Assembly (NCBI GenBank): GCA_030154045.1
Contig: JASKKU010000004.1
Location: 1 to 42,974 of the forward strand
From: Candidatus Woesearchaeota archaeon
GTDB taxonomy: Archaea; Nanobdellota; Nanobdellia; Woesearchaeales; JASKKU01
Direction: 5' to 3'
Length of the DNA: 42,974 nt
A program made the translations under genes and the position numbers. Of the stretch, positions 1-42,974 are shown piece after piece (position 1 is the stretch's first letter; every line of letters begins with the position of its first letter). Under the pieces are notes generated by a model. That model was not told the DNA's origin. It searched no databases and saw nothing but the letters and a program-made list of their open reading frames with translations.

Positions 1-24
1 TTTTTAAAATTAAAATTTTATTTC

Positions 25-417
25 TTACTTTTTAGGTTTTTTGAACTTCTTGGTTACTAAGATCTCATAACCACAATTGTCACAAGTTACAACTAAAGTA
101 GGAACACCCTGCTTCATTTTTCGTTTGAAAGGTTGTTGTTTCTCTCCTTTATGCTTGCAGCTTGGACAGGTATACCTAACATTTGCAATCAAATCAGCTT
201 CATACTCTTTTGGGCTCATTGTGAAACCGCAGTTTGGACAAACGTAATCTGCTTTTTTAATAGGTCTGCCAGTTTTGCTCTTTGGTTTTGACATTACTGC
301 TCCGCACTTAGGACATTTCTTTTTGAAGACCCAGACAGTAACCTCTCCGCCATTCTCCAACTCTCGGTCAGTATAATAGAAAACCTCATCCATACTCTCT
401 GGAAATTTTAAAGCCAT
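25..417 (-). CDS. Double zinc-ribbon protein, function unknown
   Basis: A 130-residue protein with four CxxC pairs, at Cys35/38, Cys60/63, Cys84/87 and Cys112/115. They fit two successive zinc ribbons, and the second is followed by a basic tail (KKFKKPKK). Such ribbons usually bind nucleic acid or the transcription or translation machinery, but I do not recognise the family. The ATG follows a GGTGAG ribosome binding site by a few bases. The gene is divergent from adk, and the 82 bases between them hold AT-rich boxes facing both ways (about 449-478). The four clean Cys pairs make it a real gene; the role is open. Confidence 0.85.
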   Translation of the reverse strand: MALKFPESMDEVFYYTDRELENGGEVTVWVFKKKCPKCGAVMSKPKSKTGRPIKKADYVCPNCGFTMSPKEYEADLIANVRYTCPSCKHKGEKQQPFKRKMKQGVPTLVVTCDNCGYEILVTKKFKKPKK

Positions 418-468
418 ACTCTCACCAGGTTATTTGGATTTAGCCGAATTTAAAAAATTTTTTAAAAT

Positions 469-493
469 CTCTTATAAGCAATTATAGCAGGTG
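469..493 (+). promoter_or_regulatory. adk promoter and ribosome binding site
   Basis: A TATA-like box (CTTATAAGC, about 470-478) lies 22-30 bases before the adk ATG at 500, and AGGTGA at 488-493 is a ribosome binding site. Because the two are so close, a transcript from this box could lose part of the ribosome binding site, so the exact start of transcription is uncertain. Confidence 0.4.
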
Positions 494-499
494 AACTAA

Positions 500-1114
500 A
501 TGAAGATCGTTTTGTTAGGTCCTCCTGGAAGTGGTAAAGGAACTCAAGCAAAGATCCTATCGGAAAAACTTGGTTTGAAACACATCTCAACAGGAGACCT
601 TTTAAGAGAAGAAACAAAAAAAGAGACCCCTTTAAGTAAAAAGATTAAAGAGATCTTGGATGAAGGAAAACTTATCTCAGATGAGTTTGTTTTCGAGATT
701 CTTAAACAGAACCTTCCTTCAGACAATTACATCTTAGATGGGCTCCCAAGAACAGTTTCTCAAGCCAAGATGTTAGATGACATGGTAAAAATTGATTTCA
801 TTTTTCTGATTGATGTGGAAGATGAGTTTATTGTGGAAAGAATTGTTAACAGGAGGATGTGTCCGAAATGTGGCAGGATTTACAACTTGAAAACCAATAA
901 GCCTAAGAATGATACTTTGTGTGATGTTTGTAGTGTTCCATTAATCCAAAGGGATGATGATAATGAGGAGGTCGTGAGAAAAAGATTAAGTGAATATCAT
1001 AACCAAACAGAGCCTGTTTTGGATTATTATTCTAGTAGATTGATACGAATTGATGGAGAAAAACCAATAGAGGAAGTAACCCAACAGATTTTATCAAAGA
1101 TCAATAGGCTTTAA
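500..1114 (+). CDS. adk: Adenylate kinase, zinc-LID type
   Basis: Catalyses ATP + AMP = 2 ADP in the cytoplasm. The P-loop GPPGSGKGTQ is at residues 7-16, the AMP-binding DGLPRT at 80-85, and the LID domain carries four cysteines (121, 124, 141, 144) as in zinc-binding bacterial enzymes. The 204-residue length fits the bacterial-type family, slightly shortened, and not the trimeric archaeal AdkA of methanogens and Sulfolobus. In many archaea adk follows secY after L15; here it stands alone, far from the ribosomal operon. AGGTGA precedes the ATG. Identification is secure. Confidence 0.97.
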   Translation: MKIVLLGPPGSGKGTQAKILSEKLGLKHISTGDLLREETKKETPLSKKIKEILDEGKLISDEFVFEILKQNLPSDNYILDGLPRTVSQAKMLDDMVKIDFIFLIDVEDEFIVERIVNRRMCPKCGRIYNLKTNKPKNDTLCDVCSVPLIQRDDDNEEVVRKRLSEYHNQTEPVLDYYSSRLIRIDGEKPIEEVTQQILSKINRL

Positions 1115-1185
1115 GCTAGTTTTGAAGTAGTGTTTTATTGTTAAAATTTAAATTAATAAAGAAATGATAAAAAGAGGTGAGATTC

Positions 1186-1410
1186 TTAAAGATATTCTTG
1201 AAGAAGATAGTTCATAAAGATTAATCTGTAATTACGATCCTCCATTAATTTATTTTTTAATTCATCTTCTGTTTCAGTTAAATGGATTAAAAAAATTCTC
1301 CAATCCCCTTCGGTAGCTCTGTAGTCTTTAATTAGCGCAAATTTTTCTTGATCCAGTGTTGGAACTCTCAACCGATAGATTCCTAGCTGTCTAACACCAG
1401 GATTAATCAT
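1186..1410 (-). CDS. Small hypothetical protein
   Basis: A 74-residue charged protein with no recognised family, no cysteines and no membrane segment. The composition (many Leu, Glu, Arg and Tyr) looks like a folded protein. On the minus strand a TATA-like box (TTTATATAAA, about 1443-1453) lies 33-43 bases upstream of the ATG, consistent with a very short leader. It is divergent from the next gene. Real but unidentified; small size keeps confidence moderate. Confidence 0.55.
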   Translation of the reverse strand: MINPGVRQLGIYRLRVPTLDQEKFALIKDYRATEGDWRIFLIHLTETEDELKNKLMEDRNYRLIFMNYLLQEYL

Positions 1411-1515
1411 TCCGAAATTCCAAGGGCTATTTTAATGCCATATTTTATATAAACAAATACGTTAATAGCACTACTTTTAGAAATCTTTTTAAACAAAATG
1501 TGTTACTACTTAATT

Positions 1516-1737
1516 ATGAAAAAAGATTATTTGTCAAATAAAAAGGAAAGTGAAAAGTATTCTTATTCATTAAATGAGTTTTATCACTTATTTAAAACTG
1601 AAACTTCTATGCAACACAAAGTAGTAAGTCTTTTAGAAAAGATGATTATGGGTCTTTCTTATATTACAAAGAATTCTTATAAACAAACTCTTTGGCCAGA
1701 GGATGTTAAACAGTTAGAGAAGAAATATAAAGTTTAG
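1516..1737 (+). CDS. Small hypothetical protein
   Basis: A 73-residue, Lys- and Tyr-rich protein of no recognised family. An upstream ATG at 1498 is in frame, but I prefer 1516 because the TATA-like box CTTTTTAAAC (1484-1493) lies about 27 bases before it, the spacing seen for leaderless genes elsewhere in this window; it is too close to 1498. The C-terminal part (LWPEDVKQLEKKYKV) looks helical. It sits among several short unknown genes between adk and truD. Confidence 0.5.
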   Translation: MKKDYLSNKKESEKYSYSLNEFYHLFKTETSMQHKVVSLLEKMIMGLSYITKNSYKQTLWPEDVKQLEKKYKV

Positions 1738-1801
1738 TCTTTTAATTTACATTCTTTAAAACCGAAAACTTTATTTATTACTTGATACAAAAAATCAGCA
1801 G

Positions 1802-2305
1802 ATGAAAATTCTTGAGCGTGAAGAGTACATTAACATATTGCAACAAGACTCAAACAAATCGCCTATAGATTCTCTTGAAGAAAAAATAAAAAGAGCGTTT
1901 GATTCTAGGTTAAATGATAAAAGAGGCGAACCTGCAGTCCTTCACAGAAATTATACTGATCGCTTTTTTATAGAACATAATGAGATTAACTTCAAGTGCG
2001 ACCTTCTGTATTATGATTCAAAGATTCACACCTTGTATGTATTTAAAACTTTATCTGAGAACACTAAAATTAATAAACAGCGAGCAAGAGACGAGCTTAA
2101 TGTTTGGACGCAGTATCCTATTAACCTATTTGAATTTGCAGTTAGAGAAGGTTATTTAGTTTACAACGAAGATGGTAAACTCCGGGGAGAACTCGTTTTT
2201 ACAATCTCGGATTCCCGTTTTTATCGCAAGTATATTTTTGATAAAAATTCTGAAGGGATACTAAACAATTATCAGAACTTCTTTAGAAAAGTTCTAAACC
2301 TTTGA
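1802..2305 (+). CDS. Hypothetical protein, weakly nuclease-like pattern
   Basis: A 167-residue soluble protein of unknown family. Residues 45-110 contain a strand-rich stretch with CDLLYYD followed by YVFKTL and then a basic helix (NKQRARDEL). This loosely resembles the D-x(n)-ExK layout of PD-(D/E)XK nucleases, but the expected acidic residue of the ExK pair is missing, so this is only a hint. A TATA-like TTTATTTAT (about 1771-1779) lies near 27 bases before the ATG and no ribosome binding site is visible, which suggests a leaderless mRNA. Confidence 0.65.
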   Translation: MKILEREEYINILQQDSNKSPIDSLEEKIKRAFDSRLNDKRGEPAVLHRNYTDRFFIEHNEINFKCDLLYYDSKIHTLYVFKTLSENTKINKQRARDELNVWTQYPINLFEFAVREGYLVYNEDGKLRGELVFTISDSRFYRKYIFDKNSEGILNNYQNFFRKVLNL

Positions 2306-2310
2306 AACCC

Positions 2311-2340
2311 ATTGGACATTTATGCGCACAGCCTTTATAT
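2311..2340 (+). promoter_or_regulatory. Upstream element and TATA box, shared with 17250
   Basis: ATTGGACAT at 2311-2319 begins exactly 53 bases before the ATG at 2364, and a TATA-like TTTATAT (2334-2340) begins 30 bases before it. The same nonamer, preceded by CC or GCC, begins exactly 53 bases before the ATG of the nuclease-like gene at 17303, which also has its TATA box at -30. Position just upstream of TATA fits an activator or B-recognition-region site. Confidence 0.4.
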
Positions 2341-2363
2341 TTCCGCTTTCTAACTTAACTTGT

Positions 2364-2648
2364 ATGAACGAAAAAATTTGCCCCAATTGTTTGGAAATTT
2401 ATGATACTGCTGAATTATTCTGCCCAAAATGTAATGAAAGTTTAGAAAATTATTTTGAATATTTTCAAGTTTTGGAATCTAAGTTGAAACAGGAATTAAA
2501 GAACAAACCTTTATCAAAAAAAGAGTTAAAGCGAACTTTAGAATACTACCGTTCCTTAAGAAACGATTTTAAGCAGCTTAGTAACAAACAGTTTGTTATA
2601 CGTACTTTTCAGAGACTCATTGACAAGATAGAGAAAGCAATTTATTAA
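2364..2648 (+). CDS. Zinc-ribbon protein with helical C-terminus
   Basis: A 94-residue protein. The N-terminus carries a short zinc ribbon (CPNC at 6-9, CPKC at 20-23), followed by a long charged helical region that may form a coiled coil. An in-frame start 14 codons upstream exists, but 2364 is preferred: the TATA box at 2334-2340 fits a leaderless start there, and the ribbon begins immediately. Its end overlaps the end of truD on the opposite strand by 4 bases. The family is not recognised; this layout is common in small archaeal adaptor proteins. Confidence 0.7.
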   Translation: MNEKICPNCLEIYDTAELFCPKCNESLENYFEYFQVLESKLKQELKNKPLSKKELKRTLEYYRSLRNDFKQLSNKQFVIRTFQRLIDKIEKAIY

Positions 2649-3676
2649 ATCAAATCAACAAACAAATCTTTGATAACCATTGTTGCGTACGAACCAGGAG
2701 GCAATTCGAAGCTAAGTTTTATTTTTTTCTTGCCTTTGTTTAATTCATCAGCCGTTTCTTCCAGCACTTTAAAGTTCTCAACTTTTATGAATGCATCCCT
2801 TGGCATGGCTTCGTTGGAGATCTCTGGTATGGATTTAATAATGAAACTTCTATCAGTAATGTTTTCTTCTCTTAAAATCTCATCGTAAATTTGCTTAATT
2901 TCTTGTTTATAGATTACAATGTCATTTATCTCCTCATCTAATCCAAACCCTGGAATTGGAACCTTTAAATCGTTTTTTATCTTGCTTATATTTTTATTCT
3001 TAATAAACACAAAACCAAGCTTTTCAATAACATTATCTTCTTCAATTGACTTAATCAATCTCATTAAAACCTGATTAAAGATATAACTTCCATAAGCGCT
3101 CAAAAAGAACCTGATCTGATACTTTGTGAACTTCTCTCTTATTTCATTAAAATCTGAAATTTTCATTGCATTAATTAATTCTCCAAAATTTCCTGTAATG
3201 ATTGCTTTTCCCAACTTCAAGGCATTAAGATCCCGTCCAAACCTCTGTGAATCATAGTAGTTTGGAATTTTGCTAGGTTCTCTTTTGAGTTCAAAAGATG
3301 CCGGCAAGTCTCTTACAGTTATAGTAAACCTATTACCTTTAGCAAATCCAATAGAAACAGGCCTTTTACCTCTTCCCGCAAACCAAATCTCTATTTCATC
3401 ATCTTTGTAAACCAAGCCATTCTCATCACTTTTCAGCTTGCCTTTCACAGAAAAGATCTGTTTAGTTATCGCTTTCTTATCCTTAATGCCGGAAAACGAG
3501 ATTTCCTTAATTTTTTTTCTTGTAATCTTAGAGACCTTCTTAATTGCTTTTTGTTGTTCTATGTTTTTTTTGATTAACCAGTAATAGTAATGAATCCCGA
3601 AACCATTATCTTTTAAGAAGTAATCATAAGGAATCTCTTCAACAATGAAATCTTCAGGCAACTCCTTGATTTTCAT
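2645..3676 (-). CDS. truD: tRNA pseudouridine synthase TruD
   Basis: TruD-family pseudouridine synthase. In bacteria TruD makes pseudouridine-13 in tRNA; archaeal and eukaryal relatives (Pus7 type) also modify position 35. The catalytic motif GIKDKKAITKQ is at residues 63-73 with Asp66 as the expected nucleophile. The N-terminal KELPEDFIVEEI is the typical TruD opening. The 343-residue length is a little short for archaeal members. No ribosome binding site is visible; the ATG lies about 27 bases from a palindromic TATA box (3699-3706), which suggests a leaderless mRNA. Convergent with the zinc-ribbon gene. Confidence 0.95.
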   Translation of the reverse strand: MKIKELPEDFIVEEIPYDYFLKDNGFGIHYYYWLIKKNIEQQKAIKKVSKITRKKIKEISFSGIKDKKAITKQIFSVKGKLKSDENGLVYKDDEIEIWFAGRGKRPVSIGFAKGNRFTITVRDLPASFELKREPSKIPNYYDSQRFGRDLNALKLGKAIITGNFGELINAMKISDFNEIREKFTKYQIRFFLSAYGSYIFNQVLMRLIKSIEEDNVIEKLGFVFIKNKNISKIKNDLKVPIPGFGLDEEINDIVIYKQEIKQIYDEILREENITDRSFIIKSIPEISNEAMPRDAFIKVENFKVLEETADELNKGKKKIKLSFELPPGSYATMVIKDLFVDLI

Positions 3677-3698
3677 CAGCTTAAAGAAATTAGTTAAA

Positions 3699-3706
3699 TT
3701 TATAAA
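3699..3706. promoter_or_regulatory. Palindromic TATA box between truD and tRNA-Leu
   Basis: TTTATAAA is a perfect palindrome. Its centre is 26-27 bases from the truD ATG on the minus strand and 31-32 bases from the first base of tRNA-Leu on the plus strand. Both distances fit an archaeal TATA box, so one box could serve both directions. Confidence 0.5.
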
Positions 3707-3733
3707 TAGTTCTCTTTTTCAATCCTTCATAAA

Positions 3734-3819
3734 GTGGGGGTGCCGGAGCCTGGCCAAACGGGCAGGACTTAAGATCCTGTGGCAAAGCGCCTGCGCGGGT
3801 TCGAATCCCGTCCCCCACA
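3734..3819 (+). tRNA. tRNA-Leu (anticodon TAA)
   Basis: Complete class II tRNA of 86 bases. Acceptor strands GTGGGGG (3734-3740) and CCCCCAC (3812-3818) pair perfectly, with discriminator A at 3819. The anticodon stem CAGGA/TCCTG encloses the loop CTTAAGA, with anticodon TAA at 3770-3772. A long variable arm is present and the T arm reads GGGTTCGAATCCC. CCA is not encoded and no intron is seen. Confidence 0.97.
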
Positions 3820-3874
3820 TTTTTAAGCAAAACTTTTTAAATGCTTCTTTAATCCCATAAGCTAGGTGAATCTG

Positions 3875-4183
3875 ATGAAGATACCAAAGAAGATAAAGAG
3901 ATATTGTCCGCATTGTAAAACTCACGTTGAAATGACCGTAAGGAGTGCCAAGAGAAGAGACCGAAGTTCTCTAAAGAGAGGTTCTAAGCAGAGAGCTATG
4001 GCTCGAGGACTTAACAGAGGAGCCGGAAACCACGGCAGGTATTCTAAAGGTGCGCTATCAAGTTGGAAGAGGTACAACAAGAAAAAATCCAAGAAAACTG
4101 ATTTAAGGTTTACCTGTCCAAATTGTGGTAAGACTATTGCTCAATCAGAAGGTAAAAGAGCTAAGAGAATCGAGTTCGTATGA
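3875..4183 (+). CDS. rpl44e: Large-subunit ribosomal protein L44e
   Basis: Ribosomal protein eL44, 102 residues, of the 50S subunit near the E site. CPHC at 11-14 and CPNC at 81-84 form the zinc site, with a very basic Gly/Arg-rich middle. I start at ATG 3875 because AGGTGA lies just upstream; the in-frame GTG at 3866 is part of that ribosome binding site. A TATA-like box (CTTTTTAAATG, about 3831-3841) lies between tRNA-Leu and the gene. First gene of the conserved archaeal operon L44e-S27e-aIF2alpha-Nop10-PAC2. Confidence 0.95.
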   Translation: MKIPKKIKRYCPHCKTHVEMTVRSAKRRDRSSLKRGSKQRAMARGLNRGAGNHGRYSKGALSSWKRYNKKKSKKTDLRFTCPNCGKTIAQSEGKRAKRIEFV

Positions 4184-4192
4184 GGTGTAAAA

Positions 4193-4372
4193 ATGTTAAG
4201 AGAACCAAAAAGCTTTTTTGTTAAGGTCAGATGTAACAAATGCAAGAATGAACAGATTATCTTTTCCCATCCTTCAACTGAGGTTAAATGTTTAGTTTGT
4301 GGAGAGGTTTTAGCTTTGCCTACTGGCGGAAAAGCCACAATTAACGCCCAAGTGCTGGAGACACTTAAATAA
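4193..4372 (+). CDS. rps27e: Small-subunit ribosomal protein S27e
   Basis: A 59-residue protein translated from ATG 4193 to TAA 4370-4372. It matches archaeal eS27: [12 protein letters not shown] near the N-terminus, a zinc ribbon at Cys14/17 and Cys33/36 (CNKC, CLVC), then LALPTGGKA. It begins 9 bases after L44e, with GAGGTG overlapping the previous stop as ribosome binding site, and is followed closely by aIF2-alpha. This is the expected operon partner. Confidence 0.95.
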
Positions 4373-4380
4373 AGAGTATC

Positions 4381-5184
4381 ATGAGTGAAATAAATCTGCT
4401 TTTCAGGAAAAATGGACATCCTCATGAGGATGAGTTCGTTCTTTGTGAAGTTGAAAGTATATCTAGGAATTCGGTTTTCGTTTCTTTAATTGAATACGAA
4501 GGTTATCGAGGGATTATCCCTATTTATGAAATTGCTCCTGGAAGAATCAGAAACATACGTAAGTATGTAAAGGAAGGCAAGGTTATCGTATGCAAGGTTC
4601 TTAATGTTGACCCGTTAAGAAAGCATGTTACTGTTTCTTTAAGAAGAGTTTCTGAACGAGAAACAAAGAACAAGATTTCTTGGTTGAAACAGGAGCAGGA
4701 TGCTGAAAAAGTCCTTGAAGTAGTTTCTCAAAGAACTGGTTATGATTTAAAAGAACTTTTTGTTAGTCTTACAAGGGCTTTGCCAAAGAACTACGAGAAC
4801 CTATTTGATTTCTTTCAAGATATCTCTGCAGGAGATGCCAAGATTAAAACCGATTTGCCAAAAGATATTGAACAAGAGGTTGTTAAGACCATTAAAGAAA
4901 GAATCAAGCCAAAAGAAGTTATTATGTCTGCAGACTTCACCGTAACTTCAACTTTGCCAGATGGCTTGGAAGTAATACGAAGTTTGTTCACAACTTTAAA
5001 ATCAAAGTATTCTAAGGAAAACGCGCATTTTCAGTATAGCGGTGGTGGAAAGTATACTGTGAGAATAACAACTAAAGATGTTAAACATGCGGATTCTATT
5101 CTGAAGAACATCTTTTCAGATATCGAAACAATAGTGGGAAATAAAGCTAGTTTTGCATTCCTTTCAAAAACAGTTAAAAAATGA
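4381..5184 (+). CDS. eif2a: Translation initiation factor aIF2 subunit alpha
   Basis: The 267-residue alpha subunit of the heterotrimer that brings initiator Met-tRNA to the small ribosomal subunit. Residues about 10-90 form the S1/OB domain (GYRGIIPIYEIAPGRIRNI followed by VIVCKVLNVDPLRKHVTVSLRRV). A helical domain follows, then a C-terminal alpha-beta domain. Length is normal for archaea. Its stop overlaps the start of nop10 (ATGA), implying translational coupling. Confidence 0.96.
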   Translation: MSEINLLFRKNGHPHEDEFVLCEVESISRNSVFVSLIEYEGYRGIIPIYEIAPGRIRNIRKYVKEGKVIVCKVLNVDPLRKHVTVSLRRVSERETKNKISWLKQEQDAEKVLEVVSQRTGYDLKELFVSLTRALPKNYENLFDFFQDISAGDAKIKTDLPKDIEQEVVKTIKERIKPKEVIMSADFTVTSTLPDGLEVIRSLFTTLKSKYSKENAHFQYSGGGKYTVRITTKDVKHADSILKNIFSDIETIVGNKASFAFLSKTVKK

Positions 5185-5357
5185 ATCATATTCTTAGATG
5201 TCCAAAGTGTAAGGAATACACTTTGCAAGAGATATGTAGTTTATGTAATGTTGAAACTATTAGACCTATTCCTCCAAAGTACTCTCCTGAAGACAAGTAC
5301 GGCCATTACAGAAGGTTAGCAAAATTTGAAGAGCGAAAACAAAAAGGATTAATTTAA
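5181..5357 (+). CDS. nop10: H/ACA RNP protein Nop10
   Basis: A 58-residue protein read from ATG 5181 to TAA 5355-5357. Nop10 is a core subunit of H/ACA ribonucleoproteins, which guide pseudouridylation of RNA together with Cbf5, L7Ae and Gar1. The N-terminal zinc ribbon (Cys7/10 and Cys19/22) is followed by the linker PIPPKYSPEDKYGHYRR, which is characteristic of the family. It overlaps aIF2-alpha by 4 bases and precedes the PAC2-family gene, as in many archaea. Confidence 0.96.
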   Translation: MNHILRCPKCKEYTLQEICSLCNVETIRPIPPKYSPEDKYGHYRRLAKFEERKQKGLI

Positions 5358-5379
5358 TTTTAACCTATAAGGTCTTAAA

Positions 5380-6114
5380 ATGGTAAGTTTCTTTAAGAAG
5401 AGGAAGGTAATTGCATTGCAAGGCTTTCCAGGAATTGGCAATGTTGGAAAACTTCTGATTGATTATCTTGTTAGATTTTACAAACCAGAAAAAGTCAAGA
5501 AAATAACTAGCAATTATTTGCCAAACATTGTTTTTGTTAGGGAACAAAACCTCATTGAGCCACCACAGATAATCCTTTACAAGAAATCATTAAAAGACCT
5601 TGACCTCCTTCTTCTTTCAGGAAATGTTCAACCAAATGATGATTATAGTGCTTATGTAATATCTGACCTTATTTCTAAGGAGCTAGCCAAAGAGAATGTT
5701 TCTCAACTCATAGCTTTTGGCGGTATAGGCCTGCCAGTTGAACCAGAAAACCCTAAACTGTTTATTGCAGGCACTGATAAACAATTAGTTGAGGCTATCA
5801 AGAAAAAGTATAAATTAAAGGATTCTTTTGGAATAGTTACTCATATCTCAGGCTTGGCAGGCTTAGTCCCGCTCTCATGTGAAAAAAGAGGCATAAGTTC
5901 TATAATAATCATAGCAGAAACCTTTGCCAATCCATTTTATCTTGGGATTCCTAGTACAAGAGCCGCACTTAAATTTGTTAAGAAGTATTTGAACTTGGAA
6001 GTCAATGTCTCTAAGTTTGATAAAGAATTCACTATTAAAACAAAGAAAAAAATTAAAGCAAAGACTGAGCAGACCCCATTAAATGAGGTCAATGATTTAA
6101 GCTATATTGGTTAA
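5380..6114 (+). CDS. PAC2-family (proteasome assembly chaperone-like) protein
   Basis: A 244-residue protein of the PAC2/DUF75 superfamily. Recognisable features are GFPGIGNVGKLLIDYLV near the N-terminus, then a Rossmann-like alternation (LDLLLLSGNVQP, LIAFGGIG) and FGIVTHISGLAGLVP. Archaeal relatives include the proteasome assembly chaperones PbaA and PbaB, but members in this operon position are usually annotated only as PAC2 family. It follows nop10 by 22 bases. The Lys-rich C-terminus is weakly conserved. Family is confident, substrate unknown. Confidence 0.9.
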   Translation: MVSFFKKRKVIALQGFPGIGNVGKLLIDYLVRFYKPEKVKKITSNYLPNIVFVREQNLIEPPQIILYKKSLKDLDLLLLSGNVQPNDDYSAYVISDLISKELAKENVSQLIAFGGIGLPVEPENPKLFIAGTDKQLVEAIKKKYKLKDSFGIVTHISGLAGLVPLSCEKRGISSIIIIAETFANPFYLGIPSTRAALKFVKKYLNLEVNVSKFDKEFTIKTKKKIKAKTEQTPLNEVNDLSYIG

Positions 6115-6128
6115 CCTAAATCAAATAT

Positions 6129-6136
6129 TTTATAAA
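6129..6136 (+). promoter_or_regulatory. TATA box of the OapABC/ArvABC operon
   Basis: TTTATAAA lies 62-69 bases before the GTPase ATG at 6198. A transcript starting about 26 bases downstream would have a leader of roughly 40 bases that includes the AAAGGTG ribosome binding site before the ATG. Confidence 0.45.
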
Positions 6137-6197
6137 TAAAACTATTTTTATTAAGTTCATAGATCTAGATTTCGATAATTCAAAAAAGGTGTTAATA

Positions 6198-6830
6198 ATG
6201 TTTGATGGCATAAAATCAGTGTTCAGAAGACTTTTTTCAAAGATTTTTAAACGAAAAAAGAGTATGAAGTTAGGTTTGTATGGTCCTCCTAACGGCGGAA
6301 AGACAACTTTGGCTAATCGAATTTGTTTAGATTGGTTGGGAGAAGAGATGGGTGTTGTTTCTAATATTCCACACGAAACTAGAGAAATAAATGTTAAAGA
6401 ACAGATTACCGCAAAATACGAGGATAAAGAACTCACTTTTAATTTGGTTGATACTCCAGGAATTGCTACAAAGATTGATTATGAAGACTTTGTTAAAGCA
6501 GGCTTAGACGAAGAAACCGCTAAGGAACGAGCAAAAGAAGCCACTCAAGGTATTATTGATGCTATAAAATGGTTAGATGATATGGACATTGTTATAGTAG
6601 TTCTTGATTCTACTAAGGACCCAATGAACCAAGTTAATATAACCATTTTGGGCAATTTACAAGCAAGAGGGATTCCTGTAATAATTGCAGCAAACAAGAT
6701 TGATTTGAAGAAGTCTAATGTTAAGAGAATCGAGAAGGTTTTTCCACAGTACAAAATCGTTGGAATATCTGCAAAGTATGGCAAGAATATGGATGAACTT
6801 TACAAAGCTTTGTTCGAGATGGTGAAATAA
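6198..6830 (+). CDS. oapA: Era/Ras-like GTPase OapA (ArvA)
   Basis: A 210-residue GTPase. P-loop GPPNGGKT at 29-36, a candidate switch I threonine (Thr61), DTPG at 85-88, NKID at 166-169 and SAK at 191-193. The first 22 residues (IKSVFRRLFSKIFKRKK) form a strongly basic amphipathic helix that could lie on the membrane. Followed by DUF2073 and a zinc-ribbon gene, it matches the haloarchaeal OapA-OapB-OapC set; to my knowledge the GTPase there, also called ArvA, drives extracellular vesicle formation. ATG 6198 is chosen over GTG 6189, which lies in the ribosome binding site. The vesicle role here is inferred. Confidence 0.88.
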   Translation: MFDGIKSVFRRLFSKIFKRKKSMKLGLYGPPNGGKTTLANRICLDWLGEEMGVVSNIPHETREINVKEQITAKYEDKELTFNLVDTPGIATKIDYEDFVKAGLDEETAKERAKEATQGIIDAIKWLDDMDIVIVVLDSTKDPMNQVNITILGNLQARGIPVIIAANKIDLKKSNVKRIEKVFPQYKIVGISAKYGKNMDELYKALFEMVK

Positions 6831-6831
6831 A

Positions 6832-7266
6832 ATGATATCTTTAGAATTTATTCCACATTACAAACTTTCAGGACTTGATGCAGAAGAAAAGATTAAACTT
6901 ATTTTGAAATCTGTTAAACAGAACAGGATTGTACTAATCCAAGGAAGACTTAACAGGGAAGAGGAAGCAGAACTAATTAAGCAAACTATGAAAAGCATAA
7001 ATGACAACTTTACAGGCATTGAGCCAGCCATATTTTATCCAGAAATTAAAAAAGAAGGTTCAATCTTAACATATCTAAGAGAAAAACTAATTAACTTGTT
7101 TTTGGCAGACAGACAAGGTTTAACTTTGATTGGACCTGCTAGCATAGTTAAAGAGATAAGACAAGATCCTGATAAACTGCAGTTATATATTGATTTAGAG
7201 CTTAAGAAGTCTAAGTCCAAGAAATCTAAATCTAGTAACTTATCTAAAAAATCTAAAAGAAAATAA
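6832..7266 (+). CDS. oapB: DUF2073 protein OapB (ArvB)
   Basis: A 144-residue protein resembling DUF2073: an N-terminal SLEFIPHYKLSGLDAEEKIKLIL, a strand VLIQGRLNREEEAELI, and GLTLIGPA followed by an Ile/Lys-rich end. It starts 1 base after the GTPase stop, so the pair is tightly coupled. The last 25 residues are almost only Ser, Lys and Asn, a positively charged tail. The biochemical activity of the family is unknown; in haloarchaea it is encoded with a vesicle-forming GTPase. Confidence 0.85.
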   Translation: MISLEFIPHYKLSGLDAEEKIKLILKSVKQNRIVLIQGRLNREEEAELIKQTMKSINDNFTGIEPAIFYPEIKKEGSILTYLREKLINLFLADRQGLTLIGPASIVKEIRQDPDKLQLYIDLELKKSKSKKSKSSNLSKKSKRK

Positions 7267-7284
7267 ACCCTGAGAGAGTGTAAA

Positions 7285-7674
7285 ATGCCTCACCAATGCG
7301 TACACTGCGGAGCAATCTATGAAGATAATGCTAAGGAGATTCTTGAAGGTTGTTCTCGCTGCGGTTCAAAATTGTTCTTCTATATTCGTAAAGAAAGGCT
7401 TGAAGAGTTGAAGAACTTTAGGACTAAGCTTTCTGAAGATGAGATAAAAAAGATTGAAGATGACATTTTGGATTTAATCGGGGAAGAAGTTGATAAAAAT
7501 AAGCCTGTTGTTCTTGATTTAGAAACCGTTAGGGTTGACAAAGAAGGAAAATACCTAATTGATTTGGTTAACTTATTCAAAGGTTCACCCTTAATTTACA
7601 AAGTGGCTGAGGGCAAGTACTATATAGACTTAAAGCAAAGTTTTGATTCTTTGAGAAAAGACAAGAAAAAATAA
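7285..7674 (+). CDS. oapC: Zinc-ribbon protein OapC (ArvC)
   Basis: A 129-residue protein with an N-terminal zinc ribbon (CVHC at 5-8, CSRC at 23-26) and the sequence IYEDNAKEILEGC typical of the DUF2072/OapC family. A charged helical linker and a C-terminal alpha-beta part follow (LETVRVDKEGKYLIDLVNLF). It is the third gene of the GTPase operon, 18 bases after OapB, with GAGAGTG as a weak ribosome binding site. Gene order is as in haloarchaea. Convergent with pelota across a T-rich 37-base gap. Confidence 0.85.
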   Translation: MPHQCVHCGAIYEDNAKEILEGCSRCGSKLFFYIRKERLEELKNFRTKLSEDEIKKIEDDILDLIGEEVDKNKPVVLDLETVRVDKEGKYLIDLVNLFKGSPLIYKVAEGKYYIDLKQSFDSLRKDKKK

Positions 7675-7711
7675 TTTTATTTTTACTTCTCTATTAAATT
7701 TGATTTTAAAT

Positions 7712-8734
7712 TTAATTAATATCATAACGCAGAATTGCTGCTATACCTCCAAGAGCATCTAGTTGTTTAGAGGCTTCCGGAGTAATTACTGTGACTTTTC
7801 CGTTCATTTGTTCTACCAGGTTCATGATTTCATTTAGTTCTTCAAAATTATCTTCATTCTTGAGTTCAATGATTTTCTTCTCGCTAACTATTAACTCATC
7901 CACAGCGCCAATACTTGCAGCGTTTTTAACCTCATTGAAACCATAGGCAATTTTATCATTCTTACTAATCCTAACAAGAACCTCATCAACTTTCTTTAAA
8001 TCACTTGCTATCTTGAGTTTTGACACCTCTTGCTTTATCTCATCGCTTAACAGCACTTCCCTTAATCCTGATTCGTTAATTGAACTGATACTTGTGAATA
8101 TGACTTTATTAGAAAGCTCCCTTTCGGCAAGTTCCTTGAGTTTGTTTTTGAACAAGAAAGAACAACCAATAATTACCGCATCCACATTTTTAGTAGTTAA
8201 AAATGATTTTATCTCTTTAATGAACTCTGTATAGTATTCTTTGTCTTCATTAATTCTTTTTGAGGAAGGAAAACTCTTTTTTGAAAGAATCTTTATGCCA
8301 GAATTTGTTGCTTCAGCAAACAACCAATCGTTTCTGTCAAAAAGCGCAATAAGAAACACATACTTGGCCTTTTTGCTCTCCTCAAGCTTATCCTTAAAAT
8401 AACTGTTTATCTCTTTTTTCTTTAATTCAATCTTGTCTCCGCTTTCCACATTGATGGATTGATATGAATTCTTGGGAACATCTTCGTGTTCCAGCAATGT
8501 TTTACCGAGAATCTTTAATTGATTTCCCTTGTACTCAACCTTTTCAACTTGTAATGTTGTGAAGAATACTATTTTCTTGACTTCCTTGCTGTTCTCTAAA
8601 CTTATTTTTCTATAAGCTTTTCCAGAAACCAAGTCGTCTTTAGAAATCATCAAGTATAGGTTCCATAAATCATCATCATTATCAATTAAAAATACAAATT
8701 CCTTATTCTTGAAATCTTCTTTTAAAACCTTCAT
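7712..8734 (-). CDS. pelA: mRNA surveillance protein Pelota
   Basis: Archaeal Pelota (Dom34), 340 residues, close to the usual 350. With aEF1A and ABCE1 it rescues stalled ribosomes by entering the A site. Three eRF1-like domains are recognisable: the Sm-like N-terminal domain (MKVLKEDF, then DLWNLYLMISKDDLVSGKAYRKI), a central domain, and the C-terminal domain with RISKNDKIAYGFNEVKNAASIGAVDELIVSE. A TATA-like GTTATAAAAA (minus strand, about 8763-8772) suggests a leaderless mRNA. Confidence 0.96.
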   Translation of the reverse strand: MKVLKEDFKNKEFVFLIDNDDDLWNLYLMISKDDLVSGKAYRKISLENSKEVKKIVFFTTLQVEKVEYKGNQLKILGKTLLEHEDVPKNSYQSINVESGDKIELKKKEINSYFKDKLEESKKAKYVFLIALFDRNDWLFAEATNSGIKILSKKSFPSSKRINEDKEYYTEFIKEIKSFLTTKNVDAVIIGCSFLFKNKLKELAERELSNKVIFTSISSINESGLREVLLSDEIKQEVSKLKIASDLKKVDEVLVRISKNDKIAYGFNEVKNAASIGAVDELIVSEKKIIELKNEDNFEELNEIMNLVEQMNGKVTVITPEASKQLDALGGIAAILRYDIN

Positions 8735-8822
8735 TGTTAATTGTTAAATTAATTCTCATTTTTATAACTTTGTATGCTTTGTAGGATAAACCTTTTAAAT
8801 ATCGTTCTTTTAACAAGTTCTG

Positions 8823-9785
8823 ATGATTTCATTAGGCATTGAAAGTACTGCTCATACTTTTGGAATAGGCATTGTTAATGAGAAGAAACAGGTTTTGGCG
8901 AATGTTAGAAACTCATATTCTAATCCTCAAGGCGGTATGATCCCTAACGAGCTGGCTGAACATCACATCTCAGTTTTTAAGCAAGTATTCAAAGAGGCTT
9001 TAGCAAGAGCATCAATAAAAGCAAAAGATATTGATATTATTTCATTTTCTCAAGGACCCGGAATAGGTCATGCTTTAAGAGTAGGTGCAGTGTTTGCAAG
9101 AAGTTTGGCTTTGCTTTTGGATAAACCTTTGATTGGCGTAAACCATTGTATAGCCCACTTGGAAATTGGAAAGATGCTGACTGAAGCAAAAGACCCTGTT
9201 CTATTGTATGTTTCAGGAGCAAATACTCAAATAATCGCCTTTGAATCTGGCAAGTATAGAATCTTCGGCGAAACATTAGATATGGGCTTGGGAAATTTCT
9301 TGGATACTTTTGCAAGAGAAGCAGGTATAGGTTTCCCAGGAGGACCTGTGATTGACAAACTTGCTCAAAAAGGTTCAAATTATATTGAACTGCCGTATGT
9401 TATTAAAGGGATGGATATCTCTTTAGGAGGCATTCTTACGAATCTTAAGTCAAAACTTAATAAGTATCCTTTAGAGGATTTGTGTTATTCTCTTCAGGAA
9501 ACGGTTTTTTCTATGATTTTAGAAGCAACAGAGAGGGCTATGGCGCATACGGGCAAGAACGAACTCTTGTTAGGTGGAGGGGTTGCTTGCAACAGGAGAT
9601 TACAAGAGATGGCAAGGATTATGGCTGAGGAAAGAAACGCGAAATGTTATGTCTTACCAAATGAGTTTAATGTAGATAATGGTGCTATGATTGCCTGGTT
9701 AGGTTTAGTAAACTATAAAAAAGGCAATCAATTAACTATTGAAGAAAGTAAAATTAAACCTTATTGGAGAACTGACGAGGTTTAG
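8823..9785 (+). CDS. kae1: KEOPS subunit Kae1, tRNA t6A synthesis
   Basis: Catalytic subunit of KEOPS, which transfers the threonylcarbamoyl group to A37 of ANN-decoding tRNAs. The metal-binding motif HCIAHLEIG supplies His108 and His112. The ASKHA nucleotide fold is seen in LGIESTAHTFGIGIV, YVSGANTQ and LLGGGVACNRRL; DNGAMIAWLG closes the site. At 320 residues it is Kae1 alone, not the Kae1-Bud32 fusion of some euryarchaea. The TATA box CTTTTAAAT (8792-8800) is centred 27 bases before the ATG, so the mRNA is probably leaderless. Confidence 0.97.
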   Translation: MISLGIESTAHTFGIGIVNEKKQVLANVRNSYSNPQGGMIPNELAEHHISVFKQVFKEALARASIKAKDIDIISFSQGPGIGHALRVGAVFARSLALLLDKPLIGVNHCIAHLEIGKMLTEAKDPVLLYVSGANTQIIAFESGKYRIFGETLDMGLGNFLDTFAREAGIGFPGGPVIDKLAQKGSNYIELPYVIKGMDISLGGILTNLKSKLNKYPLEDLCYSLQETVFSMILEATERAMAHTGKNELLLGGGVACNRRLQEMARIMAEERNAKCYVLPNEFNVDNGAMIAWLGLVNYKKGNQLTIEESKIKPYWRTDEV

Positions 9786-9799
9786 TTTTTGTGATAAAA

Positions 9800-9970
9800 A
9801 TGGCCTTGAAATGCGAGATATGTAACTCAAAGATTGAGAGAACTTTTCTGGGAAAGATTTTGGGCACAGTCATAAAAGATGAAAGAGGTAAATTGCATTA
9901 TGTTTGCTCAAACTGTCAGGCTGCGTTCAATAACGATAAAGTTAAAATGCTAGAAGAAATTCAAAAATAG
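9800..9970 (+). CDS. Small zinc-ribbon protein
   Basis: A 56-residue protein translated from ATG 9800 to TAG. Two CxxC pairs (Cys5/8 in CEIC, Cys36/39 in CSNC) flank a Gly/Lys-rich linker, a classical small zinc ribbon. It begins 14 bases after kae1 and 10 bases before a glycosyltransferase, so it is probably in the same operon. I do not recognise the family beyond the fold. Paired cysteines and tight spacing support a real gene. Confidence 0.8.
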   Translation: MALKCEICNSKIERTFLGKILGTVIKDERGKLHYVCSNCQAAFNNDKVKMLEEIQK

Positions 9971-9980
9971 ATTGTAAAAA

Positions 9981-10673
9981 ATGAAAAGCAATAAAATCTT
10001 CATAGTTATCCCTGCATATAATGAACACAAAAGTTTGCCAAAGGTTCTCTCAGAATTGAAATCCGCAGGCTACAAAAACATTGTTCTGGTTGATGATGGT
10101 TCTTCTGATGATACATCCTTAATAGGAATAAAAAACAATGTCTATACTTTAAGGCATCCTGTTAACTTAGGCCAAGGCGCTGCTTTAAGAACAGGAATCC
10201 TGTTTGCTTTAAAACAAGGAGCAGACATTATCATTACCTTTGATGCTGACGGCCAACATCAAGTTTCAGATATAAAGAATTTGGTTAAACCTATAATTGA
10301 AGGCAAAGCTGAGGTTGTATTAGGTTCAAGATTTTGCAAAGGCTCAAGGGTTGAAAATATCCCTTTATCTAGAAAAATATTGCTTAAACTAGCAGTCCTG
10401 TTTACAAGAGTTATGTCCAATATTAAAGTTACAGACACGCATAATGGTCTAAGAGCGCTTTCAAGAAGAGCTGCTGAAAAAATAAATATTACCATAAACG
10501 GAATGGCGCACGCCTCAGAGATCTTAGATGAGGTCTCAAAACATAACCTCTCTTTTGTAGAAGTTCCGGTTACCATAAAGTATACAGAATATTCATTAAA
10601 GAAAGGTCAATCAAAGCTTAACGCTTTTAGGATTGCTTTTAGATTTATTATAAAAAAACTATTAGATTGGTGA
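9981..10673 (+). CDS. Family 2 glycosyltransferase, dolichyl-phosphate sugar synthase-like
   Basis: A 230-residue GT-A enzyme. VIPAYNE at 9-15, the nucleotide-binding VDDGSSDDT around 37-45, NLGQGAALRTG at 62-72 and the metal-binding DADGQH at 88-93 are the DPM1/DPG family signature. These enzymes move a sugar from a nucleotide donor to a polyprenyl phosphate carrier for glycan assembly outside the cell. No membrane segment is present in the protein, but the next gene is a DUF2304 membrane protein, a frequent partner. Donor sugar cannot be read from sequence. Confidence 0.92.
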   Translation: MKSNKIFIVIPAYNEHKSLPKVLSELKSAGYKNIVLVDDGSSDDTSLIGIKNNVYTLRHPVNLGQGAALRTGILFALKQGADIIITFDADGQHQVSDIKNLVKPIIEGKAEVVLGSRFCKGSRVENIPLSRKILLKLAVLFTRVMSNIKVTDTHNGLRALSRRAAEKINITINGMAHASEILDEVSKHNLSFVEVPVTIKYTEYSLKKGQSKLNAFRIAFRFIIKKLLDW

Positions 10674-10677
10674 AAAC

Positions 10678-11034
10678 ATGAACCTGTTTCAGATTATACT
10701 GATATTTTTTGGATTGTCTTTAATGCTTCTTTCAAGCATGCTTTACTCCTACAGGAAAATCTCTAAAGGCTTTTTGGTTACTCTTGTTTTTTCATCTTTA
10801 ATTTTAATTATTGTTGCTCTTTTTCCGGACTTCACCTTTGTTCTATCTAAAATCTTGGGAGTAAGCCGTGGCGCTGACGCAGTTGTTTATTTAGCAATAC
10901 TTTTCCTATTTTTAATGTTAGTTAGAACAAACATTAAAATAATGGAACTTGAACTTAAACTTACTAAATTAGTGCGTAACTTGGCCATAGAAAACGCAAA
11001 GTTTCCTAAGAAAAATAAAAAAAGGAGCAAATAA
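10678..11034 (+). CDS. DUF2304 membrane protein
   Basis: A 118-residue protein with three hydrophobic segments (about residues 3-21, 32-53 and 67-81) and a basic C-terminal tail, matching DUF2304. These proteins are commonly encoded beside polyprenyl-phosphate glycosyltransferases and may anchor them at the membrane; the exact function is unproven. It starts 4 bases after the glycosyltransferase stop. It is convergent with the beta-helix gene, with 2 bases between the stops. Confidence 0.82.
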   Translation: MNLFQIILIFFGLSLMLLSSMLYSYRKISKGFLVTLVFSSLILIIVALFPDFTFVLSKILGVSRGADAVVYLAILFLFLMLVRTNIKIMELELKLTKLVRNLAIENAKFPKKNKKRSK

Positions 11035-11036
11035 GT

Positions 11037-12392
11037 TTATCTTCTCTTTCTTTTTCTTCTATAACTCTTATTTTTAGTTGTTGTCAATAACTTTACTTCA
11101 GCATAGATTAATGCAAGAATTACAATAATAATTCCAAGAACGATAATGTGCTTTAATGAACTCTTTGATAATAAACTCTCTTTCTTATAAACTGGGATAC
11201 TGATATTGAGAGTTTTCTGTGTAGATATTAATGGTTTTATGTTTTCGGTTACAATTTTATTTGAGCCATTTAGTATAATATATTCAACAGTTGCATTGTC
11301 CTTATAGATTGCATTGCCTTTTAACAACTCTTTTTTGATAGACACATTAATTTTAGAATCCTCAATTAAACTTTTGCTTTTGTTAACTTCTTGAAAATCA
11401 GCAAAAACACTCCCGCTTGTTTGTATTAAAAACAAGTATTTTTTTATGTTCTCAATTGAACCAACCGTTATATTGATGTTGCTTGAATTCTTTATTAAGT
11501 AAGCAATATCTGAAGTGAATATTGAATTTTTATCAAAGAACAAATCTATTCCATTATTGCAAAATACACCAACTTGTGATTTATTTATTAAATTCTGATA
11601 AAATAAGCCTTTGTTTAATGAAGTTATAGATATGCCTTGGGTCGTATTTTCAAGGATGTTGTTTAAAAATTCAGCTTGATTATTTTTTAGAATCTCAATT
11701 CCTAAAAGTGAATTCTTAATTAAATTTTCTTTAATTGTAGGAACATAATTCTTTTCTAATCTAATGGCAGAACCACTACAATGCGCAAAAGTATTTCCCT
11801 CTATATTTAAGTAATAACCTATGTTTGAATCTATGCAATGACTAAAGTTTGTAGATATATAATTTTTTTCCAGTTTTAAACTAACAACATTCTCAGAAAT
11901 AACAGCTCTTTGTTGTGCTTCGATTTTGGATTTGATTATGTATATTCTTGAAGACGAGAGTACAGAAATGCCTTCAAGAACTCCTTTTATATAGCATGAA
12001 CTTATGCTTACATCTTGCGAGTTTTTTATTTTTATACCCATATAACCATCCTTTATAATTACATTTTTTATTGTGATGTTCCTCAGATTGTTGGTCGAAT
12101 TACCATTTACTAATATCGCTTTTTCACCTTTCTCAAAGAATCCATAGATTGTGTTCATTCTTCCATCTATAAGAACATTACTTGTATTGATTTCTAAACA
12201 TATTTTTTCCTTAGGGTCAACAGTCATGCTTTGGTTTAAGATATATATCCCTGGTTTTGTTATTTTTGTACATTCGCTTAGATACGTAACCTTACTAGGA
12301 GTTGCAATTACAAAGTCTATTGAGATTAAAGAGTTTAAAAGGAGAATCAAAAACCCAATAAAAATCCAAAAATTATTTTTAGTTCTTAGCAT
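11037..12392 (-). CDS. Secreted beta-helix (NosD-like) surface protein
   Basis: A 451-residue protein: a signal peptide or membrane anchor at about 8-30, then many short repeats of the right-handed parallel beta-helix type (runs such as NLRNITIKNVIIKDGYMGIKI and LEKNYI), then a C-terminal membrane segment near 415-437 ending in RRKRKRR. The layout suggests a surface protein whose helix faces outward. Several NxS/T sequons occur. Relatives are called NosD or PbH1-repeat proteins and often bind or modify polysaccharides, but no catalytic residues are identifiable. A TATA box (about 12414-12422, minus strand) lies 26 bases from the ATG. Confidence 0.85.
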   Translation of the reverse strand: MLRTKNNFWIFIGFLILLLNSLISIDFVIATPSKVTYLSECTKITKPGIYILNQSMTVDPKEKICLEINTSNVLIDGRMNTIYGFFEKGEKAILVNGNSTNNLRNITIKNVIIKDGYMGIKIKNSQDVSISSCYIKGVLEGISVLSSSRIYIIKSKIEAQQRAVISENVVSLKLEKNYISTNFSHCIDSNIGYYLNIEGNTFAHCSGSAIRLEKNYVPTIKENLIKNSLLGIEILKNNQAEFLNNILENTTQGISITSLNKGLFYQNLINKSQVGVFCNNGIDLFFDKNSIFTSDIAYLIKNSSNINITVGSIENIKKYLFLIQTSGSVFADFQEVNKSKSLIEDSKINVSIKKELLKGNAIYKDNATVEYIILNGSNKIVTENIKPLISTQKTLNISIPVYKKESLLSKSSLKHIIVLGIIIVILALIYAEVKLLTTTKNKSYRRKRKRR

Positions 12393-12493
12393 GGTCTTAC
12401 TTTAGAAACTTTTGTTTAAAAATTTTGCCACAAAGACTTACTAAAACTAATAATGAAAAAATTTTATAAACTCTTATTTTAAATTAAGATTTA

Positions 12494-13525
12494 ATGGATG
12501 TAAAAATATCTAAGGATAGAAATATTATAGTAATCTTAATTTTGTTGTCAATATTTGCGTTAATAATTATTTCTCCGATTTTCAAACAAATTCTGTCTTC
12601 AATTATCTTAACAATAGTAATTTACCCAATTTATTCGGCAATAAAGAAACGATTAAAATCGAGCTGGATATCTGCCTTGATAGTTGTTTTAATATTGATT
12701 TTATTAAGCGCACTTTCTATTTTTGCAATTAGCCGTTCTTTACTTACAGAGACTTATAATTTATTCTATTCTAAAGATTTTGATTTAAGCGGTTATCTCT
12801 CAGGTTCAAAGTTAGAGAGCTTGCCTTTTTATTCTCAACTTGTGGAAAGTTCTCAATCCATAAAAGCAATAATTCTCTCAAAGATAACTGATCTGGTAAC
12901 GAGCATTCCTAGTTTGATATTTAATTATATTATTGTTTTGGCAATAACCTTCTTTTTGTTGATTGATGGAGTGAAAGGTATAAAATCCATTGCAAACTTA
13001 AAGTTAATTCGTAAAAAGCATTATAACTTCTTCATGGAAGAGATTATTAAGATAACTTATGGAATTGTTTATGGCCAAATCTTAGTTGCAATAGTCCAAG
13101 GTTTTGTTGGCGGTTTAGGTATCTTTACAGGCTCTAAATTGTTTGGAATTTCAAACGCTTCTCCGATTATTTGGGGTAGTTTAATGGCGCTTTCAGCATT
13201 GATTCCAATCTTTGGGACTGGATTAATTTGGGGACCATTATCTTTCTTTAGGATTTATCAAGGCTTCTTGCTAGGTGATAGAAGCTTAATCTTTTATGGT
13301 ATCTTTATTTTATTATGGGGCGCAATCTTTGTAGCAAACATTGATGGTGTAATTAGGCCATTCTTTGTAAGTTCTAGGATAAAAGTGCATCCCTTGATAG
13401 TTCTTATTGGAGCAATTGGTGGTCTGATGAAATTAGGGTTTATTGGTGTTTTTGTCGGTCCTTTAATCTTGGGATTGCTAATAAAATCAATAGACTTGTT
13501 TTTTATACCTGAACAAAGAAAATAA
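12494..13525 (+). CDS. AI-2E family transporter (PF01594-type permease)
   Basis: A 343-residue membrane protein with about eight hydrophobic segments. The organisation fits the AI-2E family: two N-terminal helices, an extracytoplasmic stretch (about 90-125), then helices around GIVYGQILVAIVQGFVGGLG and the conserved end (FVGPLILGLL). Members are proposed exporters or Na+/H+ antiporters; the substrate here is unknown. The TATA box TTTATAAA (12463-12470) is centred 27 bases before the ATG and no ribosome binding site is seen. It is followed at 13 bases by AMP phosphorylase. Confidence 0.9.
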   Translation: MDVKISKDRNIIVILILLSIFALIIISPIFKQILSSIILTIVIYPIYSAIKKRLKSSWISALIVVLILILLSALSIFAISRSLLTETYNLFYSKDFDLSGYLSGSKLESLPFYSQLVESSQSIKAIILSKITDLVTSIPSLIFNYIIVLAITFFLLIDGVKGIKSIANLKLIRKKHYNFFMEEIIKITYGIVYGQILVAIVQGFVGGLGIFTGSKLFGISNASPIIWGSLMALSALIPIFGTGLIWGPLSFFRIYQGFLLGDRSLIFYGIFILLWGAIFVANIDGVIRPFFVSSRIKVHPLIVLIGAIGGLMKLGFIGVFVGPLILGLLIKSIDLFFIPEQRK

Positions 13526-13538
13526 AAGAGGTGATTCT

Positions 13539-15026
13539 GTGAAGTTAAAGCCAAAGTACATACAAATTTCTTCTGGAGGACCGCTTGTAGCGATACTGAA
13601 TCTAAAAGATTGTGAAGAAAATGACATTCATAGAGGCGATAGGATTCAAATTTCTTCACGTTCAAAATCTACTGTTGCAATAGTTGATACCACTTTGGAT
13701 AACGATTTTATTGCACAAGGAGAAATTGGTTTTACTTACGAGCTGTCAAAGAAAATAAGTACAAAAGCAACGGTTTCTGTTCAGCCAATCGGAAAACCCT
13801 ATTCTTTAAACTATATCAAGAAAAAACTTGATGGCTATGAATTAAATGATAAAGAAATCTTCCAAATAATTAAGGATATTGTTGATAACAAGCTTAGCGA
13901 GGTAGAAATAGCTTACTTTGCTGCTGCAGGTTATGTCAGAAAGTTTACTTTTAAAGAAACTGTGGCTTTAACAGAGGCAATGGTGAATACAGGTTCAATC
14001 CTTAAACTTGATTCCAAGATTGTTTTAGATAAGCATTGCATAGGCGGAGTTGCCGGGAATAGAACAACTATGTTAGTTGTGCCTATATTAGCATCTCTAG
14101 GATTTACTATCCCAAAGACTTCCTCAAGAAGCATAACAAGTCCTGCAGGTACTGCTGATACAATGGAGGTTTTGGCTAATGTTGCTTTAGATTTAAAAGA
14201 TGTTAAACGTGTAGTAAAGAAGACTAATGGTTGTATTGCTTGGGGTGGGGCTTTATCCTTGGCGCCTGCTGACGATGCAATTATTAGGGTTGAACATCCT
14301 CTAGCAATCGATGCAGTTGGTCAGATGATTGCTAGTGTTTTAGCTAAGAAGAAATCTGTTTCAAGCACTCATGTTTTAATTGATATCCCTTATGGTAGAG
14401 GTTCAAAAGTTGATAATTTGAAAAAGGCAAAAAAGCTTGGGGACCTTTTTATTGCAGTGGGCAAAAAAATCGGATTAAAAATCAAGGTAGTTTTTACAAA
14501 TGGCAAAGAACCGATAGGTAATGGTATTGGTCCTGCTCTAGAAGCTCGAGATGTACTGTATGTGCTTACAAATCATGAGAAACAACCTTTAGACTTAAGG
14601 GAAAAGGCTTTAATGCTTGCAGGCGAGCTCATTGAGCTGGCCACTAAGAGAAAGAACGGTTATTCTTTAGCAAAGAAAGCTCTTGATTCAGGACTTGCTT
14701 ATAAAAAGATGGTTGAAATCATCAAAGCACAGGGAAAAAAGGTCACAAAACCAGAAGAGATTGGATTATCACAGCATTATTTTGATGTCAAATCCGACAA
14801 ATCAGGAGTTATCAAATACCTAAATAACAGACTCATTTCAGATATTGCTTTAATTGCAGGAGCTCCAAAGGACAAACTTGCAGGAGTTTATTTATACAAG
14901 CATACAAAACATCAAATCAAGAAAGGGGAAACTTTATTTAGAGTGTATGCTGAGAATAAAGATAAACTTAACTTTGCGAAAGAATTTTATAGGAGAAATA
15001 AAAATAAATTCTTTGAGTTAAAATGA
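13539..15026 (+). CDS. deoA: AMP phosphorylase
   Basis: A 495-residue enzyme of the thymidine phosphorylase-like family: AMP + phosphate = adenine + ribose 1,5-bisphosphate. It is the first step of the archaeal nucleotide salvage route that continues through ribose 1,5-bisphosphate isomerase and type III RuBisCO; neither is in this window. The archaeal N-terminal domain is followed by LDKHCIGGVAGNRT (about 162-175) and SRSITSPAGTADTMEVL (about 196-212). Length matches archaeal AMP phosphorylases (about 500), not bacterial DeoA. The start is GTG, with AGAGGTGA upstream. It overlaps the lipoprotein gene by 4 bases. Confidence 0.95.
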   Translation: MKLKPKYIQISSGGPLVAILNLKDCEENDIHRGDRIQISSRSKSTVAIVDTTLDNDFIAQGEIGFTYELSKKISTKATVSVQPIGKPYSLNYIKKKLDGYELNDKEIFQIIKDIVDNKLSEVEIAYFAAAGYVRKFTFKETVALTEAMVNTGSILKLDSKIVLDKHCIGGVAGNRTTMLVVPILASLGFTIPKTSSRSITSPAGTADTMEVLANVALDLKDVKRVVKKTNGCIAWGGALSLAPADDAIIRVEHPLAIDAVGQMIASVLAKKKSVSSTHVLIDIPYGRGSKVDNLKKAKKLGDLFIAVGKKIGLKIKVVFTNGKEPIGNGIGPALEARDVLYVLTNHEKQPLDLREKALMLAGELIELATKRKNGYSLAKKALDSGLAYKKMVEIIKAQGKKVTKPEEIGLSQHYFDVKSDKSGVIKYLNNRLISDIALIAGAPKDKLAGVYLYKHTKHQIKKGETLFRVYAENKDKLNFAKEFYRRNKNKFFELK

Positions 15027-15823
15027 ACAGAAAAATTTTGATGTTTTTGATATTTTCTTTAACTTTGTTAGTTTTAACTTCCTGCGTTTCAAAAGAAAAT
15101 GCTTCATCTTCAAATGAAAGCCCCATTAAAGTTTTTGTTAACGAATCTTTAAATACCTTAACTAACTCTTCAAAAGAATCTGAGAATCATGAGTTAGAGA
15201 ACACTACTGAGCCAAAAGTTGAGTTCTGCAATAAAACAATTGTAAAGAATATTACAAGGATTATAGAAAAACGCATTAACATTACGACTTGTAATGTTTC
15301 TGATTATAATTTTTCAATTTCTGCAACATATGGGAAATGGTTGAAAGAGCAAGAGCTTTACACAAATGATTTTAAATGGTATTATGTCAAGAATATTAAT
15401 GTATACAACCCTTATGATAAAATCGTTGTGCTTGAGCTTTGTTTGCATTTTTACAAACACATCTGGTTAAACTACTCAAAAGAGGTTCAAGACCCAATCT
15501 GTTTTACACGGGACATTTATCCAAGAAGCTCTACAGGCACATCGTATAAATGGTATATTGATAAAGATGAGGACTTATTCTATAACCTATCAATTGAAAA
15601 AATTTTAGACTTTAACGAGTCTGTAAATTATTTTGAAGAGAAAACCAAGAGACAAACTTCTGATGGAGTTCCTTTGATTTTAAGCAAGGAAATATTAAGC
15701 AAGATAGGCGGTTGTTTTATTAACAAAACAAAAGTGGTTCTTGAGAATATAACTGTTCAAGAAAAAGAGAACATAACTGTGCCCTGCTCTGAATTGGAAA
15801 ACCAGACTTCTAATAATTCTTAA
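15023..15823 (+). CDS. Putative lipoprotein with N-glycosylation sequons
   Basis: A 266-residue secreted protein. The signal peptide ends in a lipobox-like LTSC (Cys21), so lipid attachment or another Cys-linked anchor is plausible. The rest has many NxS/T sequons, a Ser/Asn/Glu-rich linker (about 25-60) and a more compact Tyr/Trp-rich middle (WYYVKNINVYNPYDKIVVLELCLHF in part), perhaps an Ig-like fold. Four or more cysteines occur in the exported part. It starts inside the last codons of AMP phosphorylase (ATGA overlap), an odd pairing. Family not recognised. Confidence 0.7.
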   Translation: MNRKILMFLIFSLTLLVLTSCVSKENASSSNESPIKVFVNESLNTLTNSSKESENHELENTTEPKVEFCNKTIVKNITRIIEKRINITTCNVSDYNFSISATYGKWLKEQELYTNDFKWYYVKNINVYNPYDKIVVLELCLHFYKHIWLNYSKEVQDPICFTRDIYPRSSTGTSYKWYIDKDEDLFYNLSIEKILDFNESVNYFEEKTKRQTSDGVPLILSKEILSKIGGCFINKTKVVLENITVQEKENITVPCSELENQTSNNS

Positions 15824-15852
15824 TTTTTTCTTAATGTTTTTTCTTAATTTTT
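15824..15852 (+). terminator. Oligo-T terminator
   Basis: Three T-runs of 6, 6 and 5 bases (15824-15829, 15837-15842, 15848-15852) separated by CTTAA-type spacers lie directly after the lipoprotein stop. Repeated T-tracts are the archaeal intrinsic termination signal. The SRP54 promoter follows at once. Confidence 0.6.
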
Positions 15853-15865
15853 GTTAAACACAACA

Positions 15866-15874
15866 TTTTTAAAA
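15866..15874 (+). promoter_or_regulatory. SRP54 promoter TATA box
   Basis: TTTTTAAAA, centred 27 bases before the ATG at 15897, with no ribosome binding site visible. This fits a leaderless SRP54 mRNA. Confidence 0.5.
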
Positions 15875-15896
15875 TCCCGTTCTGCCTTAATCTTAC

Positions 15897-17246
15897 ATGG
15901 TTTTGGATAAGCTTGGAGAATCTTTACGTAATGCCGTATCTAAGATAAAGAATGCCATCTTTGTTGATGAAAAACTTCTGAACACGATTATCAAAGAACT
16001 GCAGAGAGCCTTAATCCAAGCAGATGTTAATGTTAAGCTTGTTTTTGATTTATCTAATAATATAAAAAAGAGGTTTAAGGAAGAGAAGCCTATTCCTGGA
16101 TTGTCCCAAAAAGATTTGGTTATAAAAATTCTTTATGAAGAATTAGCTAACCTTTTAGGCGGAGAATTAAAACCTATCGAAGTTATCCAAAAACCATTTA
16201 AGATTTTTCTTGTTGGCTTGTTTGGTTCAGGTAAAACAACTACTGCTGGAAAGTTGGCAAACTACTTTGCAAAAAGAGGTTACAAAATTGCATTAGTACA
16301 GACAGATACGTGGAGGCCTGCAGCTTACGAGCAATTAAAACAGCTTGGTGAAAGGATAAAAGTCCCAGTTTTTGGCGACCCCACCGAGAAAGACCCGCTA
16401 AAAATCTATAAGAAATTTGAGAAAGAACTTAATGATTTTGATATAGTTATCATAGATACTGCTGGCAGAGACGCTTTGAGTGATGATTTGATTGAGGAAT
16501 TGAACACTTTATACAATTATGTTAAACCGCAGGAGGTTCTTTTGGTACTAAGCTCAGACATAGGCCAAACTGCTGAAAAACAAGCTACCAAATTCCATGA
16601 GGCGGCTCATATTACTGGCGTAATTATTACAAAGCTTGACGGTACTGCTAAAGGAGGCGGAGCTCTTACAGCTTGTTCTATAACAAATGCAAAGGTTAAG
16701 TTTATTGGTACCGGAGAAAAGATAAATGATTTTGAGCCGTTTGATCCTAAAGGTTTCGTTGGCCGATTACTTGGTTTAGGTGATCTTAATGCTTTGCTTG
16801 AGAAAGCCAAAGAAGCAATTGATGAAGAAGAAGCAAAAGACCTTGGCGAGAAATTTTTGAAAGGAGAATTTAATCTAATTGATTTGTATAAACAGATAGA
16901 GTCTGTTAAAAAGATGGGTCCTTTAACAAAGGTATTGAGTTTAGTTCCTGGATTTGGTTCTTTGAATGTTCCAAAAGAAATGCTGGAAATGCAGGATGCT
17001 AAGTTGGACAAGTGGAGACACATTTTTAATTCAATGACAAAAGAAGAGTTGGAGGATCCTAGTATAATTGACCTGTCAAGAATGGAACGAATTGCAAAAG
17101 GTGCAGGTGTTCCTGTTTCTGAAGTTAGGGACATATTGAAGTATTACAAACAGTCTAAAAAGGTTATCAAGTTATTCAAAGGTAAGAATCCTAAACAGCT
17201 TGAGAAGATGGCTAAAAAGTTAGGTGTAGGAAACCTTAACCTTTGA
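15897..17246 (+). CDS. srp54: Signal recognition particle protein SRP54
   Basis: The 449-residue SRP GTPase that binds signal sequences and 7S RNA and docks with FtsY at the membrane. N domain at 1-95, P-loop GLFGSGKT at 107-114, then DTWRPAAYEQLKQLG, DTAGRD and TKLDGTAKGGGAL of the G domain. The Met-rich M domain follows (KMGPLTKVLSLVPGFG, then DPSIIDLSRMERIAKGAGV, the RNA-binding helices). Length and order are normal. No FtsY or 7S RNA gene was seen here. Confidence 0.97.
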   Translation: MVLDKLGESLRNAVSKIKNAIFVDEKLLNTIIKELQRALIQADVNVKLVFDLSNNIKKRFKEEKPIPGLSQKDLVIKILYEELANLLGGELKPIEVIQKPFKIFLVGLFGSGKTTTAGKLANYFAKRGYKIALVQTDTWRPAAYEQLKQLGERIKVPVFGDPTEKDPLKIYKKFEKELNDFDIVIIDTAGRDALSDDLIEELNTLYNYVKPQEVLLVLSSDIGQTAEKQATKFHEAAHITGVIITKLDGTAKGGGALTACSITNAKVKFIGTGEKINDFEPFDPKGFVGRLLGLGDLNALLEKAKEAIDEEEAKDLGEKFLKGEFNLIDLYKQIESVKKMGPLTKVLSLVPGFGSLNVPKEMLEMQDAKLDKWRHIFNSMTKEELEDPSIIDLSRMERIAKGAGVPVSEVRDILKYYKQSKKVIKLFKGKNPKQLEKMAKKLGVGNLNL

Positions 17247-17249
17247 GCC

Positions 17250-17281
17250 ATTGGACATCTTCTGGCATTTGGTTTTTAAAA
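17250..17281 (+). promoter_or_regulatory. Upstream element and TATA box, shared with 2311
   Basis: ATTGGACAT (17250-17258) begins exactly 53 bases before the ATG at 17303, and TTTTTAAAA (17273-17281) begins 30 bases before it. The arrangement copies that at 2311-2340. The element starts 4 bases after the SRP54 stop codon. Confidence 0.4.
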
Positions 17282-17302
17282 GTTCTAAACTTAACTATTC
17301 TT

Positions 17303-18025
17303 ATGATTGAAAAAACCTTTGTTTTTTTAAAAGGTATTTCTTATAAAACTGAGCGAAAGCTATGGTCAAAAGGTATTCTTTCTTGGCAACAGTTTATTAA
17401 CTCTGATATCAAACTTAAACATAAAGAAGAATACGATTTACAGCTTAGACAAGCGTTAAAGAATCTACATTTAGAAAATTCACGATACTTTGCAAATCTC
17501 CTTCGTTTAAAAGATAACTGGCGCTTGTATGATTACTTTAAGCAAGACTCTATTTTTCTCGACATTGAAGTTGTTGGCCGAAAGATAGTTCTAATTGGCA
17601 TTTATGATAACTTTGATTACTACCCTTTTGTTTTGGGATATAATTTTGATTTAGCTTTGATAAGGTCTATGTTATCAAAGGCAAAATTGTTAGTTACTTT
17701 TAACGGAGCATCTTTTGATATTCCAAGATTATCCCAAGTCTTATCATTAAATCTTAAAGAACTGCCGATTTTTGACATAAGGTTTACACTGCTATCTTTT
17801 GGTCTAAAAGGAACTTTAAAAGAAATTGAAGAGAAATTAAACATCTCACGAAATAAAAATGTTAAATCAGTGGATGTTCATTATTTATGGAACAACTTTA
17901 TCTATAATAAAGATAAAGAAGCTTTAAAAAGACTAATCTCTTATAATTTCGAGGACACCTATAATCTAAAACTTCTTGCTGAGAAAACCTACACCTTATT
18001 GGAAGATAAAACTCTTAATTCTTAA
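17303..18025 (+). CDS. RNase H-like / DnaQ-like exonuclease domain protein (YprB type)
   Basis: A 240-residue protein. A helical N-terminus (FLKGISYKTERKLWSKGI) precedes an RNase H-like nuclease fold: SIFLDIEVVGRKIVLIGIYD supplies the DxE pair, LVTFNGASFDIPRL the second acidic position and LISYNFEDTYNLKLL the last. This matches the YprB/RNase_H_2 family of putative 3'-5' exonucleases. An in-frame ATG 20 codons earlier exists, but it overlaps the SRP54 end and lies upstream of the TATA box, so 17303 is preferred. Substrate unknown. Confidence 0.82.
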   Translation: MIEKTFVFLKGISYKTERKLWSKGILSWQQFINSDIKLKHKEEYDLQLRQALKNLHLENSRYFANLLRLKDNWRLYDYFKQDSIFLDIEVVGRKIVLIGIYDNFDYYPFVLGYNFDLALIRSMLSKAKLLVTFNGASFDIPRLSQVLSLNLKELPIFDIRFTLLSFGLKGTLKEIEEKLNISRNKNVKSVDVHYLWNNFIYNKDKEALKRLISYNFEDTYNLKLLAEKTYTLLEDKTLNS

Positions 18026-18035
18026 TTAACGAAAG

Positions 18036-18044
18036 CTTTAAATA
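18036..18044 (+). promoter_or_regulatory. TATA box of the DUF2178-HTH-stalk operon
   Basis: CTTTAAATA, centred about 61 bases before the start codon at 18101. Transcription would be expected near 18066-18070, immediately before or within the palindrome at 18071-18090. Confidence 0.45.
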
Positions 18045-18070
18045 AGTTAAAGTTAAATAATTCTAACAAA

Positions 18071-18090
18071 ATGTTAAATATTTTTAACAT
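18071..18090. promoter_or_regulatory. Operator-like palindrome
   Basis: ATGTTAA and TTAACAT are perfect inverted 7-base arms separated by 6 AT bases. The site is about 31 bases downstream of the TATA box, where transcription should begin, and 10 bases before the GGTGA ribosome binding site (18092-18096). The second gene of the operon encodes an HTH regulator, so autorepression from this site is a natural guess. AT-rich sequence makes chance palindromes fairly common. Confidence 0.45.
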
Positions 18091-18100
18091 AGGTGAGATT

Positions 18101-18469
18101 ATGACAAGGAATCAATTTGTTATTCTTAATATGATTATTTCAGGTTCTTTGGGTGCGGTCGTTGGTTATGCAGTATCTTCAGGAAACTTTTTGCTATCCT
18201 TTATTGCAGTTGTTGTTGCATTGTTTTTAGTTGTTTACTTAAGAAAAAAAACTAATTTAATTATCTTTGATGAAAGGGTTTTTAGAGTTTCTGAAAAGGC
18301 CTCTCGGAAAACTTTAAACTTGTTTTTGGTTATTAGTTCGATTGTTGGACTTCTCTTAATAACCAAGGACAAAAACAATGTTATTGGTTATACTCTTCTG
18401 TATTCGGTTTGTTTTTTGTTGATTCTTTATTTGATTTTATACGCTTTCTATAACACCAGGAAATTATGA
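18101..18469 (+). CDS. DUF2178-like membrane protein
   Basis: A 122-residue integral membrane protein with four hydrophobic segments (about residues 7-24, 28-44, 72-89 and 94-114) and a short cytoplasmic loop ([20 protein letters not shown]). Such proteins are widely paired with a small HTH regulator in archaea and bacteria, as here, which suggests that the membrane protein controls or reports to the regulator; the mechanism is unknown. ATG 18101 follows AGGTGAG. An in-frame ATG at 18071 lies inside the palindrome and is rejected. It overlaps the HTH gene by 4 bases. Confidence 0.78.
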
Positions 18470-18756
18470 AAACCAGAATAAAAGAATACAGGGCGAAGTA
18501 TGATTTAACTCAGGAGGATTTGGCTAAAATCGTAGGGGTTAGAAGAGAAACTATTGTTTTTCTAGAGAAGGGCCGCTATAATCCATCTCTTATGTTAGCA
18601 TACAAAATTGCTAAGGCATTAAATGCAAGAATTGAGGATTTGTTCATGTTTGAAGATGAGTTACAAAATGCTGTCGGAGATAGTAAAAAATATAAACCTA
18701 CATACTCAGATAATAACAAAAAAAACGCTGGGCTAAATGAATTTTTCAAGTATTAA
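18466..18756 (+). CDS. HTH transcriptional regulator, XRE family
   Basis: A 96-residue DNA-binding protein. Residues 3-61 form a compact Cro/CI-type helix-turn-helix ([17 protein letters not shown], then [20 protein letters not shown] and IEDLF), very close to the short regulators usually paired with DUF2178. A polar tail of about 35 residues follows, longer than in the minimal family members; its last codons overlap the start of the giant surface gene by 20 bases. It probably binds as a dimer to an inverted repeat; the palindrome at 18071 is the nearest candidate. Confidence 0.92.
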
Positions 18757-21700
18757 AGAGAGGATAGAGTATCTCAATAGAAAGATTGAAGAGTGCGAAG
18801 AACAAAAATCTAAAATTGACGCCTTAGCAAACAAGTTCTTATCAGAGCAGATTAAGAAAAAAGATTTTTCTTATGAAACTTATGAAAAAGAGCTCAAAAA
18901 GTTGCTTAAGGGTAAAACAAGAGCCGAATGGTTTGCATATCTAAATTCTAAAATCAAAGCTTATAAATCAGAGCTCAATAAATTAAAACAGGAGCAAAGA
19001 AAACTCTTGAGAAAAAGAACTGTGCTTGTTGTTTCCGTAAATTTATTGGTTTTTGCCTTTGTCATTCCTTTTTTATTGACCAATTATTCAAACTTTAACT
19101 TAACAGGCTTCCTAGTAGCAGAGCCTGCTCTTGTTGGTCAAAATTCGAGTACTAATCTTACTAACATATCGCCCCAGATAGAGGCTACAATTAATCAAAC
19201 ACAGCCAGCAAATGAATCTTTAGCTGAGGAACCTCAAACCAAAACAAAGGAAAGTCCTAAACCTATAACAAGCTCTTCCACTAGCGGGAGTAAATCTTCC
19301 TCTAGCTCAGAAATAACATCTATCTTGCAAGAAAGCAATGAAACTCAGACGAACCAAACTCAGACTAATGAAACAATCGCTGAACCAGCAAACAAATCAA
19401 TCAATTTAGAGAACAATTCTGCTGTTAATAACGAAAGCTTTCTTAATCAAAGTAATCAAACTCAATCGGTTATAAACATCACTAATCAAAGTTATGAAAA
19501 TATTTCCGATTTAACAAACATAAGTTCAAACGAATCCTTTAATCAATCAGAAATTATAGAAAATCAATCCGTGCTTGAAAACTTGAGCGAAACCGCAAAT
19601 AAGACCGCAAACCAAACAATAAACCTCACAAATCAAACAAATTTAACAAACGAAAGTTTAGAGAATGCAACTATTGAAAACCTGACAAACGCAAGCCTAG
19701 AAAACATCTCTTTGATAAATATAACAAATGAAACCATAATCCAAAATCAAACCAATATGACGAATCTTTCTAATGTTTCATTAATCGAGAATATAACTAA
19801 TATAACAAAAGGATCTATTATAAATCAATCGGTATTAAATGAGACAAATGTAAGCAAGTTAATAAATGAAACCTTGGGAAACGAAACTCAAATAAATAAA
19901 ACTGAGGTTAATGAAAGCAATACAACTTCAACAATAATTAACCAGACCTTATCATTTTTCTTTGAGAATCTAACTGTTGCAGTAAACTCTACAAAGGCAA
20001 TAAACTTAGAAGAGTATTTTAATTCCTCCAACTTAACTTATATTTTAATTAATTTTGATTCTATGAATGCTCAAATAATAGACGATGTTTTAGTAATCTC
20101 TCCAAAAACCGTCGGTTCTTTCAGGTTAAAAATAATTGCAAGTGCTGAGAATTACACCTTAGAATCTAATGTGTTTTATGTTGAATCTTTATTACCTAAC
20201 GAAACCAATCAATCCACTTTAAAAAATATAACTAACGAAACTTCTCAAGAGATTGGCAATATTAAAAATTTAACTTTGATAAAACCTCTGCCAGAAATTA
20301 CTTTGGTGTATCCTCAAAACGTAATCTTAAATTTGAGTCAGTATTTTAAGTCCTCTTCTGACATAATTTTTACCTTCATTTATGATACTTCAAAACTTAA
20401 TGTCAAAGAAAAACTTGGTGTAATAAACATCTCTTCAAAACTTAATGACAATTTTAACCTAACAATAAAAATTTGGGCATCTGATAATAATAACACCTTA
20501 CAGAACAACCTTAGTATTACTGTATTACAGAACCTTTCTTTATTAAATCAAATAATGAACCTTACAAATCAAAGCACTAATTTAACGAACGCAAGTTTAG
20601 AAAACCTAAGTGAGATAAACCTTAGTAAAGTTAATGAACCACCAAGACTGCTTTATAATCTAACCAATCTAACAGTTTCAAACACAACCTTAAAGATTAA
20701 ACTATCTAATCTATTTTATGACCCAGACTCTGACGAACTTTCGTTCCTTGCTATCTCTGATTATCCTCTAGTTTCTTTTATTGATTCAGACTATCTTTAT
20801 CTTTATGCAGAGCATAGCTTTAATGGCAGCAGAGAATTAAAACTCTTGGCTTCTGACGGAATAAATGTAACTATTGTGAGCTTTTTTGTTAATTATTCAG
20901 AGACATTTAACGTTTCCTTACCGGAGAATCTAACTAATGATATAAACCATTCAATTAATGTTTCCAATCAGACTTTATTAAACCTAACTTCAAAAGAACA
21001 ACAAGAAAGCTTGAAGTATTTCATAAACATTAACGGCCCTACTCGTTGGGTTAAGAGAGTAAGAGTTCAAAACTCTGAAGATGCTTGGACTTATAAGGTT
21101 GTTTCAGTTTTGATTCCAAGCGATGCAAAGAACATAACTGTGCTCTTTAACTCTCAGTTGTTGAAGTTTATTGATGAATTAGAGATGCCGAAAGTAAAGG
21201 TCTTATCGAGTGCTAATGATTTAACTACCTATATGCAACAAACTAATAACACTCAAGAAGAAAACCTTTCAAATAATTCAATTAATGAATCTTTGATTAA
21301 CTCAAGCACTTTACAAAATTCGTCTTCAAATTTAACCATTATTAATGGAACTAATTCAAGCGAAACAAACTCTTTAGAGAATAATAGTAATAATACATTA
21401 AACAATACATTACAAGAATCTGAAGACAATCTCTTATCAAATGTTGTGCAAACAATAACAGGATTCTTTGGTTTTGGTATCAATGAACAAATAAATGCAA
21501 CGAATGAAACTAATCTTGCCTCTACAAACAATGAAAGTAATGCTGTTTTGGGTTCAACCAATAATTTAGTTAACACCACTTCATTAAATGATTCGCAGAC
21601 CCAAATAGATGAAACTTTTTCAAAAGAAGCAGTTTATTCTTTGAAGGATTCAGAATTGGGTAAAGCCGTCTTAATCAAAGATTATTTTGATCCTAATAGC

Positions 21701-23080
21701 ATTAAAGAATATGAGATTCAATACTTTACTTTAGGAGTTCATCTTGAAAAAGTATTAGATTATAGAACCAACCTTACGCATTACCAAAAGTTTAAGTTGA
21801 CAAATTTGGATAATGCAACTTACCAAAATATTAGATTAACCTTTATTGAACAGCCTCTGGATCAGCTTACGGTACTCTCCAATTCTGAAATAAATTATAG
21901 TTATGTTGAATTAAGCAATGAAACAAAGATACTTGTTTTAGTAAAAGAACTCAAACCCTACGAGACAATTGACTTATCAATCTATGCAATGTTTGATACC
22001 TTCTCATATAAACTGTATTCCATAATAAACAATACTTGGAGGTTTGACCTTTCTACAGAGTTCAACGACACTTTCGAGCTTAATTTGTTGAATGGCTCTT
22101 TAACTTTGGATGATATTGTTTGTTTAGATACAAATGAATCCGTATTAAATTCAGGCCTAACTCAGTCAGTCACTACAACAGAAACAGATAATAGCATTAT
22201 TTCAGAACAGAACTCTTTGACAAATTCAACAATTTTGCAACAAGAAAATCAAACCGAAAACATCACACTAAATACTGCTAGTGCCTTTAATAATTCTCTT
22301 GAAAACACTTCATTAAATCAAACAACAAATCAAACAACTGTAAATACCAGCTTAAATACCTTTGATAATGAAACTAACATAAACGAAACAATGCAAAACC
22401 AAGAGGTTAAATCTAATTTAGATTCCTCTGGGAATTATGTTAAGTTTGACACAACTGTCTGCAAGAACTTTGCAGTATATTTATCAGGAGATGATATTAA
22501 GAATGCAGAGGTACAAGTTAGTTTCTTAAATTCAACAAAAGAGATACATTCAGTTGAATCTAAGACATTGTTCCCACAGATTTCATCAATAACCGGATTC
22601 TGTAATAATTGTGGAGAAGACAAATTGTTTAATGTTTCAGTAGGCTGTGTCAAAACAAATACTGCTGAAGGTGGTTGGGATTTTGCTCTTCAAATGGACT
22701 TTAATTTCTCAAGTAACAGACTTTTAGCTTATGAAGCTACCCTCTGCGTTGACACGATTTACTCAACTGATGCGCAGGATGTTTATGCAGTTTTCCTACC
22801 AACAAACTCAACAAACCTTACTGAATATGAGATCTATGCCTTAAACAACATCAAGTCCTTAGACGTGTTTTTAATGAACAAGCCATACTTAACTTTACAT
22901 ATCAATTCTAGCATAAATGAGTTTAGTAATCAGACCGTTTTCTGCGGTACAGGTTATAATATCCCTCTATCTAAAAACTTCAGGATTTTACTTTTGGGTC
23001 AAGATATGCAATATTCTGCTAGGCCATTCGCTTGCTTTATGACTAATTCAAAGAATACTTATTTGAAAATCAAATACTAA
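18737..23080 (+). CDS. Giant sequon-saturated surface protein
   Basis: A 1447-residue protein. Residues 1-94 form a charged coiled coil, about 95-115 a single membrane helix, and the rest should be outside, because the helix is preceded by a basic cluster (RKLLRKR). By eye I count 54 NxS/T sequons in the roughly 300 residues after the helix. Three Ig/cadherin-like units appear near 404-485, 517-598 and 633-722; the last has DPDSDELSF and ASDG. More Asn/Ser/Thr-rich linkers and an ordered C-terminal domain with several cysteines follow. No catalytic site is seen. A heavily glycosylated cell-surface stalk or adhesin is the best reading. It overlaps the HTH gene by 20 bases. Confidence 0.85.
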
Positions 23081-23157
23081 AATACAGATTCTTTTACTTC
23101 TTTTATTTTAAACTTTTGTAGATAATATTTAAAAACTAGGTAAAAACACCTATTGTT

Positions 23158-24300
23158 ATGAAAGCAGTTGTTCATTACTCAGAGATCTCTTTGAAAGGAA
23201 AAAACAAACAATACTTTGTAGATCGTTTAATTACAAATATCAAAGAAAAACTTCCTTTTCTTGAACACATACATAAGAAAGAAAACAGGCTGTTCCTTTC
23301 TTTTTCCGATGATAAAAAAGAGATTGTCCAAAAAACCTTGGGAAAAATATTTGGGATCTCTTGGTTTGCATTTCTTACTGAAGTAACAAATTATGAGGAG
23401 TTAAAAAAGCGCATTTTATCTGAGTTAAGTAAAAGCAGAGAGTTTGAAAAAGCAACCTCTTTCAGAGTTTTAACTCGAAGAAGTTATAAACAGTTTGAGA
23501 AGAATTCTTTAGAAATCAGTTCTGAGATAGCTTACGAAATAAAAAACAAATTTAATAAGAAAATTGACTTAAAAAATGCCGACTTTACAATCTATGTATG
23601 GGTGTTGAAAGATTTGTTCTATTTCTTTTTTGAGAAACATAGAGGCTTAGATGGCCTGCCTGTTGGAAGCGTTGGCAAGGTACTATGCCTTTTTTCAGGA
23701 GGGATTGATTCGCCTGTAGCTGCCTACCTGTTGATGAAAAGAGGCTGTAGAGTTGATTTCTTGCATTTTTATGCAATTGATGACTTAGATTATGTTAAAA
23801 ACTCAAAGATTTTTGAGCAGATAAAACTACTCAATCACTATCAGAAACATTCAAAACTATATCTTGTTCCATATAAGTTTTTCAATCAAAGGTCTTTGCT
23901 TGTTCCAGAGAGGTATGATATGGTTCTCTTTAGGAGATTCATTTTGAAGTTTGGTGAAAAATTGGCAGAAAAAGAAGGATATGGTGCTTTAGTTACAGGA
24001 GACAACTTGGGCCAGGTGGCAAGCCAAACCCTTGAAAATCTTAACAGTGCTGTAAGAGGGTTAAATATTTTATTATTCCAGCCATTGATTGGTTTTAATA
24101 AACAGGAAATTATTGGATTATCAAAGCAGATAGGCTTGTTTGAAGCAAGCATTAAAGAGTACAAAGACTGTTGTTCAATCATATCAAAGAAACCTGCAAC
24201 TAAGACAACACCAAAACTTATCTCGAGCTTTGCAGAAAAGATTAATTTGGATGAAGTAATTCAACAAAGCTTTGACAATATTCAAGTTTTTAAGTTTTGA
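23158..24300 (+). CDS. thiI: tRNA 4-thiouridine synthase ThiI
   Basis: A 380-residue enzyme that adenylates U8 of tRNA and inserts sulfur. The N-terminal ferredoxin-like and THUMP region (residues 1-165) is followed by the PP-loop SGGIDSPVA at 180-188. Conserved TGDNLGQVASQT and a CC pair (YKDCCSII) are present in the C-terminal part. There is no rhodanese domain, as is usual for archaeal ThiI. The ATG lies about 28 bases after a TATA-like ATATTTAAAAA (23125-23135); TAGGT and ACCTA (23137-23141, 23148-23152) form a small inverted repeat between them. Confidence 0.95.
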   Translation: MKAVVHYSEISLKGKNKQYFVDRLITNIKEKLPFLEHIHKKENRLFLSFSDDKKEIVQKTLGKIFGISWFAFLTEVTNYEELKKRILSELSKSREFEKATSFRVLTRRSYKQFEKNSLEISSEIAYEIKNKFNKKIDLKNADFTIYVWVLKDLFYFFFEKHRGLDGLPVGSVGKVLCLFSGGIDSPVAAYLLMKRGCRVDFLHFYAIDDLDYVKNSKIFEQIKLLNHYQKHSKLYLVPYKFFNQRSLLVPERYDMVLFRRFILKFGEKLAEKEGYGALVTGDNLGQVASQTLENLNSAVRGLNILLFQPLIGFNKQEIIGLSKQIGLFEASIKEYKDCCSIISKKPATKTTPKLISSFAEKINLDEVIQQSFDNIQVFKF

Positions 24301-24375
24301 ACTAATTTGGCCTTAAAATTTAATCGGAAAATTTTAAAATAATCTCTCTTTGCTTATCTTTATCAAATTATTTTA

Positions 24376-24384
24376 TTATATAAA
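24376..24384 (+). promoter_or_regulatory. Promoter TATA box for the tRNA-Arg/tRNA-Pro pair
   Basis: TTATATAAA ends 16 bases before tRNA-Arg and is centred about 21 bases from it. The 15-base gap between the two tRNAs holds no second TATA box, so they are probably cotranscribed. Confidence 0.5.
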
Positions 24385-24400
24385 AAAGAATAGCTGATAT

Positions 24401-24475
24401 CCCTCCGTAGCCTAGCTTGGATAAGGCGACAGCCTCCTAAGCTGTAGATCGGGGGTTCGAATCCCCCCGGAGGGG
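24401..24475 (+). tRNA. tRNA-Arg (anticodon CCT)
   Basis: A 75-base tRNA. Acceptor strands CCCTCCG (24401-24407) and CGGAGGG (24468-24474) pair fully, discriminator G. Anticodon stem ACAGC/GCTGT with loop CTCCTAA places CCT at 24436-24438, reading AGG. T arm GGGGG-TTCGAAT-CCCCC is perfect. CCA is not encoded and there is no intron. Confidence 0.96.
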
Positions 24476-24490
24476 CTAACTTAAAAAGTA

Positions 24491-24563
24491 GGGGTTGTAG
24501 GGTAGCTTGGTATCCCCCTACCTTGGGGTGGTAGTAACCTGGGTTCAAATCCCAGCAACCCCA
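24491..24563 (+). tRNA. tRNA-Pro (anticodon GGG)
   Basis: A 73-base tRNA. Acceptor strands GGGGTTG (24491-24497) and CAACCCC (24556-24562), discriminator A. Anticodon stem CTACC/GGTAG with loop TTGGGGT places GGG at 24525-24527. T arm CTGGG-TTCAAAT-CCCAG is perfect. The D stem is weaker, with one G-T pair. CCA is not encoded. Confidence 0.95.
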
Positions 24564-24615
24564 CTTGCGATAAAATCTGAAAAGTCTTTTATTTTGATTT
24601 TTAAGAAACAAAAGG

Positions 24616-24623
24616 TTTATAAA
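24616..24623 (+). promoter_or_regulatory. TATA box upstream of a structured region
   Basis: TTTATAAA preceded by purines (AAAAGG) as in a B-recognition element. No tRNA or CDS starts at the expected distance (near 24646), so it may drive a small RNA or a long leader for the L3 operon. Confidence 0.4.
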
Positions 24624-24645
24624 GGCACCTCTTATCCACAAAATC

Positions 24646-24750
24646 AAACACAAAATCAAGGTTCGCAAAGGTTATTTGCGTATCACCTGATAAGGAATCC
24701 AATGGGTGATTCCGCTATAGGTGGGATCTTTCTATTGGGTTCCACGCTTA
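24646..24750 (+). ncRNA. Candidate structured RNA or leader before L3
   Basis: The gap between tRNA-Pro and L3 (256 bases) holds several perfect hairpins. CGCAAA/TTTGCG (24664-24680) closes a 5-base loop. CACCT (24684-24688) pairs with AGGTG (24719-24723) around an inner stem GGAATC/GATTCC (24694-24699, 24708-24713), leaving a 5 x 5 internal loop. GTGGGA (24721-24726) can pair with TTCCAC (24740-24745) but shares bases with the second hairpin, so the two compete. I do not recognise SRP RNA, RNase P RNA or box C/D or H/ACA signatures. It could be an independent small RNA or a regulatory leader. Ends are estimates. Confidence 0.3.
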
Positions 24751-24757
24751 ACAAACT

Positions 24758-24777
24758 TTAGCAAAACTTAGCAAAAC
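24758..24777. repeat. Tandem 10-base repeat
   Basis: TTAGCAAAAC occurs twice without gap (24758-24767 and 24768-24777), directly upstream of the palindrome before L3. It may be part of a regulator or TBP/TFB-assisting site, or simple slippage. Confidence 0.6.
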
Positions 24778-24798
24778 AAAACTTTTGTTTGTTTTAAA
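24774..24798 (+). promoter_or_regulatory. Palindrome and TATA box before the L3 operon
   Basis: AAACAAAA (24774-24781) and TTTTGTTT (24783-24790) form a perfect palindrome around one base, followed at once by TTTTAAA (24792-24798), a TATA box centred about 25 bases before the L3 ATG. Used alone it would give a leaderless mRNA and bypass the GAGGT ribosome binding site at 24810-24814. The AT-rich palindrome may be chance. Confidence 0.4.
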
Positions 24799-24819
24799 CA
24801 GGATTGAAAGAGGTTTAAA

Positions 24820-25809
24820 ATGCCATCAACTAAATCACCAAGGAAAGGAAGTATGCAGTTTTGGCCAAGAAAAAGAGCTAGGCGAATCGTTCCGAGAATT
24901 AGACATTGGCCTGCAAGCGACGAAGCTAAACTTTTAGGTTTTATTGGCTACAAGGTTGGAATGACTTCTGTTTTAGTTAAGGACAATACGCCAAATTCCA
25001 TTACGAAGGGCAAAAACATCGTCCTGCCTGTTACAGTCGTTGAGTGCCCTCCCATCAAAATTCTTTCTGTTCGCTTTTACAAAAACCACTACTTCTCCAA
25101 GGTCCTTGTCAAGGAAATTTTTGTAGATTCTAACAAATATCTTAGAAGAGCATTTCCAAGCATAGATAAGATGAAATCAACTCTTGACGATGTTAGTGAG
25201 GAGTTCTTAAACTCAGTAGATGATGTTAGAGCAGTAATCTACTCTCAAGTTTATATGACCGGTATTGGCAAAAAGACGCCTGATATTTTGGAGGTAGCAA
25301 TTGGCGGAAAATCTGTTCAAGATAAGTTCGCAGCAGTAAAAGAATTAGTTAACAAGCCAATTAATTTTAAAGACTTATTTAATGAGCTTAGTTTTGTAGA
25401 TATTGCAGCAGTAACTAAAGGTAAAGGTTTCCAGGGTCCTGTTAAGAGATTTGGAGTAAACATAAGGAGTCATAAAGCGGAGAAAACTAAGAGGGGTCCG
25501 GGTTCACTTGGTCCTTGGGTTGCTCAAGGTCATATTATGTATAGAGTTGCTCACGCAGGTCAGATGGGTTTCTTCCAAAGAAGGTTCTATAATAATCTAA
25601 TCATTCATATTGGCGAAGACCCTGAAAAGGTTAATGTAAAGGGCGGTTACTTGCATTATGGTTTGGTTAAGAATCCTTATGTACTGATAAAAGGTTCAGT
25701 TGCAGGTTCGCCTAAGAGGCCTGTTGTGTTTACTGCACCTATGAGAACTCATAAACATAAACCTGTTAATTATGAGTTGAAGGAAATTCGCCTTTCATCA
25801 AATCAGTAA
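24820..25809 (+). CDS. rpl3: Large-subunit ribosomal protein L3
   Basis: uL3, 329 residues, an early assembly protein that reaches the peptidyl transferase centre. The archaeal/eukaryal-type N-terminus (RKGSMQFWPRKRARR) and the conserved VTKGKGFQGPVKRFGV and HKAEKTKRGPGSLGPW are present. First gene of a 24-gene run to L15 in the usual archaeal order. GAGGT precedes the ATG. Confidence 0.97.
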   Translation: MPSTKSPRKGSMQFWPRKRARRIVPRIRHWPASDEAKLLGFIGYKVGMTSVLVKDNTPNSITKGKNIVLPVTVVECPPIKILSVRFYKNHYFSKVLVKEIFVDSNKYLRRAFPSIDKMKSTLDDVSEEFLNSVDDVRAVIYSQVYMTGIGKKTPDILEVAIGGKSVQDKFAAVKELVNKPINFKDLFNELSFVDIAAVTKGKGFQGPVKRFGVNIRSHKAEKTKRGPGSLGPWVAQGHIMYRVAHAGQMGFFQRRFYNNLIIHIGEDPEKVNVKGGYLHYGLVKNPYVLIKGSVAGSPKRPVVFTAPMRTHKHKPVNYELKEIRLSSNQ

Positions 25810-25821
25810 AAGGTATGAAAA

Positions 25822-26628
25822 ATGGAATTGACAATTGTTGATTTTGAAAAAAAGGAAGTTGGAAAGGTCACTTTGCCAAGACAGTTTGAAGAGGCAATTA
25901 GATTGGATTTAATTCATAGAGCCTTTGTGGCAAAGCATTCTGCTCTTAGACAGAGATATGGTGCTGACCCTCGAGCAGGCAAGAGATATTCAGCAAAATT
26001 GTCCAGGAGAAGAAGAGATTATAAAGGCAGTTATGGTTTTGGCATTTCAAGAGTTCCTAGGAAGATCCTAGTTAGAAGAGGTACTCGGATGTACTGGGTC
26101 GGCGCTTTTGCTCCTGGTACTGTTGGTGGCAGAAGAGCTCATCCTCCAAAGTCAGAAAAAGTACTCAAAGAAAGATTAAACAAAACCGAACGTAAGAAGG
26201 CTTTGCGTTCAGCACTCGCTGCTACTCTTAACAAAGAACTCTCTGAAAAGAGAGGTCATATTGTTCCAGAAGGTTATCCTTTTGGTATCATTGCAGATTT
26301 TGAAAACGTTGCTAAAACTAAAGAGGTTTTTAAGATTTTACAAACCTTAGGTTTTGGTCCTGACCTTGAAAGGGCCAAAAAGAAGAAGATTAGAGCTGGC
26401 AAAGGCAAGAACAGAGGCAGACCTTATAAGAAGAAAAAGAGTGTTCTACTTGTAGTCTCTCAACAATGTCCTCTTTTGAAATCTGGTAGAAACTTGCCAG
26501 GCGTGGATGTTGTCGTGGTTAATCAGTTGAATAACCTGCTTTTAGCTCCTGGCGGTTTTGCTGGTAGATTAACCTTATTTACAGAATCAGCTATTAAGAA
26601 AATTGCTGAAGAGAACTTATTTATGTGA
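25822..26628 (+). CDS. rpl4: Large-subunit ribosomal protein L4
   Basis: uL4 of the archaeal L4e type, 268 residues, lining the exit tunnel. Recognisable are the N-terminal VTLPRQFEEAIRLDLI, the basic loop with GTRMYWVGAFAPGTVGGRRAHPP and the C-terminal GVDVVVVNQLNNLLLAPGG. It starts 12 bases after L3. Its stop lies next to the L23 start. Confidence 0.97.
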   Translation: MELTIVDFEKKEVGKVTLPRQFEEAIRLDLIHRAFVAKHSALRQRYGADPRAGKRYSAKLSRRRRDYKGSYGFGISRVPRKILVRRGTRMYWVGAFAPGTVGGRRAHPPKSEKVLKERLNKTERKKALRSALAATLNKELSEKRGHIVPEGYPFGIIADFENVAKTKEVFKILQTLGFGPDLERAKKKKIRAGKGKNRGRPYKKKKSVLLVVSQQCPLLKSGRNLPGVDVVVVNQLNNLLLAPGGFAGRLTLFTESAIKKIAEENLFM

Positions 26629-26633
26629 GAAAA

Positions 26634-26882
26634 ATGGCAATCGTTAAACCGATAAACTCAGAAAAGTACATTAGGTTATTAGAAACTGAGAACAAGATAT
26701 GTTTTGAAGTAACTAAAGATACAACAAAGAATGATGTAAAATCTGAGTTGGAAAACACATTTAATGTTAAAGTTGAAGATGTTAGAGTTTATATTACTCC
26801 GAAGGGAAAGAAGAGAGCGATTGTTAAATTATCTGCAGAAAATCCTGCCTTTGATTTGGCAACTAAATTAGGTTTGGTATAA
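26634..26882 (+). CDS. rpl23: Large-subunit ribosomal protein L23
   Basis: uL23, 82 residues, at the tunnel exit where SRP and nascent-chain factors bind. NSEKYIRLLETENKICFEV and FNVKVEDVRVYITPKGKKRAIV are typical. ATG 26634 is chosen over the in-frame GTG at 26625, which overlaps the L4 stop and would add three residues. Confidence 0.95.
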   Translation: MAIVKPINSEKYIRLLETENKICFEVTKDTTKNDVKSELENTFNVKVEDVRVYITPKGKKRAIVKLSAENPAFDLATKLGLV

Positions 26883-26904
26883 TCTTAACAAGGTGGAATA
26901 AAAA

Positions 26905-27615
26905 ATGGGTAAGAGAATAATAGCACAAAGGAGAGGTTCAGGATCTCCATTGTATAGATTTCCAGATTTCAAAACCAAAGCTAAAGCTAAATATTTACCT
27001 TTAGGCATAGATGTTAATGACTTAGAAATCGTTGACATCGTCAAGAATAGCTTGCATTCCGCACCTTTGATTAAATTAAAGTATAATGGCAAGGAATACT
27101 ATCATATTGCTGCAGAAGGTGTCGCGGTTGGCCAGAGAATTAAGTATTATGATCCATCCTCTTTAAATTCAGGAGATGTTTTGTTCTTAAAACAGATTCC
27201 TGAAGGTAGCCTTATTTTTAACATTGAAGGTGTTCCTGGTGATGGAGGTAAGTTCGTAAGGGCTTCAGGAACTACTGCGAGAATTATTTCAAAGAACGCT
27301 GACGCAGTTATTGTTGAGATGCCTTCCAAAAAGAAGAAACTATTCAATCCAAACTGCAGAGCAACTTTGGGAGTTGTTGCAGGTAGTGGAAGAGTTGATA
27401 AGCCTTTTGTAAAAGCGGGTAATAAGTATTATTATGCTAAGGCAAAACATCATCTTTATCCAAAGGTTTCAGGAAGTGCTATGAATGCTGTAGACCATCC
27501 ATTCGGTAACAAGAGGTCTTCAAGAAAATCCAAAGCTAAACCAGTTTCAAGGCATGCGCCACCAGGTAGGAAAGTTGGTTATATTGCCGCCAGAAGAACT
27601 GGTAGGAAGAAGTGA
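26905..27615 (+). CDS. rpl2: Large-subunit ribosomal protein L2
   Basis: uL2, 236 residues, needed for subunit joining and peptidyl transfer. [18 protein letters not shown] opens the protein; [16 protein letters not shown] and the C-terminal [13 protein letters not shown] carry the conserved RNA-binding and histidine-containing segments. AAGGTGG lies before the ATG. Length matches archaeal L2. Confidence 0.97.
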
Positions 27616-27620
27616 TAAAA

Positions 27621-27998
27621 ATGGCAAAACAATTTACTTATCGGGGTAAAACTCTTGAAGAATTAAAAAAGCTTAGTTTGAATGAGTTTGCTCAATTATT
27701 ATGTTCAAGAGAGCGAAGGAAAATTCAGAGAGGACTCACAGAAGCAGAGAAGAAGCTTGTAGAAAAGCTACAGAAAAAAGATTTTGTAAAGACTCATTGC
27801 AGAGATATGATTATTTTGCCTTCATTTGTTGGTAAAACTATTGGAATCCATAATGGCAAAACATTTGTAAGCGTTAAAATCGTTCCAGAGATGATTGGTA
27901 GGAGGCTTGGCGAGTTTGCTCCAACAAGATCAGAGGTTAAGCATAGCTCGCCAGGTATTGGTGCTACAAGATCTACAGCACACGCTTCAGTTAAGTAG
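27621..27998 (+). CDS. rps19: Small-subunit ribosomal protein S19
   Basis: uS19, 125 residues, in the head of the small subunit. [38 protein letters not shown] and [24 protein letters not shown] are the archaeal signature. ATG 27621 is chosen; the in-frame GTG at 27612 overlaps the end of L2. Confidence 0.96.
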
Positions 27999-28011
27999 GT
28001 AGGTGTTAACT

Positions 28012-28617
28012 ATGAATTCACAAGATGTTGAAAAAAGTGCAACTGCGCAGGTAAGAAATGTGCCTATTTCCAGAAAGAAAGGCGTTGAATTAGCACGAGC
28101 TATTAGAAATAAAGCCTTAGATGAAGCTTACAAAATACTAAATGATGTAATTGCATTGAAAAAAGCAGTACCTTACAAGAGATATAATCGAGATAAAGCT
28201 CACAAAACAGGTATAGGTCCTGGTGGTTTCCCAGTTAAATGTGCAACTTACTTTTTGAAAGTGTTGAAGAATGCAGAAGCAAACGCTGTAAACAAAGGAC
28301 TTTCAAGAAACGACCTTTATGTTTCCTTTATCTCTGTAGATAAAGGTCAAACGAGATTAAAGGCTGGCAGACACAGGGGAAGACAAGCAAAAAATGCTCA
28401 CATTAAGATTACTTTAACTGAAAAAGCAGTCAAGACATCTAAAAAGAAGGAAGATAAACCTAAGTCTAAACCTGCTAAGAAAGCAGAATCTAAGAAAACA
28501 GAGTCAAGTAATAAATCAACTAATTCCACTAAATCACCCAAATCACCTAAATCAACTTCAAAAAAGGATGCTCAAAAGGTTGAACCTAAAAAAGATAAAA
28601 GTGGTGAAAGCTCATGA
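28012..28617 (+). CDS. rpl22: Large-subunit ribosomal protein L22 with Lys/Ser tail
   Basis: uL22, 201 residues. The core (about 1-142) has VPISRKKGVELARAIRN and HKTGIGPGGFPVKCA and lines the exit tunnel. Archaeal L22 usually ends near 150; here about 55 more residues of Lys, Ser, Pro and Thr follow (repeated KSPKSPKS-type runs), ending in SGESS. That last pentapeptide is encoded by the ribosome binding site of S3. ATG 28012 follows AGGTG; the in-frame GTG at 28003 is part of that site. Confidence 0.95.
   Translation: MNSQDVEKSATAQVRNVPISRKKGVELARAIRNKALDEAYKILNDVIALKKAVPYKRYNRDKAHKTGIGPGGFPVKCATYFLKVLKNAEANAVNKGLSRNDLYVSFISVDKGQTRLKAGRHRGRQAKNAHIKITLTEKAVKTSKKKEDKPKSKPAKKAESKKTESSNKSTNSTKSPKSPKSTSKKDAQKVEPKKDKSGESS
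28600..28617 (+). promoter_or_regulatory. Coupling site L22 to S3
   Basis: AGTGGTGAAAGCTCATGA combines a GGTGA ribosome binding site with the overlapping stop-start ATGA. It differs at one base from the L29 coupling site at 29214-29231 and encodes the same C-terminal residues, SGESS. Confidence 0.7.
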
Positions 28618-29231
28618 TTGAAAGATCTTTTATAAAGAACAATGTTAAGCTTCAAAGGGTAAGGGATTATATTTTCTCGGAGTTTAAACAGGGCAGTATA
28701 TCGGAAGTAGAGATTAAGAGGACGCCTCTCGGAGAAAAAATAGTTATAAAATCCTCTAGACCTGGAATTATTGTCGGCAGAAAAGGTAGGAACATCGGCT
28801 CTTTATCTGAAAAATTAAAAGAGATGTTTGGTTTAGAGAACCCTGAGATTGAAGTTATAGAGGTTGAGAATCCTTATCTTGACCCAAGAATCCTTGCAGA
28901 GGACATTGCTTTGCGTTTGGAAAGATATGGTCCAAATGTCTTTAAATCAGCAATGCATAAAACTATCGAGAAGATTATGCATGCTGGTGCAAGAGGCGCA
29001 GAGATTATTATCTCAGGAAAGGTTCCTGGTGCAAGAGCAAAGACCTGGAGAGTTTCAAAAGGTCACCTTAAAAAGAGCGGTTATCCTGCTCAATACTTGG
29101 TTAAAGAAGCTAAGACCTATGCAACCCTTAAGGTTGGAAAAGTCGGCGTAACTGTTAGGATTTTGCCTCCCGATGCTGTTTTACCTGATGATGTTAAGAT
29201 TAATGAACAAGTAAGTGGTGAGAGCTCATGA
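28614..29231 (+). CDS. rps3: Small-subunit ribosomal protein S3
   Basis: uS3, 205 residues, at the mRNA entry channel. The KH domain has IIVGRKGRNIGSL, and the C-terminal domain carries ARGAEIIISGKVPGARAKTWRVSKGHLKKSG. It overlaps L22 by 4 bases and L29 by 4 bases. Like L22 it ends in SGESS. Confidence 0.97.
   Translation: MIERSFIKNNVKLQRVRDYIFSEFKQGSISEVEIKRTPLGEKIVIKSSRPGIIVGRKGRNIGSLSEKLKEMFGLENPEIEVIEVENPYLDPRILAEDIALRLERYGPNVFKSAMHKTIEKIMHAGARGAEIIISGKVPGARAKTWRVSKGHLKKSGYPAQYLVKEAKTYATLKVGKVGVTVRILPPDAVLPDDVKINEQVSGESS
29214..29231 (+). promoter_or_regulatory. Coupling site S3 to L29
   Basis: AGTGGTGAGAGCTCATGA is nearly identical (17 of 18 bases) to the site at 28600-28617. The GGTGA ribosome binding site lies inside the end of S3 and the stop overlaps the L29 ATG. 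Confidence 0.7.
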
Positions 29232-29488
29232 GCAAGACATTTAATGCTTTAAAGGATTTAACAGAAGATGAATTGAAAAAGAAGCTTGCTGAATTAAAAC
29301 TTGAATTAGTCAAGTTGAATGCTCAGAGGCAATCTTCAATAAATTCAAAAGTTTCATCCCAGATTAGAAAAACTCGAAAGGATATTGCCAGAATACTTAC
29401 CATTTTAAACTCAGGCTCAGCAAACTTAAAGAAAAAAACTGTTGAGAATAAAGCAAAACAAAAGAAAATAAACGAATCAAATGAGTGA
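29228..29488 (+). CDS. rpl29: Large-subunit ribosomal protein L29 with basic tail
   Basis: uL29, 86 residues, at the tunnel exit next to L23. LKDLTEDELKKKLAELKLELVKLNAQRQ and the second helix IRKTRKDIARILTIL are typical. About 22 extra Lys/Asn-rich residues follow the usual end. Overlaps SUI1 by 8 bases. Confidence 0.94.
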   Translation: MSKTFNALKDLTEDELKKKLAELKLELVKLNAQRQSSINSKVSSQIRKTRKDIARILTILNSGSANLKKKTVENKAKQKKINESNE

Positions 29489-29789
29489 AATTTGTCCAGT
29501 TTGCGGACTACCGAAGGAATTGTGTGTTTGCGGAACAATCGCTAAGGAAAACTTAGAGATTGAAGTAAGAGTTGAAAAGAGAAAGTTTGGCAAAGTTTAC
29601 ACAGTGGTTTCAGGATTGGATTCAAAGAACTTAGACATCAAGGAACTAGCAAAGACGCTTAAAAGCAGGTTGGCTTGTGGTGGGACTTACACTAAAGATA
29701 GTATCGAGCTACAAGGCGACCACAAGAAACAAGTGAGAGACATTTTGATTGAACAGGGATTTTCACCAGAGTCTATCAAAATTAGATAA
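29481..29789 (+). CDS. sui1: Translation initiation factor aIF1 (SUI1)
   Basis: Archaeal aIF1, 102 residues, which keeps the 30S subunit open for scanning or start-site checking. A small N-terminal zinc knuckle (Cys5, 8, 15, 17) precedes the SUI1 fold: KRKFGKVYTVVSGLD, LKSRLACGGTY and IELQGDHKKQVRDILIEQG. Position between L29 and Rpp29 is the normal archaeal order. Confidence 0.96.
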   Translation: MSEICPVCGLPKELCVCGTIAKENLEIEVRVEKRKFGKVYTVVSGLDSKNLDIKELAKTLKSRLACGGTYTKDSIELQGDHKKQVRDILIEQGFSPESIKIR

Positions 29790-29798
29790 GTAACAAAA

Positions 29799-30101
29799 AT
29801 GACCTTTTTGATAGGATCCAGAGTTGAAGTGGTTAGCTCAGCGAATACTCTGGAGGAAGGTTTATCAGGCATAGTGGTTCGCGATTTAAAAAACGCAATT
29901 GTCATGCTCACAGATGACAACAAAACAAAGGTTGTCTTGAAGAAAAATAGAGTTTTCCGATTCGAAACGAACGGAAAAGTTTTTATAATGAATGGGAATG
30001 CCCTTTTAGGTAGATTCCATTCACGATTACGTAAAAAAAATCGTAAAAGAAAAGGTAAGCAAAATGGTAAAAAACATAGGTCTCAAGGTAAAAGCGCCTG
30101 A
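29799..30101 (+). CDS. rnp1: RNase P protein Rpp29 (component 1)
   Basis: Pop4/Rpp29, 100 residues, an Sm-like subunit of RNase P, which trims tRNA 5' ends. [20 protein letters not shown] and [24 protein letters not shown] match the family. The end is very basic ([16 protein letters not shown]) and overlaps the start of S17 by 38 bases in another frame. No RNase P RNA was recognised in the window. Confidence 0.93.
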
Positions 30102-30408
30102 AAAAGAGTGCGATGACCCAAAGTGTCCATTTCACGGTAATTTGAAAGTTAGAGGAAGAGTTTTCCAAGGTACTGTTACCTCTGACAAGATGAGCAAGAC
30201 AGTTACTGTAAAGAAGACTAGATTGTATTATGTCAGAAAGTACAAAAGGTATGAAAAAAGAATCAGTACATTTAAAGCTCATAATCCTCCATGTATTGGT
30301 GCTAAGGTCGGAGATGTTGTTAAAATTGCAGAAACACGACCTTTAAGCAAAACCAAAAGTTTTGTTGTTGTTGAAATCGTAAAACGCGCAAATGCTGAAA
30401 AAGAGTGA
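30064..30408 (+). CDS. rps17: Small-subunit ribosomal protein S17
   Basis: uS17, 114 residues, binding h7/h11 of 16S rRNA. The archaeal N-terminus ([18 protein letters not shown]) precedes the OB fold with [31 protein letters not shown]. The ribosome binding site AAAGGTAAG lies inside rnp1. The start is clear since the conserved region begins about 18 residues in. Confidence 0.96.
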
Positions 30409-30413
30409 ATAAG

Positions 30414-30815
30414 ATGAAGGCTGTAGATTCAAAAATAACCCGAGGATTGCCTGTAGGCGCTGTAGTTAATGTTGCAGATAACTCGGGAGCTAGGCAAGTC
30501 AAGATTATCGCAGTTAAGAAACTCAAGACTGTCAAAGGAAGGCTTCAAGCAGCAGGTATAGGTGACTTAGTTGTTTGTAGTGTTGTCAAAGGTAAACCTG
30601 AAATGAGAAAATCTGTTGTTGAAGCAATTGTTGTACGACAGAAAAAAGAATTCAGAAGACCTTCAGGTTTAAGGGTTAAGTTTGATGATAATGCTGTTGT
30701 GATTATCAAAGATGATTTTGGTAATCTAAAAGGAACTATGATAAAAGGTCCTGTAGCTAAGGAAGCTTGTGATAGATGGCCTTCAATTGCAAGGTTTGCT
30801 TCAATCATAATTTAA
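30414..30815 (+). CDS. rpl14: Large-subunit ribosomal protein L14
   Basis: uL14, 133 residues, at the subunit interface. [19 protein letters not shown] and the C-terminal [22 protein letters not shown] are characteristic. ATG 30414 is chosen; the in-frame GTG at 30405 overlaps the S17 stop. Confidence 0.97.
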
Positions 30816-30830
30816 AGAGGTTGACATAAG

Positions 30831-31208
30831 ATGAAAGTTTTTTCAAAGAGTTGGGTTTCAAGTAAGAATCCTAGGAAACAGAGGAAGTATGTTTATCAAG
30901 CGCCTTTGCATTTGAGGAGCGCTTTTTTACACACGAATTTGTCAAAAGAGCTTAGGCAGAAATATAATGTAAGAAATATCAGAGTTGTTGTAGGAGATAA
31001 AGTAAAGGTTTTGAGAGGCACTTATAAAGGGACAACAGGTAAGGTTGCAAAGGTTGATTTGAAGAATATTAAGGTTTTTATTGATTCAATAAAAGTCAAA
31101 AAAGCTGATGGTAGCGAAGTTTATGTTCCTATTCACCCATCAAACTTGCAAATTATTGATTTAAACCTTAAGGACCCAAAGAGGGTTCAAAAACTTAAGA
31201 GGGACTAA
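30831..31208 (+). CDS. rpl24: Large-subunit ribosomal protein L24
   Basis: uL24, 125 residues. KSWVSSKNPRKQRKYVYQAPLHLR is the archaeal N-terminus; VGDKVKVLRGTYKGTTGKVAKVDLKNIKVFIDSI is the KOW domain. AGAGGTTGA lies upstream. Normal length. Confidence 0.97.
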   Translation: MKVFSKSWVSSKNPRKQRKYVYQAPLHLRSAFLHTNLSKELRQKYNVRNIRVVVGDKVKVLRGTYKGTTGKVAKVDLKNIKVFIDSIKVKKADGSEVYVPIHPSNLQIIDLNLKDPKRVQKLKRD

Positions 31209-31210
31209 AA

Positions 31211-31930
31211 ATGGTTAAGTATCATTTAAAGAGGTTGGCAGCACCAAAAACTTGGAATATTTTGAGAAAGGCAGGCACTTTTATAGTTAGACCTTTCCCT
31301 TCAGGAACAGGTCTTCAGTATTCAATGCCTATCTCAGTTTGGTTAAGGGAAGTGCTTAAGATCGCAAAAGATGGCAGAGAGGTTTTTTATTTGCTAAAGG
31401 AGAAGAAAGTCTTAGTTAACTCAAAGAACATTTATTCAAAAAAAGCTCCAGTTGGGATTTTTGATGTTATCAGTTTCCCAGAATTGAATAAGCATTACAG
31501 GGTTATCTTAAATAAAAGAGGCAAACTAACAGCTATTGAAATTCCTGAAGATGAAGCTAATCTAAAAGTTTTGAAGTTGATAAACAAAACAAAACTAAAA
31601 GGAGATAGGCTTCAGTTAAATTTTAATGATGGTACTAATATGTTTGCAACCGATGACTTGAAAACACTAAAACCTGGAAGTTCAATTGTCTTTGATTTGA
31701 AAGAGAAAAAGGTAAAAGAGGTTTTACCACTTTCAGAGGATGCCTTAGTTTACATCTTATCAGGTGCTCATGTAGGAAGTTTTGCTAATGTTAAAGAAGT
31801 TGAGAATTCAAAAGTGAAAATTAAATTATCTGATAGTAGTATAGTTGAAATTCCTTTGAAAAATCTAATCGTTGTAGGTCAAAAAGATAAACCTGCAATA
31901 TCTTTAAGAGGAGATAGCAATGGCAACTGA
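31211..31930 (+). CDS. rps4e: Small-subunit ribosomal protein S4e
   Basis: eS4, 239 residues, specific to archaea and eukaryotes. MVKYHLKRLAAPKTW opens the protein; an S4 domain, a central domain and a KOW segment (LSGAHVGSFANVKEVENSKVKI) follow. The end overlaps L5 by 11 bases and carries its GAGGAGA ribosome binding site. Confidence 0.97.
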   Translation: MVKYHLKRLAAPKTWNILRKAGTFIVRPFPSGTGLQYSMPISVWLREVLKIAKDGREVFYLLKEKKVLVNSKNIYSKKAPVGIFDVISFPELNKHYRVILNKRGKLTAIEIPEDEANLKVLKLINKTKLKGDRLQLNFNDGTNMFATDDLKTLKPGSSIVFDLKEKKVKEVLPLSEDALVYILSGAHVGSFANVKEVENSKVKIKLSDSSIVEIPLKNLIVVGQKDKPAISLRGDSNGN

Positions 31931-32447
31931 GTCTAAGTTAAAAAACCCTATGAGGGAAGTCAGGATTGAAAAAGTCACTTTGAATATTGGCGCAGGCAGA
32001 GATGTTAATAGGTTAGAAGGTGGTGTTAAACTTTTGGAGAGGATTACTGGAAGAACTCCTATTAAAACAAGAGCAAAACACAGAATCCCAAACTGGGATA
32101 TAAGGCCTGGTTTGCAGATTGGTGTGAAGGTTACTGTTAGAGGAAAGGAAGCTGAAGAATTGTTAGCAAGATTATTTGAAGCAGTTTCAAACAAGATTAG
32201 TTCAAGGGCTTTTGACGACAGAGGTAACTTCTCATTTGGCATTCCGGAATATATTGAAATTCCTGGTTTAAAGTATGATCATTCGATTGGGTTGTTTGGT
32301 TTGCAAGTTTGTGTGACTCTTTCAAGAAGGGGTTTTAGAATTGCTCATAGGAAGATTCAAAGAAAATCTCTCAATAAAAAAGTTTGGATAGGAAAGGAAG
32401 AAGCTATAGATTTTATAAAGTCTAAATTTAAGGTTGATGTTGTTTAA
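31920..32447 (+). CDS. rpl5: Large-subunit ribosomal protein L5
   Basis: uL5, 175 residues, binding 5S rRNA. NPMREVRIEKVTLNIGAG, ITGRTPIKTRAKHRIPNWDIRPG and GNFSFGIPEYIEIPG are typical for archaea. A strong ribosome binding site (GAGGAGA) lies inside S4e. Confidence 0.97.
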   Translation: MATESKLKNPMREVRIEKVTLNIGAGRDVNRLEGGVKLLERITGRTPIKTRAKHRIPNWDIRPGLQIGVKVTVRGKEAEELLARLFEAVSNKISSRAFDDRGNFSFGIPEYIEIPGLKYDHSIGLFGLQVCVTLSRRGFRIAHRKIQRKSLNKKVWIGKEEAIDFIKSKFKVDVV

Positions 32448-32459
32448 TGAGGTGTCAAG

Positions 32460-32690
32460 ATGACTAGTGCAAATTATGACAAGGTCTTTGTACAATTAAA
32501 AGCAAAACCTGCAATTTTAAAGAAGTATCTGAAACACAGCGCTCCTAAACAAAGAAGTGGTGGAAAAGCGAAGTATAAATGCCAGCGCTGTGGTAGAGTT
32601 GGCGCTCATATTCAAAAGTATGGCCTGCATTTATGCAGACACTGTTTCAGAGAGCTTGCATTTGAGCTCGGATTTAAAAAATATGATTAA
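32460..32690 (+). CDS. rps14: Small-subunit ribosomal protein S14, zinc type
   Basis: uS14, 76 residues, with zinc ligands Cys41, 44, 59 and 62 (CQRC, CRHC) and the conserved C-terminus [14 protein letters not shown]. Archaeal forms are usually about 50-56 residues; here some 22 extra residues stand before the usual [14 protein letters not shown] start region. GAGGTG at the end of L5 is placed for ATG 32460, so the extension is probably real. Confidence 0.93.
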
Positions 32691-32699
32691 GGTGATAAT

Positions 32700-33092
32700 A
32701 TGAGTTTAAATGATCCTTTAGCAGACGCATTGTTTAAGATAAATCATTACGAACAGCTTCGTAAGAAAGAATGCACAATTACGAATGTATCAAACCTTTT
32801 GCTTAAGGTTTTAGAGATACTAAAAGACAACAGATACATTGGCGACTTTAGTGTAGAAGAAACTTCAAGAGGTAGAGTTGTTAAAGTTAATTTATTGCAT
32901 CGAATAACTGAACTTAAAGCTATAAAGCCAAGGTTTTCAATCAAAAAAGATGAGTATGTAAATGTTGAAAAGAGATACCTACCTGCAAAAGGTTTTGGTA
33001 TCGTTATTGTTTCAACGCCAAAGGGCATTATGACTCATAAGGATGCGATTAAAGAGAATTTAGGAGGAAGGTTAATTGCCTATTGTTATTAA
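32700..33092 (+). CDS. rps8: Small-subunit ribosomal protein S8
   Basis: uS8, 130 residues, binding the central domain of 16S rRNA. NDPLADALFKINHYEQ at the N-terminus and PAKGFGIVIVSTPKGIMTHKDA in the C-terminal domain identify it. AGGTGAT lies just before the ATG. Confidence 0.97.
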   Translation: MSLNDPLADALFKINHYEQLRKKECTITNVSNLLLKVLEILKDNRYIGDFSVEETSRGRVVKVNLLHRITELKAIKPRFSIKKDEYVNVEKRYLPAKGFGIVIVSTPKGIMTHKDAIKENLGGRLIAYCY

Positions 33093-33119
33093 AACAAAAA
33101 AATCAAGGGTTGTTTTAAA

Positions 33120-33680
33120 ATGAAAGTGGAAAAATTGCAAACAACAATAACTTTGCCAGAGAATGTCTCTGCAAGATTGGAAGTAAAAGAAGGCTCTAAG
33201 ATATTGACTATTGAAGGACCTAAAGGGAGCGTATCTCGTGAATTTACTCATCCTTTAGTTAATATTGTAATTGATGGAAATAAAATAACCCTTGAAGTTG
33301 AGAACGCAACTAAAAGACATAAGACTGTTTTAAACACTTACCAAGCTCACATAAAAAACATGATAAAAGGTGTTACTGAGGGCTTTGTTTACAAATTAAA
33401 GATATGCTACTCACACTTTCCTATGACTGTTAGCATTCAAAAAGGCGAACTTGTCGTAAAGAACTTTTATGGTGAGAAGTATCCTAGGACTTTGGCTTTA
33501 CCTCAAGATGTTGATGTTAAGGTTAATGGCGATATTATTGAAGTTAGTGGCATAGACATTGAAAAGGTTGGTAATTGTGCAACTGCTATTGAACAACTTA
33601 CTAGGATTACTAACAGGGATAGGAGAATTTTCCAGGATGGGATATTTATCATAGAAAAGAATGGTAAGTCCTTAATTTAA
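33120..33680 (+). CDS. rpl6: Large-subunit ribosomal protein L6
   Basis: uL6, 186 residues, with the two usual repeats. ILTIEGPKGSVSREF, AHIKNMIKGVTEGFVYKLK, and the C-terminal IEQLTRITNRDRRIFQDGIFI are conserved. It begins 27 bases after S8 and has no clear ribosome binding site beyond AAGGGTTG. Confidence 0.97.
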   Translation: MKVEKLQTTITLPENVSARLEVKEGSKILTIEGPKGSVSREFTHPLVNIVIDGNKITLEVENATKRHKTVLNTYQAHIKNMIKGVTEGFVYKLKICYSHFPMTVSIQKGELVVKNFYGEKYPRTLALPQDVDVKVNGDIIEVSGIDIEKVGNCATAIEQLTRITNRDRRIFQDGIFIIEKNGKSLI

Positions 33681-33692
33681 GAGGTGGTTATA

Positions 33693-34340
33693 GTGACGAT
33701 TCAAGATAAACTTGTTTTAAGGAAAATAATCAAGAGGAAGAAACCTGATTACAAGAATTCAGGCTCTTGGAGACGAATACATAAATTCGGTAGTTGGAGA
33801 AGGCCTAAAGGTCATCAATCAAAGATGAGGCTTAAGAAGAGGGGTTATCCAAGAGTTGTTGAAGTTGGTTATGGTAGTCCAAGAGATGTTAAAGGCATGC
33901 ATCCAAAAGGGTTATTCCCTGTTACTGTTTATTCAGTTAAGGATTTGGCAAACATTGATTCAAAAACTCAAGGCATAGTTATCGCAAGTTCAGTTGGCTT
34001 GCTTAAAAAGAAATTAATTTTCGATGAGGCTGTTAAGAAAAAGATTACTGTTTTGAACCTTTCAAAAGAAAAGCTAGAGAGCTTACTTAAAGAGAGAGAA
34101 CTCTCAAAAGAGCAGAGAGAAAAAGAAAAAGAAGAGAAGAAGCAAAAAATAAAGAAGAGTCTTGAAGAAGCAGTTAAGGAATCTGAAGAGAAAACAGAAG
34201 AAAATAAAGAGGAAAAAAAGAAAGAAGCTAAAGAGATGAGTGAAGAAAAAAAGGGCACAGATAAGGCTGAAGAGACAAAAACTGAAAAAGAAAAACTAAA
34301 AGAAGAATATGATAAGATCTTAACAAAGCCACAAAATTAA
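33693..34340 (+). CDS. rpl32e: Large-subunit ribosomal protein L32e with charged coiled-coil tail
   Basis: eL32, 215 residues. Residues 1-122 are the core (SWRRPKGHQSKMRLKKRGYPRVVEVGYGSPRDVKG). Normal archaeal proteins end near 130; here about 90 residues of almost pure Glu and Lys follow, probably a long helix. GTG 33693 is chosen as start because GAGGTGG (33681-33687) precedes it; the in-frame GTG at 33684 is inside that site. Confidence 0.93.
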   Translation: MTIQDKLVLRKIIKRKKPDYKNSGSWRRIHKFGSWRRPKGHQSKMRLKKRGYPRVVEVGYGSPRDVKGMHPKGLFPVTVYSVKDLANIDSKTQGIVIASSVGLLKKKLIFDEAVKKKITVLNLSKEKLESLLKERELSKEQREKEKEEKKQKIKKSLEEAVKESEEKTEENKEEKKKEAKEMSEEKKGTDKAEETKTEKEKLKEEYDKILTKPQN

Positions 34341-34365
34341 AAGCAAAATTCGAGAGTGAGTAAAA

Positions 34366-34821
34366 ATGGATTTGAAATCAAAGAAGAGGATTGCTGCATC
34401 AATTTTGAATTGTTCACCTTACAGAGTTATATTTGACGAGGAACACCTTGATGAAATTAAGGAAGCAATTACTCGTGAGGATATTAAGATACTAATTCAT
34501 AAAGGTTTCATTAGAAAGAAGCAAGTTAAAGGTATTTCAAAAGTTAGGTTCGTTAAATTAAGAGAACAAAAAAAGAAAGGACATAGAAAAGGTCACGGTT
34601 CCAGAAAAGGTAAGAAAACTGCCAGGAATGATCGGAAAGAACAATGGATGAACAGAGTTAGAAAACAACGAGCTTATCTTAAGGAGCTAAAAGAAAAACA
34701 ATTGATCAGTCCTAATGATTATAGATTGTTTTATAGAAGAGTTAAAGGCGGAGTCTTTAGGAGTTTAAGGCACCTAAAGTTATACTTATCTGAGAAAGGA
34801 ATTATCAAAAAGAGTGAGTAA
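34366..34821 (+). CDS. rpl19e: Large-subunit ribosomal protein L19e
   Basis: eL19, 151 residues, archaeal/eukaryal only. MDLKSKKRIAASILNCSPYRV opens the protein; KKKGHRKGHGSRKGKKTARNDR is the basic RNA-binding middle, and a long C-terminal helix follows. GAGAGTGAG is a weak ribosome binding site. Confidence 0.97.
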   Translation: MDLKSKKRIAASILNCSPYRVIFDEEHLDEIKEAITREDIKILIHKGFIRKKQVKGISKVRFVKLREQKKKGHRKGHGSRKGKKTARNDRKEQWMNRVRKQRAYLKELKEKQLISPNDYRLFYRRVKGGVFRSLRHLKLYLSEKGIIKKSE

Positions 34822-34823
34822 AA

Positions 34824-35402
34824 ATGGTTAAGGTTATCCCTTTTAGAAGGAAAAGAGAAGGAAGAACAGATTATCATAGAAGATTGAAGTTGTTGAAATC
34901 AGGTAAGCCTAGGCTAGTTTTAAGACTAACTAATACAGGCTTAATTGCTCAACTAACAGAATTTGATCCTTCCGGTGATAAAGTTATTTTTGGTACAACT
35001 TCAAAATCATTGTCAAAATTCGGTTGGGACTTTTCAAAGAAGAGTTTGCCTGCTTCCTATTTATTTGGTGTTTATGTTGGTAAACTCTGTAAGAAACATA
35101 AAGTAACGGATTTTGTTGTGGATATTGGTTTACGAAAGTTCCAGAAGAAGGGTAGAGTTAGTGCTTTCCTAAAAGGTTTAGCAGATGTAGGCTTAGAAAC
35201 ATCTCATGATCCAGAGGTTTTTCCAGATGATGACAGAATCAGTGGCAAACATATTGTTGAATTCGCAAAAACTCTTAAAGAAAATGACGAAGCTAGCTTT
35301 AACAAACAGTTCTCAGAATACTTATCAAAAGGTTTAGATGTTCTTAGTTTATCAGATACTTTTGAGAAGGTTAAAACAAAAATCATGGAGAGTGATATTT
35401 AA
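34824..35402 (+). CDS. rpl18: Large-subunit ribosomal protein L18
   Basis: uL18, 192 residues, binding 5S rRNA with L5. PFRRKREGRTDYHRRLKLL is the archaeal start; DFVVDIGLRKFQKKGRVSAFLKGLADVG is conserved. It starts 2 bases after L19e and shares one base with the S5 start (TAATG). Confidence 0.97.
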   Translation: MVKVIPFRRKREGRTDYHRRLKLLKSGKPRLVLRLTNTGLIAQLTEFDPSGDKVIFGTTSKSLSKFGWDFSKKSLPASYLFGVYVGKLCKKHKVTDFVVDIGLRKFQKKGRVSAFLKGLADVGLETSHDPEVFPDDDRISGKHIVEFAKTLKENDEASFNKQFSEYLSKGLDVLSLSDTFEKVKTKIMESDI

Positions 35403-36358
35403 TGAGTAAAAAAGAATCATCTCAAGATCCTAAGAAAAAGAAGCAATTTAAGAACGCTTCAAAAGAAGTAAAGAAGGAAGCAAGGGAAGAGACAAAAGTT
35501 AAAGAACCTGTTCAAGAAGAAACTGTAGAAACTTTTGAAGAATCAACTGAAGAATTAACCGAGGAAGCAGATAATGTTGAAGAAACAGATGAAGAAATTG
35601 TTGCAGATGAAGAAGTCGTTGAAGAGGTAACAAAATCTCCAGAGGGTTTTGAATCTTGGGTTCCGAAAACACGACTGGGCAAATTAGTTAAAGAAGGTGT
35701 TATAAATAACATTGATGAGATTCTATCAAAAGGCTATAGAATCCTTGAGCCAGAGATTGTTGATTATCTTCTTCCAAATCTTGAAAAAGAGCTTATCTTG
35801 GTTGGTCAAGCAAAAGGTAAGTTTGGTGGCGGTAGTAGAAGAGTTTTCAGACAAACACAGAAGAAAACTGCTGAAGGTAATAAACCAAAGTTCTCTACTG
35901 CTGCGGTTTGTGGCGATATGAACGGTCATGTGGGTATTGGCTTTGGAAAATCAAAAGATACTGTCCCTGCAAGAGAAAAAGCAATCAAGCAATCTAAGTT
36001 AAATATCATCAAGATTAAAAGAGGTTGTGGCTCTTGGGAGTGCGCTTGTGGAGAACCTCATTCAATTCCTTTCAAAGTTTCAGGAAAGTGTGGCTCAGTT
36101 AAAGTGGAAATTTTGCCAGCACCTAAAGGTAAAGGAATTGTTGCTGAGAAAGAAATTCAGAAGGTCCTTAAATTAGCAGGAATCACTGATGTATGGGTTA
36201 ACTCTACAGGACAATCTCGTAAAAAGATTAACTTGATTAAAGCAACATTTGAGGCTCTAAAACAATTATCAAAAATCAAGGTGTTTGATGAAGAACAGAT
36301 TAAATCTCTTGGTATTGTTGATGGTGCTAAACCTCAAAAAATCGAGGAGAAAAATTAA
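35402..36358 (+). CDS. rps5: Small-subunit ribosomal protein S5 with acidic N-terminal extension
   Basis: uS5, 318 residues, at the mRNA entry channel. The core begins near residue 81 (EGFESWVPKTRLGKLV) and contains VCGDMNGHVGIGFGKSKDTVPAREKA and the usual C-terminal domain. The first 80 residues are unusual: a Lys-rich start, then a run rich in Glu, Asp, Val and Thr. Archaeal S5 is normally about 210-240 long. The start overlaps the L18 stop, so the extension is probably translated. Confidence 0.94.
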   Translation: MSKKESSQDPKKKKQFKNASKEVKKEAREETKVKEPVQEETVETFEESTEELTEEADNVEETDEEIVADEEVVEEVTKSPEGFESWVPKTRLGKLVKEGVINNIDEILSKGYRILEPEIVDYLLPNLEKELILVGQAKGKFGGGSRRVFRQTQKKTAEGNKPKFSTAAVCGDMNGHVGIGFGKSKDTVPAREKAIKQSKLNIIKIKRGCGSWECACGEPHSIPFKVSGKCGSVKVEILPAPKGKGIVAEKEIQKVLKLAGITDVWVNSTGQSRKKINLIKATFEALKQLSKIKVFDEEQIKSLGIVDGAKPQKIEEKN

Positions 36359-36373
36359 AACAGAGGGTTGAAA

Positions 36374-36733
36374 ATGGACAAAGTTGCAGTTATTTTAATA
36401 AGGTCACGGGTTAATGTGGATGTGCATATTAGAGACACTTTAGACAAGCTGAACTTAACTAAAAGATTAACCTGTGTAGTTTATGATAAAACTCCTTCAA
36501 TTATGGGAATGATTGAAAAGGTTAAAGATTATACCACTTATGGAGAGATTGATGAAGAGACTTTAAAGCTTTTACAAGAGAAAAAAAGCAATTCAAACAA
36601 GCCTCATGTCTTCCATTTGAATCCACCTAAAGGTGGTTTCGAGAGGAAAGGCATAAAGAAGCCATTCTCAATTGGTGGTGCTTTAGGTTATCGTGGCGAA
36701 AAAATCAATGATTTGATAAAGAGGATGATTTAA
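36374..36733 (+). CDS. rpl30: Large-subunit ribosomal protein L30, short form
   Basis: uL30, 119 residues. VILIRSRVNVDVHIRDTLDKLNLTKRLTCVVYDKTPSIMGMIEKVKDYTTYGEID and the C-terminal HLNPPKGGFERKGIKKPFSIGGALGYRGEKI are archaeal-type. Most archaeal L30 are about 150 residues; the middle is shortened. ATG 36374 is chosen; a TTG two codons earlier is in frame. Confidence 0.93.
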   Translation: MDKVAVILIRSRVNVDVHIRDTLDKLNLTKRLTCVVYDKTPSIMGMIEKVKDYTTYGEIDEETLKLLQEKKSNSNKPHVFHLNPPKGGFERKGIKKPFSIGGALGYRGEKINDLIKRMI

Positions 36734-36755
36734 TTTTAGTTATTAGGTGATTTTC

Positions 36756-37235
36756 ATGGTTGTTAGAAAAAAGAAAAAAACTACCAAGATGTTAGGACGA
36801 AGGTATAGAGGTACTGGTCACAGGAATGCTACCAGAGCAGGTCACAGGGGTGGCAGAGGTCTAGCAGGTACTGGTAAAAGAGCAGACCAGAAAAAACCTT
36901 CAATCTGGAAGAATAAGAAATACTTTTCAGGAAGAGATTTTAAGCCAACACATTTCAAGAAGCCAGTTACAATCAATTTAAGGGATTTGCCAATCTTAAT
37001 TGAAAACAAAGGTTTAACTCCTGATAAATCTGGGTTTATCACTTTGGATTTAACTTCTGAAGGCTTTGATAAACTTTTAGGGAAAGGAAACATTAACTTA
37101 AAACTTAAGGTTAAGGTAGCTTCAGCTACTCAGAAAGCCATTGACAAGATTAAAGCTGTAGGCGGTGAAGTAGAACTTTTGAATGCTAATATTGATTCAG
37201 ATGAATTTGAAGAAAATGCAGAGATTGAAGAGTAG
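36756..37235 (+). CDS. rpl15: Large-subunit ribosomal protein L15
   Basis: uL15, 159 residues. RRYRGTGHRNATRAGHRGGRGLAG and KYFSGRDFKPTHFKKPVTINLRDL identify the archaeal protein. AGGTGA (36745-36750) fixes ATG 36756; the GTG at 36747 is inside it. The C-terminus is acidic. In most archaea secY follows; here the operon ends with T-rich sequence. Confidence 0.95.
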   Translation: MVVRKKKKTTKMLGRRYRGTGHRNATRAGHRGGRGLAGTGKRADQKKPSIWKNKKYFSGRDFKPTHFKKPVTINLRDLPILIENKGLTPDKSGFITLDLTSEGFDKLLGKGNINLKLKVKVASATQKAIDKIKAVGGEVELLNANIDSDEFEENAEIEE

Positions 37236-37274
37236 TTTTCATTTTTCTTAAGTAGAAAGATTTATTTTTAATTA
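37236..37274 (+). terminator. T-rich region ending the ribosomal operon
   Basis: Several T-tracts (for example 37236-37239, 37242-37246, 37263-37269) follow the L15 stop, consistent with archaeal termination. No gene is seen between 37236 and 37327. Confidence 0.5.
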
Positions 37275-37327
37275 ATTCTTTTATATTAAAGTAAAATTTA
37301 TTAAATCAAATAAGTTTAAATCCCACC

Positions 37328-38893
37328 ATGATAAACTTATCAACTTTGATTTATCAATTGCCTGATGCACTTTTTGCAAATGTTTTTATCATCTTTCTAA
37401 TCTTTTTTTATGTTTATTTATTCTTAAATTACAAACTTTTCTCTGCGATTTTTAAGACTTTGAGAAGGAATAAACTGTTTTTGTTAATTTTTATAATGAT
37501 GTTTATTTTTTCTTTTATTAATGGTTGGCATTCTAAGTTATATTATGATGAACCTGAAAATGTAATTAATTCGTTAAAAATTTTTAGGCATCTTACTTTA
37601 ACTGATCCTATCCTTCCTAGGCCTTTAGGTTTCTCAACGCTATTATCTTTTTTCAACACAGATTCTTATTTTTACTCCCAGCTTCTTGGTAGAATCATCT
37701 CGTTTCTTTCGACTTTTTTTTCCGCAGTGTTGCTATTTATGATTTTTAGAAAGTTTAACGTTGACAAAAAGTTAAGTTATCTTTTTGTGTTCTTGTTTTC
37801 TATTGCTCCATATAATCTTTTTTATCTTACTTTAAATAAACCTGAATCTTTGGCAGTGTTTTTCCTGTTGTTTTTTATTTATCTTTTTCAAGTTTATGTT
37901 TTTGATAAAAGAAAAGATTTGCTTTGGTTTTTATACTTTTTATCCTTGGTTTTGCCTTTAACTCGTTATGAATTGATTGTTGTAAGTTTCTCTTTTTTCT
38001 TGTTTATACTTTTTAAGTTTAAGAGGAAGATTTTCTATTGGTTTCCCTATCTCATAATTATGTTTTTTATCTTTTTAGGCTCGGTAATAATCTTTTCAGG
38101 AGTGAATTCAATTTTTAAAGGTCCTAAAATTATTCGATTTGATTTATTGAACTTTTTACATTCTTTTGTTATTAAAATGTTTAGAACTCCTTGGTTTGTC
38201 TTTTTTATATTGTTTTTTATTTTTATTTTTTATTCTTTGAAAAAGTCCAAAGGCAAAACACAAAAATATTTCTATCTCTTCATTTTTGTATCATTCATTT
38301 TACTTAGTTTAATTTATTCTGCTTACGATTTTAGTTATGAGCAAAGATATCAGAAATTATTGTACCCTTTTTTATTTATAGGCCTGTCTGTTATTAGAAT
38401 AAAAAATCCAAATTTAAATTCCAAGGTTTTATATTCCCTAATTTTTGTTTTTGGAATACTTTTTATGATCTTTTCGCTAAATGCTTATTCCTCGATTAAA
38501 GATATCAATTTAAAAAATGTTTTTACCGATAGTGCCCTTATTGACATCCAAAAAAATAGGTCTTGTTTTAGTAACGCAATTTTATATTGTCCAGTGTATT
38601 TTCCTAAGGCTCTAATTGAAGATTTGAATTTTATAAAAGTCTATTCGGCAATAAGTAGTTACCAGGAACTTGAGAGTAAGTACAATGAAAAGTACCAGAA
38701 TTTAACATATCTCTATTTAATAGAATATTTTACAGATGCAATTCCAGGTCTTATTCCAAAAGAGGTTCTTTCTCTAAGAGGTTCTAAAGAAAACTATGAT
38801 AAGCTGACTAAATTTTGCCCGGGGTTAAGTGATGAAACAAAGTCTTTTCTTATTTATTTAGATAAACCATTATCACAATACTTTAAGAAATAA
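37328..38893 (+). CDS. GT-C-like multi-membrane glycosyltransferase
   Basis: A 521-residue membrane protein with about 11-13 hydrophobic segments and a soluble C-terminal region of about 120 residues. The first outer loop carries HSKLYYDEPENVINSLKI with Asp74-Glu75, the position of the acidic catalytic motif of GT-C enzymes such as family 39/ArnT/PMT. These use polyprenyl-phosphate sugars to glycosylate proteins or lipids outside the cell. The AglB WWDYG motif is absent. No close family is recognised. AATTTATTAAAT (about 37295-37306) may be its TATA box. Confidence 0.78.
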   Translation: MINLSTLIYQLPDALFANVFIIFLIFFYVYLFLNYKLFSAIFKTLRRNKLFLLIFIMMFIFSFINGWHSKLYYDEPENVINSLKIFRHLTLTDPILPRPLGFSTLLSFFNTDSYFYSQLLGRIISFLSTFFSAVLLFMIFRKFNVDKKLSYLFVFLFSIAPYNLFYLTLNKPESLAVFFLLFFIYLFQVYVFDKRKDLLWFLYFLSLVLPLTRYELIVVSFSFFLFILFKFKRKIFYWFPYLIIMFFIFLGSVIIFSGVNSIFKGPKIIRFDLLNFLHSFVIKMFRTPWFVFFILFFIFIFYSLKKSKGKTQKYFYLFIFVSFILLSLIYSAYDFSYEQRYQKLLYPFLFIGLSVIRIKNPNLNSKVLYSLIFVFGILFMIFSLNAYSSIKDINLKNVFTDSALIDIQKNRSCFSNAILYCPVYFPKALIEDLNFIKVYSAISSYQELESKYNEKYQNLTYLYLIEYFTDAIPGLIPKEVLSLRGSKENYDKLTKFCPGLSDETKSFLIYLDKPLSQYFKK

Positions 38894-38896
38894 AAA

Positions 38897-40222
38897 TTAC
38901 TTTCTAGATTTTTTTAGTAAAAGGTATCTTGAAAATAGCTTAAAAATACGAAACAAAACAAAAGGGTTTGAATAAAAAATCAGCGTTGCTAACTTCTTTC
39001 TGAACTTATCTTTTTTAGAACCAAAATCTTCAAAATTAACCTTTTTGAAGTCGATATTTTTCTTTTTCACTTTTTCATATAAAGCTGAGCCGGGGAAAGG
39101 TGATACTGTATAAAAGTTGGCGAAGGTTAAGCCTAACTTAGATGCAGTTAATGCGTCCTTTATAGGATCAGAGCCATAGCCAATTAAGAAATGACCAAAA
39201 ATTGGAATCCTATGTTTATTTGCTAATTCTATCTTCTGGATTATTACTTTACTCTTTTCTTTTTTATTCATTTTCTTTAACGCGGAATCGCTAAAACTTT
39301 CAATGCCAAACCCTATGAAGAAGACTCCTGCTTCTGAAAACAGTTTTGCTTGCTCTTCAGTTAACAAGTCTGACCTGGAATTACACACAAAAGTAATATT
39401 TAAAGGTTTAATTGCTTGAAGTAAACTGACTAAAAAATCGTTATCATCATTAAATGTCTCGTCAAAGAAGTAAAAGAAGTTAATACCTTTCTTTTTTAGG
39501 AACTTTATCTCATCAACTACATCAGCAACATTCCTTTTCCTAACTTTATGTCCGAAATAAAAAGGCACTACGCAAAAGTCGCAGTTGAATGGACAACCTC
39601 TGCCTGTTTGAATTAAAGCATAAGGTTCATTAATTATAGGAATCTTGTATCTTTTTACCTTTACTAGGTGCCAAGAAGGCATTTTGATTTTTTTTAAGTC
39701 TAGACGATTTGGCTCGTTGTTTGCCTTTATTTCTCCTTTCTCTCTATAAGCTAGTCCTTTGATTTTAGTAAATTTTATTCCTGAGCATAATTCTAAAGCA
39801 GGCATTTCTGGTTCATAAAGCAGAATATAATCAATAAAAGGCTGTTTGTTAAGAATCTCTTTATAAAAATAAGTTGAATGAACCGACGTTAATGCTATTT
39901 TTGCATTAGTTTTTGATTTAATCTCTTTTAAAAATTCTAAATCCGATTCAATAGTTGGCGTCGATGTTGTAGAGATTATTAATTCAGGTTTGAACTGTTT
40001 TAATACTTTTGAAAAATCTTTTCTCTTTTCTACATTGAAATCAAAAATTTTTACTCGAATGCCATTCTTTTCAAGTAAAGTTGCAGTATATAGCAAAGTT
40101 AAAGGATGAAAAACTGTATGAATCTTAGATGCTTTATGTTGGCATCTAGTTTCTCTTATGAACCTAGAACTAAAAGGTGGATTAATTAATAGAACTTTAT
40201 TGAAGCGGTTATTTGTTTTCAT
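38897..40222 (-). CDS. Radical SAM protein with cobalamin-binding-type N-terminus
   Basis: A 441-residue protein. The N-terminal third (VLLINPPF, then PLTLLYTATLLEKNGIRVKIFDFN) is like the B12-binding domain of class B radical SAM enzymes, but without an evident DxHxxG cobalamin ligand. GCPFNCDFC supplies Cys210, 214 and 217 for the 4Fe-4S cluster; FFYFFDETF and FIGFGIES are typical of the Elp3-like core. The substrate is unknown; relatives methylate or rearrange lipids, tRNA or peptides. Last gene of a four-gene minus-strand operon, starting 11 bases after the 48-residue membrane peptide. It converges with the GT-C gene, 3 bases away. Confidence 0.9.
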   Translation of the reverse strand: MKTNNRFNKVLLINPPFSSRFIRETRCQHKASKIHTVFHPLTLLYTATLLEKNGIRVKIFDFNVEKRKDFSKVLKQFKPELIISTTSTPTIESDLEFLKEIKSKTNAKIALTSVHSTYFYKEILNKQPFIDYILLYEPEMPALELCSGIKFTKIKGLAYREKGEIKANNEPNRLDLKKIKMPSWHLVKVKRYKIPIINEPYALIQTGRGCPFNCDFCVVPFYFGHKVRKRNVADVVDEIKFLKKKGINFFYFFDETFNDDNDFLVSLLQAIKPLNITFVCNSRSDLLTEEQAKLFSEAGVFFIGFGIESFSDSALKKMNKKEKSKVIIQKIELANKHRIPIFGHFLIGYGSDPIKDALTASKLGLTFANFYTVSPFPGSALYEKVKKKNIDFKKVNFEDFGSKKDKFRKKLATLIFYSNPFVLFRIFKLFSRYLLLKKSRK

Positions 40223-40233
40223 TTTTAGCCATT

Positions 40234-40380
40234 TTATTTTTTAATAAAAGCACCTATTATTAAAACAACTCCTATTAAAGCGAATACAAATGTAGAATGA
40301 AAAACAATCCAACGGAAGATTAGCCAGGAACCCAAACTAACTAAAAACATTTTTCCAGCATTAAGTTTTTTTGTTTTCAT
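40234..40380 (-). CDS. 48-residue membrane peptide
   Basis: Read on the minus strand from ATG 40380 to TAA 40234-40236. A basic N-terminus (MKTKKLNAGK) is followed by two hydrophobic stretches (about 11-27 and 30-46) that may be one hairpin or two helices, ending in two lysines. GAGGT overlapping the stop of the peptidase gene provides a good ribosome binding site 6 bases before the ATG. It fills the gap between peptidase and radical SAM genes. No family recognised. Confidence 0.65.
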   Translation of the reverse strand: MKTKKLNAGKMFLVSLGSWLIFRWIVFHSTFVFALIGVVLIIGAFIKK

Positions 40381-40389
40381 TTTTTAACC

Positions 40390-41535
40390 TCAAATTTTAA
40401 GCAGGCCTATTTTCCACAATATAGTCTTAATAAATATTCCTAATAGTATAAAACCATCGCCTTTGCAGATTATTGCTATTACAAATCCTAAAACAATGTA
40501 TGGTGCAAAAGGCATAGTTTTAAATACTGGGACTTCGGTAGTTCCTTTTTCTTTAAATATCTTTTTTATAACTTCAATATTCTCGCTTTCTAAACCAATT
40601 GATTGGTCATAATTGCCGATGATTTCATACTCCTCAAATCCTAAAGCCGTGCTGAGATAATTAAACAAAGAAAAGAAATTTATTCTTTTGAGATTGATTT
40701 TACCGTTTTCTTTTACAGGAACCATCGCTAAGTAATCTCCAATCTTTAATTCGTCTACTTTTTTGTAAGCAATATTTTTATTAAATATTCCTTCTAGAAT
40801 GATCATTCTTAGAAGTATATAAACTACAAAAACTTTGAGCATCTTAAACATTTCTTGTAAGCTTAGGTAATTTGGGAAGTCTAAAAAAAGTCTTAAGAAA
40901 AAAAGTAGAAAAATTAAGACTTTAAACTTAAGTTTGAAAACAACCCTGAAAAAACCTATGATGAATGTTAATATTATTGCAGTTAAAATAATATTTCCGT
41001 TGATTCTAAGAAGACTCATAATCCATTGAAGTATCCAAAGCAATCCGAAAACTCCAATTAAAGAAAAGCTTATACTTTTGGGATTTAATATCTTTTTAAT
41101 TTGATTTAAGTCTTTTTTGTCTAATTTGGTTATGTTTGGAATTATAATTGCAATAGAAATCAAAACTAAAATGTTTGAAAGCAGGCTTAACATCTCAGAA
41201 TTATTTGTAACTACTAAGAATCTGCCTGGAATTACGAAAGATAAAACACCAAAAAGTTTTCCGTCAGCAGGCGCCCAAAGTCCCATTATCCAAAACAAGA
41301 AACCTATTGAAATCCCAAGTATTCCTCTTAGAACATGTTTTGGCAATAGAAAAATCTTTCCATAATTCATAAAAAAAATCACATCTTGGATACAAATGAT
41401 GATTAATGAAAAGATTAATAACAATAACAAGTCTTTATTATATATTTTATTTCTTTTAAAATCGGTGTATGAAATTCGAGCCCCAAAAATTAAAATGAGA
41501 ATTACAAGCATCCAATCAAGTAAAGTTATAATCAT
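40390..41535 (-). CDS. A24-family prepilin/preflagellin peptidase-like protein
   Basis: A 381-residue polytopic membrane protein. Asp25 in YTDFKRNKIYN matches the first catalytic Asp of type IV prepilin peptidases, and Asp92 in APADGKLFG the second (GxGD motif, here APAD). The C-terminal KTMPFAPYIVLGFVIAI is also family-like. It is longer than archaeal FlaK/PibD (about 230-250) because of a middle insertion with extra helices and a soluble segment (about 255-330). Catalysis is likely but unproven. It overlaps the preceding gene by 4 bases. Confidence 0.78.
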   Translation of the reverse strand: MIITLLDWMLVILILIFGARISYTDFKRNKIYNKDLLLLLIFSLIIICIQDVIFFMNYGKIFLLPKHVLRGILGISIGFLFWIMGLWAPADGKLFGVLSFVIPGRFLVVTNNSEMLSLLSNILVLISIAIIIPNITKLDKKDLNQIKKILNPKSISFSLIGVFGLLWILQWIMSLLRINGNIILTAIILTFIIGFFRVVFKLKFKVLIFLLFFLRLFLDFPNYLSLQEMFKMLKVFVVYILLRMIILEGIFNKNIAYKKVDELKIGDYLAMVPVKENGKINLKRINFFSLFNYLSTALGFEEYEIIGNYDQSIGLESENIEVIKKIFKEKGTTEVPVFKTMPFAPYIVLGFVIAIICKGDGFILLGIFIKTILWKIGLLKI

Positions 41536-42029
41536 TTTTCGTTCTTAGAGCCACTATTTGAATTGAAACATAAAATATTTGCTTTTTGGTCAAGCCTTGC
41601 AATATCAAAAGGAACTTTAAATATAAGAATTGTAGCGTTATTTTCCTTTTTAACTAAGTAAGGCTTATCTATTGAATATAACCGATATATAGCTGTAGTT
41701 TTATAACGAACAAACCGTTCTAAAAAGAAGTTTTTACAGGAACAATTTACTTTTAAACTTAAAAAGATTTGTTTTTCAATGTTCTCTTGACTTATCTCCT
41801 TGAAATCAGTGCATATAGAAACCTTTTTATTATTAATCGTAATTATGTCTGATAAGTTCTCATTGTTAATGTTATCCTCCAAAAGATTTCTTGGCAGGGT
41901 ATCGTTTATTACTTTATCAGTGATTTTTAAATTAAGATGTATTGGAAAAAAGAGATTCTGGATTATTGAAACCGAAATAAAGAATAAAATGATTGCGCTA
42001 ATTATTTTTAAATGTGTTTTTATTTTCAT
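41532..42029 (-). CDS. Membrane-anchored exported protein, unknown
   Basis: A 165-residue protein with one N-terminal membrane helix (about 9-28) and a largely extracytoplasmic body containing CSCK and two other cysteines, plus a few NxS/T sequons. It is first in the minus-strand operon and its stop overlaps the A24 peptidase start (ATGA). No family is recognised. The N-terminus (KIKTHLKIISAII) lacks a clear prepilin cleavage motif, so it need not be the peptidase substrate; it may be an assembly or anchor partner. Confidence 0.7.
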   Translation of the reverse strand: MKIKTHLKIISAIILFFISVSIIQNLFFPIHLNLKITDKVINDTLPRNLLEDNINNENLSDIITINNKKVSICTDFKEISQENIEKQIFLSLKVNCSCKNFFLERFVRYKTTAIYRLYSIDKPYLVKKENNATILIFKVPFDIARLDQKANILCFNSNSGSKNEK

Positions 42030-42159
42030 TGTTGTTATTTTTTAAATTGGGTATTAATTTAAAAGGATTCCCTTTTTAATTTCTCTCTTTGTATTTTTAT
42101 CTTTTTTTATAAATAAAGCAAATTTTAAAAAAGAGTTTATTCTTTAAATTGACTGAGTC

Positions 42160-42974
42160 ATGCTTATTAAGTCTTTTAAAGCATTGAGGAATTCGTATTT
42201 GTTAGTTCTGGCTTTAATTCTAATTGTTATTCCTTTCGTTTTCTCAGCTACTCTTTATGTTGAAATACACGAACCTGTTTTTGACGGTACTGTCGCATCA
42301 GCTTCCACAACAATTGTTAATGACCCTGAAGCTAATTGTCCTGGCACTCCTGGAACAACTGTTAGTACTAGTTGTACAGACTTTACATACGGTTCTTCAT
42401 GCTGCGTTAGTGAAGGCAATTATATTGCTTATGCATACTCTGATGAAGGAGAGAGTGCAGGCAATAGTGGGATTTTTGTAGAATACACTGTTAATTGGGA
42501 TAATAGTGAAACATATTGTACCTGTAAAGTAGGTTCAGGCCATTGGAATTTAGGTGGTGAAGTTGCTGCAAGTAGTTGTTGTGGCGATGACTCTGGAGAA
42601 TATGTTCGAAATTGTGTAGACAGTACTGATCAAGGCAGTTGTGGTGCTGATACTACAGCATGCTGTAATTCCAATACTGACTGCGTGGATAATTATGGCT
42701 TGTGCGAAAGTAGTGGTGCGTGTTATGGTACACCTATTATGGGAAATAGCTATTGTAATTCAGGTACTTGGGAAAACCCTGACGAAAGTTCAAGTTATTG
42801 CGTTTCTAGTTGTGATTTAACTAGCGGTGATCAGGGCATAGGTTGGAACTTAGGTGGTGAGATTGCAGCAACTAATTGTTGCGGCGATGATCCTAGCGAG
42901 TATTATCGAGTTTGTTCTGACAGTAGTGCTAACGGTGCTTGTGGTAGTGATACTACTGCTTGCTGTAATTCTAA
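42160..42974 (+). CDS. Secreted Cys-rich repeat protein, 3' end outside the window
   Basis: An open frame from ATG 42160 runs without a stop to the window edge, at least 271 residues. A signal peptide (about 1-30: LRNSYLLVLALILIVIPFVFSA) is followed by an Asn/Ser/Thr/Gly-rich, very Cys-rich chain with recurring CC pairs. Two copies of a 45-residue module (W-N-L-G-G-E, A-A, CCGDD, EY, R, CG, DTTACCNS) begin exactly 300 bases apart. Disulfide-stabilised extracellular repeats are the natural reading. TATA-like boxes lie near 42107-42113 and 42123-42131. Confidence 0.8.
   Translation, partial: MLIKSFKALRNSYLLVLALILIVIPFVFSATLYVEIHEPVFDGTVASASTTIVNDPEANCPGTPGTTVSTSCTDFTYGSSCCVSEGNYIAYAYSDEGESAGNSGIFVEYTVNWDNSETYCTCKVGSGHWNLGGEVAASSCCGDDSGEYVRNCVDSTDQGSCGADTTACCNSNTDCVDNYGLCESSGACYGTPIMGNSYCNSGTWENPDESSSYCVSSCDLTSGDQGIGWNLGGEIAATNCCGDDPSEYYRVCSDSSANGACGSDTTACCNS
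42541..42674 (+). repeat. Cys-rich module, copy 1
   Basis: A 134-base in-frame module encoding WNLGGEVAASSCCGDD and, after a variable part, CGADTTACCNS. It matches copy 2 at 42841 in length, with conservation of Trp, the Gly-Gly-Glu run and all CC pairs; third codon positions differ. Confidence 0.9.
42841..42974 (+). repeat. Cys-rich module, copy 2
   Basis: The second 134-base copy encodes WNLGGEIAATNCCGDD and CGSDTTACCNS. It begins 300 bases (100 codons) after copy 1 and reaches the window edge, so further copies may follow. Confidence 0.9.

Follow-up and report, generated by a model that had tools for sequence, protein, structure and literature searches.

What is encoded by a gene that begins with a signal sequence, passes through two copies of an unfamiliar cysteine-rich unit and is then cut by the end of its contig? 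The window analysed here, 42,974 nucleotides long, is the whole of contig C4 in an assembly of 805 kb, 29 contigs and an estimated 95% completeness (G000), so its right edge is a real assembly break. Our analysis suggests that the gene cut by this edge, of which the window holds the front part (Table 1), codes for a secreted or cell-surface protein, and that its modules most likely make up a stalk, rich in disulfides, of an adhesin that is either secreted or displayed on the surface. That it has a ligand and acts in adhesion is inferred, the latter from the LamG, FnIII-like and Ig-like domains that accompany the module in related proteins. More specifically, we put at about 0.6 the probability that this is a secreted or surface protein in which a signal peptide, an N-cap, at least three disulfide-rich modules and a C-terminal domain make up a stiff stalk presenting its terminal domain.

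Table 1. Features at the right end of the window (positions are those of the window; residues are those of the cysteine-rich protein).
Feature	Position	Strand	Basis or remark
5' part of the gene for a secreted, cysteine-rich modular protein	42160..42972	+	271 aa, ATG start, open at contig end
Sec-type signal peptide, residues 1-30, MLIKSFKALRNSYLLVLALILIVIPFVFSA	42160..42249	+	inspection of the sequence
N-cap domain, about residues 31-119 (C60, C72, C81, C82; ...EGNY...YTVNWD), preceding module 1	42250..42516	+	alignable in G001, G023 and G024
Module 1 and the following linker	42511..42837	+	repeat and profile comparison
Module 2, cut by the contig end	42841..42972	+	repeat comparison
Archaeal A24-type prepilin peptidase-like protein	40390..41535	-	matches to PF01478 and PF06819, each slightly under the cut-off
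165-aa protein with N-terminal hydrophobic segment	41532..42029	-	no Pfam match

The product carries 24 cysteines up to the point where the contig ends. Its signal peptide is clear by eye, and its N-terminus can be aligned with that of a protein in G001, which alone among the other genomes sampled belongs to the same family. The landmarks of module 1 are C120 and C122, W129-N-L-G-G-E, CCGDD at 140-144, the optional pair C152/C161 and CC at 168-169, followed by C175, C182, C188, C199 and W204, with C214 and C218 in the linker. The two modules (about residues 128-171 and 228-271) lie exactly 300 bases, or 100 codons, apart. When the protein is compared with itself at a shift of 100, 29 of 45 residues are identical; the best 45-residue stretch at the next-best shifts has 9-11 identities, and 200 shuffles of the window protein gave at most 15. 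The sequence-only reading had described two modules at this spacing and recurring CC pairs, and it was right on both counts, the pairs numbering five (81-82, 140-141, 168-169, 240-241 and 268-269). It had also held that the modules differ mostly at synonymous or conservative sites, which stands in part: among 44 codon positions compared, 20 are identical and 10 synonymous, but at the other 14 the residue differs, in several cases radically (N/V, V/S, D/A). These codon differences indicate that the duplication is not recent. The weight that had been laid on a regular 100-codon spacing is misplaced, since 25 tandem units from the window gene and its relatives are spaced 86-117 residues apart; the exactness is therefore local to the window gene, and we rejected it as a signature of the family.

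As far as sequence comparison goes, the module is a domain that recurs and has no name in the databases searched, and the earlier remark that the family could not be named agrees with our searches, in which no well-described family was matched. There was no match to the window protein in Pfam or NCBIfam, to the module profile in the PDB, or to the probable continuation of the gene (see below) in Pfam; the window protein drew antibody and ribosome-associated chains from the PDB at E 0.02 or worse, none of them convincing, and 50 module sequences searched against Pfam and NCBIfam gave scattered weak rows only. A literature search on CCGDD or a cysteine-rich DPANN repeat returned nothing relevant. 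We built module profiles from 23, 40 and then 50 modules. The core consensus consists of an aromatic residue, x-[IL]-G-G, CCGDDxxE, ACC, DC, C, C, W and a linker cysteine; the patterns used to sample the modules already included CCxD, E and the Cys that comes next, and full invariance at these positions is partly by construction.

The number of cysteines is more telling: tandem units entered the parity count solely on the strength of CC[GEQ]D[DE]..E at their ends, a choice that does not build parity in. All 25 units have an even count (12 cysteines in ten, 10 in seven and 8 in eight), for which the naive binomial probability, uncorrected for the shared ancestry of the units, is 3e-8. Loop 1 holds either zero or two cysteines in 57 of 58 modules; the remaining one has an extra cysteine in loop 4. 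That extra loop 4 position (C188 in the window) goes together with the second linker cysteine (C218) in 11 of 12 tandem cases, the twelfth being the compensated module. Even counts and co-varying optional pairs support disulfides, and we propose C152-C161 and C188-C218 as two of them. Counted from CCGDD to CCGDD, a unit would then comprise eight core cysteines and up to two optional pairs, and we expect every one of these cysteines to become oxidised outside the cell. The suggestion of a secreted, modular, disulfide-bonded protein is supported by these patterns, along with the signal peptide seen by inspection and the recurrence of the module.

Where is the rest of the gene? Very probably on contig C28, to judge from a comparison of frames and gene order. 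The first frame of this contig (2-790, 262 aa), already open at the contig start, belongs to the same family; it contains one further module and then a C-terminal domain (L003 374-787) ending in CDASTMKCT. In G001 a single 372-aa ORF spans the N-cap, one module and the C-terminal domain; its front is 38% identical to the window protein over 249 columns and its back 47% identical to the C28 frame over 238 columns. The genes downstream follow the same order in G001 and on C28: a DNA ligase (54% identity), an Ig-domain surface protein (41%), a diphthine-synthase-type methylase and an M29-type peptidase, the last two matched by eye, with an additional HAD-like gene in between on C28. The surface protein (L003 4152-5711, + strand), which is Ig/cadherin-like and has a transmembrane segment at its C-terminus, keeps its place in G001, after the cysteine-rich gene and the DNA ligase. 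The start of C28 is a cysteine-rich stretch similar to what precedes a module in G023; the window has no counterpart of it, so some sequence is missing between the two contigs. One might take this missing stretch to mean that we are looking at two paralogues, both truncated where their contigs stop. We regard that as very improbable, since G000 has one copy of the C-terminal domain (as does G001) and one N-cap match, the open ends of the two gene parts are correctly oriented towards one another, and the single-ORF version in G001 sits in the same gene neighbourhood. Contig C12 was considered as the continuation and rejected, as its frame ends in a different C-terminus without the domain found on C28. 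With the gene probably continuing on C28, the outcome that the sequence-only reading had named as refuting it, an early stop past the edge and no more repeats, does not arise: a third module and a C-terminal domain come ahead of the stop. Other cysteine-rich surface proteins of G000 are also cut by contig ends (L007 3-1895, - strand; L007 5249-8059, + strand; L078 2-2551, + strand), which suggests that such genes systematically break this assembly.

The module is not confined to this locus but recurs widely in DPANN-type archaea, on proteins of the cell surface. At a profile E-value below 1e-6 it occurs in 64 of the 353 genomes of the order and 45 of its 220 genera. An even sample of the phylum gave 36 of 279 genomes, where every match falls in the same class. 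For the order of the window, its number of families and its small genomes point to a DPANN group such as Woesearchaeales. A named record with the module is a Candidatus Aenigmatarchaeota MAG, from what we infer by group size to be a phylum other than that of the window, and 21 of 156 genomes of that phylum are positive. Within G000 further module proteins lie on C15 and C12; the one on C15 also carries LamG, as does a protein of G023. Other large module-bearing relatives carry LamG, FnIII-like or Ig-like domains, some of these matches being below curated cut-offs, and the module is often found in large proteins, with some frames exceeding 4000 residues. This domain company makes the fibre or adhesin proposed by the sequence-only reading plausible, but unproven. 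By eye, the Aenigmatarchaeota protein has a C-terminal transmembrane segment; the three short orthologues have no C-terminal membrane anchor, which leaves cell attachment unproven. A viral or phage origin was rejected: none of 48 pattern matches in IMG/VR was confirmed by tblastn, and there was no PHROG match.

How would so many cysteines become oxidised? What speaks most strongly against a plain disulfide account is that VKOR and DsbA were not found. VKOR was detected in 160 of the 353 genomes of the order and a DsbA-like Thioredoxin_4 protein in 212 of 338, but neither was found in G000, G001, G023 or G024, all of them module-bearing. VKOR is in fact rarer in genomes with the module (14 of 64) than in those without it (146 of 289; Fisher 2.6e-5, a comparison confounded by phylogeny), and with no positive link to the modules in the order we rejected it as their general partner oxidase. 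The sole PF00085 thioredoxin-family match in G000 (C1:15110-15526, equivalent to L062 1315-1734, + strand) is a membrane-anchored protein of 139 aa that carries a DsbA-type CPHC motif and is similar to the thioredoxin half of VKOR fusions. Relatives of it occur in 113 of 193 genomes and were not found in G001 or G023. The search for secreted thiol oxidoreductases that had been recommended therefore turned up this one membrane-anchored candidate, but neither VKOR nor a DsbA-like protein. In its broadest form our proposal is that stalks for cell contact are formed by an undescribed disulfide-rich domain family that extends over two or more phyla of archaea with tiny genomes, and that some of its users without VKOR and DsbA oxidise it by another route, for instance through a CPHC thioredoxin anchored in the membrane, through the host or through the environment. 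This proposal is tentative, and we would place the odds somewhat against it.

The same absence of VKOR and DsbA-like proteins from the four genomes could be read differently, namely that the CC pairs and acidic residues are not built around structural disulfides but serve a secreted protein that binds metal (Zn, Cu, Fe) or stores electrons; the pairing of the cysteines and the conserved D143, D144 and E147 would suit such a function. However, a fixed metal site needs no optional cysteines, the module consensus has no conserved histidine, and even counts in every tandem unit, with optional cysteines gained and lost pairwise, are what one expects of disulfides. We consider this reading improbable. 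Somewhat less so, though still unlikely, is a structural role in which the modules pack laterally into a coat, as an envelope or S-layer-like component or a secreted matrix protein. The repeated occurrence of the module in large surface proteins and the several paralogues in so small a genome as G000 are in its favour. Against it, occurrence in fewer than one in five genomes of the order is too patchy for a universal coat, and the number of modules varies from one in G001 to at least three in the window gene.

What might a stalk of this kind do? On the reading that we prefer, a disulfide-rich stalk of an adhesin, the protein would be exported by Sec, as its N-terminus indicates, and would fold oxidatively outside the cell. 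The architecture would run from the signal peptide through an N-cap beta domain and at least three disulfide-rich modules (of roughly 85-117 residues) to a C-terminal beta-rich domain. The tandem modules would form a short, stiff, protease-resistant stalk or spacer, the acidic patch CCGDDxxE may bind Ca2+, and the terminal beta-rich domain would make the contact, be it to other cells, to polymers or to the envelope. Structure models are of moderate or poor confidence (AF2 mean pLDDT of 70 for module plus linker, a large part of the core lying at 70-90, and short strands only; 54.5 for the whole window part, a model that we set aside), so they show neither a fold nor a rod geometry.

The A24 peptidase-like gene lies upstream of the cysteine-rich gene and divergent from it, with no demonstrated link. 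With this neighbour in mind we considered whether the window protein is an archaeal type IV pilin, and rejected the idea because its N-terminus is Sec-like and has no pilin cleavage motif before the hydrophobic stretch. Elsewhere in the window, a right-handed beta-helix or NosD-like protein (11037-12392, - strand; PF13229 and PF05048) is possibly another surface protein, and a 1447-aa ORF with no Pfam match at E 0.001 (18737-23080, + strand) lies directly upstream of a ThiI gene.

Few of the proteins with which DPANN archaea contact their hosts have been identified, and the module profile offers a handle for listing candidates across genomes. Moreover, the absence of VKOR and DsbA from some module genomes turns the oxidation of exported proteins into a testable question.

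Several known systems invite comparison. Von Willebrand factor C and fibronectin type I domains are, like the module, extracellular, cysteine-rich and built of short strands. However, Foldseek gave nothing significant against the PDB or viral models, its weak rows including a collagen 2A vWC domain (E 4.1, probability 0.16, 34 aligned columns) and a fibronectin FnI fragment (E 7.9); there was no sequence match, and neither domain appeared in the Pfam search of 50 modules. The myxococcal repeat TIGR04201 (Myxo_Cys_RPT) is a bacterial cysteine-rich repeat that 2 of the 50 modules match weakly (best E 0.011), but these matches are isolated and the window module has none. LDL-receptor class A modules are small and disulfide-bonded, with an acidic cluster beside the cysteines; they serve as a lead for Ca2+ binding only, since the cysteine pattern of our module differs and no sequence or structural match was found. 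The LamG/ConA-like lectin (PF13385), Ig and FnIII surface proteins of DPANN archaea also bear comparison. The window part matches none of LamG, Ig or FnIII (neither it nor the C28 part exceeds the PF13385 cut-off), and the cysteine-rich module is a separate domain; yet some module proteins carry these very domains and look exported, and an adhesin role has been proposed for the LamG proteins of Undinarchaeota (PMC7414124).
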